From Paraburkholderia sp. BL10I2N1 (GTDB taxonomy: Bacteria; Pseudomonadota; Gammaproteobacteria; Burkholderiales; Burkholderiaceae), in contig NZ_SNWA01000003.1 in assembly GCF_004361815.1 (NCBI RefSeq), positions 496,001 through 560,000 on the forward strand: DNA of 64,000 nt, given 5' to 3'. The first letter of the stretch is position 1; every line of letters starts with the position of its first letter. The position numbers and the translations under genes were made by a program. Below are positions 1-64,000 of the stretch, piece by piece. The notes under the pieces were generated by a model. It was given only the letters and a program-made list of their open reading frames with translations, made no database searches and was not told where the DNA came from.

Positions 1-327
1 GTTGGCTTCGGCACAGGCGCGTGCAAACGCGGAGCGCTCTGCCAGAAAGCCATACCCGGGGTGGACTGCGTCGCATTCGGTATCGCGCGCGGCTTTGACC
101 AGATTGGACGCGATCAGATAACTCTCGGCAGCGGGGGGCGGGCCGATCACGACATAACGGTCGGCCAGTTGCGCCGCCATGCTTTCGACGTCGGCTTCGG
201 AAACGCCGACGACGGTCTCCATGCCGAGTGCTCGGCAGGCGCGGATGATGCGCACGGCGATCTCGCCGCGATTGGCGACAAACACCCGGCGGATATCGCG
301 GGTTGCCATTGAAGGTTGAGTGTTCAT
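1..327 (-). CDS. accC: Biotin carboxylase subunit of an acyl-CoA/acetyl-CoA carboxylase (partial, N-terminal part)
   Basis: The reverse strand encodes 109 residues that run off the left edge. They include the typical start of the biotin carboxylase fold: VANRGEIAVRIIRACR, then a DAVHPGYGFLAE segment. The enzyme uses ATP and bicarbonate to carboxylate biotin on a carrier protein. The start ATG at 325-327 lies 14 bases after the accB stop, so the two genes form one operon. The ATP-grasp catalytic half lies outside the window. Family assignment is secure; whether the complex makes malonyl-CoA or carboxylates another acyl-CoA cannot be told from this fragment. Confidence 0.93.
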   Translation of the reverse strand, partial: MNTQPSMATRDIRRVFVANRGEIAVRIIRACRALGMETVVGVSEADVESMAAQLADRYVVIGPPPAAESYLIASNLVKAARDTECDAVHPGYGFLAERSAFARACAEAN

Positions 328-341
328 TGGATCGGGCCTTT

Positions 342-863
342 CTAGTCGCGTGTAACGTCAATCAACATCAGGATCTGGTCGTGCTGGACCAGTTGACCGT
401 GCCGGGCCACGACGCGATGCACCTTGCCGCTGACGGTGGACTCGATCGAATTGAACATTTTCATGACCTCGACCAGACAGACCGTATCGCCGACCTTGAT
501 ATCACTGCCTACGGCTACGAAAGCTGGGGCGTCCGGGTTCGGCGTGAGATAGAAGGTGCCGACCATCGGCGAGCGAATCGCCGCCATGCCGTCCGGCACC
601 GTTTCCGGCGGTGCGGCTGCATCCACGGCGGCGGCAACGCTGACCGGATTGGCTGGTTTCGGTATTGCCGATGGCGCGTCAGACGATGACTCCCCGGCCC
701 TCGAGGCGACGCTGGAGTCAGTGACATGAGCCGCAAGTGGTGCAGCGCCGGGTTTGCGGGCCTGCAGCAAAAAATCTCCGACCTTGATATCGAGCGACTC
801 GAGCTGCTCGGCACGATCGAGGATATCGAGAATGCGCCGCACATCGGCGTGTGAAAGACCCAT
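342..863 (-). CDS. accB: Biotin carboxyl carrier protein (AccB type)
   Basis: This 173-residue protein has the classic AccB plan: an N-terminal helical segment (about 1-38), a long Ala/Pro/Ser-rich linker (about 39-95) and a C-terminal biotinyl domain. The biotin-attachment motif EVMKM is present, with the acceptor at about Lys135. It carries carboxybiotin between AccC and a carboxyltransferase. It is the first gene of a leftward operon with accC, and a good promoter lies about 100 bases upstream. A second, much shorter carrier is encoded at 2662-2886 on the other strand, so the locus has two biotin acceptors. Whether this is the housekeeping copy or an accessory one is not decided here; the accessory setting favours the latter. 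Confidence 0.93.
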   Translation of the reverse strand: MGLSHADVRRILDILDRAEQLESLDIKVGDFLLQARKPGAAPLAAHVTDSSVASRAGESSSDAPSAIPKPANPVSVAAAVDAAAPPETVPDGMAAIRSPMVGTFYLTPNPDAPAFVAVGSDIKVGDTVCLVEVMKMFNSIESTVSGKVHRVVARHGQLVQHDQILMLIDVTRD

Positions 864-949
864 CAGTCACTCCCTGATTCTTTGGCCCGCTTCCATGCCT
901 GGGGCCGACTCCGCCACATTTCCCACTGCCCCCCATGGACAGCGATGGT

Positions 950-995
950 GACAACAGGGTCTACTATAATTGTTGTCATTAGCATTGTCTACAAT
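950..995. promoter_or_regulatory. Operator-like inverted repeats in the divergent accB / carboxyltransferase control region
   Basis: Two symmetrical elements are visible. GACAAC (950-955) faces GTTGTC (972-977), and ATTGT-CT-ACAAT occupies 984-995. The shape TTGT..ACAA resembles sites bound by FadR-type GntR regulators, and such a gene (frameshifted) lies at 2908-3667. The elements overlap the leftward promoter, which suits repression. Binding by that regulator is inference. Confidence 0.5.
963..991 (-). promoter_or_regulatory. Predicted sigma-70 promoter for accB-accC
   Basis: On the reverse strand TAGACA (991-986) is followed after exactly 17 bases by TATAGT (968-963), close to consensus with ideal spacing. 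It points towards accB, which starts at 863. A TATAAT hexamer at 965-970 on the forward strand could serve the divergent gene, but no good -35 box stands in front of it. Confidence 0.6.
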
Positions 996-1065
996 CTTAA
1001 TTGGGTGTAGTCTAGATACCATCACATCGACTGACCTCATTAAGTGAAACAATAGTCGATACAAC

Positions 1066-2634
1066 ATGATATTTATTTCAAATATGGAAACAATTCATCC
1101 GGGCTACGAAGCGCAGATCGCTGAACTCCAGTTACGCCGCCAGAGAACCCTGGAAATGGGCGGTGCCGCGAAGCTCGAGCGTCGGCGCGCATCAGGTCTG
1201 CTGAATGCGCGTGAGCGCATCGACGCTTTGCTCGATGCCGGCTCGTTCCGCGAGATCGGCATGCTTGCCCTCCCGGCCCAGGTCAAAGATCAGGGTTCGG
1301 CGCCCGCCGACGGCAAGCTCACAGGGTTCGGCAAGATCGAAGCGCAGCGCGTGGCTGTGGTATCGAATGATCTGACGGTAAAGGGCGCTTCGTCCGCGAC
1401 CATCAATATCCGCAAGATCGCTTATATGAAGGAAGCGGCGACGCGCAACGGCATGCCGCTGATTTTTCTGGGCGAGTCGACCGGTTCGCGTGTGCCGGAC
1501 ACGATGGGCGCGCAGGCGATGGCGCAAGGCGGTCAGGATGCGCAGCAATATTGCCGTCGGCGCGAAACACCGTGGGTCAGCGCCGTGCTCGGACCGTGCC
1601 TTGGGTCTTCGACCTGGTACAGTTGCGTTTCCGATTTTGTGGTCATGCGTAAGGGCGCGTTTCTTGCCGTATCCAGCCCGCGCGTCACGTCCGTCGCGAT
1701 CGACGAACAGATCGATCCGGAAGAACTCGGAGGTTGGCGCCTGCACGCCGAGCAAACCGGCCTCATCGATATGGTGGTCGATTCGGACGAGGCCGCGTTG
1801 CTCGCGATCCGTCGCTTCCTCGGTTATCTGCCGTCGCATTCCGGCGAGCGGCCACTGCGGTACGAGGCGAACGCCGACAGTGCGCCCGACGCCAGCAAAT
1901 TGCTGGAACTGGTGCCGGTCGAACGCAGCAAGACCTACGACATGCGCAAGGTAATTGCCGCCATCGTTGATCGCGACAGTTTTTTCCCCTTGAAGGACCG
2001 GTTCGGTCGTGCCGCTGTCACGGGACTGGCCCGTCTCGATGGCGAAACGGTGGGCATCGTCGCGTCGAATCCGTTCTTCAAGGCCGGCGCCATGGACCCG
2101 GATGCGTGCCGCAAGGTAACGTCCTTCCTGGTATTGTGCGACTCGTTCAATATTCCGATCGTCTTTCTGGTCGATACGCCCGGATTCCTCGTCGGCAGCG
2201 AGGGCGAGCGCAAGGCGGCGCCAGCGCACATCATGAATATGATCCATGCGCTGCAGTTGTGCTCGGTGCCTAAAGTCTCCGTGATCCTGCGAAAGAGCTT
2301 CGGTCAGGCCTACCTGAACATGGGCGGTGGGCGCAATAGCGATAACGTGGCGGCATGGCCTGGTGCCGAGGCCAGCTTCATGGATGCCGGGGTGGCGGTC
2401 AGCGTGATCCACGGTGTCAAGCAGAGCGACGCGCCAGAGCGCTTCGAAGAGCTGAAAGCCGAGTTCTCGCGCGACACATCAGCCTATGCGCTGGCGGGGG
2501 CGTTCGGCGCACAAACCATTATCGATCCGCGCGATACCCGTAGTCATCTTATCGATACGCTCGATTGTCAAAGGCGTGCGCGTGATGCCGGCATCGGCCA
2601 CCATGAAATGCGTGCCTGGCCCACTTACATTTAA
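1066..2634 (+). CDS. Acyl-CoA carboxylase carboxyltransferase (beta) subunit, copy 1
   Basis: The protein (522 residues) has the two crotonase-fold halves of propionyl-CoA/methylcrotonyl-CoA carboxylase beta subunits. LNARERIDALLDAGSF is near the N-terminus. The second half contains LVDTPGFLVGSEGE and LRKSFGQAYLNMGGG. It moves the carboxyl group from biotin to an acyl-CoA. ATG 1066 or the in-frame ATG at 1084 could be the start; neither has a clear ribosome-binding site. It is divergent from accB and is followed 27 bases later by a small biotin carrier, so the pair plus AccC could make one complex. The acyl substrate is not predictable from sequence alone. Confidence 0.88.
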   Translation: MIFISNMETIHPGYEAQIAELQLRRQRTLEMGGAAKLERRRASGLLNARERIDALLDAGSFREIGMLALPAQVKDQGSAPADGKLTGFGKIEAQRVAVVSNDLTVKGASSATINIRKIAYMKEAATRNGMPLIFLGESTGSRVPDTMGAQAMAQGGQDAQQYCRRRETPWVSAVLGPCLGSSTWYSCVSDFVVMRKGAFLAVSSPRVTSVAIDEQIDPEELGGWRLHAEQTGLIDMVVDSDEAALLAIRRFLGYLPSHSGERPLRYEANADSAPDASKLLELVPVERSKTYDMRKVIAAIVDRDSFFPLKDRFGRAAVTGLARLDGETVGIVASNPFFKAGAMDPDACRKVTSFLVLCDSFNIPIVFLVDTPGFLVGSEGERKAAPAHIMNMIHALQLCSVPKVSVILRKSFGQAYLNMGGGRNSDNVAAWPGAEASFMDAGVAVSVIHGVKQSDAPERFEELKAEFSRDTSAYALAGAFGAQTIIDPRDTRSHLIDTLDCQRRARDAGIGHHEMRAWPTYI

Positions 2635-2661
2635 TTTCGGATACAGAAAGAGAATCGACCC

Positions 2662-2886
2662 ATGACGTTACGCACCATTCGCTCGGAAATCACCGGAACG
2701 GTTTGGAAGATCAGTGCCGCCGAAGGCGACGTGCTCGCCGAAGATGATGTGATCATGGTCCTGGAATCCATGAAAATGGAGATCCCGGTCGCGGCGCCCG
2801 ACGGCGGCAAGCTGGTCAGGCTCCTGATCAATGAAGGGGACGCAGTGCGCGAAGGACAGGATCTCGCAAGCTTCGACGCCGATTAA
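2662..2886 (+). CDS. Small biotin carboxyl carrier protein (biotin/lipoyl domain only)
   Basis: This 74-residue protein is a bare biotinyl domain. The motif LESMKMEI holds the acceptor Lys38, and a GxVwkI strand pattern precedes it. Stand-alone carriers of this size accompany acyl-CoA carboxylases and the urea-carboxylase/allophanate group. It lies between the first carboxyltransferase and the gntR pseudogene, with a purine-rich stretch (AGAGAA) before the ATG. It probably serves the adjacent carboxyltransferase instead of, or as well as, the long AccB. Identity as a biotinylated carrier is secure; its partner is inferred. Confidence 0.88.
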   Translation: MTLRTIRSEITGTVWKISAAEGDVLAEDDVIMVLESMKMEIPVAAPDGGKLVRLLINEGDAVREGQDLASFDAD

Positions 2887-2907
2887 CTTCATCACTCAAA
2901 TCACAGC

Positions 2908-3667
2908 ATGAATACCTCATCAGACTGGATGGATCTCGATTCGCCCGAGGCGCCTTCGGTAGCCGCGGAATTGCGGCCGCGCGACAGTCTTCGCCCGCAG
3001 ACGATACCGGACCAACTCGCCGAGCGGATCTATCGCCTGATCGCCAGTGGCGAATTCAAACCGGGGGATCGCATCCGCGAAGAAGACATGTCCGCGCGGT
3101 TTGACGTGAGCCGCGGTCCGGTTCGGGAAGCCTTGCGTATTCCTCGAGAAAGATGGCGTCATCAGCATGATTCCCAATCGCGGCGCGCATGTGACGCGGT
3201 TGGCGGTCAAGGAAGTGAATGACATCTTTGAAATACGCAAGGCTCTCCATGGCCTGATGGTCAGGAAATTCATTTCTGTTGACGAAGCCCTGATTGCCGC
3301 TATGGACCGTGACGTTAGTGAGCTCGAGCGCCTTTCCGAAATGCCGGAAAAGGTGACCGAGTACGTCCGGATCAGCGCGCGGCTCAGCATGAGCATCGCG
3401 GCCAGATCGGATAACACCAAGCTCGCCGAGATGATTCGCTCGCTGGCACGGCAGACCATGCGTTACACGCAACTCGGGCTCGCTGATCCGACACGCCGGC
3501 TCGAATCGGCCAAAAACTGGCGCAGGGTTGCCAATGCCCTGAAAGCGGGTGATTTCGATGAAGCCGGCGCAGCCAGCGATCAACTCATTGAGGATTCGCG
3601 CCATGAGGCCGTGAAGCAGCTGGAGGCAACGAACGCCATGTCGGACAAGCCGAAAACTGCAACCTGA
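2908..3667 (+). pseudogene. GntR/FadR-family regulator interrupted by a one-base frameshift
   Basis: The first frame (from ATG 2908) encodes a GntR winged helix: PQTIPDQLAERIYRLIASG, then REEDMSARFDVSRGPVREALRI. The frame then breaks at about 3141-3143, where an extra C follows CGTATT. Reading resumes one frame over as LEKDGVISMIPNRGAHVTRL and continues through a complete FCD ligand-binding domain to the stop at 3667. Removing one base restores an uninterrupted protein of about 252 residues. FadR-subfamily regulators sense acyl or carboxylate ligands, which fits the carboxylase cluster. It is either a recent pseudogene or a sequencing error, since the rest is undamaged. Confidence 0.85.
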
Positions 3668-3699
3668 GCAATTACCGAATCGCTTCTCCGAGAAAACCA

Positions 3700-5298
3700 A
3701 TGCATCAACCTAAAATCGCCGGCCACGCCATTTCGTGGGCGTCGGCGCAGCATGGTAACCGTCCGGCGGTGATCATCCACGACCGTACCTACTCGTTCAC
3801 CGAAGTCGAACGAAGAAGTAACCAGCTGGCCAACGCTTTGACCGGTTTGGGCTTGCGTCCAGGCGACCGTTTGGCAACCTTGCTCGGCAACTGTATCGAG
3901 AGTCTCGACAGCGTGTTCGGTGCGGAAAAAGCGGCGCAAACTTATGTCGCGCTCAATGCGCGCCACACATTGGCCGAGCACGCGGATATCCTGAACGACG
4001 CGGAGGCCACGACGCTCATCGTCGGTCCTGAATTCGCCGAGTTCGCGTGCGCAATGCGCGCCCGGGTTCCCTCGCTGCGGCACATTATCGGTGTCAAGGT
4101 CGCAGATGGCGACTTGCTTGACTATGACGCCTTGCTGGAAGGCGCGAGCGATCGCTTCCCGGCACTCCCGATTGCGCCCGAACTGCTGGTGCGCATTGCC
4201 TACACGTCGGGAACGACCGGCAAGTCGAAGGGCGTCGCCTACTCGGTCGAGCGCTGGTACACGCGCTTGACGAACCATTTCTACGCAATGGAGTTCGAGC
4301 TTGGCGTCGATGACGCGATGCTCCATGTTGGTCCGTTGACGCATGCTGCGGGAGTCTATCTGTTGCCGTGCTATCTGCGCGGCGCGCGCAACGTGATCGC
4401 GGAAAAATTCGATGCCGCGCAGGTAATTGCCCTGGTCGAGCGCCATCGGGTGACCCAATTGATGCTGGTGCCGACAATGCTCAAGCGTCTGCTCGAAGAA
4501 CTCGACGCCGGTGCTGCCGCCGATCTGTCGTCACTGCGGCGCATCCATTACGGCACTGCGCCAACTCCGCTCGATACGGTCAAGCGCGCCATCATGAGGT
4601 TCGGTCCGATTCTGCGCCAGCAATACGGGATGACAGAAGTGGTGCAACCTCTTTCCGTCCTCTATCCGCATGATCACGTCGTGGACGGCCCGGCTGACGA
4701 GACTGCGCGCACGCTCTCGTGCGGGCGTCCCACCATCAATGTCGATATCGCCATTCACGATGCAGACGGCAAGCCTGTGGCGGCGGGGGAAGTCGGCGAG
4801 ATCGCTGTCGCCCATTGGGGTATTGGCGAAGTCGCTTTCTGGCGCCGGCCGGACCTTGAAGAGCAGAGCATTCGCAACGGCTGGTACTACACCGGGGATC
4901 TCGGCAAGTTCGACGATGCCGGCTACCTGTACATCGTGGGCCGTAACAAGGACATGATTATCAGTGGCGGGTTCAACGTCTATTCGCGCGAAGTGGAAGA
5001 TGCACTGTGCAGCCATCGGGCCGTGCTTGATGCGGCCGTGGTTGGCATTCCGGATCGCGAATGGGGCGAGCTGGTGGCAGCGTTCGTCGTGCTTCGCCCC
5101 GGTCAGACCCTGACAACCGACGCATTTGGGCAATACTGCGGCGAATTGATCGCCGGTTACAAGAAGCCGCGCGTGATTGAGTTCGTCGATGAACTTCCGC
5201 GCAACGGTTCCGGCAAAGTTTTGAAGAACGAGCTGCGCGCAAGCTACATGGCGAGGCATGGCATCACGCAAGAAGGAATCACAGCTGTCTATAGCTGA
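3700..5298 (+). CDS. AMP-dependent acyl-CoA synthetase (ligase)
   Basis: The 532-residue protein has the adenylate-forming signatures YTSGTTGKSKGVAYS (P-loop), QYGMTE, YTGDLG (about residue 400) and, near the end, PRNGSGKVLKNEL with the catalytic lysine. It activates a carboxylic acid with ATP and joins it to CoA. It lies between two carboxyltransferase genes, so it probably supplies the acyl-CoA that is then carboxylated; the MFS transporter downstream may import the acid. The chain is close to medium- and long-chain or aryl-CoA ligases in length. The true substrate is unknown. Confidence 0.88.
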   Translation: MHQPKIAGHAISWASAQHGNRPAVIIHDRTYSFTEVERRSNQLANALTGLGLRPGDRLATLLGNCIESLDSVFGAEKAAQTYVALNARHTLAEHADILNDAEATTLIVGPEFAEFACAMRARVPSLRHIIGVKVADGDLLDYDALLEGASDRFPALPIAPELLVRIAYTSGTTGKSKGVAYSVERWYTRLTNHFYAMEFELGVDDAMLHVGPLTHAAGVYLLPCYLRGARNVIAEKFDAAQVIALVERHRVTQLMLVPTMLKRLLEELDAGAAADLSSLRRIHYGTAPTPLDTVKRAIMRFGPILRQQYGMTEVVQPLSVLYPHDHVVDGPADETARTLSCGRPTINVDIAIHDADGKPVAAGEVGEIAVAHWGIGEVAFWRRPDLEEQSIRNGWYYTGDLGKFDDAGYLYIVGRNKDMIISGGFNVYSREVEDALCSHRAVLDAAVVGIPDREWGELVAAFVVLRPGQTLTTDAFGQYCGELIAGYKKPRVIEFVDELPRNGSGKVLKNELRASYMARHGITQEGITAVYS

Positions 5299-5316
5299 TT
5301 GGGAAAGAGGTTTCAA

Positions 5317-6906
5317 ATGGATGAAGCAACGACTACGGCATCGACGGAATGGGCACCTGAAATCGAAGAGATTTCCGCCCGGCGAACTGTTGCCTTACAA
5401 CTGGGAGGCGACGAAGCTATTGCCAAACAACATGCCAAGGGTAAGCTCACGGCCCGCGAGCGCATCGAGAAATTGCTCGACGCCGGCAGCTTTAGCGAAT
5501 TCGGAATACTTGCCGGGACGGTGAAGTACGGCCCGGACGGCGTCCGGCAGTCGATGACGCCGAGCACCGCAATTTCCGGCGTCGGTCGGATCAACGGGCG
5601 TAAGACCGTCGTCGCAGCGGACGATTTCACGATCCGCGGCGGCTCTTCCGAGGGGGCAGTCGCCGAAAAATGGATCTACACGGATCGCTACGCCTGGGAA
5701 TACAAGTTGCCGATCGTCCGCATGATCGACAGCGCGGGCGGCAGCGTCAAGCTACTGGATAAGCTGGGCCACACAAAGATTCCCGGCTATCCGTTGCTAC
5801 CCATGACGCAGTTGCTTGGCGCAGTGCCCGTCGTCGGCATTGCGCTTGGGGCCTGCGCTGGATTAGGCGCTGTTCGTGTCGCGTCGTCCCACCTTTCGAT
5901 CATGGTGCGCGGGCAAAGCCAGGTCTTTGCCGGCGGTCCGCCGGTAGTGAAGCAGGCGTTCGGCATCGACATCGACAAGGACGAGCTCGGCGGATACGAC
6001 GCGGTCCACCGCCACAGCGGTGCGGTGAATCTTGCCGTGGACAGCGAAGAGGAGGCACTAGCCGCCGCACAGCGATTTCTTTCCTATCTGCCGGTCAATG
6101 TTTGGGAACAGCCGCAGGTCGCCGCCTGTGCGGACGATCCGCAGCGTTGCGATCCCTGGCTCAATGATGCGATTCCGAGGAATTCGCGGAAGATTTTCAA
6201 TCCACGAAAAATTCTGAAGTCGATATTCGATCATGGATCCCTGTTTGAAATTTCCCCGGATTTTGGCGGCTCAACCATCACGTGCTTCGCACGCTTGAAC
6301 GGATACGCGGTCGGGGTCATCACCAACAATCCGTCAGTCGCTGGTGGCGCCCTCACGCGTAGTGCAGCATTGAAACTGGCGCGCTTTGTTGATCTGTGCG
6401 ACACCTTCCACCTGCCGATCGTCAACCTGGTTGATCAGCCAGGTCTCATGACCGGACCCGACGCCGAGCGTATGGGAACGATCACGGCCGGCATGCAGGC
6501 CGTGAATGCAATCGAACAATCGAGCGTGCCCTGGCTCGCCATCGTGCTGCGCCGCTGCGTAGGCCTTGCCGGCGCCATGATCAGCCCCTGGCATGGACCG
6601 AGCGGGACCGCCCTGCCGCACCGCTATGCATGGCCGTCGGCGCGCTGGGGTTCGATCCCTATCGAGGGGGGTGTCGCCGCCGCCTACAAGACCGAAATTG
6701 AACAGGCGCCTGACCCGCTCGCCAGGCGCCAGGAAATCGAAGCCCATTACCACGCGATCGCCTCGCCATTTCGAACGGCCGAGCGATTTGGCGTTATCGA
6801 CATTATCGAACCCGCCACGACACGGCCCCTGCTGTGCAACTGGGTCGAAGATGCCTATCACGTCGCGCGCCAACGGCTCGGACCGAAAGCGCGAACCATG
6901 CGGTGA
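5317..6906 (+). CDS. Acyl-CoA carboxylase carboxyltransferase (beta) subunit, copy 2
   Basis: This second carboxyltransferase (529 residues) has LTARERIEKLLDAGSFSEFG, a first-half IDSAGGSVKLLDKLG segment and a second-half LVDQPGLMTGPDAERMG segment. It differs clearly from the first copy, so the two are not a recent duplication. ATG 5317 is preferred because GGAAAGAGG (5302-5310) lies six bases upstream; a TTG at 5299 is possible but adjoins the previous stop. It is the last enzyme of a ligase-carboxylase series. With one AccC visible, both beta subunits may share it, or one may have lost its own biotin carboxylase. Substrate unknown. Confidence 0.87.
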   Translation: MDEATTTASTEWAPEIEEISARRTVALQLGGDEAIAKQHAKGKLTARERIEKLLDAGSFSEFGILAGTVKYGPDGVRQSMTPSTAISGVGRINGRKTVVAADDFTIRGGSSEGAVAEKWIYTDRYAWEYKLPIVRMIDSAGGSVKLLDKLGHTKIPGYPLLPMTQLLGAVPVVGIALGACAGLGAVRVASSHLSIMVRGQSQVFAGGPPVVKQAFGIDIDKDELGGYDAVHRHSGAVNLAVDSEEEALAAAQRFLSYLPVNVWEQPQVAACADDPQRCDPWLNDAIPRNSRKIFNPRKILKSIFDHGSLFEISPDFGGSTITCFARLNGYAVGVITNNPSVAGGALTRSAALKLARFVDLCDTFHLPIVNLVDQPGLMTGPDAERMGTITAGMQAVNAIEQSSVPWLAIVLRRCVGLAGAMISPWHGPSGTALPHRYAWPSARWGSIPIEGGVAAAYKTEIEQAPDPLARRQEIEAHYHAIASPFRTAERFGVIDIIEPATTRPLLCNWVEDAYHVARQRLGPKARTMR

Positions 6907-7137
6907 GAGACTGGATAAGAGTCTGGACCAGACCGGCAGGCAATGCAGGAGCATCAACGGCGTGTCGGAGCAGTTGGACATGACGAGGAGCCGCAGGCCT
7001 GGGTGCCCCGTTCCGCCGCCGCGCTAGGCAGACTGAATCAATACGGGCTCTTACCAAGGGCCTTCGGGATGAAAAAAATACGGCAAAGACTGTATTGCGT
7101 CCCGGAGTAGTTTCATAGACATAGTCCGGAGACTTCG

Positions 7138-8403
7138 ATGAACTGGAAAAAATACCCGGCCGCCGTGCTGTTAGTACTGCTGGCGATGCACATACTGGCA
7201 CAGGTCGACCGCAACGTGCTGCTCGGCTTCTCGCCACAAGTCACCAGGGAGCTGGCGATTGGCAACGCCCAATACGGTTTCCTCGTGGGCCCCGTGTGGG
7301 TCTTGAGTTACGGCTTCATGGCGATGTTCATGGGTACGTTGGCCGATCGCTTTTCACGCACGCGCGTGATCGCGGCCGGCGTGATGATATGGAGCGTCTG
7401 CACTGTGGCGTCCGGCTATGCCCAGAATTTTGAACAGATGATGGCCGCGCGCTTCCTGGTTGCCAGCGGTGAAGCCGCTTTGGTGCCGGCTGCGGTGGCG
7501 CTGCTGGCCGACCTGTTTCCGCCCCATCGGCGCGGCACGGCTATCAGCATCTTCTTCATGGGGATTCCGCTCGGCATCGGTGTCAGCTTCCTGCTGGCCG
7601 GTACGGTTGGCGCATCGCATGGCTGGCGCGAAACTTTTCATGGACTCGGCATCGTCGGCCTCCTGATCGCAGTACCCCTGTCATTCCTGACGGAAGACCG
7701 CAGCAGGCTCGCTGCGCACGAGAAGGGCGCTCCGTTCCTGGCACAAATGCGGGCCGTTTGGGCTGCGGTGCGCAGCATGCCTGCGTTGCGCATGACCATT
7801 GTCGGCTTCGTGATGGTGAATATGATGTTCCCCAGCCTCGCTTTCACGCAGATCTGGCTGGTCAACGAGCGCGGTCTCAATGCCGCAGGCATGGCGACGC
7901 GTATCGGCGCTTTGCAACTCGTGTTCGGCACGCTTGGCGCGCTGATCGGGGGTGGCCTGGCCGATCGCTTTGCGCGCAAGTTCAAGAGTGGCCACGGCGG
8001 TTTCATGGCACTGTTGATCGCCGTGTGCGCTCCGTTGATGATCGCCTACCGTTTTGCGCCGGCGGGTTCACTGCTGTTCTATCTAGGCATGTGCGCGGGG
8101 TTTTTTATGCCGCTGGCGGTGTACGGTCCGGCCACTACCTTGATACAGGGCCTGGTGCAGCCGTCCATGCGCTCATCTATTGTCGGTTTCAGCATGTTGC
8201 TCCTTAACATCTTTGCGGTTGCCATCGCCAGCCTGGCGGTTGGCGCAATCAGGGACTATCTGGCCGCGAACGGCACCGTCGCCCCGTTCACCAAAGTGTT
8301 GCTGACCACCGACATGCTGGCCATCTCGGCGTCGTTGTTCTTTGCTCTGGCAGCACGCCGGGTTCAAGGCTTGCAACTCGCCAGTCTCGGAAGGGTTCAT
8401 TAG
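7138..8403 (+). CDS. Major facilitator superfamily transporter
   Basis: The 421-residue protein is hydrophobic throughout, with about twelve membrane segments. It carries the MFS loop pattern GTLADRFSRTRVI after the second helix and the related GGGLADRFARKFKSG in the second half. The anion:cation symporter/sugar-phosphate group has this length. CCGGAG lies about ten bases before the ATG. It follows the carboxylase genes on the same strand after 231 bases without a gene, so it may import the organic acid that the ligase activates. The substrate is not identifiable. Confidence 0.85.
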   Translation: MNWKKYPAAVLLVLLAMHILAQVDRNVLLGFSPQVTRELAIGNAQYGFLVGPVWVLSYGFMAMFMGTLADRFSRTRVIAAGVMIWSVCTVASGYAQNFEQMMAARFLVASGEAALVPAAVALLADLFPPHRRGTAISIFFMGIPLGIGVSFLLAGTVGASHGWRETFHGLGIVGLLIAVPLSFLTEDRSRLAAHEKGAPFLAQMRAVWAAVRSMPALRMTIVGFVMVNMMFPSLAFTQIWLVNERGLNAAGMATRIGALQLVFGTLGALIGGGLADRFARKFKSGHGGFMALLIAVCAPLMIAYRFAPAGSLLFYLGMCAGFFMPLAVYGPATTLIQGLVQPSMRSSIVGFSMLLLNIFAVAIASLAVGAIRDYLAANGTVAPFTKVLLTTDMLAISASLFFALAARRVQGLQLASLGRVH

Positions 8404-8702
8404 GCGATTCGCGGCGTCCGCAAACTGTATGGCGTTCACTATTTTTCGAAGTCGTCCATAGCTGCGCACTCCCGAAAAAGTGCGTGGTGTAAAGCGCCGA
8501 ACTCAATCCCGCTGCTTCATGGTGGGCCACACAACCGCGCTGCAACGCCGCGCATTCAGCACACCAATGGCACCCGGCACCGCCATCACGCGATGCCACA
8601 TCCTGTTTCGTTTCGCCTGAAGTATTCGCATGCCCGTGCAGGGCAGGCCGCGCGCAGCGCCATTGCCGCACAGCCTCCCTGCTCGCATGCTGAGGAGTTG
8701 TT

Positions 8703-10049
8703 TTGAAAACGCCAGCAACCGAAGACTGGGTCGCCCGCAGCCTGCGCGCCGTGTGGCATCCCTGTACCCAGATGAAACATCACGAGCATCTGCCGCTCGT
8801 GCCCGTCGCCCGCGGCGCCGGCCCCTGGCTCTACGATCGCGCCGATCATCGCTATCTGGATGCCATCAGTTCCTGGTGGGTCAACCTGTTCGGTCACGCC
8901 AACCCGCGCATCAACGCGGCGCTGAAAGACCAGCTCGACACGCTCGAACACGCCATGCTCGCCGGCTGCACGCATGAACCGGCCATCGAACTCGCGGAAC
9001 GCCTCAGCGCGCTCACGAACAACACGCTCGGCCACGCGTTCTTCGCGTCGGATGGTGCGTCCGCCGTCGAAATCGCATTGAAGATGAGCTTCCACTCGTG
9101 GCGCAACCAAGGTTTCGCCGACAAGCAGGAATTCGTCTGCATCGCCAACAGCTACCACGGCGAAACCATCGGCGCGCTCGGCGTCACCGATGTCGCGCTT
9201 TTCAAAGACGCCTACGATCCGCTGATCCGCCACGCGCAGGTCGTGGCATCGCCCGACGCACGCCTCGCGCAAGCGGGCGAAACCGCCGCCGATGTCGGCC
9301 GCCGCGCGCTCGATCACGTTCGCTCGTTGTTCGACGCGCGCGCCGAGAAAATCGCCGCGCTGATCGTCGAGCCGCTCGTGCAGTGCGCAGCCGGCATGGC
9401 CATGCACGACGCGTCGTATATCGCCGGATTGCGCGCGCTGTGCGATCAGTACGGCGTGCATCTGATCGCCGATGAAATCGCTGTCGGCTGCGGACGCACC
9501 GGCACCTTCTTCGCGTGCGAGCAAGCCGGCATCTGGCCAGACTTTCTGTGTTTGTCGAAGGGCATTAGCGGCGGCTATCTGCCACTCTCGATCGTGCTGT
9601 CGCGCGATGAAATCTTCGCGGCCTTCTATCACGACGACACCGCACGCGGCTTCCTGCACTCGCATTCGTACACCGGCAATCCGCTCGCCTGCCGCGCGGC
9701 GCTCGCCACGCTCGATCTGTTCGCGAGCGACAACGTCCTCGCCGTCAACGCGCTGAAATCCGCGAAGCTGAAGGCCGCGCTCGCGCCGCTCGCCGAGCAC
9801 AAGCAGGTGCGCAATCTGCGTCAGTGCGGCACGATCTTCGCGTTCGACGCCGTGATCGACGACGCTCAGCAAGCCAAAACATTCTCGCGCCGCTTCTTCG
9901 AAAACGCCTTGCAGCGCGAACTGCTGCTGCGCCCGATTTCGACCACGGTGTATCTGATGCCCCCTTATATCCTCGACGACGAAGAACTCGCGCTGCTTGC
10001 CTCGCGCACGCACGAAACCTTCGACGCCACGCTGGCGGAGACTCGCTAA
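8703..10049 (+). CDS. bioA: Adenosylmethionine-8-amino-7-oxononanoate aminotransferase
   Basis: BioA (448 residues) transfers an amino group from S-adenosylmethionine to KAPA to give DAPA, using PLP. Visible markers are WHPCTQM near the N-terminus, the [10 protein letters not shown] substrate segment, [14 protein letters not shown] and the PLP lysine at about 286 in [12 protein letters not shown]. Length matches the family. It opens the bioA-bioF-bioD-bioB operon; its stop TAA overlaps the bioF start by one base. The 299 bases upstream hold no gene. Codon use here is much richer in CGC/GCG than the carboxylase cluster, consistent with a native core operon. Confidence 0.97.
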
Positions 10050-11233
10050 TGCACCTGCTCGACACACTCGCCGAAGGGCTGAAGGAAATCGACGCACGCG
10101 GCCTGCGCCGTCGCCGCCGCACCGCCGACACACCCTGCGCCGCGCACATGACGGTCGACGGCCGCGCGATGATCGGCTTCGCCAGCAACGACTATCTCGG
10201 CCTCGCCGCGCATCCGCAACTCATCGCGGCCATCGCTGAAGGCGCGCAACGCTATGGCGCGGGCAGCGGCGGCTCGCATCTGCTCGGCGGCCATTCGCGC
10301 GCGCATGCGCAACTCGAAGACGATCTCGCGGAATTCGCCGGCGGATTCGTGGACGCGCCGCGCGCGCTCTACTTCAGCACCGGCTACATGGCGAACCTCG
10401 CGACGCTCACCGCGCTCGCGGGTCGCGGCACAACGCTCTTCTCCGACGCGCTGAATCACGCGTCGCTGATCGACGGCGCGCGTTTGTCCCGCGCCGACGT
10501 GCAGATCTACCCGCACTGCGATATGGAAGCCTTGAGCGCGATGCTGGATGCGTCGAATGCGGACGTCAAAGTGATCGTCTCCGATACCGTCTTCAGCATG
10601 GACGGCGATATCGCACCGTTGCCGCGTCTGCTCGAACTCGCGGAGCAGCACGGCGCGTGGCTGATCGTCGACGACGCGCACGGCTTCGGCGTGCTCGGCC
10701 CGCAAGGCCGAGGCGCGATCGCACAAGCCGCGCTGCGTTCGCCGAACCTCATTTCGATCGGCACGCTCGGCAAAGCGGCGGGTGTCTCGGGCGCGTTCGT
10801 TACGGCGCATGAGATCGTGATCGAATGGCTCGTGCAACGCGCGCGGCCCTACATCTTCACCACGGCATCGGTGCCGGCCGCGGCGCACGCGGTGTCGGCG
10901 AGTTTGCGTATCATCGGTGGCACTGAAGGCGATGAGCGACGCGCGCATCTTCAGCAATTGATCGCACGCGCGCGCGCGATGCTGAAGGCCACGCCGTGGA
11001 TGCCGGTCGATTCGCACACTGCCGTGCAACCGCTGATCATCGGCGCGAACGAGGCAACGCTCGACATCGCGGCCGCGCTCGATCGCGCGGGTCTGTGGGT
11101 GCCGGCGATCCGGCCGCCGACCGTGCCGACCGGCACGTCCCGTTTGCGCATTTCGCTGTCGGCCGCGCATTCGCACGCGGACCTCGATCGCCTCGACGCC
11201 GGCTTGCAACAGCTCGGAGCGAAAGCCGCATGA
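10049..11233 (+). CDS. bioF: 8-amino-7-oxononanoate synthase
   Basis: BioF (394 residues) condenses pimeloyl-ACP/CoA with alanine, using PLP, to form KAPA. It has [13 protein letters not shown] at the start, [22 protein letters not shown] and the PLP lysine at about 242 in [12 protein letters not shown]. The ATG at 10049 is chosen because it overlaps the bioA stop as TAATG and gives the normal family length; an upstream open frame from 9824 lies inside bioA and is not credible. Its stop overlaps the bioD start as ATGA. This tight packing indicates translational coupling. Confidence 0.97.
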
Positions 11234-11979
11234 GTAGCGCGAGTAACGTGAATAGCGCACTGTCTCTGTTCGTCACCGGCACCGATACCGAAATCGGCAA
11301 GACATTCGTCTCGTCGGCACTGTTGCGCGGCTTCGTTCGCGAAGGCCTGCAAGCCGCCGCGATGAAGCCGATCGCCGCGGGCGCCTTCGAACTGAACGGC
11401 GTGCTGCATAACGAAGACGCGGATCAACTGGATGCCGCTTCGAATGTCTTGCTGCCTCCCGGGATGCGCACGCCGTATCTGCTGAAGGAACCGGCCGCGC
11501 CGCACATCGCGGCCGCGCTGGAAAACGTCACGCTCGATCTCGATCACATCGTGGCTTGCCATGCGCAGGCTCTGCAACGCGCGGATATCGTCGTCGTGGA
11601 AGGCGTGGGTGGCTTTCGCGTGCCGCTGACCACGACGCAGGACACCGCCGATCTCGCTGTCGCGTTGAAGCTGCCGGTCGTGCTGATAGTCGGCATGCGC
11701 CTCGGCTGCATCAGCCATGCGCTGCTCACCGCCGAAGCCATCGCCGCGCGTGGCCTCACGCTTGCGGGCTGGGTTGCGAACCGCGTCGATCCGGACATGA
11801 CATTCCCCGACGAAAATATCGCGTCGATCCGCGAGCATCTCGCGCGCGAATACGACGCGCCGCTGCTCGGCATCGTGCCGTATCTGAACCCGGCTTCGCC
11901 CGAACTCGCGGCGGACCAACTCGATATCAACCGACTTTTGCAGACGCTGCGGCATACGCAAACGCGTACGCAGCGCTGA
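11230..11979 (+). CDS. bioD: ATP-dependent dethiobiotin synthetase
   Basis: BioD (249 residues) closes the ureido ring of DAPA with CO2 and ATP. The P-loop-like [15 protein letters not shown] is at about residues 14-28. KPIAAG and [14 protein letters not shown] follow in the usual order. The start ATG at 11230 overlaps the bioF stop (ATGA). The protein is about 20 residues longer than the E. coli enzyme because of an N-terminal leader ([11 protein letters not shown]), which is common in Burkholderiaceae. Confidence 0.96.
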
Positions 11980-12013
11980 TCCACCATCACATCCATCCAT
12001 GAGGATTGACGAC

Positions 12014-13093
12014 ATGACGCAATTGAACATCGCTCCGACGCCAGCCGACTCGGCCGCCGCCAACCATAACGCCGCTGCAGGCACGAACCAGGTCGCGCGC
12101 TGGCGCGTCGCCGACATCGTCGCGTTGTACGAACTGCCGTTCAACGACCTGATGTTCCGCGCGCAGCAAACGCATCGCGAGCATTTCGACGCGAACACCG
12201 TGCAACTGTCGACGCTGCTGTCGATCAAGACTGGCGGCTGCGAAGAAGATTGCGCGTACTGTCCGCAATCGGTGCATCACGACACCGGCCTGCAGGCCGA
12301 CAAGCTGATGCCGGTCGATGAAGTGCTCGCGGCCGCGAAGGTCGCCAAGGAAAACGGCGCGACGCGTTTCTGCATGGGTGCCGCATGGCGCAATCCGAAG
12401 GACCGCCACCTCGAACCGATCAAGGACATGATCCGCGGCGTGAAAGCCATGGGCCTCGAAACCTGTGTGACGCTCGGCATGCTCGAAACGCATCAGGCGC
12501 AAGGGCTGCGCGAAGCTGGTCTGGACTATTACAACCACAACCTCGATACGTCGCCGGAGTTCTACGGCCAGATCATTTCGACGCGCACGTATCAGGACCG
12601 TCTCGACACGCTCGAACGCGTGCGTGACGCGGGCATCAACGTGTGCTGCGGCGGGATCGTCGGCCTGGGTGAATCGCGCCGCGAACGCGCCGGCCTGATC
12701 ACGCAACTGGCAAACATGGAGCCGTATCCGGAATCGGTGCCTATCAACAATCTGGTACAGGTGGAAGGCACCCCGCTGACCGGCACCGAAGCAATCGATC
12801 CGTTCGAATTCGTGCGTACGATCGCGGTAGCGCGCATCACCATGCCGCGCGCAATGGTGCGTCTGTCGGCGGGCCGCGAGCAGATGAACGAAGCGTTGCA
12901 GGCGCTGTGCTTCCTCGCCGGCGCGAATTCGATTTTCTACGGCGATCAACTGCTGACCACGAGCAATCCGCAAGCGGAAGCCGACCGCAAGCTGCTCGAG
13001 CGTCTCGGCATTCGCGCCGAGGCCGCGCAACAGATGCCGCTTGAGCAGAGCGGTTGCGAGCATGGCTGCGACAAGCAAGCGGCTACGGATTAA
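12014..13093 (+). CDS. bioB: Biotin synthase (radical SAM)
   Basis: BioB (359 residues) inserts sulfur into dethiobiotin. The radical-SAM cluster motif CEEDCAYC places the 4Fe-4S cysteines at 76, 80 and 83. [23 protein letters not shown] and the arginine-containing RLSAGRE segment that holds the sulfur-donor cluster follow. ATG 12014 is preferred over ATG 11999 because GAGGA at 12001-12005 is eight bases before it. The extra C-terminal CEHGCDKQ tail is seen in other Burkholderia-type BioB proteins. It ends the operon, 34 bases after bioD. No clear terminator follows. Confidence 0.97.
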
Positions 13094-13382
13094 CCGTGTG
13101 GCGCGAGGCACAGCGTAACCAGGGCGGTAACCTGTGGCATATCAGTAACTCGCTGGGTCCGCCATCCGGGCGTGACCCAAGCAAAAGAGGTCTCCGGAAT
13201 TCCCGGCGCGGTTCAATGCAGTGACTTTGAGGTGGTCCGTCATGAATCACTAAGACACCCCCCAACTCAGAAACAGACAGGTAGCGTAACAAAAGTCAGC
13301 GGTGGAGACTCATTTAAGACGCGGACGTGGATAGTTCGTGTCATTGGAGATTTTGTCATTGCCAGCGCGCTGGCAGACAGCC

Positions 13383-13853
13383 TTACTTAAAGGCTGTTAG
13401 GTCGCGCGGCCGGATGCCATTCGCCGCGCAATACGCGGCGTAGCGATCCCAACCACTGCGCCAGTTCTCAATCGCGATCACCTGTTTCCGTTCGTCCAAG
13501 AACAGTAACTCTCCTTGAATAATGTTAAGCGTAACGATGTCCTCGTCGCCCGGGAGCGCCTGCGGCGTGTGGCTCGACCCCGCCACTTCATATACCACGC
13601 TGCCCGTGCTAGCGATCCACTCGTGCTCACGATACTTCCACCGGCCCTGGACCGTGTAGACAATCACTGTGCCAGTGTGATGGTGTTGCGGCATCTGGCC
13701 GGTGGCGGGCGCCTTCAGCAACGCGATCGTCTCGCCGCGGATCGGATCGAGTTTGAAATATTTCACGAAGACTTGGTCGCTGTAGGGGCTGAAGGGAACC
13801 CAAGGGATGTCTGCATCCTGGACGCAGGCCGTTTCGATCTGTTCAAAAAGCAT
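13383..13853 (-). CDS. Cupin-domain protein of the ChrR / 2,4'-dihydroxyacetophenone dioxygenase-like group
   Basis: The 156-residue protein is a single cupin barrel. The metal-binding set looks like QHHHTG (first motif) and SSHTPQ (second motif). The dihydroxyacetophenone-dioxygenase-like group has this size and the same final WRSGW...YAAYCAANGI stretch. It probably binds a divalent metal. Enzymatic versions cleave C-C bonds of aryl ketones, while others are sensors, so activity is not assured. It faces the bio operon (convergent) and stands alone. 289 bases separate it from bioB and contain no gene. Confidence 0.72.
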   Translation of the reverse strand: MLFEQIETACVQDADIPWVPFSPYSDQVFVKYFKLDPIRGETIALLKAPATGQMPQHHHTGTVIVYTVQGRWKYREHEWIASTGSVVYEVAGSSHTPQALPGDEDIVTLNIIQGELLFLDERKQVIAIENWRSGWDRYAAYCAANGIRPRDLTAFK

Positions 13854-14358
13854 GGTGTAGCTCCAGGCACGTTATTGCTCTGGTCATTGTAGACAGCCGG
13901 AAACGCCCGCTGATATTTGCGTTTGGTGCTGGCCAGAACCGAGGCCTGCCCAGCAACGAGCTCCGTCCACAATGCGAATCCCACCCGGCCACTATACCCG
14001 ACTACGGGCATTAGCTTTCCGCGAAAGCGGCCATTCGTTGAGTGCAGTCCGCAAGCCGCGCAGATGACCGCATTGACCTAGCACTTGTCGCCCGACGTGG
14101 CCGAGCGTCCGGCCGGTCTACCTTGAAAGCAGCCGTAGACGTGGCACCGGGTTCAACGTCGGGAGTGGGTCGTCAGCTGCTCGTGGCGGGGGTACAGTTT
14201 TGATCTGCGTCATTTGCAGCTAATGTGGGCACGCGTGCACGGTTAGATGGAGTTAATTTTGGCCGAAAACAGCATCGTTTGCAGGCTCGGCTGGTTTCAA
14301 CTGCAGGTCGCTGCAATTAGGCCGTCGGGACGGCCTGGCTTGGCCGTCGACAGAGACC
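13854..14358. other. Gene-free stretch with a possible Tn3-type terminal repeat
   Basis: No credible gene is seen. At about 14191 a run GGGGTACAGTTTTG begins. It has the look of a Tn3-family terminal repeat, because these start with GGGG and lie shortly beyond the 3' end of tnpA, which here ends at 14359. I could not find a matching inverted copy beyond 17289, so the element may have lost its other end. Confidence 0.35.
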
Positions 14359-17289
14359 TCAACCTGCGCGCTGCGAGGGTGACGATGCGCCCACCATGAG
14401 GCTCGGCATGAGCCGATCCACATAATCGGCGATCGGAAAGTCGAAGGTGCCGCGCAGATTGATACCTGCCAGCGACGTTGGGGCGATGCTGCGCAGCTGT
14501 TCGGGTAACACAGGCTGGTCGCCGAGCTTCTCGATCGTGTCGAGCGCGCGTTGCATGTGCTCGGTATTCCACGCCATGACTGCATTGGTCAGGAGCGTCA
14601 GCGCCGAGGAGACGGCCATCATCGAATGGCGGTGACGCGTGAGTTCGACGGGAATCTTGCCTTGGTGAATGGCGCGCTGCACATTGTGGACAGCCTCGCC
14701 GCGATTGAGCGCGTGCTGCAATTCGCCGCGAAATACCGGCACTGTAAAGTAGTCGATCAGGAAGATTGTCCGGAAGAGCCGCCCAAGATGAACGCCGCCG
14801 TCGTAGAGCGGTTGTCCGCGTGCGGCGGAGCCAAAGCGCGCAAGAGCCTGCACGGCCGTGCAATGACCGCTTTGCACGGCCGCTGCAACGCGTACGAAGT
14901 CATCCCACATAGCTTCGATTGCGTCGAGTTGGACGTCGCGATCGGTGATCGCCGCCAGATCCGCCGGTATCTGGAAATCAACCGGTACATGCAGGTGCCG
15001 GTCCCGCAGATGAGCCAGCCGGGGACACAGGTCGAAGCCCAATGCGCGGGCGAGCCCCATCGCGAAATCGGTATACCCATGGGTATCGACGGCAAGCATA
15101 GCCACGTCGTCGGTACTGCTTTGCCGGATCACACCCTCGATCGCGACACCCGCCTGTCGCTCGTTGAGCACGATCGGCTGGTCGTAAAAGATGCCCCAGC
15201 GATCGCGCACATGCGTGTACACGCCAATCGACGCCGTGCGTCGCCGCGGATCGGCACGCGCCTGCCAGACCGTTTTCGTCGTTTCCAGCGACATCATGTC
15301 CGACGACGCAAGGTCCGCCCGGCCCCAGTGCTGCGCGATCGGATGCTGGTGCATGAATTCGAGCACAGCATCGGCAGCCTGGCGCAACATCCGCTCGTCC
15401 GCGATGCGGCTCATCATCTGGCGGATCGCGGTCGCCGACAGTTCCGGCACCATGCGGGCGATATCGGCGGCGGACATCGACGTGCCGTGTGCGAGAACCG
15501 CGGCATAGACCATCAGCAGTTCGGTGCGCGAGCGCGGCTCCCGACCCAGCAGTATCCAGCTGAAGCGCACGGTGCTGTCGACTTCGAGAATGATCCTCGG
15601 CAATTGCCCGTCGGGTCGGGGTGCAAAAATTGCCCGGCGCAGCGATTCGAGCGCGACATCGTGCGGATGGGCGCCCAGCGGGCCAATATGGACTGCATCA
15701 TCGACGCGCAGCTCGCCGCGCGCCACTGCCTCGCGAAGACGTTCCAGACCGGCATTGAGATGCTCGATGACCGGCTTGAGAAATTCCTTGGGGTCCTGAG
15801 GTAGTTTCAGATGGCCATAGTAATGATTGCGTCTGGCCTGCCATTCGTCGTCCGGGATCAGCAGCGTGGCCTGACTGCGGAAATCAAAGCTGTGCTCGAC
15901 ATAGACCGAGCCGTTGCGCAAGGCGACGCGTAGCGCGAAAAGGGTTGCCCATTCGAAAGCGAGCAGCGCCTGGTTGCGGTCTTCGTTCTCGATCAGGCGT
16001 TGCCAGGCCCGACCGAGCTGGATGGTCGTGTTCTGCGGCAGCTCGACCGATCTGCTCGCGTAGAGGTCGCGCAACAGCGCGATCGCTTCGATGACCGGAT
16101 GCGCGATCTGCGCTTCGAATGGCAGCGTCAACAGCCTGGCGAGCATGGCGCGAGCGACGCGCCGTTTGGATATCAGTTGCGAGCGAACCAGACTTGCGCG
16201 GCTGGGCGTCTCCTGTTTGAGCACTGCATCCGCCAAGGCAGAGATCTGCTCGACCAGTTCGTCGTGCGTCAGACTTTCGTCGGTGGCTATCGCCTTGACG
16301 GCCGTGGCAAAGTGGTGCATCTGTGCCTTGAGGTCTGGCCGCGCTGCCGAAACCCTGCTGTTCGCTTCGTTGAGGGATTTACGAATCCAGCGGCCGAGCA
16401 TCGAAAGCAACTGGTCGGTGGCGGTGCAGAGCGCATACCGTATGAAGCATGCGGCCTCGAGCCGGCGAGACGACTGGATTCGCTTGCTGACCGATGGTTT
16501 GCGATGGGCACAGCGCCGCGCGAAGTGTCGCACGCTTGCTTCATTGCATGTCGTCGGCCAGTTACCGTGTACGCCAAGCTCGATCAGTCGATCAATCTTG
16601 CGAAACAGTTCGCTCATCTGGTGCGTCGAGTTGCGCAGCGGCACCGACCACAGCCATTGCTGCAGGCTCGCAACCGATCCATGCGGCAACGGTAGCAGGC
16701 GTCCCCAGCGATCAAGCGTCGCTTCGCCGAACGCGTGGACGAGGCTACCGGTCAGTGTCGTTTCGACATCGCGCGCGGCCTGCACAAGTAGGGGCGTGAG
16801 CGCGCGATCCTGCTGGATCAGGATGCGATGTTCATAAAGCCATCGTTTGAGTTCCTGCATCAGATCGGCGCGATTCGGACGCCCCGCCAAGCGCTCCTTG
16901 AGCCAGCGCACAACGTAACGGCGCTGATGTTCGGCCATCGGTACGAAGCCGAGCGCCTGATAGGCGATCACCTGATGATCGAAAAGCGTGCGCTCGCGCG
17001 TTTCGTAGAGGGTGCGCAGCGTGCCGAGGTCTGGTGGCTCGATCCCGAGATGCTTGCCCAGGTGGCTCCACAAGATCTGCGGTACATACTGGTAAGCATC
17101 GAGTGTCGCGCCGGTCATGCGCACGAAGCCGATATGCAACGCGAGCGCGAACCGGTAGAGGGGACCACGGCGCGCGTTGATCAATGCCCGTTCTTTGGAC
17201 GAGAACGTAAAGAACGTGGCGAGTTCGAACTCGCTGAGATCGCGCGGCATACGCCGCATGCCCAGATAAGCCAGTCGCCAGTGTTCCAT
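14359..17289 (-). CDS. tnpA: Tn3-family transposase, IS1071-like group
   Basis: The 976-residue protein is a full-length Tn3-family transposase. Its N-terminus (LRDLSEF-type start: MRRMPRDLSEFELATFFTFS) resembles IS1071. The three acidic catalytic residues can be placed: Asp in LEVDSTVRFSW, Asp in LAVDTHGYTDFAMG, and Glu in LNRGEAVHNVQRAIHQGK. It catalyses replicative transposition at terminal repeats. No resolvase is adjacent, as in IS1071 itself. The reading frame is intact, so the enzyme may be active even if one end has been lost. It separates the bio/cupin region from the decayed genes at 17.5 kb. Confidence 0.92.
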   Translation of the reverse strand: MEHWRLAYLGMRRMPRDLSEFELATFFTFSSKERALINARRGPLYRFALALHIGFVRMTGATLDAYQYVPQILWSHLGKHLGIEPPDLGTLRTLYETRERTLFDHQVIAYQALGFVPMAEHQRRYVVRWLKERLAGRPNRADLMQELKRWLYEHRILIQQDRALTPLLVQAARDVETTLTGSLVHAFGEATLDRWGRLLPLPHGSVASLQQWLWSVPLRNSTHQMSELFRKIDRLIELGVHGNWPTTCNEASVRHFARRCAHRKPSVSKRIQSSRRLEAACFIRYALCTATDQLLSMLGRWIRKSLNEANSRVSAARPDLKAQMHHFATAVKAIATDESLTHDELVEQISALADAVLKQETPSRASLVRSQLISKRRVARAMLARLLTLPFEAQIAHPVIEAIALLRDLYASRSVELPQNTTIQLGRAWQRLIENEDRNQALLAFEWATLFALRVALRNGSVYVEHSFDFRSQATLLIPDDEWQARRNHYYGHLKLPQDPKEFLKPVIEHLNAGLERLREAVARGELRVDDAVHIGPLGAHPHDVALESLRRAIFAPRPDGQLPRIILEVDSTVRFSWILLGREPRSRTELLMVYAAVLAHGTSMSAADIARMVPELSATAIRQMMSRIADERMLRQAADAVLEFMHQHPIAQHWGRADLASSDMMSLETTKTVWQARADPRRRTASIGVYTHVRDRWGIFYDQPIVLNERQAGVAIEGVIRQSSTDDVAMLAVDTHGYTDFAMGLARALGFDLCPRLAHLRDRHLHVPVDFQIPADLAAITDRDVQLDAIEAMWDDFVRVAAAVQSGHCTAVQALARFGSAARGQPLYDGGVHLGRLFRTIFLIDYFTVPVFRGELQHALNRGEAVHNVQRAIHQGKIPVELTRHRHSMMAVSSALTLLTNAVMAWNTEHMQRALDTIEKLGDQPVLPEQLRSIAPTSLAGINLRGTFDFPIADYVDRLMPSLMVGASSPSQRAG

Positions 17290-17569
17290 CGTCGTCCGCT
17301 CCGGAAGCGAAAGAGGGACCGACCAGCCTAGCCGGAAAAAATTGGCAGATCAACAGACAATTGTCGGAACACGCCAGTACGCGATCGAGAGCGAACCACA
17401 AACAGTAACTATTTGATCTATATAAACATAATATTGGGGTCCGACCGTTAACCATTGTCGCGCCTAGATCGCGCTACCGTCGTAATCTGTATGGAAATCA
17501 CGGGGACGCCTTGCATGCGCACTTCCGGTACTCATCTGCGCGTCGTTGCGCGACAATCATCGTGCACCG

Positions 17570-18022
17570 ATGTCTGGTCGCTCGTTCTCGATAGCGCGCG
17601 GGTACTCCACATCGATACAGATCCCGAAGAGATCGGCCGCAACTACAAAGCCGTACGCCTCGCCGGCGATACCCGCGAAACGCTTGAGCGCCTCACTGCA
17701 GTGCTCGGCCAGCACAGCCGTGACCGCGCTGCGATCGAGCCCAGGATTGCCGATGCATGGACAGCTTTCGATCGGCCACGCACCCCCTTGTTTCGGAGAG
17801 CACACCGATTCGTCCCGAACGGATTCTGGCGGCAATCCAAAAGCGAATGGCTTCCGATCCGATCGTAGTCACTGACGCCAGCTATTCATCAATCAGGGTT
17901 GCAACGGGTGCATCAAATATGTACGGAGCATGGTCGACGGTCGCAGGACCGACAATCTTCTTGCACTGCCCCAGCGATAGGCCCGTCCGTGGCAATACCG
18001 GGCAAATGAACGCGCACGCATG
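17570..18022 (+). pseudogene. Remnant of a thiamine-diphosphate enzyme (acetolactate synthase-like)
   Basis: Two frames together resemble the middle of an acetolactate synthase/benzoylformate decarboxylase-type protein. RVLHIDTDPEEIGRNYKAVRL lies in one frame (to about 17790). PIRPERILAAIQKRM, then DPIVVTDASYSSI, lies in the next frame (from 17757). Both the N-terminal PYR domain and the diphosphate-binding end are missing, and a frameshift joins the pieces. It lies just outside the IS1071-like transposase and is probably a gene broken by that insertion and then deleted. Confidence 0.75.
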
Positions 18023-18115
18023 AACCTGATATGCGGGAGGAACGGTTTCGGATATTCCTCCCGCTTTCATCGCATACGTCCGAACGAGAAAGCCTCCAGT
18101 TCATCCGTATCGAAG

Positions 18116-19003
18116 CTAGGCATTCGTCAGGCCGTGGCTTACTTCCAACTCTTCGAGGATCTGAGCAGCCTGAAATGGGTCTCGTACCAGCCGAAGGTCG
18201 ATGCCTTTTTGTCCGCTCATGAACCGCAGGCGAGCCAGCAGTTCGTTGGCGATCTGACTGGCTTCCTTCGTCTTTGCCGTGTTTAATGCCGCTGTATTGA
18301 TCAGTAACGCGGATTGCGCCGGGGCGTTCGATCGAAGGATGGATGCGGTGATGTCCAGTTCGAGTATCTTGCTTTCCGCTTCTTTCTGTAAGGCTGCGAG
18401 ATGCGGTGCCGTTTGTGGAAGGCTTGTCACCTGTATCAGATGCTTGTCGTGCGCATAGTCGATTGTCATGCCTGCTGCGCCGGCCACTTCGATGGTCCGA
18501 TTGAAACGCGACCTCCGCTCATCATCGTTCTGCGCAAACACTGATCGAAGCGATCTCAGGAATTGTCTGGTCGGCACCGAGTCCCGTTGAACCTGCTCTT
18601 CGTCGTCTTCAAAGTACGATCTCGTACCAAAAGCCGAGAGCGTTCGGATTGCGGTGTCGACGACCTGCTTGGCGGAGTATCCCTTGATACTCGTTGTGGT
18701 ACCAACATCGAAGCCGTCGTAAGGCGCGACAACCTGGTCGAAATCGGCGCCGGCGATCATCTGTTGCTGCATGAATTCTGCGACATGCTGCATGATTCCG
18801 AGGGCGGACTCAGCCCGCTTCGCGCCAATCATCGCGCGAAGCTGTTTGGGGTGGAACGCGATAGGCGTTGCGATCTCGCCGCGATTGGGCGACTGAAACT
18901 GAACGAGTATCAGGGAGACGAAGCGCTCTCCGGTCGTTGCTGTCGGCGTCCATAGCACGGGAGCGGCGCGCGCAGCAAATGGTGGGCTTTCCCAGATATT
19001 CAT
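18116..19003 (-). CDS. Unknown protein, second gene of a HipA-like kinase cassette
   Basis: I do not recognise this 295-residue protein. It is soluble, with no signal peptide or membrane span. The middle (about 60-130) is mixed alpha/beta with a VVAPYDGFDVGTTTSIKGYS segment. A charged region QRDSVPTRQFLRSLRSVFAQ follows, and the C-terminal half is helical. ATG 19003 is chosen because it overlaps the kinase stop as ATGA; a TTG at 19018 is the alternative. The coupling means it is made with the kinase and is probably its partner, substrate or antitoxin. Base composition is nearer to the transposon region than to the bio genes. Confidence 0.7.
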   Translation of the reverse strand: MNIWESPPFAARAAPVLWTPTATTGERFVSLILVQFQSPNRGEIATPIAFHPKQLRAMIGAKRAESALGIMQHVAEFMQQQMIAGADFDQVVAPYDGFDVGTTTSIKGYSAKQVVDTAIRTLSAFGTRSYFEDDEEQVQRDSVPTRQFLRSLRSVFAQNDDERRSRFNRTIEVAGAAGMTIDYAHDKHLIQVTSLPQTAPHLAALQKEAESKILELDITASILRSNAPAQSALLINTAALNTAKTKEASQIANELLARLRFMSGQKGIDLRLVRDPFQAAQILEELEVSHGLTNA

Positions 19004-19893
19004 GACGAAGGAGACCAAAGATTTTTAGCGGTGGGCGTTTCGAGCCGTTGCTCAAGATACATCGCCAGCGGCTTCAGGCGCAGCGCTATCAGATCAACAA
19101 TGGTGGCGGCCACCATCACGATGGGGGCGATCCTAGCGTCCAGTTTCCACTTTCGCATTTCAATGGCTAGAAACGAAAGCTTTTTCGCCTGTTTGACTAA
19201 CCTGTCCGCTTCCTTGAGGATGCCCTCATTGCCCGAGTGCCTACTTTTCAGCTGTGAAAGAATCTGATTAACCCGGGCGATGTGATCGACGACCTTACGC
19301 TGCGCGCTCGCTTCACCAATCGAGGCATACAGATCGGAAAGGGGTTGCAGGGCGAGGTTATGATCGAATAACCACCAGTTGACGCCATCGAACAGCAGGT
19401 TCTGGGCGTGCCGATCCGGGTTCGCCACGAGTTCGTCCCAGGCCGCCCCTTGCGGTGCAACCTCATTTTCACATACCTTTTGCCAGATATATTCCGTTCC
19501 TAGCTCACCCTCCTTCGTCCGCTGCACCGTGAATGGATCGGGTGGTTGAAACAGACTGCCGAACAGCAGGACAGGGCCATTTTTAAGGCCATTGGGGTGG
19601 TTTGGCAGTTCATCCAGGTCCGCGATCACAAGCGCCGGGTTCGGTACCGGCAATCGCAAGACCTGTGAGGCAAGACCACAAGCCAGTTCGATGTCGATCT
19701 GGGATTGGCGTGGAAGATACTTTGCGAATACGGGGATACCCGGCTCATCCAGTCCTGGCACGCCTGCGAGGCCCTTCCAGACGTGATTGAGATGGTCGCC
19801 GTAAACCTTTTCGCCGACACCCAGCAACCGGTAAATTGGCGGCCTTTGGACGAGCGTGGCTAGATCGGAGGGTAGGTCATTTCGCGTGGTCAT
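19000..19893 (-). CDS. HipA-like protein kinase-fold protein
   Basis: The 297-residue protein keeps the catalytic core of HipA-type kinases: ELVANPDRHAQNLLFDG (catalytic Asp and Asn as in HipA's DRHxxN) followed by WWLFDHNLAL, where the metal-binding Asp sits. It lacks the long N-terminal HipA subdomain and ends with a helical stretch (about 215-297) that may touch the membrane (APIVMVAATIVDLIAL). ATG 19893 is preferred because GGAAG precedes it; an upstream in-frame start would add 16 residues. Kinases of this class act as toxins or in phage defence by phosphorylating host proteins. Function here is inferred from the motif. Confidence 0.65.
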   Translation of the reverse strand: MTTRNDLPSDLATLVQRPPIYRLLGVGEKVYGDHLNHVWKGLAGVPGLDEPGIPVFAKYLPRQSQIDIELACGLASQVLRLPVPNPALVIADLDELPNHPNGLKNGPVLLFGSLFQPPDPFTVQRTKEGELGTEYIWQKVCENEVAPQGAAWDELVANPDRHAQNLLFDGVNWWLFDHNLALQPLSDLYASIGEASAQRKVVDHIARVNQILSQLKSRHSGNEGILKEADRLVKQAKKLSFLAIEMRKWKLDARIAPIVMVAATIVDLIALRLKPLAMYLEQRLETPTAKNLWSPSS

Positions 19894-20133
19894 AGTCTTC
19901 CGCGTGCCATTCGCTCGGGGGTGTATGCTACTGCCATTCATATTTTGCCATCAATGCTCCGCAATCGGACGACGGGTGGCAGATCGACCGGGGTTTGTAA
20001 TCGGCGTCGTCCCGTAACGGCGCCAGCGCGCCCGGGATCGTGCGGACGTCCTGTCGACAGAGATAGCGATCTGCGTGCATGGGTTGGCTGCATCGTCATC
20101 GCTCGGAAGATCTGATCGCGAAGTGTGCTCAGG

Positions 20134-21070
20134 CTAATCCATTTGACGGTGCTTCGGAAGGTGCGGCCGTTCGCATTGATCGACTCGATGATCACGTGCT
20201 GACCGCTCGCTTCGGCGATCGCACGCACAGTGCGCTGGCCGTAATGCATCAGCGCGCCTATGAGCGCACAGGCTGGGCCCTTTCGCCCGGCTCCTCCTGC
20301 CCGCGTTTTCCCGACGCGAGTTTCCTTTTCCATCGGGCCTAGGCCCGCTTCCTCCGCCGTGCCGTCGTTTTGCTGGATGGCGCCGAGGGAACCGGGACCT
20401 AGCGTGTCGGCCCGGTGTTCGCGCCGGACGGGCTACGGGGGTGCGTGCGGCAATGGTCCTCGCGCAATCTGGGTGAGCATGGTTGGCGCTGGATTCGCGT
20501 CGAGCAGCCAACTGTTCCTGCAACATCACGTTCGTCGCCTGTACGGCATCGAGCCGCCCCTGCAGCATGCCCGCCTGATGGCGCGCGTCACCGAATTGGA
20601 TCTACAGCGCCTCGACCGCCCCGCGATGCTCCGCCTCGCGCCGGTCGGCCAGCTTCGTCGTCTCGTCGGCTTCGTTCTGCAGGCTTCACGACGGCGCTGC
20701 GCTCGCGATCGGTCTCCAGCAGCGCGCGCTTTTCCGTGGCACGCAGGCACTCTTCGGCACGCTCCGCCGTTTCCCGCAGATTCGCGAGGTCCCGCGAAAA
20801 CCCCTCCCGCACCTTTTCAAACTCACGGTCGCGCGCCGCCGCCTCGGCCTTCAGGTGGCTGACCTCCGCCTCGAGCGCCTGCCGCGCGACGTGGCCCTCG
20901 GCCTGCGCCTTCTCGAGCGGGCGGACCTCGACCTGCGCGGCGAGCAGCGCCGCGGTGCGCTGTTCCGGTGCCACTTCCGTGCGTTCGGTTCGCTGCGGAC
21001 ATGCAAACGCGTTATCGGCATTGTTCCGCGGCTCTTGAATTTGACGAACGTGCGGGTGCGCTGTGTTCAT
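20134..21070 (-). pseudogene. Decayed coiled-coil protein of the TnpT/KfrA type
   Basis: The reverse strand starts with MNTAHPHVRQI and continues as a long coiled coil (KAEAAARDREFEKVREGFSR, LANLRETAERAEECLRATEK). The frame then breaks near 20685. The continuation LQNEADETTKLADRREAEHR is one frame away and hits a TAG at 20600-20602, after which IQFGDARHQAGMLQGRLDAV carries on. With one base restored and TAG read as CAG, a single coiled-coil protein appears. It resembles in style the intact protein at 22536-23489. It is probably an old second copy of a transposon accessory gene. The sequence between 19.9 and 20.13 kb shows nothing reliable. Confidence 0.7.
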
Positions 21071-21188
21071 CGGCAGACCGGACTATGCTGGGTACGACAG
21101 CGCGGCCGCCCGGCAAGCCCGGGTATCGCGACGCGGCGTCGGGAGATCATCGGCGGGTGATCGGTAGAGGGGCGATATTTTGCCCGCG

Positions 21189-22358
21189 TCAAGAGTCGGG
21201 TCGAACTGTATCGACTTGCTCCCGCACGGTTTCGGTGTGTCGCCGGTCATCTTCCACGTGAAGATAGATGCCGGTCGTCTGGATTGATGCGTGACGCATG
21301 TTCTTCTGGATGAAGCGCAGGTCGGTGCCGGCGTCGGCCTGATGAGTAGCGGCGCTGTGACGCAACCAGTGAGTCGAGGCGCGTCGCAGCTTTGCTGCGC
21401 CCGCTGAATCACTCGCTTCAAGCATCCCGGCGGCCCGTCTAAACACTTCCTTGACGATGAGGTAGACCGCCGACGGCGTCAGATGTCTGCACGGGTCGCC
21501 GGCGACGCTCATCAGCGCGGCCGTGGTCTCGTTCCCCGACGGCGTTGGCGCCAGTCCGTGAAAAACCCGGTACCGCGCCAGGTCCGCCATCAGCGCGGCG
21601 CTCACCGGCACCTCCCCTTCGGTGCCACCCTTCCCGACCACGTGCAGCCACCACCTGCCGCGCCGCGGATAGAAGTCCGCTGCCTTTGCATTCGCCGCCT
21701 CCGAGACCCGCAGCCCTGTGTGATATAGCAGGCGGATCAGCCAGCGGCTGCGCTCGTAGTGCTGATGATCGCGCGCGGTCAGCCGCGGCCACTGCTCGAC
21801 GCTGGCGAGCACGTGGTCCCAGAGCGCGTGATCCAGATACCGTTCGACCCGCCGCGTACGTCGGGCTGCAGTGCCGGTCCGGCGGCGCAGCGCCAGTGGA
21901 TTGCCAGCCAGATAACCGGCGCTGACCAGATACGTCAGCAGGCCCGACACGATGCCAAGCGCCTGATGCTGGCTGCGCTCCGACAGCGGCCCGTCAAAGA
22001 GGCGCCGCGTGCCGCCCCGCCGCGGCAGGGTTGGATCCGCCCAGTCGCCGGTCGGCGCCGCGAGAAACTGCTCGTACAGCACAAAGTCCTCGCGCGTCAG
22101 GCTCGAGAGTGGCTTGCCCAGCGCCTGCGTGGCCCACAGCAGCAGGCGTACCGCTTCCTTGCGGTAGCTGCGCAATGTGTGGGGCGAACCGGCATATTCC
22201 GCGAGCCACAGGCGCACCGCCTCGACGTCGCTGTCCGCGGCGATCTGCCGGTGCCCGCCGCGTGCGCGGTTGACACCGTTGTGCCCGTCGAGAGCGGCCG
22301 GCAGCACAAGGGAAAAGATCGGTTCTGGTGATTCTGGGGCTGCAGCGGGCAGGTTCAT
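21189..22358 (-). CDS. tnpS: Tyrosine recombinase, probably TnpS-type cointegrate resolvase
   Basis: The 389-residue protein has an N-terminal SAM-like DNA-binding domain (AVRLWLAEYAGSPHTLRSYR) and a full catalytic domain: Arg in HTGLRVSEAANAK, Lys in VVGKGG, His-x-x-Arg in HWLRHSAATH, His in RHASIQTTGIY and the Tyr nucleophile in that same segment. Tn4651-type Tn3 transposons resolve cointegrates with such a recombinase (TnpS), divergent from a coiled-coil helper (TnpT), with the recombination site between them. The arrangement here is the same: divergent partner at 22536 and a 177-base intergenic region with a palindromic core. A generic integrase is the alternative. Confidence 0.82.
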   Translation of the reverse strand: MNLPAAAPESPEPIFSLVLPAALDGHNGVNRARGGHRQIAADSDVEAVRLWLAEYAGSPHTLRSYRKEAVRLLLWATQALGKPLSSLTREDFVLYEQFLAAPTGDWADPTLPRRGGTRRLFDGPLSERSQHQALGIVSGLLTYLVSAGYLAGNPLALRRRTGTAARRTRRVERYLDHALWDHVLASVEQWPRLTARDHQHYERSRWLIRLLYHTGLRVSEAANAKAADFYPRRGRWWLHVVGKGGTEGEVPVSAALMADLARYRVFHGLAPTPSGNETTAALMSVAGDPCRHLTPSAVYLIVKEVFRRAAGMLEASDSAGAAKLRRASTHWLRHSAATHQADAGTDLRFIQKNMRHASIQTTGIYLHVEDDRRHTETVREQVDTVRPDS

Positions 22359-22535
22359 GGTGTGACGCGTTTTGAAGTGGGTGTTTGGCAGCGTACACGA
22401 TCAGAACTTGCGATTATGCGCCTTATCGTAAATTTCTTGCCTGTATCGTTATGTATATAACGTAATACGTAGATATACGATTATACTTGCCGGCAAAACT
22501 CCACTCCCTCGACCACTTCACGGTGAAATCCACTC
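22359..22535. promoter_or_regulatory. Candidate recombination site (rst-like) and divergent promoters between tnpS and tnpT
   Basis: This AT-rich gap contains a perfect palindrome, CGTTAT-GTAT-ATAACG (22447-22462), flanked by inverted TATCGT/ATACGA-type sequences and two CTTGCC copies. Tyrosine-recombinase cores have this form (short inverted arms around a small spacer). Its position between divergent tnpS and tnpT is where Tn4651 has its resolution site. Function is inferred from layout. Confidence 0.6.
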
Positions 22536-23489
22536 ATGAGCCGCATCAGCGACACCCGCATCCGCACCCGCGATGCCGCCACGCGCTTGGTCGCTGCCGG
22601 CCGGTGCCCGCACGAGCTCACCGTCGACCTCATCTACGCGGAGATCCGCCAGGGCAGCCGCACCACGATCAACGACGAGCTCAAGCTCTGGAAGGATGAG
22701 CAGGCGCGCCACGACGCGCTCGCTGCGGCGCTGCCGCCCCCGGTTGCCAATGCGATGCTTTCGCTCTGGGCGCTCGCCGTTGAGCACGGCGAACAGGTGT
22801 TCGCACAGCGCGGTGAAGAGCTCGAGCGCGAAGCGACCGACGCCACGGCACGCGCAGAGTCGTCGGAGACTGCTCATGCGGCGCTCGAGGCCCAAGCGCA
22901 AACGCTGCGCGCGCAACTCGAGGACCGAGAGGTGCGGCTCGCCGCGGCGACAGCTGAGCTCGCGCGCGCCCAGGCTGAGCACGACACGGCCGTCCGCGAG
23001 GTACAGACTGTCGCAGCCGGGCGAGATGCCGCGCGCGCCAACGCGGAGGAAGCCCTGCGTGCGGCGCGGGCTACACATATGCGCGAGCTCGAGACGCTGC
23101 GCGCCGAACACGCTGAGCGCGAAGCCGCCCTGCGCGTGCAGATCGACCAGGCAACTGCGCGGCTCGAAGGTGTGCAAAAGCGCGTCATGCTGCAAACCGA
23201 GGAGGCGCGCGATGCGCAGCGCCGCGCGGAAGCGGCGCTGGCCAAGATCCAGCAGCGCAACGAACAGCTCGTCGGCGACGTGCAGCGGCTCACGGCTGAG
23301 GCGGGCGAGCAGCGGCGCCTGGCCGAACGGCACGAAAAGCAACTCGCGGGCGTTATGGACGAGGCGCGCGAACTGCGGCGCGAGCGTGACGCGCTCGCCC
23401 AGCAGGTCGCGCTGCTGCAAGGACAGCTCAACGCGCGAGCCGAGCCCGCGCCGACGCGGGCGACGAGGCGTTCCCGTCAAGCAACCTGA
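22536..23489 (+). CDS. tnpT: Coiled-coil DNA-binding protein with KfrA-type N-terminus (TnpT-like)
   Basis: The 317-residue protein starts with a KfrA_N-like helix-turn-helix domain (about 1-120; TVDLIYAEIRQGSRTTINDE). From about 115 on it is a nearly continuous Ala/Glu/Arg-rich coiled coil (AQTLRAQLEDREVRLAAATA and similar). KfrA proteins bind DNA and organise it. TnpT of Tn4651-type transposons is a coiled-coil helper that binds the resolution site. Divergent placement from the tyrosine recombinase supports TnpT. It is followed directly by a tnpA 3' fragment on the same strand. The basic C-terminus (TRATRRSRQAT) may aid DNA contact. Confidence 0.8.
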   Translation: MSRISDTRIRTRDAATRLVAAGRCPHELTVDLIYAEIRQGSRTTINDELKLWKDEQARHDALAAALPPPVANAMLSLWALAVEHGEQVFAQRGEELEREATDATARAESSETAHAALEAQAQTLRAQLEDREVRLAAATAELARAQAEHDTAVREVQTVAAGRDAARANAEEALRAARATHMRELETLRAEHAEREAALRVQIDQATARLEGVQKRVMLQTEEARDAQRRAEAALAKIQQRNEQLVGDVQRLTAEAGEQRRLAERHEKQLAGVMDEARELRRERDALAQQVALLQGQLNARAEPAPTRATRRSRQAT

Positions 23490-23706
23490 CGGTGCGACAC
23501 ACAGCCTCTACAACGTGCAGTGGATGTCGCGCAAACTGAAGGGGTTGCAGGGGAAGGGCCACCCGGTCGACGCCGAGGTGCTCCAGGCGCTGTCGCCTTA
23601 CCGCAGGGACCACATCAACCGGCTCGGATCCTGTCTGCTGGATCTTCAGCGGAAGGTCCCGCCGCTCGATCCATCGATCGATTTCGGCTTTGAATCAGCC
23701 GCTTAA
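23490..23706 (+). pseudogene. 3' end of a Tn3-family transposase gene
   Basis: About 70 codons match the extreme C-terminus of Tn3-family TnpA proteins: YNVQWMSRKLKGLQGKGHPV, then LQALSPYRRDHINRLGSCLL and a stop at 23704-23706. Intact transposases have the same ending, for example the one at 37836-40832 (NTIYMEAVLKQLRSEGYPV, then ARLSPLIHDHANMLGRYSF). Everything before the final 70 residues is gone and the fragment abuts tnpT, so a deletion removed most of tnpA. The neighbouring tnpS/tnpT therefore belong to a crippled transposon. Confidence 0.8.
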
Positions 23707-23801
23707 GCCGATTTTGGCGAAAATTTCACGATCCCGCCCGACCCTCCACTGCGGGTACGCCTTGCGGGAGCTCGATTCCCGATGTGGAGAATAAACCGGT
23801 C

Positions 23802-23893
23802 GGCTATTTTTGCTGCAGTACACCCCCTGAAAGCCAAGCCTGGCAGCGGTTTTCGGAGGATTTTCAGGTTTCGGGGGATGGGCAAAAATAGCC
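23802..23893. repeat. Facing inverted repeats that look like two Tn3-type ends
   Basis: On the reverse strand from 23827, GGGGG-TGTACTGCAG-CAAAAATAGCC. On the forward strand from 23873, GGGGG-ATGGG-CAAAAATAGCC. The 11-base core is identical and inverted. The first lies 96-121 bases after the tnpA stop, the usual place for a Tn3 right end. The second could be the left end of another element to its right or part of a hairpin. Confidence 0.5.
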
Positions 23894-24470
23894 TTCCACC
23901 TCGCCCCGACGGCCAAAGCCATAAGTAAAGCGGACCCATCATCGTCTTTTTTATTGCTTTACCCGCTCCACGTTCTACCCGACAGTAACCTCAGCGGGCC
24001 GCCACGGCAGCTTGCAGCCGAAACGCGATTGATCAGTGCTGACGGCTACCTACGACAATGATGACCTGCATAGCAGAAAATCTGCGGGTCCGGGAGACGA
24101 GACGATGAGTCATGTGGAAGCTTAATCAACTACCGGCTTACGAAGTCAGGGCCATTCACTTCGGCCGACACACGGCCGGCCCGGCCATGGGCATATCACC
24201 TTGCTGCGATCTCTGTTAATGACGCTGGATTTATTGCGTCATCGCGATGCACGCCTGCAGGGACCTCTCGAACAGGTGATGCCTAACTGGGAATTAAGGA
24301 ACACCGAAAACCATACCGCTCCGGCAAGTTTCACCATTCCAAATATCAAAGATATCGATGTTTTATTATCTAAATTATCAGAAAGACAAGGCATCGAGAT
24401 GAAGACTTCAATTAATGATTAGATCCCGGATAGCTTTTTATATTTAACCGACATTAATACTGGATTCGAT
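23894..24470. other. Gap before the DMSP genes, AT-rich towards the right
   Basis: No recognised gene. One small frame, 24201-24422 (73 codons, +), could be coding but matches nothing I know and lacks a clear ribosome-binding site. Base composition falls sharply after about 24290, so this may be the promoter region of the following alcohol dehydrogenase gene or an island edge. Confidence 0.4.
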
Positions 24471-25628
24471 ATGTCTAACCATGTGATTTTGCCGCGCATC
24501 CTTCAGGTCGGCGCCAACGCCAGCGAGACAGTTCCCGCGGTTCTGGCGACTCTCGGCTGCAGTCGACCTCTGATCATCACCGACAAGATGATGGTGCAGC
24601 TGGGCTATGCCGGGCGCATTCAGGAAAATCTCGCCGCCAATGGCATGACAGCCGAAATTTTCGCTGATACGGTCCCCGAGCCCACGGTTGACTCGATTCG
24701 AGCTGGCGTGGAGAAGGCTCGCGCAGGAGACTACGACAGCATCATTGCACTGGGCGGCGGCAGTCCGATCGACAGCGCCAAGGCGATTGGCATTCTTGCC
24801 AGGCATGGTGGAGAAATGCGCGACTATAAGTTTCCGCGCATTGTTACCGAGGTTGGGTTGCCCATTATCGCGGTGCCCACCACTGCGGGAACCGGCTCGG
24901 AAGTGACGCGTTTCACGATCATCACTGACGCGCAGAACGACGAAAAAATGCTCTGCGTGGGCATCGGCTTCATGCCCGTGGCAGCCTTGGTCGACTACGA
25001 CCTGACCCTCAGCCTGCCGCCGCGCGTCACCGCCGATACGGGTATTGATGCGCTGACCCACGCGATCGAGGCCTACGTCAGCCAGAAAGCCAACCTGTAC
25101 AGCGACAGTCAGGCCCTGGCGGCCATGCGCTTGATTGGCCCGAACCTGCGTAAAGCCTATCGATCCGGCCGGGATACAGCCGCCCGCGAAGCCCTGATGC
25201 TCGGTTCGACGCTCGCCGGTGTGGCGTTTTCCGCTGCGTCCGTGGCGCTGGTACACGGCATGAGTCGACCGATCGGCGCCTTTTTCCACGTTCCCCATGG
25301 GCTGTCCAACGCCATGCTGCTGCCCAGTGTGACCGCGTTCTCGATCCCGGCGGCGGAAGAACGCTACGCTGATTGCGCTCGTGCCATGGGCGTGGCCGAC
25401 AGGCAGGACAGTACGCAGGCCGCCAATGCCAGGTTGCTCGCTGAATTGCGGTCGATCAACGATGACCTTCAGGTGCCGACGCCCGAACAATTTGGTATCG
25501 ACCGCGAGCGCTTCTTCAGCTTAATGCCGACCATGGCACAGCAGGCTCTGGCCTCCGGCTCGCCTGGCAATAACCCACGCGTGCCCTCGGTCGAGGAGAT
25601 GGTCGAGCTCTACCGCGGTCTCTGGTAA
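24471..25628 (+). CDS. dddB: Iron-containing alcohol dehydrogenase, probable 3-hydroxypropionate dehydrogenase DddB
   Basis: The 385-residue protein is a group III (Fe) alcohol dehydrogenase. It shows the NAD motif ALGGGSPIDSAKAIG, PTTAGTGSEVTRF, and the metal-ligand segments TGIDALTHAIEAYVS and LVHGMSRPIGAFFHVPHG. In DMSP clusters this family (DddB) oxidises 3-hydroxypropionate to malonate semialdehyde. It is followed 152 bases later by a methylmalonate/malonate-semialdehyde dehydrogenase, as in known ddd clusters, and dddD is 8 kb away. Family is certain; the substrate is inferred from neighbours. Confidence 0.85.
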   Translation: MSNHVILPRILQVGANASETVPAVLATLGCSRPLIITDKMMVQLGYAGRIQENLAANGMTAEIFADTVPEPTVDSIRAGVEKARAGDYDSIIALGGGSPIDSAKAIGILARHGGEMRDYKFPRIVTEVGLPIIAVPTTAGTGSEVTRFTIITDAQNDEKMLCVGIGFMPVAALVDYDLTLSLPPRVTADTGIDALTHAIEAYVSQKANLYSDSQALAAMRLIGPNLRKAYRSGRDTAAREALMLGSTLAGVAFSAASVALVHGMSRPIGAFFHVPHGLSNAMLLPSVTAFSIPAAEERYADCARAMGVADRQDSTQAANARLLAELRSINDDLQVPTPEQFGIDRERFFSLMPTMAQQALASGSPGNNPRVPSVEEMVELYRGLW

Positions 25629-25780
25629 GCGAATACCAAAAAAACCGCATCTGATCTATCGAAGTCAAGGTCGTTCAGATGCGACAACAACAACTCTTGG
25701 CGTCGGGAAGCAGAACCCTATTCCCATCGCCCCTTTTTGCGGCCCTTAGAGCCTGTTCCGATCCCAGCAAGGAGTATGAA

Positions 25781-27292
25781 ATGCAGCCCTTCAACGACGA
25801 CGCAGACGTGGTTCACTTCATCAACGGTCGCCGCGTGCCAGGCTCAGGCACTCGAAAGCAGCCGATATTCAACCCCGCGACCGGTTCTCCGGCACGCATG
25901 CTGCACCTCGGCGACGCGTCCGACGTAAGTGCCGCCGCAGCGTCAGGGACACAGGCGTTCCAGGGATGGAGCAATACGCCACCCATCCGTCGCGCGCGCG
26001 TCATGCGCCGCTTTCTCGAACTGATGAACCAGCACAAGGACGAGCTGGCAACGATCATGACCGCCGAGCATGGAAAAGTGTTCAGCGATGCGCAAGGCGA
26101 AGTGGCACGGGGCATCGATGTGATCGAGTTTGCCTGCGGCATTCCGCAATTGCTGAAGGGTGACCATACGGAACAGGTGTCGACCGACATCGACAACTGG
26201 ACGACCCGGCAACCACTCGGCGTTGTCGCGGGAATCACGCCTTTCAACTTTCCGTGCATGGTTCCTTGCTGGATGTTTCCGATCGCGATCGCCGCAGGCA
26301 ATGCGTTCATTCTGAAGCCCAGCGAGCGTGATCCCTCAGCGTCGCTCTACATGGCCCGCCTGCTGCAGGAAGCCGGGTTGCCTGACGGCGTGTTCAACGT
26401 CGTGCAGGGGGACAAGGTAGTCGTGGATGCTCTGCTCGAGCATCCTGACGTAAAAGCGATCAGTTTCGTCGGTTCGACGCCGATTGCCAACTACATCTAC
26501 GAGACGGGGGCAAAGCACGGAAAACGGATCCAGGCGCTTGGCGGAGCGAAGAATCACATGGTTGTGATGCCCGACGCTGACATTGATCAAGCCGTCGACG
26601 CCTTGGTCGGCGCAGGCTACGGCTCCGCGGGGGAACGGTGCATGGCGATCTCGGTCGCAGTCCTCGTAGGCGACGTTGCGGACAAGCTGATTCCGCGGCT
26701 CGCTGATCGAGCACGCTCCGTAATAGTAAAGAACGGCATGGAGCCCGACGCCGAGATGGGGCCGATCGTCACACGTCAGGCGCTGGAACGCATTGAAAAC
26801 TACATCGCGATTGGCGTCGAAGAAGGCGCGTCGCTGGTTGTCGATGGACGTGGCCTCAAGGTTCCGGGGCACGAGGAAGGCTTTTTTACCGGTGCCACGT
26901 TGTTCGACCACGTCACACCCGAGATGCGCATCTATCAAGAGGAAATCTTCGGACCGGTGCTGTCCTGCGTCCGTGCGAAGGACTTTACAGAGGCCGTCGA
27001 CCTGGTCAACGCGCACGAATTCGGCAATGGCGTCGCCTGTTACACTCGCGATGGACACATCGCGCGCGAGTTCGGCCGGAGAATTGAGGTGGGAATGGTT
27101 GGCATCAACGTACCGATCCCGGTACCGATGGCGTGGCACGGATTTGGCGGCTGGAAGCGCAGCTTGTTTGGTGACACGCACGCGTATGGCGAGGAAGGCG
27201 TCCGGTTCTATACGCGTCAGAAGTCAATCATGCAACGCTGGCCGGAGAGTATCGAGCAAGGTGCCGAATTCGCGATGCCGACGGCGAGGTAG
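25781..27292 (+). CDS. dddC: CoA-acylating (methyl)malonate-semialdehyde dehydrogenase, probable DddC
   Basis: This aldehyde dehydrogenase (503 residues) has the MmsA-type signature [11 protein letters not shown] with the catalytic Cys at about 287, [20 protein letters not shown] and [16 protein letters not shown]. MmsA enzymes turn malonate or methylmalonate semialdehyde into acetyl- or propionyl-CoA with NAD and CoA. In ddd clusters DddC does this for the malonate semialdehyde formed by DddB. ATG 25781 is chosen because GGAG sits six bases upstream; the frame is open from 25679 but the extra 34 residues do not resemble the family. A hairpin follows the stop. Confidence 0.88.
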
Positions 27293-27318
27293 TCTTTCCA
27301 CTGCAAAACCCGCTACAG

Positions 27319-27348
27319 CTCCCGTGCTGTCACATCCCGGCACGGGAG
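27319..27348. terminator. Hairpin between convergent dddC and acuI
   Basis: CTCCCGTGC (27319-27327) pairs perfectly with GCACGGGAG (27340-27348) around a 12-base loop. It lies between two genes that point at each other, a natural place for a bidirectional terminator. No T-run follows on either strand, so it is an imperfect example. Confidence 0.55.
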
Positions 27349-27405
27349 AACACACCACCGGTCCTGAAGTCGCAGGCCTTCAAATCCGAACGGAAGCGCC
27401 CGGCA

Positions 27406-28413
27406 TCATGCGCTGCGGCAAATGTCGACAACCGTTCGACCCCTCAGCTTTCCATCCATCATTTGCACGGCTGCCTCCGGCACGTCGTGCAACGCTATTC
27501 GGTGCGTGAGTTCGGCGAGCTTTGCTCGATCCAGATCCGCAGCGAGCCGATTCCACGCTGTCTGACGATGAGCGATCGGACACATGACCGAGTCGATGCC
27601 CAGCAGTTTTATACCGCGCAGAATGAAAGGCGCAACGTTCGCCGGGAACTCCATGCCTTGCGCGAGACCACATGCCGTTACGACGCCGCCATATTTCGTC
27701 TGTGCGCATGCGTTGGCAAGCGTATGCGAGCCGACAGAATCCACAACCGCCGCCCAGCGCTCTTTCTGCAACGGCTTGCCGGTTGCCGACAGCGTGTCCC
27801 GATCGACCACATCGGCGGCGCCGATACGCTTCAGAAAATGCGCCTGCTCCGGCTTGCCCGTCGACGCCACGACCGTAAATCCCCAACTGCTCAATAGCGA
27901 GATTGCCACGCTGCCCACCCCGCCGCTCGCGCCGGTCACGAGCACTTCACCGTCGGCCGGCTTGACACCGGCCTGTTCCAGCGCAAGGCAGGATAGCATC
28001 GCCGTGTAACCGGCCGTCCCGATTGCCATGCTTTCGGCCGTTGATAGTCCCTGCGGTACCGCAATCAGCCAGTCGGCCTTCAGGCGGGCTTTCTCTGCGA
28101 GGCACCCCCAGTGTGTTTCGCCGAGGCCCCATCCGTTGACGAGGACAATATCGCCCGCATTCCAGCGAGAATCTGTCGATGTCACCACCTCGCCGGCGCC
28201 ATCGATACCCGCCACCATTGGCCAGGCGCGCACGACCGGACCGCGGTTCGTGACCGCTAGCGCGTCCTTGTAGTTAAGCGTCGAGTGCGCGATACGAATG
28301 AGCACTTCGCCGGCTGCGAGGGGATGCTCGTCGAGGGTTCGGTCATCGAGGCTGGTAACCCCGGCCGAAAAACCGTTGTCATTCTGCTGCAGATAAAGGG
28401 CTGAAAAAGCCAT
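27406..28413 (-). CDS. acuI: Acrylyl-CoA reductase (NADPH), MDR superfamily
   Basis: The 335-residue zinc-free medium-chain reductase has STLNYKDALAVTNRGPVVR, PMVAGIDGAGEVV and the nucleotide-binding VTGASGGVGSVAISLLSSWG. This matches the YhdH/AcuI group that reduces acrylyl-CoA to propionyl-CoA. AcuI often travels with DMSP genes because acrylate and acrylyl-CoA are toxic. ATG 28413 is supported by AAAGAGG before it; an open frame from 28554 adds non-family residues. It is the last gene of a leftward series from dddD. A general quinone-oxidoreductase role is the alternative. Confidence 0.85.
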   Translation of the reverse strand: MAFSALYLQQNDNGFSAGVTSLDDRTLDEHPLAAGEVLIRIAHSTLNYKDALAVTNRGPVVRAWPMVAGIDGAGEVVTSTDSRWNAGDIVLVNGWGLGETHWGCLAEKARLKADWLIAVPQGLSTAESMAIGTAGYTAMLSCLALEQAGVKPADGEVLVTGASGGVGSVAISLLSSWGFTVVASTGKPEQAHFLKRIGAADVVDRDTLSATGKPLQKERWAAVVDSVGSHTLANACAQTKYGGVVTACGLAQGMEFPANVAPFILRGIKLLGIDSVMCPIAHRQTAWNRLAADLDRAKLAELTHRIALHDVPEAAVQMMDGKLRGRTVVDICRSA

Positions 28414-28560
28414 GCTTGACCTCTTTGACGGTAAACGCAGGCGGTCAGGCGAGGCGAAATGGTACATCCGGACAACATAAACCATGCAAGGATGTACCAC
28501 TTCGCCCCATGCCTGACGGCTTCCACGGGCATAAGGCGACAGGTGCCGCGGCAAGCAATG

Positions 28561-29400
28561 TCACGTCGCTATCTGTCGCGCCGCGCTTCTGGACCTCAGC
28601 CACTCCATCGTCACCAGAAGCAGGCTGGAAAATACAATCAGAATTGTCGCAAGGGCAGCAATCGTCGGAGTAATGTTTTCCCGGAGGCCGATGAACATCT
28701 GCAACGGCAATGTACCTTGTGTCGGACCCGCGATGAACATCGTGATGACGACATCATCGAGCGACGTGGCGAATGCAAACAGGGCTCCAGAAATAACGCC
28801 CGGCGCAATGATGGGCAGGGTGACGGAGAAGAACGTCCTGACGGGCGACGCACCGAGGCTCAGGCTCGCGCGCACGTAATTCTGGTTGAACCCGGCAAGG
28901 GTGGCGTTGACAGTGACCACCACGAATGGAGCAGCGATAGCGGTATGACCGAAAATCAGACCAAGGTACGACCCGGCTAAGCCCCACTTCGCAAAGAACA
29001 GATACATCCCGACGGCAGTGACGATCACCGGCACGATCATCGGCGAGATCAATATGCCGATCAGCGCGCCCTTGCCTTTGAACGTCGCCTTGTTGAGGCC
29101 TAACGCGGCCAACGTCCCGAGGACAGTGGCCAGGATCGTGGCAAGCGGGGTTATGATGAAGCTGTTTTTTCCGGCACGAAGCCAGTCAATGGACGTAAAC
29201 AGATTGTGGTACCACTTGAACGAGAACTTGTGTATCGGATAGACCAGGAATGTATTGTCCGTGAAAGAAAGCGGGATGATCACCAGTATCGGCAAGACCA
29301 GAAACAGCAGGATCATGACATTGGTCGATCGCAAAAAGTAGTGCCACGCGATCTCGGGAGCCGATGTATAAGGTGCAAAACGCGATACGGTCGTTTTCAT
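28561..29400 (-). CDS. ABC importer permease, polyamine/betaine-type (PotC-like)
   Basis: The 279-residue inner-membrane protein has six predicted spans and the ABC permease EAA loop (ASLSLGASPVRTFFSVTLPI, with the conserved Gly). It is the PotC-type half-permease of a spermidine/putrescine-family transporter. It begins four bases after the previous permease gene, so the two are co-translated. In this setting the substrate is more likely DMSP or another onium/betaine-like compound than a polyamine. Substrate assignment is inference from neighbours. Confidence 0.87.
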   Translation of the reverse strand: MKTTVSRFAPYTSAPEIAWHYFLRSTNVMILLFLVLPILVIIPLSFTDNTFLVYPIHKFSFKWYHNLFTSIDWLRAGKNSFIITPLATILATVLGTLAALGLNKATFKGKGALIGILISPMIVPVIVTAVGMYLFFAKWGLAGSYLGLIFGHTAIAAPFVVVTVNATLAGFNQNYVRASLSLGASPVRTFFSVTLPIIAPGVISGALFAFATSLDDVVITMFIAGPTQGTLPLQMFIGLRENITPTIAALATILIVFSSLLLVTMEWLRSRSAARQIAT

Positions 29401-29404
29401 GGTC

Positions 29405-30667
29405 CTAACCTACCTTCAGTTCGTTGCCGACGATCTTTCGATAAACACCGAAGAGTATCAACGTCACGAGAAGCAGAACCGCTCCCAGTGCGCACGCCAT
29501 CCCCCAGTTCAAGGCCACATTCGTGAAATACGCGATGTAGTAGCTCACCATCTGGTCGCCGGCTCCGCCCAGCAATGCGGGAGTGATGTAGTAGCCCAAC
29601 GCCGTGATGAATACCAGCAGTCCGCCGGCGCCGACTCCCGGCAGCGTTTGCGGAAAGTAGACCTTCCAGAACGCGCCGAACGGGTGACTGCCCAGCGAGA
29701 TCGCTGCCTTCGTATAGCTGGCTGGCACGGATTTCATGACGCTGTACAGCGGCAGGATCATGAACGGCAGGAGGATATGAGTCATCGAGACCAGCACCCC
29801 CGTCCGGTTGAACAGCAGTGTCAATGGAGACGATATCAGGTCCAGCGACAGCAACGCCTTGTTGACGAGGCCGGATCCTTGAAGGATGACGATCCAGGCG
29901 GAGATCCGCACAAGGATCGAAGTCCAGAAGGGAAGGAGCACCAGAATCATCAGCAGATTTGCCTTACCCGCCGGCAGACTGGAGATCCAGTATGCCAGGG
30001 GGTAGCCGAGGAGCAGCGCGGCGAGCGTTACCAGGCCGCTAATCACGAACGTTCGCTTGAATACCTCCTGATATGCCGAGGCGCCTGGATCAACCGGAAC
30101 GATGTCACCGGCAGGATTGCGACGGTAGTCCGCCGTCGCGAGGAGATACTGGCTTGTGTATCGGGATGAATCTTTAGCGATTGCCTGCCAGTAACCGGGA
30201 TCTTCCCAACGCCTGTCGATTTCGATCAGCTTTTGTCGAACCTCGTGCGCAGGCAGCGCTGAATCATTGTCGCCGAACGGAAGTGCACTCGAAGTCTTGT
30301 AAAACAACGAACGGAAACCCTCCTTCTGCCCGTTCAGTCGACCGGCAGCGGTACCCGAACTGTTGTTCCCGCCGTTGCGCTCGATATCCAGCATCAGCCC
30401 GCGAAAGGCGTCATCCGGAACTGCCGATTTCCGATCCCAGTTTCGCAGCGCCGCCGTCGTGTCTGGCAACGCGTCAACGACTTCCGGACTCTGAATCGAC
30501 CGCGAAATCATCGACGCAACGGGCATCACGAATACCAGAAAAATGAAAATAGCGAGAGGAGCGACCAGCGCCAGCGCCGCCATCTGCTTACGTAAATTCA
30601 CGTTCCTGAGCGATCGCTTGAGCTCACGCAAATGCCAATCCTGCTGCTGAGTAGTTACCGCGCTCAT
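29405..30667 (-). CDS. ABC importer permease, polyamine/betaine-type (PotB-like)
   Basis: The 420-residue permease is about 120 residues longer than PotB because of a large periplasmic insertion (about 65-190) between the first span and the core. The core has the remaining spans and the EAA loop (KAAISLGSHPFGAFWKVYFP). Long PotB-like permeases with this insertion are common in betaproteobacterial opine/polyamine-type systems. AAGGAG precedes the ATG. It lies between the binding protein and the second permease. With the ATPase at 31797 it completes an importer. Confidence 0.86.
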   Translation of the reverse strand: MSAVTTQQQDWHLRELKRSLRNVNLRKQMAALALVAPLAIFIFLVFVMPVASMISRSIQSPEVVDALPDTTAALRNWDRKSAVPDDAFRGLMLDIERNGGNNSSGTAAGRLNGQKEGFRSLFYKTSSALPFGDNDSALPAHEVRQKLIEIDRRWEDPGYWQAIAKDSSRYTSQYLLATADYRRNPAGDIVPVDPGASAYQEVFKRTFVISGLVTLAALLLGYPLAYWISSLPAGKANLLMILVLLPFWTSILVRISAWIVILQGSGLVNKALLSLDLISSPLTLLFNRTGVLVSMTHILLPFMILPLYSVMKSVPASYTKAAISLGSHPFGAFWKVYFPQTLPGVGAGGLLVFITALGYYITPALLGGAGDQMVSYYIAYFTNVALNWGMACALGAVLLLVTLILFGVYRKIVGNELKVG

Positions 30668-30719
30668 GTCTCTCTCCTTCGCGTACCCGTGCGTTCGAGC
30701 GATGGGTACGCAATTCGCG

Positions 30720-31757
30720 TTATTTCGCTGCCCACGCGGTGAAACGCTGTTCTAGCGCGTCGCCGTGGTCGGTCCAGAACTCTACGTCGTTGGGGATAGC
30801 GTCTTTGCCGTTCTTCGGCGAGTTAGGCAGGTTTACAAGAGTGGCTGCATCAAGCAGCTTTAAGGCGCCCTTGTTGGTTGGCCCGTACGGAATGTGCTGC
30901 GCGAACGCAGCTTGAGCCTGAGGTTCGAGCACGTAGGCAAGGTACTTCTCGGCTGCATCCTTATTTTTTGAGCCCTTCGGAATCACGAAAAAGTCCAGCT
31001 CATAGATGCTTTGGTCCCACGAGATACCCAGGTTCTTGTTCCCTGCCCGCATTGCGGCATCGATGCGGCCGTTATACGCGGTGGACATCGAAACATCACC
31101 GGCGACCAGGAACTGCGGCGGCTGTGCGCCAGCCTCCCACCACTGAATGTATGGCTTGAGCCCGTCCATCTTCTTGAACGCCCGATTGACGCCAGCCTCC
31201 GTGCCCAGCACGGTGTACACGTCTTTCGCCGGAACGCCATCTGCCATCAGTGCGAATTCGAGGTTATAACGTGCCTCCTTCTTCATGCCACGCTTGCCAG
31301 GAAATTTCTTGACGTCCCAAAAATCCTTCCAGCCCTGTGGCGTGCCCTTCGTCAGCGTCGGGTTGTAGGCCAGCACGGTCGACCACACGAATGTGCCGGC
31401 AGCGCAGGGAGTCACCGATCCAGGCAGCAGATCACCCTTTTTCGCGATCTTCGACCAGTCGAGCTTCTCGAAGAGTCCGTCCTGACAGCCGCGTCCGATG
31501 TCTGCCGACTCGACTTCAACGACATCCCACGTGACATCTTTGGCGTCGACCATCGCTTTGACTTTGGCCATTTCGCCCGTGTACTCAATCGCATTCGTCG
31601 GAATACCGCTCGCTTTCGAGAACGGTTCAACCCAGGCAGCCTTCTCGGCGTTCCCCACGGCGCCACCGTAATTGACCGTCGTAAGGCCGTCGGCCAATGC
31701 GAAAGCGGAACAACACATCATGGCAGCGACGCTGACCGTATTTCTAAAGAACCTCAT
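30720..31757 (-). CDS. Periplasmic substrate-binding protein of the polyamine/betaine-type ABC importer
   Basis: The 345-residue protein has a Sec signal peptide (about 1-22; charged MRFFRN, hydrophobic VSVAAMMCCSAFALA). The mature part is PotD/spermidine-type: WDVVEVESADIGRGCQDGLF, LAYNPT, and a C-terminal AQHIPYGPTNKGA. It captures the ligand in the periplasm and delivers it to the permease pair. AAGGAG lies before the ATG. Aromatic residues typical for onium ligands (WW, YxW) are present, but I cannot decide between polyamine and DMSP by reading. Confidence 0.88.
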   Translation of the reverse strand: MRFFRNTVSVAAMMCCSAFALADGLTTVNYGGAVGNAEKAAWVEPFSKASGIPTNAIEYTGEMAKVKAMVDAKDVTWDVVEVESADIGRGCQDGLFEKLDWSKIAKKGDLLPGSVTPCAAGTFVWSTVLAYNPTLTKGTPQGWKDFWDVKKFPGKRGMKKEARYNLEFALMADGVPAKDVYTVLGTEAGVNRAFKKMDGLKPYIQWWEAGAQPPQFLVAGDVSMSTAYNGRIDAAMRAGNKNLGISWDQSIYELDFFVIPKGSKNKDAAEKYLAYVLEPQAQAAFAQHIPYGPTNKGALKLLDAATLVNLPNSPKNGKDAIPNDVEFWTDHGDALEQRFTAWAAK

Positions 31758-31796
31758 TTCGTTCTCCTTGGCACAAGGTGATTTCGCTACGCGTGG

Positions 31797-32888
31797 TCAA
31801 TTGAAAACTCTCAGATGATCTTCATGAAACGACAACGCGATTCGATTTCCCGGTTGGACATGGGCCGCCCCGTCCTGCCCGAGCGGAACCTTCACGAAAC
31901 ACTCTGTTGCTCCGGGGCAGCGGCAGCGTAGCCGGACGTGATCGCCGAAGTAGATCATCCCAAGCGTTTCGCTGTTGATGACATTGCGCTGCTGTTCGGA
32001 TTGCCGTCCAATCGAGAGCCGCTCGGGACGGATCACCCCTGTGGCGTGGCTACCGACATTGACCCCGGCAACATTCAGCGCACGTACGGTCGTACCGTCT
32101 GCAATACGCAACTCGCAATAATTACCGTCCCGGCTTACGACGGTGCCTTCCACCCGATTACTGTCACCAATGAAGTTGGCTACAAACAGATTCGTCGGCG
32201 ATTCGTAGAGCGAGTCGACCTGGTCGAGCTGTTGAATCACCCCCTGATCAAAGACCGCTACTCGATCTGACATCGTGAGCGCCTCACCTTGATCGTGTGT
32301 GACGTACACAAAGGTCAGGCCAAGGGATTCGTGCAATGCCTTGAGTTCTATCTGCATGTGCTCGCGCAGCTGTTTGTCCAGCGCGCCAAGCGGTTCGTCC
32401 ATCAGCACAAGCTTTGGGTTGAACACCAGCGCACGCGCAAGCGCCACGCGCTGTTGCTGACCGCCTGAGAGCTGACCTGGCATTCGCTTACCCAGCTTTT
32501 CCATGTGGACCATCTCGAGCGCCCGCTTGACGCGCGCGGCCCGCTCGTCTGTCGGCATCTTGCGAACCTTGAGGGGATACTCGAGGTTCTGTCCGACGGT
32601 CAGGTGTGGGAAGAGTGCATAGTTCTGAAATACCATTCCGATGTCGCGTTTATGCGGCGGAATACGATTGAGCAACTGACCGTCCAGCCAGATTTCTCCA
32701 TCGGTTGGGTATTCAAACCCGGCGAGCATCATGAGACAGGTGGTCTTTCCCGAGCCGGACGGACCGAGCAAAGTGAGAAACTCCCCCTTCTGGATGTCGA
32801 GATTCAGGTCTTTGACGACGAGTGTTTCTCCGTCGTATGTCTTCCGAACATGGCGGAAGCTCACAAATGTGTTGCCCTGGTTTTGCAT
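31797..32888 (-). CDS. ABC importer ATPase (PotA-like)
   Basis: The 363-residue ATPase has Walker A GPSGSGKTT, the signature LSGGQQQRVALARAL, Walker B LVLMDEPLGALD, the switch His in VYVTHDQGEALTMSD and a C-terminal TOBE regulatory domain (about 280-363). The start ATG at 32888 is chosen because it gives the family N-terminus (TFVSFRHVRKTYDGET) and has AAGGT upstream; an open frame to 33212 adds a leader that looks non-coding. It powers the importer encoded just downstream and is the first transporter gene after dddD. Confidence 0.92.
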   Translation of the reverse strand: MQNQGNTFVSFRHVRKTYDGETLVVKDLNLDIQKGEFLTLLGPSGSGKTTCLMMLAGFEYPTDGEIWLDGQLLNRIPPHKRDIGMVFQNYALFPHLTVGQNLEYPLKVRKMPTDERAARVKRALEMVHMEKLGKRMPGQLSGGQQQRVALARALVFNPKLVLMDEPLGALDKQLREHMQIELKALHESLGLTFVYVTHDQGEALTMSDRVAVFDQGVIQQLDQVDSLYESPTNLFVANFIGDSNRVEGTVVSRDGNYCELRIADGTTVRALNVAGVNVGSHATGVIRPERLSIGRQSEQQRNVINSETLGMIYFGDHVRLRCRCPGATECFVKVPLGQDGAAHVQPGNRIALSFHEDHLRVFN

Positions 32889-33265
32889 GATCGTTACCTT
32901 CAATGTCTTTCGGTGCGGAAGGCACCTGGCAGCGCAGGCGGTAGCGCTGTGTCTGCAGATCGGCTGCGGCGACAGGGAGGCGCACAGGGGACCTCCTTCC
33001 CCGTGCCTCGCCATGGGCGTCTTCGCGCCATGTGCTGCGTAGCTCGATTGAGGTTCTCGATAACGATTTCTGCGCCTCGCCGGGTGTTTTCGGTACCCGG
33101 GAGGTTGCGGTGTCGTCCGTGCATCTTCGTCTCCAATCTTATAAATATTCGAACACCTCTTCGCTACAGCCTTTTTTCTTTTAAGGTGCTTGCTGCTATC
33201 GTTCGCGTCCACACATCAGCGGAACGGTCGCGATTTGTTCCGGCTTGCCCGCAACGGTGACGTGT
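32889..33265. other. Gap between dddD and the transporter operon; likely promoter region
   Basis: This 377-base gap holds no convincing gene. It becomes AT-rich around 33125-33185, about 240-300 bases before the ATPase start, and probably contains a promoter for the transporter genes. Its length suggests that dddD and the transporter are separately transcribed or that a long leader exists. Confidence 0.45.
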
Positions 33266-35764
33266 TCAGCTGGGCAAGTACTCTTCGCACCAGCTTTCGC
33301 CGACCGCCCCTCGCGCAATCAACGTCGCAATCTGGGTATCGCTGTAGCCCATCTTGCACAGAACCCCTCGGGTCGAGGCACCAAACTTTTCTGCTGGCGC
33401 CAGTGCGCGGATCGGAGCAACGTGAGGGCGAATCGCAAAAGGATCGAGTTGGGTGACGCGTCGTCCGCTCGGATGCCCGGCATACACACTGAATGAATAG
33501 CTGCCGTTATCGATGCCCGGACGATTGTCTGCAGCGCGACTGTAGCGTTGGCGCAAGTTGTCGATATTGTCCGGAATGGCCGCGGCCACATTGGCCGCTT
33601 GCAACCGCGTCTGCCAGGTTTCGGCGGAGGCCGTGGCGAGCGCGGAGCTGAGAAACGCTGCGGGATCCGCCGCGCCGCGGATGCCCGTCAGCCCCTCTAC
33701 GGCGTTTAGCTTGTCCAGTTCCTTTGCGCTGGCGTCCACATACAACCAGTCATCCGCGGCCCGAAAGAAGCGCGACAGGTTGCCAAAGCCCTGGGCGCTA
33801 CGGCCGGAAGGCTCATCGAACGGAGCCCGCCCTGGGTAGTCGTAGCAGAAGGGGATCTGCACCAGGTTGCCGAGCGATGCCAGGGAGGTCCGGGCACGGC
33901 TGATCTCGCCGGTTCTGGCTTTGCGATATAACGCGGCGGCAACGCCGAGCGCTGCAGCGAACCCGCAATTCACGTCAATGGTTCCCACGTGAGCGTGTTC
34001 CTCTGGCGTTGCCATGCCGCCGCCGAAGCGCAGCATGATGCCGGTGCCAGCCTGGATCAAGTCGTCGTAACCGAGATAATCGGTTCGCGGGCCGCGACGC
34101 GGTCCGCCAAAGCAATCCAGTTGACAGAAGATCACGCCAGGGTTGACGGCCTGGAGACTCGCTTCGTCAAGACCCAACGGTGCCAGTTGACGATCCGGCG
34201 CATTCATCACGATCACGTCAACCGAACGAACCAATTGGTTAAACACCTCGCGTCCGTCAGGGTGGTTCAGGTCGACCAGGACGCTTTGCTTGCCGCGGCC
34301 CGAAGACATGCCAAAGACCACTGTGTTCCAGGGATCATAGTTGGGTGTTACGGGGTCGAGCTTGATGACATCGGCGCCGAACCGGCCGAGGTAGGAGGTC
34401 GAATGCGGACCCGCGATGACATTGGTCAGATCGAGAATACGCACACCGTCAAGCCAGCCGCCAACATGCTGTTCAGATGGGGGCGGCAGTGCCGTGGGCG
34501 CGCACTTATCCAGGATGGCCAGGGCTTCCTTGAGACTTACCGTGCGGCGTGAGTCGGGCGAGAGCATCAAGTCGGCACTGTCTTCCAGCCAGGCGATCGC
34601 GCCGGGCTGTTTCATGTTGCCGTACTGGTAGTCGTCGACATCGACCACCAGCCCCGCGGCGTTCGCGTGCTCGTCGTGCAACCACTCATGAGTCGAGCGG
34701 TGGGGCGCCCCGGGAAACCGGCCTTCGCCGAAAATTTTTTCCCACTCGGCCGCTGTCTTGGTCAGGAACACTTCCTTCATGCGTGCCGAAATGCGCTGGG
34801 CCCAATGGTCAGGCAACGGGTAGACACCGAGTGAGGCATCCCCCTCCCACTGACAGAGAGGAAGGTATGGGTCGCTCACTGTCGGCAGCCCGGCAGATAG
34901 CATTTCCTCATACAACCCCATCGCCTGAAGGCAACGCTTGGCGTGCGAGCGGTGTGACGGGCATACCGCATAGAACTTGCGACCGTCCGCGCACTCGTAC
35001 GTGCGGTAAAAGGGGTCGAGATATTCTTGCAGTTCTTCGTAGCTGAGGTTCATCGGAAGATTTTCCGACCGCCGCCGCTCAATTTCCTTTTCACGTAAGG
35101 TCTTGTAGCGTTCGGGATAACCGTCGATCTTGATCGAGTTGTAAGACAGCCCCTCCATCACCGCCGCGGCCAGAGGCACCTCGATTTGATCACCCACTCC
35201 CGTGCGCTCCCGCGCTTGCAGAGCGAGTGCCACCGCGGAGACAGCCAGCATGGTGCCGTAGGACGATGCTAGCGGCAGCGGCGAAAAGCTCGGGTTTATC
35301 CCCATCAGTACGCGGTTCTGACCCATATCGGTGAATACCCCGGAGGCCGACGCAATAATCGGCTCGAGGGCGCGCCAGTGACGACGCAGCGGGTCGTTGC
35401 TGGCGAAGCCAGGGATGGACAGCGTAATGAGCTCGGGCCTTTGACGACGCAGCTCGGCAAAGTCCAGGCCCAAACGGGTCATGACATCCGGCCGGAAGTT
35501 CTCGATTACGATATCGGCACGCGCGATGAATGCCATGGCCGCCTCGAGCCCCTGCGCGGACTTCAGGTCAAGCTGCAAGCAATACTTGTTGCGGTTCAGT
35601 ACGGCGTTGGCCGGGCTGTCCCAAAGCGGCCCAGCAGGGGGATCGATGTGAATGACGGTGGCGCCGAGATCCGCCAGGATCATCGCCACGGCCGGGCCGG
35701 CGATGTACTGGCCAAAGTCGATGACTTTTACGCCGCTAAAAGGCAGTTGATTATGCTTTCCCAT
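33266..35764 (-). CDS. dddD: DMSP CoA-transferase/lyase DddD (two fused class III CoA-transferase domains)
   Basis: The 832-residue protein contains two CaiB/BaiF domains in tandem. Domain 1 (about 1-400) starts FSGVKVIDFGQYIAGPAVAM. Domain 2 (about 445-820) starts LDGVRILDLTNVIAGPHSTS and has the probable CoA-accepting Asp at about 597 in GTIDVNCGF. DddD of Marinomonas and Burkholderia ambifaria has this size and double architecture. It adds CoA to DMSP and releases dimethyl sulfide, leaving 3-hydroxypropionyl-CoA. Neighbours dddB, dddC, acuI and a LysR gene agree. Start ATG 35764 gives the family N-terminus; an ATG 15 bases upstream is possible. A double-domain carnitine-type CoA-transferase is the alternative. 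Confidence 0.88.
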   Translation of the reverse strand: MGKHNQLPFSGVKVIDFGQYIAGPAVAMILADLGATVIHIDPPAGPLWDSPANAVLNRNKYCLQLDLKSAQGLEAAMAFIARADIVIENFRPDVMTRLGLDFAELRRQRPELITLSIPGFASNDPLRRHWRALEPIIASASGVFTDMGQNRVLMGINPSFSPLPLASSYGTMLAVSAVALALQARERTGVGDQIEVPLAAAVMEGLSYNSIKIDGYPERYKTLREKEIERRRSENLPMNLSYEELQEYLDPFYRTYECADGRKFYAVCPSHRSHAKRCLQAMGLYEEMLSAGLPTVSDPYLPLCQWEGDASLGVYPLPDHWAQRISARMKEVFLTKTAAEWEKIFGEGRFPGAPHRSTHEWLHDEHANAAGLVVDVDDYQYGNMKQPGAIAWLEDSADLMLSPDSRRTVSLKEALAILDKCAPTALPPPSEQHVGGWLDGVRILDLTNVIAGPHSTSYLGRFGADVIKLDPVTPNYDPWNTVVFGMSSGRGKQSVLVDLNHPDGREVFNQLVRSVDVIVMNAPDRQLAPLGLDEASLQAVNPGVIFCQLDCFGGPRRGPRTDYLGYDDLIQAGTGIMLRFGGGMATPEEHAHVGTIDVNCGFAAALGVAAALYRKARTGEISRARTSLASLGNLVQIPFCYDYPGRAPFDEPSGRSAQGFGNLSRFFRAADDWLYVDASAKELDKLNAVEGLTGIRGAADPAAFLSSALATASAETWQTRLQAANVAAAIPDNIDNLRQRYSRAADNRPGIDNGSYSFSVYAGHPSGRRVTQLDPFAIRPHVAPIRALAPAEKFGASTRGVLCKMGYSDTQIATLIARGAVGESWCEEYLPS

Positions 35765-35848
35765 GGTTCGCCGACTCATCTCCAGGACCTGCAGATATTC
35801 CGAAACGCAGGTCATCATTGTGGTGGGTCGCCGCCAGCACCCATCAAC

Positions 35849-35863
35849 CGCATTTCGAATGCG
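35849..35863. promoter_or_regulatory. Candidate LysR operator upstream of dddD
   Basis: CGCATT-TCG-AATGCG is a perfect inverted repeat lying 85-99 bases before the dddD start and between dddD and the LysR gene. LysR regulators bind short dyads (T-N11-A type) at about this distance. Function is inferred. Confidence 0.45.
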
Positions 35864-36051
35864 AGGCGAGTGGCCTTGGCGACGAACTGGGGATCACTGT
35901 CGGATACAACGGGGAGCCGGTAAAGCAATAAAAAAAACGAGGATGGGGTTGTTTTATTTATGGCTGAGGCCGGCGGAGTGAACGCGCAGGAAAATGGCCA
36001 GTCAATCGCTGGCAGCCCGGCGAAATGGACGTGCGATGTCAGCCTGCTTGA

Positions 36052-36960
36052 TCAGTTCCGCGCACGCCCCTCCTGGGCCTTCGCACTCAACCAGGCCACG
36101 AACGCCGCGGCATCAGGGTTGACGATGCTATGCGGAGAATAGACCAGGTAGAAAGCTTCACTGGTCGTAATCTGGGATTTGAACGGCGCTATCAGTTGCC
36201 CGGCATCCAGCATCGACTGGACCAGCGACGAGCGCGCCAAGGCCACCCCTTGACCAAGCTCGGCCATTCTCAAAGCAGAGATCAATGTATCGAACTGCAT
36301 TCCCTTCGAAGAGTCGACCTGTCCCGCGCCTGCTTTCTTCAACCAGTATCCCCAGCCCTCCTCGTAGCCCAGGACGTGGAGCAGTTCGTGGTGACGGAGA
36401 TCCTTCGGAGAAGCCAGTGGCGCCTGTTCGGACGGCAAGGATGGGGCGCATACCGGCAGCAACGTATCCCAGGTCAGCCGCTCGGCCTTGAGTCCCGTCC
36501 ATTCTCCATGTCCATAGCGGATTTCCATATCGGCTTCGACGTCGGTAACGCTCGAATCGCCCCCCCATATGTTGCTGGTGATACGCAGATTGACCTCGGG
36601 GTGGCGTTCACGAAAGTCGGGTAAACGCATTGCCAGCCAATGGGTAAAAAACACCAGGCTGACCCGAACGGTAAGGACTCTGCCGTGACCTTGCCCGAAG
36701 ATCTCTTCAGTTGCGGCCGCCAGTCGCTCTACGGCCTCGTGGACAACCGGCAAATAGGCTAGCCCGGCCTCAGTGAGCTCGAGTCCTCTTGGCAAGCGCT
36801 TAAAGAGGACTGCCCCCAACTGCGACTCGAGTCCCTTCACCTGCTGGCTTACCGCCGCCTGGGTCAGGTTCAACTCTGTCGCTGCATGGGTGAAACTGAG
36901 ATGCCGGGCAGAGGATTCAAATGCGCGCAACCAGTTAAGCGGAGGTAATCGTTTTTTCAT
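36052..36960 (-). CDS. LysR-family regulator (GcvA-like), probable regulator of the DMSP genes
   Basis: The 302-residue protein has an N-terminal winged helix (LNWLRAFESSARHLSFTHAA, then LNLTQAAVSQQVKGLESQLG) and a periplasmic-binding-like effector domain from about residue 90. The N-terminal form is that of the GcvA/AmpR branch. ddd clusters commonly carry a LysR regulator (DddR) that responds to DMSP or its 3-carbon product. It lies 287 bases upstream of dddD on the same strand. The target assignment is inferred from position only. Confidence 0.83.
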   Translation of the reverse strand: MKKRLPPLNWLRAFESSARHLSFTHAATELNLTQAAVSQQVKGLESQLGAVLFKRLPRGLELTEAGLAYLPVVHEAVERLAAATEEIFGQGHGRVLTVRVSLVFFTHWLAMRLPDFRERHPEVNLRITSNIWGGDSSVTDVEADMEIRYGHGEWTGLKAERLTWDTLLPVCAPSLPSEQAPLASPKDLRHHELLHVLGYEEGWGYWLKKAGAGQVDSSKGMQFDTLISALRMAELGQGVALARSSLVQSMLDAGQLIAPFKSQITTSEAFYLVYSPHSIVNPDAAAFVAWLSAKAQEGRARN

Positions 36961-37385
36961 TCTGCAGACCGTTTGACTAAAGCTGTCCGACTTCGTGGAT
37001 TAGTTGCGTGTTGCGGCAACTCAGGATCCACTAGACCTGCGGACGCGGCGGCGTTCCCAGGCGTCGACGAGTGCGTGCTCACTCCAATTGGGCAATCGAA
37101 CATATGTTAGCGCGGAATTTCGAGCACTCGGAAATGAAAAGCCCGGTGGCGTAAGGTCTGCGATATGCAGTTGAGAAGGCGAGGGATTGTTAGGGAAACA
37201 CTGATTTATGAGGCTCGGAAGTTATCGCAGAGGTAGCCGCTCCGGCAACCTGAATAGGGCGTCGCGCGATTCGGAGTGCCACGGATCGCGCGGGAACCCG
37301 CGCTACAATCGTGCGCTCAGTCATCGGCGGATGCGACATGGCTGATGCAGTGCCATGAGACCGCTCAACAGGAAGCCGCGAATCC
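36961..37385. other. Gap at the junction of the DMSP island and the second Tn3 element
   Basis: No gene is seen in these 425 bases. The left end of the following transposon should lie here. I could not identify a GGGG-starting repeat that matches the candidate right end (near 40893), so the junction is unplaced. Confidence 0.4.
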
Positions 37386-37820
37386 ATGAACACGAATGAA
37401 CCGCAATCGCCAGTCTGGCAGCCGATCACCGCGCTACCGGTCATCTTCGATCTCGCCGGCGCCCAGCTTGCCGAGGCGCAGGGCACTTTCGACGCGCTGG
37501 CGCAGTGCCGGTTGCATCCTCACGTGCTCGACGATGCAACGCTTGCCCGGACCTGTCAGGTCTATGGCGAGCAACGCGATTTTCTGCCGGTACAGCGCGA
37601 GCAGGTCGCACGGTGGCGGTCCGGACCGCTGACGCCGGAGCAACAGGAGGGAGTTGCCCATCTGACGGCGCGGATGGATCGGCTGGCTGCGTTACTCGAC
37701 GATATCCTTGCACTCGCAGACGAATTGTCGCGCGGTACGATCGACAGGATCATCGGAATGAGCGACGCGGATCTCGCTGCTGCCGTGCTATCCGGCGCGA
37801 TTAAACTTCCTCAACGTTGA
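37386..37820 (+). CDS. Small accessory protein of a Tn3-family transposon
   Basis: The 144-residue protein is acidic and helical, with no membrane span or known catalytic motif. A coiled region AHLTARMDRLAALLDDILALA occupies about 95-118. It ends 15 bases before the GTG start of tnpA, so it is co-expressed with it. Proteins of this size stand directly upstream of tnpA in several Tn3-family elements; in Tn4652 a small protein, TnpC, lowers transposase levels, and a similar role is possible. I do not recognise the family with certainty. Confidence 0.65.
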   Translation: MNTNEPQSPVWQPITALPVIFDLAGAQLAEAQGTFDALAQCRLHPHVLDDATLARTCQVYGEQRDFLPVQREQVARWRSGPLTPEQQEGVAHLTARMDRLAALLDDILALADELSRGTIDRIIGMSDADLAAAVLSGAIKLPQR

Positions 37821-37835
37821 CGGCGAACGCCCGGC

Positions 37836-40832
37836 GTGCCAGTCAGTTTTGTCACCGCCGATCAACGGGACGGCTATGGTCGCTATGACGGTTCGCCGTC
37901 GCCGGAAGAGCTGACCCGCTATTTCCATCTGGACGACGCGGATCGCGTGCTCATCGGGCGGTGTCGCGGCGCTCATAATCGCCTCGGATTCGCCTTGCAA
38001 CTCTGTACGGTGCGATTTCTCGGCACCTTTCTCGACGATCCGGTCGCCGTACCCGACACGGTGATCGCGACGCTCGCGCGTCAGTTACATATCGATGACG
38101 TTGATCTGGCCGCCTACCGTGACGGCAAGCAGCGCTGGAACCACACCGTCGAGATCCGCCAGCATTCCGGCTACCGCGCATTCTCGGATGCTGTCGTTGG
38201 TTTTCGGCTTTCGCGCTGGCTGTATGCGTTGTGCTGGACAGGCACCGACCGGCCCGGCGCGCTGTTCGAGCGCGCAACCGGCTGGCTGCTTGCTCACAAG
38301 GTGCTGCTGCCTGGCGCGACGATGCTCGAAAGCTTTGTCGCACGCGTGCGCCAGCGCGTGGAGACACGACTGTGGCGCATGCTTGGCAGCGGTCTGAGTT
38401 ATGAAGCACGCGCGAATCTTGAGGCGTTGCTCTCCAGCGTGCCAGGCAGCCGGAGCTCCGTGCTCGACCGGTTGCGTAGCGGCCCGGTTGTCGTCAGCGG
38501 ACCTTCGCTGGTACGCTCGCTCGAACGTCTGGAGGCGGTGCGGGCGTTGGGCATCCGCCTGCCGATAGCGGCTCATATTCCGCCGACCCGGATTGCCGCG
38601 CTGGCGCGCTTTGCCAATACCTCGAAGGTCACAGCGATCGAGAGATTGCCGCCGGCGCGACGTCTCGCCACGCTCGTGGCCTTTGCCTACACACTTGAAG
38701 CGAGCGCGCAGGACGATGCGCTGGAGGTGCTCGAAGTCCTGCTCAGGGAGTTGTTCAACAATGCACAGAAAGCCGACCAGAAATCGCGCGTGCGCAGCCT
38801 GAAAGATCTCGACGCCTCGGCCATCAAGCTCGCTGGCGCCTGTACGTTCCTGCTTGATACCGACCTGCCGGCGAACAAGGTGCGCGATGCGGTGTTCAAG
38901 GAAATTCCACGGGATGAACTCCTCAACGCCCTGCAGGAGGTCAGCACGCTGGTTCGTCCGCCGCAGGATGTGTTCTATCGTGAATTGCAGGGACGTTACC
39001 GCTCCGTGCGACGCTTCCTGCCCGCGCTGCTTGAGCACATACATCTTGATGCAGGTCCAGCCGGGCGGGCGGTGGTTGAGGCGCTCAAATACCTGCACGT
39101 GATGGAGGTCGATCCGAAACGGGATGCCGAGCCTCCAATGGCGGTCGTGTCGAAATCCTGGCAGACGCACGTCGTGCCGAACGAGGGCGAGGTGGATCGG
39201 CGGGCCTATCTGTTCTGTACGCTGGATCAGTTGCGAGTCGCACTGCGTCGGCGTGACGTGTTGGCGGCACCAAGCTGGCGGTACGCCGATCCTCGCAAGG
39301 GTTTGCTGACGGCGGTCGAGTGGGACGTCGCCCGCCCCGTCGTTTACCGCTCGCTCGGGTACACAGCGAATCCGTCGGCGATGCTGGCTGCAATGGCGCA
39401 GGAGCTGGATCAGACCTACCGCGCCGTCGCGGCGCGCCTGCCTGACAATCCCTTCGTGCGTATCGAGGCCGATGGCGACAAACACGAACTGATATTGACG
39501 CCGCTCGACAAGATCGAGGAACCCGAGTCGCTTATCGCACTGCGTGCCATCGTGGCTGAACGGCTGCCGCGCGTCGATTTGCCAGAAATCATCCTGGAAA
39601 TTGCTGCGCGTACGGGTTTCAGCAAGGCTTTCACCCACATCAGCGAGCGTGAGTCGAGGGCCGACGATCTCACGACCAGTCTATGCGCTGTGCTGATTGC
39701 CGAGTCGTGCAACACCGGGTTCGAGCCCCTGGTCCGGCAGGATATGCCAGCGTTGCGTCGCGACCGGCTCGCGTGGGTTGCCCAGACCTATATTCGCGAC
39801 GACACCCTGTCTGCCGCGAACGCCATGCTGGTCGCAGCGCAGAATCAGATCGAACTGGCGCACATCTGGGGTGGTGGCGAAGTTGCGTCGGCCGACGGCA
39901 TGCGCTTCGTGGTGCCGGTGCGAACGGTTCATGCGGGCCCCAATCCGAAATACTATGGCGTCGGCCGCGGCGTCACGTACTACAACATGGTATCGGACCA
40001 GTTCACCGGCATGCATGGCATCCCGGTGCCGGGCACGCTGCGCGACAGCCTGGTACTGCTGACGGTGGTACTCGAACAGCAAACAGAACTGCAGCCGACA
40101 CAGATCATGACTGATACCGGTGCCTACACCGATATCATCTTCGGGTTGTTCCGCCTGCTCGGATATCGCTTCAGCCCACGCCTGGCCGATATGGGCGGCA
40201 CGCGGTTCTGGCGGATCGATCCGAGCGCTGACTATGGCGAACTCAACAAGATCGCACGACAGCGGGCGCGACTGTCAGTCATCGAGCCGCATCTGGACGA
40301 CATGCTGCGCCTCGCGGGCTCCCTGAAGCTGGGCAGGGTATCAGCCGCCGGTATCATGCGCACGTTGCAGGTCGGCGACCGGCAGACACAGTTGGCAAAG
40401 GCACTGGCCGAATTCGGCCGGATCGAGAAGACGCTGCACACGCTCACGTACATCGACGACGAGGCAAAACGCCGAAGCACGCTGATCCAGCTAAACCGAG
40501 GCGAAGCGCGCCATGGGTTAGCCAGAACCGTGTTTCATGGCAAGCGTGGCGAATTGCGCCAGCGGTACCGGGAAGGACAGGAAGACCAGTTGAGCGCGCT
40601 CGGACTGGTCGTCAACGTGATCGTGTTGTGGAACACCATCTACATGGAGGCCGTGTTGAAGCAGCTTCGCAGTGAAGGTTACCCGGTGCAGGACGAAGAT
40701 GTTGCTCGCCTGTCGCCGCTCATCCATGACCACGCCAACATGCTCGGCCGTTATTCGTTCGCCGTGCCGGAAGCAATCGTACGCGGAGAGTTAAGACCAC
40801 TCAGGAAGCCCGGCGACGATGCGAACGTCTGA
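37836..40832 (+). CDS. tnpA: Tn3-family transposase, Tn4651-like N-terminus
   Basis: The 998-residue transposase begins MPVSFVTADQRDGYGRYDGS, then the DUF4158-type YFHLDDADRVLIGRCRGAHN and LGFALQLCTVRFLGTF. The later acidic catalytic residues can be placed: Asp in IMTDTGAYTDIIFGLF and Glu in LNRGEARHGLARTVFHGK. An earlier Asp is in VASADGMRFVVPV. The start is GTG at 37836. The frame is intact. Its right end probably ends near 40893 and has cut a LysR gene. Its N-terminus fits the group whose resolution genes are tnpS/tnpT, which lie 14 kb to the left beyond the DMSP genes. Confidence 0.92.
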   Translation: MPVSFVTADQRDGYGRYDGSPSPEELTRYFHLDDADRVLIGRCRGAHNRLGFALQLCTVRFLGTFLDDPVAVPDTVIATLARQLHIDDVDLAAYRDGKQRWNHTVEIRQHSGYRAFSDAVVGFRLSRWLYALCWTGTDRPGALFERATGWLLAHKVLLPGATMLESFVARVRQRVETRLWRMLGSGLSYEARANLEALLSSVPGSRSSVLDRLRSGPVVVSGPSLVRSLERLEAVRALGIRLPIAAHIPPTRIAALARFANTSKVTAIERLPPARRLATLVAFAYTLEASAQDDALEVLEVLLRELFNNAQKADQKSRVRSLKDLDASAIKLAGACTFLLDTDLPANKVRDAVFKEIPRDELLNALQEVSTLVRPPQDVFYRELQGRYRSVRRFLPALLEHIHLDAGPAGRAVVEALKYLHVMEVDPKRDAEPPMAVVSKSWQTHVVPNEGEVDRRAYLFCTLDQLRVALRRRDVLAAPSWRYADPRKGLLTAVEWDVARPVVYRSLGYTANPSAMLAAMAQELDQTYRAVAARLPDNPFVRIEADGDKHELILTPLDKIEEPESLIALRAIVAERLPRVDLPEIILEIAARTGFSKAFTHISERESRADDLTTSLCAVLIAESCNTGFEPLVRQDMPALRRDRLAWVAQTYIRDDTLSAANAMLVAAQNQIELAHIWGGGEVASADGMRFVVPVRTVHAGPNPKYYGVGRGVTYYNMVSDQFTGMHGIPVPGTLRDSLVLLTVVLEQQTELQPTQIMTDTGAYTDIIFGLFRLLGYRFSPRLADMGGTRFWRIDPSADYGELNKIARQRARLSVIEPHLDDMLRLAGSLKLGRVSAAGIMRTLQVGDRQTQLAKALAEFGRIEKTLHTLTYIDDEAKRRSTLIQLNRGEARHGLARTVFHGKRGELRQRYREGQEDQLSALGLVVNVIVLWNTIYMEAVLKQLRSEGYPVQDEDVARLSPLIHDHANMLGRYSFAVPEAIVRGELRPLRKPGDDANV

Positions 40833-40975
40833 CGGGCCGTCAAGGCTCGCAGTTTTCGCGCTGGCCGTTTGTTTTTGCCGTCGCCTTATTCCCTGAAATA
40901 GGCTTTCCGCGAATTTATATAACCTCAAAGCTTAAAGGGGTTTTCTGTTCCGTTACTCCTCGTACCCCGATTTCG

Positions 40976-41311
40976 GGGATCGAACTGGCTCGGTGCGGGC
41001 CCGCCCAGACGTGGGAGCTGCATGGTCCTGAAGGACAGCGTACCGCTGTCGCGTATCGGCTTCGCATACGTTGCGACGATGCATTGATGGTCCGTTCATG
41101 CGTGCTTGCCGGCAGCGGCGTGGCCGCGTTGCCACTACCCCTTTGCCGCTCCGATCTCGAGCAAGGCCGGCTCGTGCGCGTCTTGCCTGACTGGCATATT
41201 CGCTCCGGCACGCTCAGCATCGCGCTGCCGTCGCGACAGGGCTTGACACCCGCTGTGCGGGCGACCGTCGGCTTTCTCGTCAGCGCACTACCCGCGTATC
41301 TGAGTGACTAG
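40976..41311 (+). pseudogene. C-terminal fragment of a LysR-family regulator
   Basis: About 111 codons encode the end of a LysR effector domain: QTWELHGPEGQRTAVAYRLR, ALMVRSCVLAGSGVAALPLP, DLEQGRLVRVLPDW and a normal C-terminus before TAG. The DNA-binding domain is missing. The fragment starts just beyond the transposon at 37.4-40.9 kb, which most simply means that insertion or an associated deletion removed the 5' part. No matching N-terminal piece is visible left of the transposon. Confidence 0.82.
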
Positions 41312-41329
41312 CCAGTGCTCTCATTTTTC

Positions 41330-41470
41330 CGGGCGGCCCAAGCGCACATGCAAGCGATGTGTAGATAGGTAACTGTCCGCGAGCCTTTCGTAACGCGTGG
41401 AGATTCAGCGAAAAGGCTTGATGCGGTTGATGAAGCGCTCGGCGACATTGCGCGAGCGCTGCAGCGTGGA
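41330..41470 (-). mobile_element. 3' remnant of an IS5-family insertion sequence
   Basis: The reverse strand reads RNVAERFINRIKPFR, a stop, then ISTRYERLADSYL. This matches the C-terminus of IS5-type transposases (RNVVERFFNRIK...RIATRYDKLA...Y). The catalytic core is absent and a stop interrupts the tail, so the element is dead. It adds to the scrapyard of IS debris right of the second Tn3 element. Confidence 0.65.
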
Positions 41471-41604
41471 CAAGCGTTCAACATCCGTGCAAGCGGCTGC
41501 TTTAGAGGGCGATATGGAGTCCTGCTCACGCAATCAAAATTCCACAACCCTTTCAGCAATGCACGAATGAGCTGCAACACGGGGCCACGCCCGTCCTTGC
41601 GCAC

Positions 41605-42081
41605 TTATTCCTGTCCAGCCACCGCACGCAAGATTGTCGGGACCTGCTTTAACGGAGCGTACAGATTGGCGGCGATCCCGTATCCATTTGCCAATTCTTG
41701 TGTGACGTCCTGATAGTCGACATGCACGCCGTGTTGATCGTCTTCCCAGATGACGGCCCTGAGGGGCAATTGCAATGCAGCATGCGGATTCCTCTGCATG
41801 ATCGGGGTTCCCGCCTTCGGATTGCCGAACAGAAAGAGCCTCGTGGGACGTAAGGTGGTGCCCGCCTGCACAGCAGCGCTGCTCTGGTCGATGTCTGCAA
41901 ACAAGGTTACGCCATGTGCCGCGAGGTTTTCCTTGAGGCGGGATACGGTTGTCTGAAAATCGTAGCGACTCTGAATTGTGGTAACAGAACCAGGCAATGT
42001 GCTCGTAGTCTCGGCGTGGGTCACGGCGGGCACCATCCAGCAAAGGACAAGAAGAGAAAGGTGATTCAAGCAGCGCTTCAT
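41605..42081 (-). CDS. Exported DUF302-domain protein
   Basis: The 158-residue protein has a Sec signal peptide (about 1-23, LSLLVLCWMVPAVTHA) and then a DUF302 domain: TVSRLKENLAAHGVTLFADI, LRPTRLFLFGNPKAGTPIMQ and LQLPLRAVIWEDDQHGVHV. The family is a small alpha/beta fold found in the periplasm or fused to other modules; its function is not established. No operon partner is present. The frame is intact despite damaged genes on both sides. Confidence 0.82.
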   Translation of the reverse strand: MKRCLNHLSLLVLCWMVPAVTHAETTSTLPGSVTTIQSRYDFQTTVSRLKENLAAHGVTLFADIDQSSAAVQAGTTLRPTRLFLFGNPKAGTPIMQRNPHAALQLPLRAVIWEDDQHGVHVDYQDVTQELANGYGIAANLYAPLKQVPTILRAVAGQE

Positions 42082-42299
42082 TTCAGTTCCGGCAAGGGCG
42101 ACCCACAGAGTCTACCTCGGGCTCGGGCGGGGAACAACGCATCGCGGACCAACCGGCAGCCACCGATCGCTCAAAAACCATGCACGCCCCTGCCCCGCCG
42201 TTGAAGCTGGCCAGGGTCATTTCACGTCTGAAATGCTGGGTTACCGATTTCGACCATTTGACTCATTTCCAGCAGGACCTGGACTGCATGCTCTTCCTG

Positions 42300-42550
42300 T
42301 CATTCAGAGAGATTGCGCCGGGCCGGATCCTGACTGATCGAATTCGCGAATCGTCGCTCAGGCAGAAGCTCGCCGACGGCAAGAGCGAGCAGGAGGGGCT
42401 CGTCGAACTCGCCGCAGAAGTGCCATTGAAGCGGATCGGTCAGCTCGAAGAACTCGGTGCGCTGGTCGCCTCCTGGCCTCTGGACGCGCCAGCTACATCA
42501 ACGGTGCGACCATCGAAGTGGGTGGCGGACTGGGAAACGGGATCCTCTGA
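42300..42550 (+). pseudogene. 3' fragment of a short-chain dehydrogenase with a frameshift
   Basis: IAPGRILTDRIRESS, then LAAEVPLKRIGQLEELGALV is a typical C-terminal third of a 3-oxoacyl-ACP-reductase-like SDR. One base is missing at about 42474. The continuation in the next frame, ASGRASYINGATIEVGGGLG, completes the family ending at TGA 42548-42550. The Rossmann half is absent. It ends about 230 bases before the tmRNA gene. Confidence 0.8.
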
Positions 42551-42778
42551 GCCTTTGAAACGGCGCCACGAACAACATGGATCAAGTGCGTTGTCGCCTG
42601 CACGACGCCGGCCACAATGGTCCGACATACGCACCGGGACCGCGTTCAGCGTCGATGTTGGCGATCGAGCAAGATATTTCCAACCTGGAGCGACAGCACG
42701 GTATCAAGACAAGAATACGCCCTTGAGTAAATTGCTTCGCATTTCTGAGCGCCTGCCAGAAGAGTTGACGGTAAAGTG

Positions 42779-43105
42779 AGCCCCACCATCGCAAGGTGGT
42801 GATTGCTGTAACTCCTTTGACGTGAAGGCGTACTGGACGCGGGTTCGATTCCCGCCACCTCCACCAGATGACGCGTTTGGCAGAAGCGCCATCTGATGGG
42901 GGTGTCCCGGTTTCGACAGGGCGAGATAGCGAAGAAGGCAGCAGGAAAGGTGACCGACCTAACCGGCACAAATCCGTAACTGCAAATGATGGCAGCTACA
43001 CCTTGAGAGCTAACGGCTAACATCCGGTTTTGCTTCTCCGAGTTGCCGCCCCATCGCGCAAGTGATGCTTGGGAACAGAAAGGGCGGCCCCATCGTCGAT
43101 GCAGT
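42779..43105 (+). ncRNA. ssrA: Circularly permuted (two-piece) tmRNA
   Basis: The acceptor half comes first: a hairpin CCACC/GGTGG (42783-42799), the T-arm GCGGG-TTCGATT-CCCGC (42839-42855), then CACCTCC and ACCA to 42866. A 31-base spacer (42867-42897) follows, able to pair GATG.CGC with GCG.CATC. The coding half starts GGGGGTG at 42898, which pairs with CACCTCC to form the acceptor stem (one G-U). AACCGG (42961-42966) and CCGGTT (43024-43029) pair around the tag frame 42982-43020. The tag reads ANDGSYTLRANG and stop. Usual tags end in ALAA-like residues; this one does not. The 3' limit of the coding piece (about 43105, after a GCCGCCC/GGGCGGC stem) is estimated. Confidence 0.88.
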
Positions 43106-43268
43106 GAAACCGGGCGCATTAAATGGCTGCGTCGCCGGACCAGCGTAACCGGCACCCCACTCCGATCAGCCAGGCGATCAGTTGCCGTGAGACTTCGCTT
43201 CACCGAGGACAAAGCATGACTGAAGCAATCTGGGGGCGCGCTCTGTTCAAGGTCGGAACTATTGTCGA

Positions 43269-43745
43269 TTGGATCAACACCTGTTTGGCGCTTTGAACAT
43301 GGTCGAATACTCCGAAGAAGAGGGGCGGGAATTCATCACGCGACGGTTGCGGGTATTCGCCGTGGCACCGCGACAAGCGGCCCAACTCTGCCGGTCCCTG
43401 CTCAAGGACGAAGAAGTTTCCGGGCTGGTTCCGTGGATGGATGGAAAGTCCGCGAAGGAACTCGATCAGGAGACACTTCGGATCGAACTCCTCTGTGCGG
43501 CCGGTGGTTTGAATGTCTGGGCGATTCAACTGCTCGAAGATCAGGTCATCGTTGGCGCGATCATTGAAACGTCGTCGCTCGCGGGCAGCAATGTGGAAGC
43601 GATTCTCGGGAGGGACTGCTGGGGGCATGGGTTCGCGGATGAGGCGCTCGCTCCGGTACTGCATTGGGTGGCGTCGTGAATCAGCGAGATGCGTGCAGAC
43701 TGGCGATCGAGAAAAACTCGCTCCTCGTTGAAGACTTCATATGTC
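43269..43745 (+). pseudogene. Damaged GNAT-family acetyltransferase
   Basis: From ATG 43269 the frame gives EFITRRLRVFAVAPRQAAQL, VGAIIETSSLAGSNVEAIL and GRDCWGHGFADEALAPVLHW, the last being the acetyl-CoA-binding region of RimJ/RimL-type GNAT enzymes. It stops at 43679. The expected next segment appears in another frame as NQRDACRLAIEKNSLLVEDF, but the roughly 20 residues normally between are missing. The gene has therefore suffered a deletion and frameshift. Start at the in-frame ATG 43299 is equally possible. Confidence 0.65.
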
Positions 43746-43971
43746 TTCACGTATCAACATTTTCGGCACCCGGCGGCGCAATGCGCGTGATGGCAGCGGC
43801 AGTAACAGAATTCTTCGCATGCATTCCTGGATAAGGCCTCACCCGGCAGATTTATTTTGCTAAGCCAATAGCGTCGAAGCCGATCGACATCAAGACAAAC
43901 GGCCTGCTTCGCGTGAACTCTCATTCGCCCGTCTGAGCGTTCACGCGCTTGTCGAGCCTAGCCGAGCGTGG

Positions 43972-44925
43972 TCATCCCAACCGTGACTCGACTGCGCCAT
44001 TGCCGGAACGGTAGCCATCGCGTGCCAGCTTGATAACCGCCTCGTATTCGTAGGGACCGACTTTCTTCGGAGCGTGCCTGACTTTATGTCCCGGCTTCTT
44101 TTTCGGACCGTTCATCGCATCGACGAGTGCGTCGTTGTCGAGTGGGGCAAGGCTCTTGTCGGTCTTGAGATGATGGTTCACCAGATCTTGCACGATGGTC
44201 TGTTTGTGTGCGTCGTGGACGTTCTGATCGGCGAGCACTTCCATGAATCTGTCGAATGCTTCGGCGTATTCAGGGCGTTTCGGATCTCTGTTGTAGTCCT
44301 TTCGCGTATTGCGGATGCCCTTTGCAGCTTCATACGGCCATTTCCATAGTCCAGTTCGCGGCTCGTCCACGAACGCAAAAATGCCATCGATCATCGCGTA
44401 CACGGGGGTTAGCGGCACAGACATGGTTCCCATAACAATGTCGCAGGCTTGTCTATCGCGAAGTTTCGCCTTCTGCTCCGGTGTATGCCTGCGGATACCG
44501 GCGTCTTGAACCGTCAACCAGAATTGAACCGCTCTTTTGGGGTCGACCGGGTGTGAGTTCTCCGATCCGGTGAACATCTCTTCGAGGCGAGCAGAGATGC
44601 TCGCTCGCGTCTCTTTGCCTAACGTTTTAACATATCGATAGAGGTTGGTTGAATGCTTGCTAAGCGCGAGCCCGTGGTTATCGTCTTGATGCAATTTGTC
44701 CATCCGGGCAATATGCTCGTCTATAACGGCTGCTAATTCGCTCTCCGAAGTGATGGCGACTGCCACTACGCTCCTGTTTAGTGGTTGGAGTCCTGCCACT
44801 AGCGCGTCATCGCGGGTGGCAGGGGAAGTGCTGCGGCTGGGTGGAGGCGTATCTTCGTTGAGGTCACGTGAGGAATCCGCGCAGCAAATTGAATTACTTG
44901 AATAATTTCTGGAAATCGTGGTCAT
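43972..44925 (-). CDS. Unknown protein, candidate type III secretion effector
   Basis: I do not recognise this 317-residue protein. The first 50 residues (MTTISRNYSSNS..., then DTPPPSRSTSPATRDD) are rich in Ser, Thr, Asn and Pro and poor in hydrophobic residues, as in type III secretion signals. The rest is soluble and mostly helical, ending in a Lys-rich region (NGPKKKPGHKVRHAPKKVG) that could act in a host nucleus. ATG 44925 is chosen because AGGAG lies seven bases upstream; a longer frame adds ten residues. A perfect PIP box stands at the right distance upstream. Codon use is less GC-rich than its surroundings, which suggests transfer. Confidence 0.6.
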   Translation of the reverse strand: MTTISRNYSSNSICCADSSRDLNEDTPPPSRSTSPATRDDALVAGLQPLNRSVVAVAITSESELAAVIDEHIARMDKLHQDDNHGLALSKHSTNLYRYVKTLGKETRASISARLEEMFTGSENSHPVDPKRAVQFWLTVQDAGIRRHTPEQKAKLRDRQACDIVMGTMSVPLTPVYAMIDGIFAFVDEPRTGLWKWPYEAAKGIRNTRKDYNRDPKRPEYAEAFDRFMEVLADQNVHDAHKQTIVQDLVNHHLKTDKSLAPLDNDALVDAMNGPKKKPGHKVRHAPKKVGPYEYEAVIKLARDGYRSGNGAVESRLG

Positions 44926-44955
44926 TTGCAGCTCCTGAGGTAATGAGATTTCCAA

Positions 44956-45017
44956 AGTTTGAACGAAACCGATAACTCCTGACGCCCAATGCGCGAATTC
45001 CTATTCGTAAAAGCGAA
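44956..45017 (-). promoter_or_regulatory. PIP / hrpII box with matching -10 element
   Basis: The reverse strand reads TTCGC (45017-45013), 15 bases, TTCGC (44997-44993), then after 31 bases CAAACT (44961-44956), which fits YANNNT. This is the exact plant-inducible-promoter layout used by HrpX in Xanthomonas; it also satisfies TTCG-N16-TTCG, the hrpII box of HrpB in Ralstonia. The translation start is 31 bases further on. A chance match in this window is possible but unlikely with all three spacings correct. Otherwise 44926-45251 holds nothing I can identify. Confidence 0.75.
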
Positions 45018-45251
45018 GCTATCGTGGCACGTGGATTTTCCAAAACATTTCAGATTCGACTCGCGCGTGCGGAGGAGCGGATCGGCAGCGGCGGTCGCCC
45101 CGTGTCTTGTCTATGAAACAAGGGGGCGCCGCGTTGGTGGCCGTTGGTTTTCTGGTGGCGACATACTGGCTTTTGAAAGAATTGAGGCCCCCAGGTCGCC
45201 TCAATCTTCCATCGACCTTTCGCCGCTTCAATGGAAAAGCATTTTCAAGAT

Positions 45252-45464
45252 CTATACCCAATGGTAGGGAGAATTCGGGTCGTGTGGCGGAGTTGGGAGT
45301 TCAGATTCAGATTCATGTTTAGCCGGAGCTAGGTGCGGATTGTTTTCGGCATCAAATTCCCCATTGGAATTGGGTATGAGATAGTACGAATCTATGATTT
45401 GATCGATGGGTGGTTGTGATTTTTGGTGTGCTTCGGAATGCGCGTATTCATCAACAGCGGGCAT
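45252..45464 (-). CDS. Small unknown polar protein
   Basis: A 70-codon frame with many Ser, Pro, His and acidic residues (EAHQKSQPPIDQIIDSYYLI, then NSNGEFDAEN) and no membrane span. It lies 36 bases after the next small gene on the same strand. Both contain NS-x-GEFD. The ribosome-binding site is weak. It could be a separate small secreted protein or the tail of a broken gene. Low base GC for this window. Confidence 0.4.
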   Translation of the reverse strand: MPAVDEYAHSEAHQKSQPPIDQIIDSYYLIPNSNGEFDAENNPHLAPAKHESESELPTPPHDPNSPYHWV

Positions 45465-45500
45465 GTTACGAACCGCTTTATGTGCCTTTGATTTAAATTT

Positions 45501-45677
45501 TCATGACGCTGCCTTTACCAGACCGCCAAGTACTTCTGATACATTTAATTTATTACTGCCTTCCAGATTTTTGACCTTCTTTTCTGGATCCTCATCAAAC
45601 TCTCCGTGGGAGTTAAATGAGGAAAGAGACTCAACTGAGGAACGGGAAGAGTTAGATGAATGACGTTCAATTGGCAT
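45501..45677 (-). CDS. Small Ser-rich unknown protein
   Basis: A 58-codon frame starting MPIERHSSNSSRSSVESLSS, very rich in Ser/Asn at its N-terminus, then NSHGEFDEDPEKKVKNLEGS. AAGGA lies eight bases before the ATG. The Ser-rich start recalls type III secreted proteins, but no PIP box is seen in front of it. It heads a pair with the small frame at 45252. Function unknown; coding status is likely but not certain. Confidence 0.45.
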   Translation of the reverse strand: MPIERHSSNSSRSSVESLSSFNSHGEFDEDPEKKVKNLEGSNKLNVSEVLGGLVKAAS

Positions 45678-46112
45678 GCTAGTTTCCTTGTGAAATTAAT
45701 CGCTCTTGTCCAGCCGAATCAAGAGATTCGAGTGTTCTCTGAACTCGTCAGTTTTCCAACCCAATCAAGGGGCCAGGAAGCGATGAACAGCCGACCAGTT
45801 CCACGCGCTGTCCACCTCAAGGCGCGTCAAAATGCAGTCACTCCCGCAGCAGTGACCTCCGCCCAAACGCCAGATAGCGCGACAGTTCGCTCCGCGTAGA
45901 AGCGGTCCGGTTTCCGCAGCCACGACTTCCGTTCACCGAATCTTGGGTTGTCACAAGGTAACAGGTGTCGCCGCGCCCCAGGTGTAAGCAACTGTAGACG
46001 CGGTTACTGCTTGTGAGCGCCCCGACAACCTGGTTCGTGAGGACGAACACTTTTTCGCGGCTTGGTCTGTGATGTCCAACGAGGCGAGGTTGGGGAACGA
46101 TATCGATGGATT
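45678..46112. other. Gene-free stretch between small genes and IS110 debris
   Basis: No frame here has a recognisable protein or a good start. It probably contains the promoter of the small genes and decayed IS sequence. Confidence 0.4.
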
Positions 46113-46372
46113 TCAGAGGGTTTGCGCCGTTGGGGTAGTCTGGAAACCAGGCGCAGTAGCGCGGCGCCTGAGCGCCTCGATGCTGCGCTGGCGCTGCTGT
46201 TCTTCGTAGCGCTGCTGTTCTTCGTAGCGCTGCTGCCCCTCGTTGACGAAGGCTTCGCCACGTGTGAGCATGAAGTACACCATTCGCGCGTACTCAATGG
46301 TGGGCGGACGCGGGCAATGTGGAGGATTGCCGACGGTGCCGGGCCGTCGTGCTCAGGACTGCGAGGATGCAC
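46113..46372 (-). pseudogene. C-terminal remnant of an IS110-family transposase
   Basis: The reverse strand encodes IEYARMVYFMLTRGEAFV, then GQQRYEEQQRYEEQQRQRSI and LRRRATAPGFQ before a stop at 46113-46115. IS110 transposases end with ARLIYxMLTKGxxYVDQGQxxYEExYRxR...LxxRAxxLGF. A frameshift lies near 46305. The 18-base tandem copies at about 46193-46236 are the repeated RYEEQQ codons. The catalytic DEDD domain is missing. Confidence 0.7.
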
Positions 46373-46538
46373 TGGCGCGGGCCGGCCCTTCCTCTATGCG
46401 CAAATCGAGATTCGCGAGATGCTCGCGGACGGCTCGATCGACATCCTCGGCAAGTTTGGCGACCTGTGCCACGCGGAATTCGCGTCGCTGCGCGCCCAGC
46501 AGTTCTGAAACCCGCTCACGAGCCGCTCATTTCCCCAT

Positions 46539-47777
46539 TCATCGCGGCTTGAGTTCGACAGGCGGATCGGCGCGATAGCCGCCGCCGAGCGCCTTCGTCA
46601 ACGCGATCTCCTGACTGAGCATCTGGCCGTTGAGCGTGAGCAGCGCGACCTGTTCCGCGATCACGGGCTGACGTGCCTCGAGCGCCGCCAGGCGGCTGGT
46701 GAGTCCGCGCTGATAGTGCGCTTCAACGCTGTCTCGCGCGAACGCGACGGATTCGATCCGTTGCTTCTGCAACCCGGTCTCCGCATCGAGGGCCTGCAGA
46801 CGGCTGCCCGTCTGCGCGACATCGCGTACCGCATTCAGGACGGCCTGGTTGTACTGCTCGATCAACAGGTTGCTGCCCTCACGTGCGCCGCCAAGGTTCG
46901 CGTTGAGCCGGCCACCATCGAAAATCGGCAGATACAGGCCAGGGATCAGGTTGATCTGCTGGCTTGCATGCGTGAAGAGGTCGGAAAGATGCAATGCGTT
47001 GTAGCCGAAGAACGCCTTGATGTCGAAGCTCGGATAGAACGCCGCCTTCGCTGCGTCGATCCGGTCGAACGATGCCGCCACGTACCAGCGCATCGCCTGA
47101 AGATCGGGCCGCCGGGCGAGGAGTTCATAAGAGAGCGTCGCGGGCAAGGCCGCTTGCGAGCGCGGCAACGCAACGGGCTCGATCGGGGGCAAGCCGTTCG
47201 GTCCCGCGCCGATCAATGCTCGCAACGATTCGCGAATCTGCCGTATCTGGCCTTGCGCCGAAACGATCTGCCGTTCGATGGCCAGTTGCTGCGCACGGGC
47301 TTCTTCGAGCTGCGTTCGGGGCTCCAGGCCGCGCACCGCGCGCGCGTCGTGTGCATCCACCGAGAACACCGCTACCTCGCGCGATTCGTTCAGCAGATCG
47401 ATAAGCTGGTAAGTCGTCTGAATGCCGTAGTACAGCTGCGCGACGTCGGTCGAGATTTCGAGTTCGACGGCGGACGTCTCGGCAAGCCGCGCATTGCTCA
47501 CGCCGAGCGACGCGGCGACCTGCGCGCGCTGTTTGCCCCAGATGTCGACGTTCAGACTTGCGCCAAGCCCGACGATGCCCTCGGTGTACCAGGGGCCCGT
47601 CAGCCCCAACGCAGGTTCGTTCATCGCGAACGGGCCGAGAAAGCCGTTCGCGGAAACGTGCTCGCGATCCAGCAAGGCAAGCGCCACCACCTGAAGGCTC
47701 GACCCCGTTCTCACAAGCTCGACGTCCGACTTTGCCTGCGCGACGCGGGTTCGCGCAATCAACATCGTCGGCGCATC
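46539..47777 (-). pseudogene. 5'-truncated outer-membrane efflux channel (TolC/NodT family)
   Basis: About 412 codons of an RND-type outer-membrane factor remain: DAPTMLIARTRVAQAKSDVE, IVGLGASLNVDIWGKQRAQV, RRPDLQAMRWYVAASFDRID and INLIPGLYLPIFDGGRLNAN. The signal peptide, lipobox and first about 90 residues are missing, because the IS30 sequence begins at about 47775. The remainder ends normally at 46539-46541. No membrane-fusion or RND pump gene is next to it, so it cannot work as it stands. Confidence 0.85.
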
Positions 47778-48718
47778 GGCGAGCGTCAGCCGTGAACTGG
47801 CGCGTAATGCGTGTCCGGTGCGCGGCTACGCTTCGGTAGTCGCGCAGACCATCAGTTCGAACCGGCGGGCTGCAGCGCGCACGCCGGGTAAGCTGAATCC
47901 CCAAGGCGCACTGTGGCGCATTGTGCTCAGTCTGCTTAGCTGGAAGTGGTCGCCGCAGCAGATCTCCGGTACGCTGACGCGCATGTGGCCCGATGACCCT
48001 TCCATGCACGTCTCGCACGAGACCATCTACAACGCAATCTATGCACACCCGCGCGGCGAACTGCGCCGCCAGCTCATCTCGTGTCTGCGCCAGGCTCGCA
48101 GCACGCGAATGCCACGCAGTCGTGGCAACGACAGACGGGGCAAGATCGCCGACATGCTGAGCATCCACGTACGCCCGCCTGAGGTGAACGATCGGGTCAT
48201 GCCCGGGCACTGGGAGGGAGACTTTATCAAGGGTGCGGGCAACCAGTCCTCCGTGGGAGTTCTGGTCGAGCGCACCAGCCGGCTTGTCCTGCTCGCGAAG
48301 ATGGAGGATGCCACCGCCGCCTCAGCGCTGGCCGGCTTCACCGCCAAACTGAACTCCATCGCCACGCCACTGCGTCAGAGCCTGACCTATGATCAGGGCA
48401 AGGAGATGGCGCGGCATCCGGAACTCACCGCCGCCACCGGCGTGCGCGTGTATTTCTGCGATCCTCACAGCCCATGGCAGCGTGGCACCTGCGAGAACAC
48501 CAATGGCCTGCTACGCCAGTATCTGCCCAATGGCACCGATCTCTCGGTCTACAGTCAGGACGACCTCGATGTCATCGCCGACAGCCTCAACGGCCGGCCC
48601 CGTGCCACACACGCATTCCACTCGCCGTTCGAAGTCTTCGCCACCATGCTTGCACTTGCCTCTCGACCTGATACTTCCGTTCAATAAGCCTTGTGTTGCG
48701 CTTCACGTTTGAAACCGC
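47775..48718 (+). mobile_element. IS30-family insertion sequence, 5' truncated
   Basis: The transposase frame reads SASVSRELARNACPVRGY (end of the helix-turn-helix) on to the stop at 48685-48687. Catalytic residues are visible: Asp in PGHWEGDFIKG, Asp in TYDQGKEMARH and Glu in GTCENTNGLLRQYLPNGTDL. Roughly the first 40 residues and the left repeat are absent. The right repeat is probably 48692-48718, whose reverse complement reads GGCGGTTTCAAACGTGAAGC and so on. It truncates an efflux gene on its left and an ISKra4-type transposase on its right. Confidence 0.82.
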
Positions 48719-49618
48719 CCAGTCGAGGATCCGGCCTCGAGCCAGCTGACTGCCCTCGACCGTCTTCCCAAATTCACCGGCGTCGTCGCTGATCACGGTC
48801 ACGCGTTCATCGCTCGCCACACCGTTCCGGCTGAGGAACTGATCGAGTCGCGCTGCCGCTGAGGTTACTTCCTTGTGCACATACGCATACAGTTTTGGGG
48901 GACCGTCAGTGAACGTCGCCCGTCCCGCGACGATGTTCACGTGGCGGCCAGGGTCTCGCCCGGGGTCGCAATTGCGTAGCCATGCCGAGTCGACGCTCAC
49001 GGCGGCGACATGACTGCATTCGCGAACCTGTTCGTCTGCAACAGCCGGGGGCAGCTGCGCGATGTCACGCTCGATATCAGCGTCGAGCTGTTTTCCAAGG
49101 CCAAGAATCCGATCGCGGATGCCACTCGACGAGATGCCCTTGTCCAGCGGTAGCAGTTCCTTGAGCATGGCCGTCGCCTGCCGGTAGGGCAAATGAGCTA
49201 CCCACTTCGCCTCAAGGTATTCCAGCTCCGGCGTGACGCGTCTGGCTAGCGCTCTCGACAAGGGGTGCATCACGCGCTGCTCCGTCTGCGCAGCCCCTTG
49301 ACACGAGCACGACTACAACCGCGGACTCTTCACGGTCACTTTGCCGTAGACGGTACGCAGCACCGTCGAGCGGCTGTGTTTGTGCCTCAGGGCGGCACCG
49401 CAGCTCTCACAATGGGTCTGGCTTGCGAACCACCGCTGTACCTGTTTCGAAATAAGTTCGGTCTGCACCTTCGCCAGCAGCGACCGCCCTTCCGCGAGAG
49501 ACAGGCCCGGGGCCGCAAGGCTGCAATCAGGGCGCTCAACGACGGCCAGAATTCCGTCGCCCTCCTCGAGCGTGTCACTGTCTCCGTCGACCAATCGTGC
49601 TTCGATGATCAACCGCAT
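48719..49618 (-). pseudogene. ISKra4-family transposase, cut by IS30 and carrying a stop
   Basis: From ATG 49618 the frame gives LVDGDSDTLEEGDGILAVVE, a zinc-finger-like CESCGAAL segment and VLRTVYGKVTVKSPRL, then TAG at 49313-49315. It continues in frame as SCSCQG...HPLSRALARRVTPELEYL, YRQATAMLKELLPLDKGISS and VAAVSVDSAWLRNCDPGRDP (catalytic Asp), ending at ILDW where the IS30 begins. ISKra4 transposases have this order. The stop replaces the Trp/Leu-Trp codon seen in relatives. Confidence 0.8.
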
Positions 49619-50004
49619 GGCTTGCTCCCACCGTTGCGAGAGCGATTAGCGTACTCCATGCCAAACGGGCAACGCCACCGAACGCACAAGTGGCTCCTCC
49701 GTGGGAGCCTCCCCAGCTTTTGCACGCTCTCGACGACGTTCGGATAGCCTTTGCTGACAGATCTAACGGACAGCGAGTTAACGTCAGCGCGGTTGCTCCG
49801 GAGATTCTCGCCACGCTGACGCTCAAACATACCGCCGCGACTTCCTCAGCGACCTCGTTCGGCAATTCGGCCACTGGGTCGGCCTGTGCGGTCGATCGCG
49901 ACGCGATGGACTCATCCCACACCTGCTTGAGGCGATTTGACGAGTGCTGCCTCCGCGCCGCAATAGTCGCAGAAGGGCTGGGGACGGGCGCTAAGAGTGC
50001 GGCC
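49619..50004. other. Gene-free stretch, probably the outer end of the ISKra4 element
   Basis: No credible gene. Short inverted pieces such as GTGGCTCC/GGGAGCC occur near 49690-49710. The terminal repeat of the ISKra4-type element should lie here but I cannot define it. Confidence 0.35.
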
Positions 50005-50664
50005 TTATTGGGGCGCTTTGCTCAGCGCTTTCCAAACCACTTTTGCGGCGGCCCGAAACGCGTCCAGATCGGGCGCGTTTTCTCCAGCGCGACGGATAAA
50101 AACGACCAGGCCTTGCAAGTGCGAGATGAGCAAGGCACCACGCAGCGCGCATTCTCCAGACGTCAGCGCCGGGTTTATTTTCGCGACAAGGGTCGCAAAA
50201 ATTTCCTGGAATTCCCCCGTGATTTCAGCCGTCAAATCGCGCGCAAAAGCCTCGTGCTCAGCCAGACTCCAACTTTCGAGGGCGAAGGCGCTCACGTTTG
50301 TGCCAGGCCCCGTCAGTGCAGCAAACGCCTCGTCGACGATGGCATCGAGGCGGGCTTCCGGCGACCGAAGCTTATCCCTGGCGATCGTTCGATAAAGCTC
50401 AAGGTAGCGGTTGGCCATCGCCTTCAAAGTGGCTCGCAACAGGTCTTCCCGGGTACCGAAGTAGTGCTGCAGGGTGCTCAGGCGAACCCCCGCGTCGCTC
50501 GCGACCCGGCGTTGCGTGAACCCGGCGTTACCTTCGCTAGCGAAAACGCTGATCGACACCTCGAGGATCTCCGGCACGCGGGTCGTTCTGTTGCCTCGCC
50601 GCCTAGGCTCCTCTGGCGCTCTAGAGCCTAGCATTTCCGCCGATGTGATGATCATTTCTTTCAT
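50005..50664 (-). CDS. TetR/AcrR-family regulator
   Basis: The 219-residue protein has a TetR helix-turn-helix (ILEVSISVFASEGNAGFTQR, then ASDAGVRLSTLQHYFGTRED) at about 30-75 and a helical ligand domain. It starts at ATG 50664, with GAGGAG upstream; an open frame to 50724 adds 20 residues. It is divergent from the PHA depolymerase, and a 34-base palindrome lies between them, so it may control phaZ. The inducer is unknown. Confidence 0.85.
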   Translation of the reverse strand: MKEMIITSAEMLGSRAPEEPRRRGNRTTRVPEILEVSISVFASEGNAGFTQRRVASDAGVRLSTLQHYFGTREDLLRATLKAMANRYLELYRTIARDKLRSPEARLDAIVDEAFAALTGPGTNVSAFALESWSLAEHEAFARDLTAEITGEFQEIFATLVAKINPALTSGECALRGALLISHLQGLVVFIRRAGENAPDLDAFRAAAKVVWKALSKAPQ

Positions 50665-50992
50665 CTGCGCCCAACTCCTCAGTGACGGGTTATCTCCGCA
50701 GGACAGTGCGTTCCGGCAGCCCAAATGGTGCGCCCGACTCAGCTCGCGCGTGGCTCAAGCGGCGATTCCTCAGTGGGTATCTCCGGGCCACCAGGAAGCG
50801 GAAGCCGAAGCCGAAGCAGCCGTCCCTTTGTGTCATCCGACATATACATGGTAGGTCAAAAAACCAATTAAGCATAGCAAACACACTGCCAAGCAGAAGC
50901 GTAACGACCAATTGTCTAGGTCTGACCCATTAACTGTCACTAAATCCTCGTACCTATTGGTATTTCCCCTCCCTTTACCGGGCTTGATTATC

Positions 50993-51026
50993 GGTCTTTC
51001 GACCACTAGTATTTGGTCATAAGACC
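50993..51026. promoter_or_regulatory. 34-base palindrome between tetR and phaZ
   Basis: GGTCTT-TC-GACCA, an 8-base centre, TGGTC-AT-AAGACC: both arms match perfectly apart from the central spacers. It lies 64-97 bases before the phaZ GTG. TetR dimers bind dyads of this size. A leader hairpin is the alternative. The rest of 50665-51089 is AT-rich and gene-free. Confidence 0.6.
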
Positions 51027-51089
51027 TATTTCAGCAGGCCCGATTGCTGGATGCGTCGAGGCGGCTGCTGTAGTGAAGGAGAAGCTGAC

Positions 51090-52370
51090 GTGTTGATGTC
51101 CTACCCCCTGCGCGAGCTGCAAAATGCGATCTGGGCGCCGTTCCTTCCCTGGCTGCAGGCCACCGCCAGCTTTTTTACATCTCCCGACCACGCCCCTTCC
51201 GCACTGCCCACCTGTCAGATCGCGGCCGGCTGCGACCTGTTGGTGCGGCTCTGCCAGCGCTACCCGAAACCCGAATTCGGCCTGACCGACACCGTCGTCG
51301 ACGGTCAACGGGTCGCGGTGACCGAAACTGTAGTGGTGGACCAGCCGTTCTGCCGGCTGCTGCATTTCCAGCGCGCCACGCCCCACAGGCATCCCGTCGC
51401 GCTGGTCGTCGCACCCCTGTCGGGCCACCACGCGACGCTGCTGCGTGACACCGTGGCGGCGATGCTGCCGGATTTCGATATCTACATCACCGACTGGGTC
51501 GACGCGCGCCAGGTACCCCTTTCCGAGGGGACGTTCCACCTCGACGACTATGTCGCATACGTGCGTGAGTTCATCAGCTTCCTCGGCCCGGAAATTCACG
51601 TGGTGTCGGTCTGCCAGTCGACCGTGCCGGTGCTGGCCGCTATTTCGCTGATGGCCGCCCATGGCGAAGCGACACCCAGAAGCGTGACGCTGATCGGCGG
51701 CCCGATCGACGCCCGCCGAGGTCCGACGACCGTCAACGAATTCGCCCTCAGCAAACCGCTCGACTGGTTCGCGCGCGAACTGATCGATACCGTGCCGGGT
51801 AACTATCCCGGTGCCGGACGCAAGGTGTATCCCGGCTTCGTGCAGCACGCGGCCTTCGTGGCGATGAATCCCGAGCGCCACCTGGATTCGCACCTGCGCT
51901 ACTACGGCGACGTGGCGGCCGGCAACAGCGAAGCGGCCGACGCACATCGCCGCTTCTACGACGAGTACAACGCCGTGCTCGATATGACGGCTGAATACTA
52001 CCTGGAGACGGTTCGGGTGGTCTTTCAGGAGTTCTGCCTGGCGCGCGGCGACTGGCGGGTGCGTGGCGAGCACGTTCGCCCGGGCGCCATCAAGGCCACG
52101 GCGCTCATCACCGTCGAAGGCGAACGGGACGATATCTGCGGGCGGGGCCAGACCCACGCGGCCCACGATCTGTGCACGGGACTCGACGCCTCGCTCAGAC
52201 ACCGCCTGACGGCGCGCGGCTGCGGCCACTACGGGATTTTCTCGGGCAATGCCTGGCGCACCGCGATCTATCCGCAACTTCGCGACCTGATCTATCAGCA
52301 CGAAGCGCGCGCCAGTGACGAGTCAGCGGCCGGTTTGCACAACGAATTCCTCGAAGACGTGGCGGCGTGA
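51090..52370 (+). CDS. phaZ: Intracellular poly(3-hydroxybutyrate) depolymerase
   Basis: The 426-residue protein belongs to the PhaZ1 type that uses Cys as nucleophile: Cys175 in VVSVCQSTVPVLAA, Asp in TVEGERDDICGRGQT and His in GCGHYGIFSG. It breaks down stored PHB inside the cell. GTG 51090 is preferred because AGGAGA (51077-51082) lies seven bases before it; ATG 51096 would remove two residues. The region ALVVAPLSGHHATLLRDTVAAM is the usual oxyanion part. A divergent TetR gene may regulate it. Two small genes follow on the same strand. Confidence 0.9.
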   Translation: MLMSYPLRELQNAIWAPFLPWLQATASFFTSPDHAPSALPTCQIAAGCDLLVRLCQRYPKPEFGLTDTVVDGQRVAVTETVVVDQPFCRLLHFQRATPHRHPVALVVAPLSGHHATLLRDTVAAMLPDFDIYITDWVDARQVPLSEGTFHLDDYVAYVREFISFLGPEIHVVSVCQSTVPVLAAISLMAAHGEATPRSVTLIGGPIDARRGPTTVNEFALSKPLDWFARELIDTVPGNYPGAGRKVYPGFVQHAAFVAMNPERHLDSHLRYYGDVAAGNSEAADAHRRFYDEYNAVLDMTAEYYLETVRVVFQEFCLARGDWRVRGEHVRPGAIKATALITVEGERDDICGRGQTHAAHDLCTGLDASLRHRLTARGCGHYGIFSGNAWRTAIYPQLRDLIYQHEARASDESAAGLHNEFLEDVAA

Positions 52371-52426
52371 CGGCGCACGACGAGGGGCGTGGCCGGGCAA
52401 CGGCCCTGTGGTTGAAGGAGCAGCAG

Positions 52427-52675
52427 ATGAACACCGATCAAAAGTCCTTGCGTTGGCTGATCGACAAATGGCTGGCGCCAACGCCGGCCATGCCAGTTCG
52501 CCTGATCCGATACGGTCTTGCGGGCTCGCGCCAGAGACGCTGCGTACGTGTGGAGTCATTGCGTCCGACAGGCTTGCTGGCGATTTTCTTCTTCCAGCAC
52601 GACGACGGATCGTGGTGCGTGTTCCCGCCCGCGACCAGAGGGCCGGTGATGCATACCTACCCACGAACTGAATAG
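52427..52675 (+). CDS. Small conserved-looking unknown protein after phaZ
   Basis: An 82-residue basic protein, soluble, with strands RLIRYGLAGSRQRRCVRVES and GLLAIFFFQHDDGSWCVFPP. AAGGAG is six bases before ATG 52427, a strong site, and the gene begins 57 bases after phaZ, so it is probably co-transcribed. I do not recognise a named family. It is likely a real protein of PHA- or stress-related unknown role. Confidence 0.65.
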   Translation: MNTDQKSLRWLIDKWLAPTPAMPVRLIRYGLAGSRQRRCVRVESLRPTGLLAIFFFQHDDGSWCVFPPATRGPVMHTYPRTE

Positions 52676-52745
52676 ACAGATTTCGCACGTACGAACGGGA
52701 AGTCTGGCTGGCCTGGTCGGCCGTGTGATAACACGGGAGAACGGA

Positions 52746-52952
52746 ATGAACATCCTGGAATTGGCGGGGGATTCCGGAATGCTGGTCGTACTTGACGGCA
52801 GGATCGGTCGCACCGAGTACCGAAGCGTCCATGGATCCCTGGATGCGTTTCAGCGTTTTGTTCATGCGTTGAAATCGGCATTGGCGAATGATGAGGAATC
52901 CGATTGGTCTCGATGTCGTGGCCGCCTGTGCGGGGAGTCATCGTCATCTTGA
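52746..52952 (+). CDS. Small unknown protein (uncertain)
   Basis: A 68-codon frame from ATG 52746, preceded by GGGAG. The start MNILELAGDSGMLVVLDGRI is folded-protein-like, but the last third (SRCRGRLCGESSSS) looks non-coding, so the gene may be frameshifted near 52905. No family recognised. 52953-53108 shows nothing. Confidence 0.4.
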   Translation: MNILELAGDSGMLVVLDGRIGRTEYRSVHGSLDAFQRFVHALKSALANDEESDWSRCRGRLCGESSSS

Positions 52953-53108
52953 AGACATGGTGCCGGAGCGCCGCCAGGGAGGCCCTCTCCCTGACCTGGG
53001 AATGCGCATCTGGCCGCTGGCCATGTAACCGGAGTGCGTGCAGGACACCCTGGTGCCGGATCGTATTCGCCCACACCGGGGAGCAAGTTCAATTGAGTGG
53101 AGAGACTG

Positions 53109-53871
<763 letters not shown>

Positions 53872-53973
53872 TCACCAAGAGCCTTCGGGCGCCTCTCTCT
53901 CGCACAACCTGGCGCACGCACTGCCGACGCTCATCCCCGAACTTCATCACGTTGAATCCACCCTGATCTAGCC

Positions 53974-55521
<1,548 letters not shown>

Positions 55522-55536
55522 TTACGCCCCCGGGGT

Positions 55537-56322
55537 CTAACGGAAAGAAATGGTGTGGCCGCCATCCACCGCAATGGTCTGGCCATTGATGTAGCCACCT
55601 GCCGATGAAGCCAGCATGACGGCCAGCCCGGCGATTTCATCTACTTCACCAAAGCGCCTTGACGGGTTGCGCTGCTCGTACCACGCGACCATAGCGGGGT
55701 CCTCCCATTGAGAGCGCGCCATCTCGGTCTTGAAGGTGCCGGGCGCGATGCAGTTGGCGCACACGCCCTTGCTCGCAAATTCCATCGCCATGTTGCGAAC
55801 GAACTGCATGTCGGCTGCCTTGGTCAGGCCGTACGTGCCTGTGAGCGGGTCGCCAAGCAAGCCGACAATCGAGGCCACGAGAATAAAGCGCCCATAGTTG
55901 CGCTCGATCATGCCCGGCACGGTCATCTGTGCGAGCCAGACGTTGCTCTGCACATTGACCTGCATGAATTTGTTGAAAGTTTCGTCACTCAGATCGAGCA
56001 CGCTGCCTACCCAGGGGTGGATTGCTGCATTGGCCATCACGATGTCGACGCGACCCCACCGCTCATTGGCGGTATCGATCACCCTCTGCAGTTCGTCCCT
56101 ACGCCCAATGTTGCAGGGTGCGGCAATCGCTTCGCCTGTTTCCGAGCCGGGATTGGCATTGATATCGGCTGCGGCGGCTTCGCAGGCGTCGGCCTTACGG
56201 CCGCAGATCGCGACTTTCGCACCGTACTCCGCCATACGACGCGCACTTGCAAGACCAATGCCGCGGCTGGACCCGGTGATGACGGCCACCTTACCACTCA
56301 AATCGAAAAGCGTCGAAGACAT
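55537..56322 (-). CDS. Short-chain dehydrogenase/reductase
   Basis: A 261-residue classical SDR: VAVITGSSRGIGLASARRMA (NAD(P)-binding TGxxxGIG), MANAAIHP (NAG-type), and the active site with Ser in ILVASIVG and Tyr/Lys in YGLTKA. The ending INGQTIAVDGGHTISF is typical of 3-oxoacyl-type enzymes. It starts the leftward operon with the ligase at 53974. The divergent NmrA-like gene starts 236 bases away. It probably oxidises or reduces an intermediate of the CoA pathway. Confidence 0.88.
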   Translation of the reverse strand: MSSTLFDLSGKVAVITGSSRGIGLASARRMAEYGAKVAICGRKADACEAAAADINANPGSETGEAIAAPCNIGRRDELQRVIDTANERWGRVDIVMANAAIHPWVGSVLDLSDETFNKFMQVNVQSNVWLAQMTVPGMIERNYGRFILVASIVGLLGDPLTGTYGLTKAADMQFVRNMAMEFASKGVCANCIAPGTFKTEMARSQWEDPAMVAWYEQRNPSRRFGEVDEIAGLAVMLASSAGGYINGQTIAVDGGHTISFR

Positions 56323-56403
56323 GGATTCCTCGGTTAACGAAGGGCCACTGAAACCACCTGCACGACGTGGGGCTCATGGCGAGTTTGCACGAAAGCACAC
56401 GTT

Positions 56404-56425
56404 AACAATGTGAACAATGTATGAT
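56404..56425. promoter_or_regulatory. Direct repeats and -10-like box in a divergent control region
   Basis: AACAATGT occurs twice (56404-56411 and 56413-56420), followed directly by TATGAT (56420-56425). The spot is between divergent operons starting at 56322 and 56559. The repeats could bind a regulator; none is encoded nearby. Confidence 0.4.
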
Positions 56426-56558
56426 AATGCGAACGCCTGGCACTGTCATCCACAGTGTATAAAAGGGCGCACTCGATACATTCTTATGCCGTGACGCTCG
56501 ACTCAGCGCCTGGTTAAGTCGGCCTGAGTTCCGGATGGAAGTTCGACAAGGAGACGCA

Positions 56559-57494
56559 ATGACTCGATCAGCAGATACAGTCCTCGTCACCGGTGCAACC
56601 GGTGCGCAGGGTGGCGCGACCGCACGGCACTTGTTGGGCAGTGGACGCCGCGTACGCTTCCTCACACGCGATCCACAGTCTGCGGCCGCGCGCGCCCTCG
56701 TTGCAGAGGGCGCGCATGCCGCACCGGGAGATCTTGGCGATGCCGCGGCCGTTGCAGCGGCAGTACAAGGGGTGGATGCCGTCTTTTCGGTTCAACTGCC
56801 CGACGTCAGGGGCGAAGACAGCGAACGCCGCCATGGTTTCGTGCTTGTCAACGCGGCGCGGGCCGCCGGTGTGCCGCAATTCGTTCACACGTCAGTGGCG
56901 CAATCTGGAAACCACACGAGCTTTCCTGGCTGGGACAGCAGCCGCTGGTCGAAAAAGTACTGGACCGATAAGTGGGAGGTCGAAAACGCCGTGCGCACCG
57001 CGGGCTTCGCAAATTGGACCGTGCTGCAGCCCGCCTTCATGATGGACAATCTGGCGCGGCCCAAGGTCGGCTTTATGTTTCCTCATCTGCACGAAGGCGA
57101 GTTGCTAACCGCGCTTCTGCCTGACACAAATCTGGACTTCATTGCGGCCGATGACGTGGGTGCATTCGCTGCGGCTTCGATGACTGACCCGGCGCGCTGG
57201 CATGAGCAGAGTATCCCGCTCGCCGCCGAATCGCTAACGATGTCCCAGGTAGCCGCGACACTCGCCAATGCGCTGAAGATAAATATCAGGGCGACGCACG
57301 TGAGGCCGCAGGATACGATCGCGCGCGGCATCTCTCCGGGCTGGGTGAACACGCAGGAATGGATCAACGAGGTAGGCTATCGCGTCGACATCGACAAGGT
57401 GAAGTCGTATGGACTTCCGCTGACGTCTCTGCGGGAATGGGCCGAGGCGCATGGCAGTTGCATTCCTGCATCCAACGCCCCTACCCATGAATAA
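56559..57494 (+). CDS. NmrA-family NAD(P)-binding protein
   Basis: The 311-residue protein begins VLVTGATGAQGGATARHLL (GxxGxxG), with RFLTRDPQS choosing the cofactor, and FVHTSVAQSGNHTSFPGW in the middle. It is an atypical SDR of the NmrA/HSCARG type, which may be a reductase or a redox sensor. AAGGAG is five bases before ATG 56559; an upstream in-frame ATG (56535) is weaker. It heads a rightward operon of CoA genes. Confidence 0.82.
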   Translation: MTRSADTVLVTGATGAQGGATARHLLGSGRRVRFLTRDPQSAAARALVAEGAHAAPGDLGDAAAVAAAVQGVDAVFSVQLPDVRGEDSERRHGFVLVNAARAAGVPQFVHTSVAQSGNHTSFPGWDSSRWSKKYWTDKWEVENAVRTAGFANWTVLQPAFMMDNLARPKVGFMFPHLHEGELLTALLPDTNLDFIAADDVGAFAAASMTDPARWHEQSIPLAAESLTMSQVAATLANALKINIRATHVRPQDTIARGISPGWVNTQEWINEVGYRVDIDKVKSYGLPLTSLREWAEAHGSCIPASNAPTHE

Positions 57495-57584
57495 CCTGAC
57501 GACACCGGGCCTGAACGCCGGCCCGCGAATGCCGCTGGCGAGTTGGCATCACGCCCGACTTCAAACAATGATGGAGTCTGCGTG

Positions 57585-58442
57585 ATGACGAGTGCGGTGC
57601 CTTCGTGGTTCGAATGGGCTTTGCAACAGCCACGCCAGTCGCATTTCACGGATGCCAGCGGCACACGCATCCATCACGTATCATGGAACGCGGGCGACAC
57701 CCACAAGCCCGGCTTGCTGTTCGCGCATGGCTTCCTGGGGCACAGCCACTGGTGGGACTTTATCGCTCCATTTTTCACTGAGCAATTTCGCGTGTTCGCG
57801 TTTGATTTCAGCGGCATGGGAGAGAGTGGTCATCGCGACGAGTACCGATCCGACAGTTTTGTTCGTGACTTCGCCGCCGTGCTTAAGGCCGCTGCCATCG
57901 CTCCCGGCGTTATTGTGGCGCATAGTTTTGGCGGCTCGCGCCTCCTGCAGGCGTGCGCGACATTCCCCGAACTGATCCGCCACGCAATCGTGCTCGACTC
58001 ATACTACATGCTGCCTGGCGATCTACGTCCCGTGATCGACAGGCGCCCCGCACCGCGGCCGTATCCCGACGCCAATACCGGCATGGCGCACTTCCGGCTT
58101 ATCCCTGGACAGGACTGCGAGCCGTGGTTGATCGATCACCTTGCCCGGACCTCCCTGCGTCAAACTGAGGCGGGTTGGACCTGGCGCTTCGACCCATCGC
58201 TGCGCCACGTTCAGCCGGTCGATGGTGATGAGAGTCTGCTGAGCCGCATAACGGTCCCCGTGACCTATGTACACGCGGAAATGAGCGCGGTCGTCAGCGC
58301 CGACAGGGCCAACAGAATCGTCGCAGCCATCCCCAATGCGCGGGGACCCGTCACTATGGCTCAGGCTCACCACCACCTTATGCTGGATCACCCGTTGGCA
58401 CTCGTCGATCTGCTGCGGAGTTTGCTGGAGCAATCGTCATGA
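57585..58442 (+). CDS. Alpha/beta hydrolase
   Basis: The 285-residue hydrolase has an oxyanion HGFLGHSHWWD motif, the nucleophile Ser114 in VAHSFGGSRLL, and a late His in MAQAHHHLMLDHP. It probably cleaves an ester, lactone or C-C bond to give the acid that the following ligase activates. GGAG precedes the start by eight bases. The stop overlaps the next start as ATGA, so the hydrolase and ligase are translationally coupled, supporting successive steps. Confidence 0.85.
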   Translation: MTSAVPSWFEWALQQPRQSHFTDASGTRIHHVSWNAGDTHKPGLLFAHGFLGHSHWWDFIAPFFTEQFRVFAFDFSGMGESGHRDEYRSDSFVRDFAAVLKAAAIAPGVIVAHSFGGSRLLQACATFPELIRHAIVLDSYYMLPGDLRPVIDRRPAPRPYPDANTGMAHFRLIPGQDCEPWLIDHLARTSLRQTEAGWTWRFDPSLRHVQPVDGDESLLSRITVPVTYVHAEMSAVVSADRANRIVAAIPNARGPVTMAQAHHHLMLDHPLALVDLLRSLLEQSS

Positions 58443-60025
58443 AAGCGACGGCTACCTACAGTGACTGGATACCTGATGTCCCGTTGAACGTACTGTTGTC
58501 GAGGGCTGCTCAGGCCAACCCTGCGACGCGCATGCACTTTCACACTGAGGAAGGCGTGACGAGCGTCACCACGTTAGAGCTGACCAGGCACGCAGCTCGA
58601 CTCGCTCGCGGCCTGCGCGCCGTCGGTCTGCGTCGCGGCGACGCTATTGCCATGCAACTGCCAACGCAGCGGGAAACCGCGGTACTCTACCTGGCTGCAC
58701 TGGAGATCGGTGCCGTACTGGTACCTGTTGTGCACATCTACGGACCTGCCGAAGTTCGGTTTATTCTGAAGCAGTCACGGGCGCGATTCCTCTGTGTACC
58801 TGAGCGCTGGCGTGGGATCGATTTTCTGGAGCGTGTCGAGGCGCTCGGCAGCCTGCCAGATCTGGAGCGTGTAATCGTTGTGGGTGATTCCACGCCTCAA
58901 AACGGCATCACGCTGAGGGCGGTCGAAGCACTTTCGCTGGACAGGAAAATCAACGTCGATGCGTCGCCCCCGCAGCCGCAGGATGTTTGCCTGCTGCTTT
59001 ATACCTCAGGAACCACGGCTGCCCCAAAGGGCGTTCAGCACACTCACCAGACTGTCGGGGCCGAGTGGTCGATTCCGTTCATCGACGGCTCGGGGCCCTA
59101 TCTCACCCCCTTCCCCGCCGGCCACATCGCCGGCTTCAACTTCCTGCTCCGTCCTTTCGTGACCGCCACTGACATGGTGTTCATGGACCGTTGGGACGCA
59201 CCGCTTGCGGTCGAACTGATCGAGCACTACCGTGTTCGCCTGTCAGGGGGAACACCGTTCCATCTGCAGGGCCTGCTCGAAGCAGCACGTCACAGCGGAC
59301 GCGACCTTTCATCTCTGGCCACTTATGGACTGGGGGGAACCGGCGTCACGCCCGAACACGTCGCGCTAGCCGACCGCGCCGGCTTCGCTGGCACGCGCGC
59401 CTATGGCCTGACCGAACACTCGACGGTCAGTACCGGCTGGTGCGACAGCCCATTCACCGAGCGCGCGTGCACAGACGGTCGCGTGCAACCTGGCAGCCAA
59501 GTGCGCATCGTCGACGAGTTGGACCGTGATCTGGCAACCGGAAGTGAGGGCGAGATTCTGACAAAGGGTCCCGAACTGTTTGTCGGCTACACGGACCCGT
59601 CACTCAGTACAAACGCCTTTACCCCCGACGGCTGGTTTCGTACAGGCGACATCGGCAAGCTCGATGCGGCGAACTGCCTGACGATAACCGACCGTAAAAA
59701 AGACATTGTGATTCGTGGTGGCGAGAACATCTCATCACAGGAGGTCGAGCGTGTGCTGGCCACACATAACGCGATACGGGACGTGGCCGTGGTGGCCCAA
59801 CGCGATTCGCGGTACGGCGAAAAGGTATGCGCTGTCGTCGTGCTCCAGAAGGGATCCACGCTCGACCTCGCCACGGTGCAGAGACATTTCGCCGAGGCAG
59901 GAGTAGCGCGGCAAAAGACACCCGAAAATCTGCTTATCGTCGAAGAATTGCCACGTACGGCATCCGGGAAAGTACGTAAAGGCGACCTGCGTGCGCAGGT
60001 CAATTTGCAACTGGCTGGCTCATGA
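58439..60025 (+). CDS. AMP-dependent acyl-CoA synthetase, second of the cluster
   Basis: The 528-residue ligase has LLYTSGTTAAPKGVQHTH, AYGLTEHSTVSTGW, WFRTGDIGKLD and LPRTASGKVRKGDLRAQ with the catalytic Lys. The middle differs from the ligase at 53974, so they likely activate different acids. It starts inside the hydrolase stop (ATGA). The following enoyl-CoA hydratase uses the kind of product it makes. It resembles cyclohexanecarboxylate/medium-chain ligases in style; substrate unknown. Confidence 0.88.
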   Translation: MKATATYSDWIPDVPLNVLLSRAAQANPATRMHFHTEEGVTSVTTLELTRHAARLARGLRAVGLRRGDAIAMQLPTQRETAVLYLAALEIGAVLVPVVHIYGPAEVRFILKQSRARFLCVPERWRGIDFLERVEALGSLPDLERVIVVGDSTPQNGITLRAVEALSLDRKINVDASPPQPQDVCLLLYTSGTTAAPKGVQHTHQTVGAEWSIPFIDGSGPYLTPFPAGHIAGFNFLLRPFVTATDMVFMDRWDAPLAVELIEHYRVRLSGGTPFHLQGLLEAARHSGRDLSSLATYGLGGTGVTPEHVALADRAGFAGTRAYGLTEHSTVSTGWCDSPFTERACTDGRVQPGSQVRIVDELDRDLATGSEGEILTKGPELFVGYTDPSLSTNAFTPDGWFRTGDIGKLDAANCLTITDRKKDIVIRGGENISSQEVERVLATHNAIRDVAVVAQRDSRYGEKVCAVVVLQKGSTLDLATVQRHFAEAGVARQKTPENLLIVEELPRTASGKVRKGDLRAQVNLQLAGS

Positions 60026-60053
60026 CAACCAGAACACAGAAGGAGACACTCAA

Positions 60054-60854
60054 GTGATTGACAGCTCCGCTAGCATGTACGGAATGCCTCCCCAACTGCA
60101 GGTCACGGCTGACGGCCCACTGCGGTTTATCACCCTCAACAGGCCGGACGAACTGAACGCATCGTCCACTGAAATGTTGTTTGCCTATGCGGATCTATTT
60201 GCCCGGCTCGCGAAGGATAGCGAAGCTCGTGTCGCGATCCTGACTGGCTCGGGACGTGCATTCAGCGCAGGCGGAGACTTCCACCACTTCGTCAAGACAC
60301 TCGATGATCCGGCGTTCGCGCGCGAGGTTCAGGAGAATGCGCGCCGTGTGATTCATAGCATCATTGATTTGCCGATCCCTATCATCGCCGCTGTCAATGG
60401 ACCGGCAGTCGGATTCGGCGCTACCCTCGCAACGCTCTGTGACATCGTGTTGATGTCGGACCGCGCGTTCCTCGCCGAGCCCCATATCAATATCGGGCTG
60501 GTAGTGGGTGACGGAATCTCGGTGTCGTGGCCGCTGTACATGAGCCTGTTGCGCGCCAAAGAACTTATTTTCACCGGCGACCGGATCACGGCACAGCAGG
60601 CGGTCGAGTATGGCCTCGCGAACCGTGTGGTCACCGCTGACCAGTTGATGGACGAGGCCCGCAAACTTGCGGACAAGCTACTCGCGCAGCCACAAATTGC
60701 GCTGCGGGAAACCAAGAAGATCATGAACACCTTCTTGCGTCAGAGCGCGTCGCATGTTCTCGACACCACGCTGGCGACTCAGCTTTCCGCGACGCTAAGC
60801 GACGAACATCATCAACTGGCCCGGGCATTTCTGGCTAGGCAAGCGCGCAGCTAG
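60054..60854 (+). CDS. Enoyl-CoA hydratase/isomerase family protein
   Basis: The 266-residue crotonase-fold protein has ILTGSGRAFSAGGDFHHF (oxyanion) and AAVNGPAVGFGATLATLCDI. The canonical second Glu (ExxxG) is replaced by INIGLVVGDG-type sequence with EPHINIGL, so chemistry may differ from simple hydration. GTG 60054 is chosen because AGGAG lies eight bases ahead. It lies between a CoA ligase and a flavin enzyme and presumably modifies the acyl-CoA formed upstream. Confidence 0.86.
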   Translation: MIDSSASMYGMPPQLQVTADGPLRFITLNRPDELNASSTEMLFAYADLFARLAKDSEARVAILTGSGRAFSAGGDFHHFVKTLDDPAFAREVQENARRVIHSIIDLPIPIIAAVNGPAVGFGATLATLCDIVLMSDRAFLAEPHINIGLVVGDGISVSWPLYMSLLRAKELIFTGDRITAQQAVEYGLANRVVTADQLMDEARKLADKLLAQPQIALRETKKIMNTFLRQSASHVLDTTLATQLSATLSDEHHQLARAFLARQARS

Positions 60855-60874
60855 CTTGCAATCCGGAGTATTTC

Positions 60875-61897
60875 ATGCGCCCTCAGCTTTTTAGAACGCG
60901 TATTACTGATCTTCTTGGTATCCGGCATCCGGTATTGTGTGGTGGCCTCGGTCCGCGTGTCTCCGACGCGGCCTATGTGGCCGCCGTGGTCAATGCCGGC
61001 GGCGTGGGTTTTATCGTGGCGGCGGGTTTCGCAGACCCTGACGAATTCCGCGTGCAACTCAAGCGCTGTCGCGAACTAACGGCAGGGCAGCCTTTTGGCG
61101 TCAATCTGTACATCTCACGGCAAAGCGGTGGACTTGCCAGGGTCACCGAGCAGATTCGCATCCTGATCGAAGAAGGGGTTTGTTGCGTGGAGACTGCCGG
61201 CGCCAGTCCAGAGCCCGTCATCCCTGTCTTGCGTGAGGCAGGTGTGAAGATCCTGCACAAGGTCCCAGCCATCAAATATGCCCGCAGCGCCGCCCGTCTG
61301 GGCGTCGATGCCATCATTTTGGTGGGTAACGATTGCGGAGGGCACCCGGGCCTCTTTGGCATTAGCAGCATGGTGCAGGGGGCGCATGGCCCTTCGGTCA
61401 TCGACCTGCCCATGGTGATTGGTGGCGGCATTGGCACAGGTCGGCAAATGGCTGCCGTACTGGCCATGGGCGCAGAAGGCATCATCATGGGATCCCGGAT
61501 GATGGTTGCGGAAGAGCTGTGGATACACGAAACCTACAAAGCGAAAGTCGTGCGTGGAGACGGCACGGAGACCGTCGTGGTGAAACGTGCGATTGATGAT
61601 CCCCATCGCGTCCTTCTCAACGACAGCGCTCGCGCCGTACTCACACTCGACGATGCAAAAATCACCGACTTTGAACAGTTTCGTCCCCACGTGATGGGGG
61701 CGCTTGCGCACAAAGCGTATTTGAGCGGGGACACGAGTCAGGGCATGCTGGATTATGGTCCCGCTGTCGTCTTCGCCGATGCCGTGAAGCCTGTGGAAGC
61801 GATCTTTGACGAGATTATCGATGATGCTGCAATCGCCATGAGACGTCTTAACGGTTTGGAAACGCCAGGCAACCGATGTGACGCAGAATTCGTCTGA
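60875..61897 (+). CDS. Nitronate monooxygenase / FabK-like flavin enzyme
   Basis: The 340-residue TIM-barrel protein has HPVLCGGLGPRVSDAAYVAA, AGGVGFIVAAG, DAIILVGNDCGGHPG (active-site His region) and MVIGGGIGTGRQMAAVLAMG with GSRMM for FMN phosphate. Such proteins are annotated as 2-nitropropane dioxygenases. In CoA clusters they often act on acyl-CoA or enoyl groups instead. It ends the rightward operon, 20 bases after the hydratase. The GNDCGGHPG motif suits the class I nitronate monooxygenase group. Confidence 0.85.
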   Translation: MRPQLFRTRITDLLGIRHPVLCGGLGPRVSDAAYVAAVVNAGGVGFIVAAGFADPDEFRVQLKRCRELTAGQPFGVNLYISRQSGGLARVTEQIRILIEEGVCCVETAGASPEPVIPVLREAGVKILHKVPAIKYARSAARLGVDAIILVGNDCGGHPGLFGISSMVQGAHGPSVIDLPMVIGGGIGTGRQMAAVLAMGAEGIIMGSRMMVAEELWIHETYKAKVVRGDGTETVVVKRAIDDPHRVLLNDSARAVLTLDDAKITDFEQFRPHVMGALAHKAYLSGDTSQGMLDYGPAVVFADAVKPVEAIFDEIIDDAAIAMRRLNGLETPGNRCDAEFV

Positions 61898-62088
61898 AAT
61901 ATCTCGTTGCGAGCCTTTCATCCAACCTCGTCGCAGCGGAATCGTTCCGATGGAGATTGCCTGCTGCATTCAGGCGGTACAGCAGCGCTCCAGGAGGTAT
62001 CGGCAGCGTCCAGATGCGAAAAACGTCGGCACGAGTCCGCCTAAGGCTACGTCGATCGGCGGCGTGATGCGCATGTCCTCGCCCTGTA

Positions 62089-62895
62089 TCAACTCACCAT
62101 GAAGCCTCCATCGACCGCGAGCAGTTGACCCGTCACATAACTCGAGGCCGAACTCGCGAGGAAAAGAATTACATTGGCGACTTCAAGCGGGTCAGCCATT
62201 CGTCCAAGCGGAATCCGGCCTTCCCCAATAATCGGCCCGCGAATCTTGAAGGTATGGCTAATGTTCTGACCACCTTCCGTGCGCATACCGCCGGGCAGCA
62301 CCGAATTGACGCGAATGTTGTCGGCCGCGAATTCGCTGGCGAGCGTGCGCGTCAGGCTGTCGACTCCGCTCTTCGCGGCATCGTAATGCACATTGACTCC
62401 CCATAGCGTCGTGCGTACTGCCCCAACCGTCGACACATTGACGATCGCTCCGCCTTTTCCGGCCGAGCGCATGTGCTGGATGGCTTCGCGGACGCAAAGA
62501 AAGGTGCCGCGCGCAGTGACGTGATGCATGCGGTCCCATTGTTCCACGCTCATATCGAAGAACTCGGCCTTCGATCGATCCGCCGCGTTGTTCACCAGGA
62601 TATCCGCGGCGCCGAAGTGATCGATGGAGCGCGCGAACAGTTGCTTCACGGACGCCTCCTCCGACACATCCGCCTGTACTGCGACTGCACTCCCGCCATG
62701 ACTTTCGATTGCATCGGCGGTAGCCTGCGCCGCTTCGAGATTCAGATCTGCGATCACCACTTGCGCGCCCATCCCGGCGAACAGTGCCGCCGTCGTGCGA
62801 CCAAGTCCCGAGGCGGAGCCGGTGATGATCGCGGTCTTGCCTTCCAGACCAAACGTGCTCGCAAGCCGCGCATCGATTGCTTCGCGTGAATTCAT
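62089..62895 (-). CDS. Short-chain dehydrogenase/reductase
   Basis: A 268-residue classical SDR: AIITGSASGLGRTTAALFAG, DILVNNAADRS, Ser in IVNVSTVGAV, Tyr/Lys in VHYDAAKSG and a VTGQLLAVDGGFMVS end. N-terminal TFGLEGKTA is usual. It is convergent with the flavin enzyme; a similar SDR lies upstream on the same strand after 174 bases. It probably handles a hydroxyacyl or alcohol intermediate. Cofactor type (NAD vs NADP) is suggested as NAD by the Asp in VIADLN. Confidence 0.87.
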   Translation of the reverse strand: MNSREAIDARLASTFGLEGKTAIITGSASGLGRTTAALFAGMGAQVVIADLNLEAAQATADAIESHGGSAVAVQADVSEEASVKQLFARSIDHFGAADILVNNAADRSKAEFFDMSVEQWDRMHHVTARGTFLCVREAIQHMRSAGKGGAIVNVSTVGAVRTTLWGVNVHYDAAKSGVDSLTRTLASEFAADNIRVNSVLPGGMRTEGGQNISHTFKIRGPIIGEGRIPLGRMADPLEVANVILFLASSASSYVTGQLLAVDGGFMVS

Positions 62896-63069
62896 ATCGG
62901 TGCCCTGGTTGTACTGTTCGGGAGGGGTGCACGAACACGTCGATTACAGCATCTTCAGGCCGCAGAAGACGCTGCTGGGTCCAAACACCCAGGAACCATG
63001 GTTGTCGGTCGGGAGGACGTCAACACCCAGTGAAGCAAAACCATATCGAGCTTTCTTTCCAGTCCAACC

Positions 63070-63888
63070 TCACCGCTGCATCAGATCGTAAGCGCAGAGT
63101 GCCGCGATCTCAGTCACCCCGCCGTCTACCGGCAAACACACGCCGGTAATGAAGCGCGCCTCATCGCTCGCGAGGAACAAGGCCGCTGACGCAACGTCCC
63201 AGGCATCTCCTTCGATCGCGAGCGGCGCAACTTTACGGCGCCGCTCTTTTGCCTGCTCGTCCAGCATGCTCTCGACCATCGGTGTGAAGATATGCCCCGG
63301 CGCGATGGCATTGGCGCGGACTCCGTCGCGACCGTATACCACCGCCAGTTCACGCGTCAGCGCAATCATGCCCGCCTTTGACGACCCATATGCCGCCGCC
63401 CCGTGACTCCGGATACCCGCTGTCGAGCTGATGTTGATCACTGCACCACCTCCACCGGCAACCAGATGAGGTGCCGCACTTCGGCTCATCAGAAACGCAC
63501 TCTTCAGATTCACGTCGATGATGCGGTCCCACGAGGCTTCGTCAAGATTCTCGAAACGGCCGCCAGCGCCTGCCACTCCCACGTTATTGACCAATACGTG
63601 CAGCGCGCCATAGCGCTCCACAGTGGCCGCGACGACGCGTGCGCATGCGTCGCTGTCGGTGACATCGCCGGCACAAACGAACGCATTGCCGCCTGCTTCG
63701 AGGATCATCGCGAGCGTTCCAGCGGCCCGATCCTCGTCCCGATCGACGAGGCAAACCGACGCGCCTTCGCGCGCGAAAAGGCAAGCGATCGCCTTACCGG
63801 TACCGACGCCATCGCCTTGCGAACCAGCGCCAGTCACGATTGCGACCTTGCCCGCCAGACGCTGGCGGAATGTCTTTGGATAAGGCAT
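63070..63888 (-). CDS. Short-chain dehydrogenase/reductase
   Basis: A 272-residue classical SDR: VAIVTGAGSQGDGVGTGKAI (an insertion in the usual GxxxGIG), LHVLVNNVGVAG, Ser in INISSTAGIRS, Tyr/Lys in AAYGSSKAG, ending FITGVCLPVDGGVTE. The Asp in CLVDRDED favours NAD. The gene just upstream on the same strand begins outside the window. With the SDR at 62089 it makes a leftward pair. Confidence 0.87.
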   Translation of the reverse strand: MPYPKTFRQRLAGKVAIVTGAGSQGDGVGTGKAIACLFAREGASVCLVDRDEDRAAGTLAMILEAGGNAFVCAGDVTDSDACARVVAATVERYGALHVLVNNVGVAGAGGRFENLDEASWDRIIDVNLKSAFLMSRSAAPHLVAGGGGAVINISSTAGIRSHGAAAYGSSKAGMIALTRELAVVYGRDGVRANAIAPGHIFTPMVESMLDEQAKERRRKVAPLAIEGDAWDVASAALFLASDEARFITGVCLPVDGGVTEIAALCAYDLMQR

Positions 63889-63921
63889 TTTCTACCCGAT
63901 GTGAGTTTGCGCGCTGAGCCG

Positions 63922-63999
63922 TCAGTGCGGCGGACGCAAGACCGTTGCCCGCCCATCACGTGATGCCAGAATCACCTCATCACCCGTGTGAAAGTGCAT
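63922..63999 (-). CDS. Partial C-terminus of a gene running in from the right edge
   Basis: The reverse strand gives 25 codons from the window edge: HTGDEVILASRDGRATVLRP, PH and stop at 63922-63924. It ends 34 bases before the SDR at 63888, so it would be the preceding gene of that operon. The phrase resembles the last strand of hot-dog/MaoC-type or OB-fold proteins, too short to assign. Confidence 0.4.
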   Translation of the reverse strand: MHFHTGDEVILASRDGRATVLRPPH

Positions 64000-64000
64000 C

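Follow-up and report, generated by a model that had tools for sequence, protein, structure and literature searches.

The 64,000-nucleotide stretch of Paraburkholderia sp. BL10I2N1 DNA analyzed here (the window; C3:496001-560000) encodes, from 42784 to about 43140, a circularly permuted, two-piece tmRNA, recognized by two Rfam covariance models above their gathering scores. The gene is a real extra permuted tmRNA and adds a new member to a group that has been little described. Judging from its sequence, we give slightly better than even odds (about 0.55) to an intact, replicon-borne extra two-piece tmRNA that would rescue ribosomes while largely or wholly sparing the product. The main rival to this rescue-RNA reading is decay after relaxed selection, by which a redundant extra tmRNA, acquired with its replicon, would be a vestige with a drifted tag, the rest of it starting to decay and possibly untranscribed; we regard this as possible, though on the unlikely side. 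The nearest sequence found lies on the Pandoraea oxalativorans plasmid pPO70-1 (NZ_CP011518; 78% over 79% of the query).

Architecture of the Permuted tmRNA Gene

The beta_tmRNA model RF01850 matches 42751-43020 with 132.1 bits (E 4.8e-40; gathering score 84), and the tmRNA_permuted model RF04321 matches 42804-43053 with 132.5 bits (E 1e-25; gathering score 47). Both hits bear out the initial annotation, which had read a two-piece tmRNA here and had pointed to the Rfam models as a check. ARAGORN agrees on the permuted form, which it calls at 42774-43310; its tag differs from ANDGSYTLRANG, the reading used here, and was rejected. ARAGORN misreads other permuted tags too, for example at locus L013.

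All elements lie on the plus strand. The gene order is permuted, in that the T arm, CACCTCC and an encoded ACCA (42839-42866) precede GGGGGTG (42898-42904); this arrangement and the 7-bp acceptor pairing had been noticed before, and both are found in the sequence. All seven acceptor pairs are present, including G3.U70 (42860-42900, T-G), the alanine identity element. A precursor leader hairpin of 7 bp with a GCAA loop (42784-42801), of which 7 of 7 pairs are kept in Pandoraea, three via a one-sided change, is followed by the 3' piece (42804-42866), the 3' half of the tRNA-like domain in the RF04321 and RF01850 alignments. Alignment and sequence together place its T arm at 42839-42855, its acceptor strand at 42856-42862, the discriminator A at 42863 and the encoded CCA at 42864-42866. 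The 31-nt intervening sequence (42867-42897), which should be excised, folds so as to lengthen the acceptor stem, and its hairpin is kept in Pandoraea despite only 55% identity, with two double changes and one broken pair.

The 5' piece begins at 42898-42981 with the acceptor strand GGGGGTG (42898-42904), a D-loop-like region and the resume context GTAACT. A helix joins 42917-42923 to 42829-42835, and pseudoknot 1 spans 42943-42969, each with one mismatch. The tag reading frame with its TAA stop (42982-43020) is followed by the 3' domain, which is 90% identical to that of Pandoraea and contains the stem GCCGCCC/GGGCGGC (43045-43088) with an inserted 6-bp hairpin (43052-43067; one double change, two one-sided changes, no broken pair). 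Beyond it lies a 3' terminal hairpin, CCGG.CGCA/TGCG.CCGG (43110-43138), with one double change in its inner stem. Because the 43045-43088 stem and the 43110-43138 hairpin are conserved in the relative, we place the end of the RNA about 35 nt past 43105; the span first given, 42779-43105, does hold the tmRNA but stops short of its 3' boundary. A helix that had been proposed around the tag frame fared less well: the strings AACCGG/CCGGTT exist (42961-42966/43024-43029), but as a functional stem they were rejected, with two of six pairs broken in Pandoraea, where the alignment is poor. Residues 42963-42969 can instead take part in pseudoknot 1, as its 3' strand.

An open frame of 12 codons carries no weight alone, because about half of all random 12-codon stretches are open; the case for a tmRNA rests on the resume position and the covariance-model scores.

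An Extra Copy on a Probable Megaplasmid

The host assembly comprises 9.2 Mb in four contigs and is listed as 100% complete. An intact one-piece ssrA with the tag ANDETYALAA lies on contig C1 (C1:2385385-2385743, 212.4 bits), as does the single smpB match of the genome, with none on the window's contig; the earlier suggestion that the permuted gene is an extra copy thus holds. C1 is the largest contig (4.7 Mb), while C3, at 729,489 bp, is much smaller than C1 and C2 and is probably a megaplasmid. A search for TrfA in the genome gave no match, and its control was equally silent.

Within the window, long Tn3-type transposase frames lie at 14359-17289 (minus strand) and 37836-40832 (plus strand), and an integrase-core frame at 47818-48687 (plus strand). 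At 22573-23706 (plus strand) and 21189-22358 (minus strand) lie a Tn3 remnant match and a phage-type integrase. These transposase and integrase frames sit among catabolic genes. For the surrounding 24-kb piece, the best plasmid match (P. sprentiae) covers only 8%, and 20 of 56 matching records are from Xanthomonas, those of them that were listed matching through a Tn3 transposase stretch. The mobile-DNA setting that had been described is therefore supported as far as the transposase genes and the small contig go, and the plasmid nature is probable.

A Conserved Body in a Pandoraea Plasmid Relative

Plasmid pPO70-1 is 633 kb long, is typed as conjugative and carries two tmRNA copies (L011 and L066), one of them near trfA and parAB. 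The RNA cores of the two are alike save for two loop bases and their flanks have diverged, a combination for which gene conversion, duplication or strong constraint could account. Like the window gene, both are permuted, share the 3' domain and reside in a host that also has a one-piece ssrA (found in the Pandoraea genome taken as that of pPO70-1); unlike it, they have the resume codon GGC and the tag GKNDAFYYEAA, ending in Ala-Ala, and occur as two on one plasmid.

How is the difference between the two lineages distributed along the RNA? In the body, the 3' and 5' pieces of the window and Pandoraea RNAs share 91% and 87% identity, their 3' stem domains 90% and their terminal hairpins 79%. Identity drops to 54% over the leader hairpin and the bases upstream of it, and to 55% in the intervening sequence. 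In the tag and linker it is 29% (16 of 55 columns), so that a conserved tag in this lineage was rejected.

A check of pairing conservation found the helices mostly kept in Pandoraea, four pairs via double changes. These four of 70 pairs compare with a shuffled mean of 1.4, a count matched in 7 of 500 shuffles, and with none at every slid register; pairing cells reach 98.0% against a shuffled mean of 95.8 (reached in 7 of 500), and further pair types are less striking (11 against 9.1; 26 of 500). As effectively two sequences are compared, on a structure drawn on the window, these counts are support and not proof. Two pairs are broken only in the window (42832-42920 and 42957-42963), which counts against the rescue-RNA reading and for a vestige, and one only in Pandoraea (42867-42893).

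The body itself leans against decay. The window scores 132.1 bits with RF01850, against 131.6 and 134.9 for the two Pandoraea copies, and 132.5 with RF04321, against 128.8 for both; the end branches of the tree are similar (0.072 and 0.064), in a tree whose window-Pandoraea pair is weakly supported (91/38), with a long-branch Variovorax row adjoining and the bootstrap unsettled. By these scores and branches, the RNA body of the window appears to be without clear extra decay relative to its Pandoraea sisters.

A Tag without the Usual Ending

The tag frame reads ANDGSYTLRANG followed by a stop, its final residues being Asn-Gly in place of a terminal Ala-Ala, which is the part of the tag that ClpXP reads. 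At the resume site, UAACU|GCA, the codon GCA begins four nucleotides past the equivalent of E. coli A86, in keeping with the rule that the resume codon starts at this distance (PMC2481249). The other frames were discarded: +1 reads QMMAATP, -1 stops after two codons and +2 after one.

That the tag lacks the usual ending, as the initial annotation had pointed out, is confirmed by a survey of permuted loci, in which 76 of 78 readable tags, read by position, end in Ala-Ala; of the other two, that of L062 closes with Val-Ala and that of the window gene with Asn-Gly. Many of the surveyed loci are close kin and hence not independent. The 78 derive from 85 loci, less five duplicates of the window or Pandoraea and two that are unreadable (L098, mis-anchored, and L124, a truncated copy). 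Two Pandoraea rows were read at the un-snapped position as GKNDAFYYEAA, in agreement with ARAGORN. Among the further permuted loci that ARAGORN reads but the regular expression of the survey missed are the Variovorax locus L064, L055, L059-L061, L102 and most viral loci; the permuted loci outside the 78 include three viral tags ending in Ala-Val.

Is such a divergent tag to be expected at this distance? In a control over the first 33 tag bases of 58 distinct loci, with pairs whose 5' pieces are 80-92% identical and with L066, L098, L124 and identical rows left out, the median tag identity of 375 pairs without the window was 91%, and just two pairs, both involving L062, were as low as the 54% of the window-Pandoraea pair or lower. 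By this comparison, the tag, unlike the RNA body, has lost its usual constraint in the window-Pandoraea lineage. The non-degron end is known from one sequence only, because the tag of the closest relative still ends in Ala-Ala. As a terminal Ala-Ala is usual, not universal, we do not withdraw family membership on the ground of its lack: the odd tag does not exclude the gene from the permuted tmRNAs, because tmRNAs with no CDS at all exist, according to the 2025 tmRNA database paper (PMC11915505).

Two further features of the tag, like its occurrence in a single sequence, weigh against the rescue-RNA reading. Its first half, ANDGSY, is similar to the part of the E. coli tag that binds SspB, and tethering by the SspB adaptor can partly restore the degradation of proteins with poor tails (PMC8512704). 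At its end, two near-adjacent GCTAAC motifs (43009-43014 and 43016-43021) would fit slippage; a tandem-repeat finder returned no rows in the tmRNA gene.

Proposed Role and Alternative Explanations

What might such an RNA do beside a standard tmRNA? In the rescue-RNA reading, a precursor would be transcribed from about 42784, tRNA-processing enzymes would excise 42867-42897, and the two pieces would remain paired. Alanine would be charged onto the G3.U70 acceptor, host SmpB would deliver the tmRNA to stalled ribosomes, and translation would resume at GCA 42982 and end at TAA 43018, so that stalled proteins would gain the tail A-ANDGSYTLRANG. Proteins ending in AANDGSYTLRANG are expected to carry a poor ClpXP degron, given a tail that closes with Asn-Gly instead of Ala-Ala, and rescue would therefore leave the product largely or entirely undegraded. 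A precedent is the viable Helicobacter pylori mutant with a truncated tag, by which rescue is separable from degradation (PMC2584231).

A vestige would account for several of the same observations. The tag and linker are the fastest-changing part of the gene (29%), the GCTAAC motifs stand near-adjacent at the tag end, two pairs are broken in the window only, transposase genes are nearby (Tn3 at 37836-40832, integrase core at 47818-48687), and a permuted gene occurs in just one of the 144 genomes of the genus. A consensus scan of 42500-43400 found neither a sigma-70 promoter nor a terminator; the candidate promoter element is a weak -10-like TAAAGT on the plus strand (42772-42777), whose aligned columns read CAGAAT in the Pandoraea copies. 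Against decay, however, stand the body scores, equal to those of the Pandoraea sister, the similar end branches, the helices kept by double changes, and a frame that is open to its stop behind an intact resume context.

An interfering tmRNA, which would compete for host SmpB and stalled ribosomes and thereby shield the replicon's proteins or mRNAs from normal trans-translation, appears improbable. It would fit a genome whose only smpB match lies on C1, with none on the window's contig, and a DS6A-like molecule consisting of the tRNA domain only strongly inhibits tmRNA, perhaps by titrating SmpB (PMC4131195); however, the full tag frame, resume context and pseudoknots are kept here, unlike in DS6A, which points to rescue rather than a mere block. 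That an ordinary extra tmRNA merely received its odd tag end through faulty sequencing or assembly is very improbable. Although the oddity is confined to a short stretch in which the short repeat GCTAAC occurs twice, the relative is strongly different at other positions of the tag and linker as well, the frame runs open to its stop, and the assembly of four contigs is listed as 100% complete.

Beyond the rescue-RNA reading of the single gene, we tentatively entertain, as a less probable extension, a replicon-borne lineage of two-piece tmRNAs released from proteolysis, in which the body would be selected while the tag drifts or diversifies and proteins doomed by the host would be spared. If this were true, the element would free ribosomes and mark the spared proteins with a stable tail, and a natural rescue-only tmRNA would share a cell and its single SmpB with a standard tmRNA, making a division of labor directly testable. 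It would also suggest that mobile DNA can bring its own translation quality control.

Distribution among Relatives

Permuted tmRNAs are sparsely distributed around the host. Of the 144 genomes searched in its genus, the window's own alone yields a permuted hit at E <= 1e-12. A search of 398 genomes of the family gave a match above 75 bits in 18, and in the order a permuted tmRNA is found in 17 of 399 genomes, the window's own included. Four further genomes of the family pass the cut-off at 47-52 bits, and ARAGORN reads all four as one-piece. The 17 other strong genomes of the family divide into 13 in which a one-piece gene also passes its cut-off and four without (genera g16 and g7). Of the 13, genus g3 contributes 12 and genus g11 one. 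We take g3 to be Cupriavidus on the strength of matching plasmid records, and g11 to be Pandoraea because its genome G204 contains the two pPO70-1 copies at corresponding positions. Permuted genes occur in 13 of 60 genomes of g3 and one of 32 of g11, and 12 of 12 permuted-bearing genomes tested in genus g3 also have the one-piece gene. One g3 genome, G346, carries five permuted matches above 75 bits on three contigs, plus a one-piece gene.

Further extra copies were sought in a family of five genomes, which yielded only an alpha-type match in an incomplete genome. Exact patterns of the 3' domain were absent from genome contigs, in a scan that also missed the Pandoraea copies containing the string, and from viral contigs. 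A permuted pattern with the window's acceptor picked out 30 stretches in genome contigs and 20 in viral contigs, with no close relative recognized among them; its genome-contig scan, too, missed the Pandoraea plasmid copies containing that string, and both genome-contig scans say little about absence.

Three further loci were noticed. In L062 (G724, Burkholderiales), the two pieces of a permuted tmRNA are separated by only about 5 nt of intervening sequence, and the tag has 28 residues and ends in LNVA; L059 (G652, Burkholderiales, 6% contamination) is a permuted tmRNA of the alpha type that lies where its contig ends and is probably misbinned; and L110 (Frankia sp. AgKG'84/4) is a permuted-tmRNA pattern match on an actinobacterium-labelled contig, perhaps by contamination or transfer.

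Comparison with Known Systems

With the beta-type permuted tmRNA, on which Sharkady and Williams reportedly wrote the founding paper in 2004, the window gene shares the gene order, the tRNA-like domain, the 7-bp acceptor with G3.U70, pseudoknot 1 and the resume context; it differs in its tag without Ala-Ala, in the extra hairpin in the 3' stem (43052-43067) and in its RF01850 score, 132 against 284-287 bits for three Cupriavidus plasmid copies. The permuted tmRNAs of Cupriavidus and Variovorax are found on plasmid records, but their tags end normally (ANDEKFALAA, ANDERFALAA and ANDKRFALAA; in Variovorax ANESNFRLAA), and those of the Cupriavidus plasmids branch elsewhere in the tree. A plasmid-borne pair of tmRNA and SmpB genes is present on Variovorax sp. 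WDL1 plasmid 2 (NZ_LR594690; L064:5934-6840), where smpB lies just downstream of the permuted tmRNA (tag ANESNFRLAA); of seven searched plasmid records with a permuted tmRNA, it is the only one to have smpB, and three more Variovorax plasmids give the same DNA match.

Phage tmRNAs, as in Stenotrophomonas phage DLP_6, Xanthomonas phage XacN1 and IMG/VR contigs, are likewise permuted and element-borne, but several have tRNA genes as neighbors; PMC9004378 gives a description of two-piece tmRNAs in phages. ARAGORN reads a tag in 18 viral contigs, ending in AA in 15 of them and in AV in three, and the permuted tmRNAs of contigs L069, L073 and L084 have 27-29-residue tags ending in LAV or FAV. In phage XacN1 (L016:3336-3749), a GOLLD RNA lies about 1 kb downstream of the permuted tmRNA. 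The tmRNA of mycobacteriophage DS6A is also element-borne and may alter host trans-translation (PMC4131195), but it comprises little beyond the tRNA-like domain, to which the window gene adds a tag frame and pseudoknots.

The 2025 tmRNA database holds 97,179 unique sequences, including CDS-less forms and very short tags, and the accessible portion of its paper makes no mention of extra plasmid copies or degron-less tags (PMC11915505). The matches listed in our literature search, which covered few subscription journals, include no report of permuted tmRNAs from plasmids of Burkholderiaceae. That plasmids can carry extra ssrA alleles has been published before; what is new is the tag of the window gene and its lineage.
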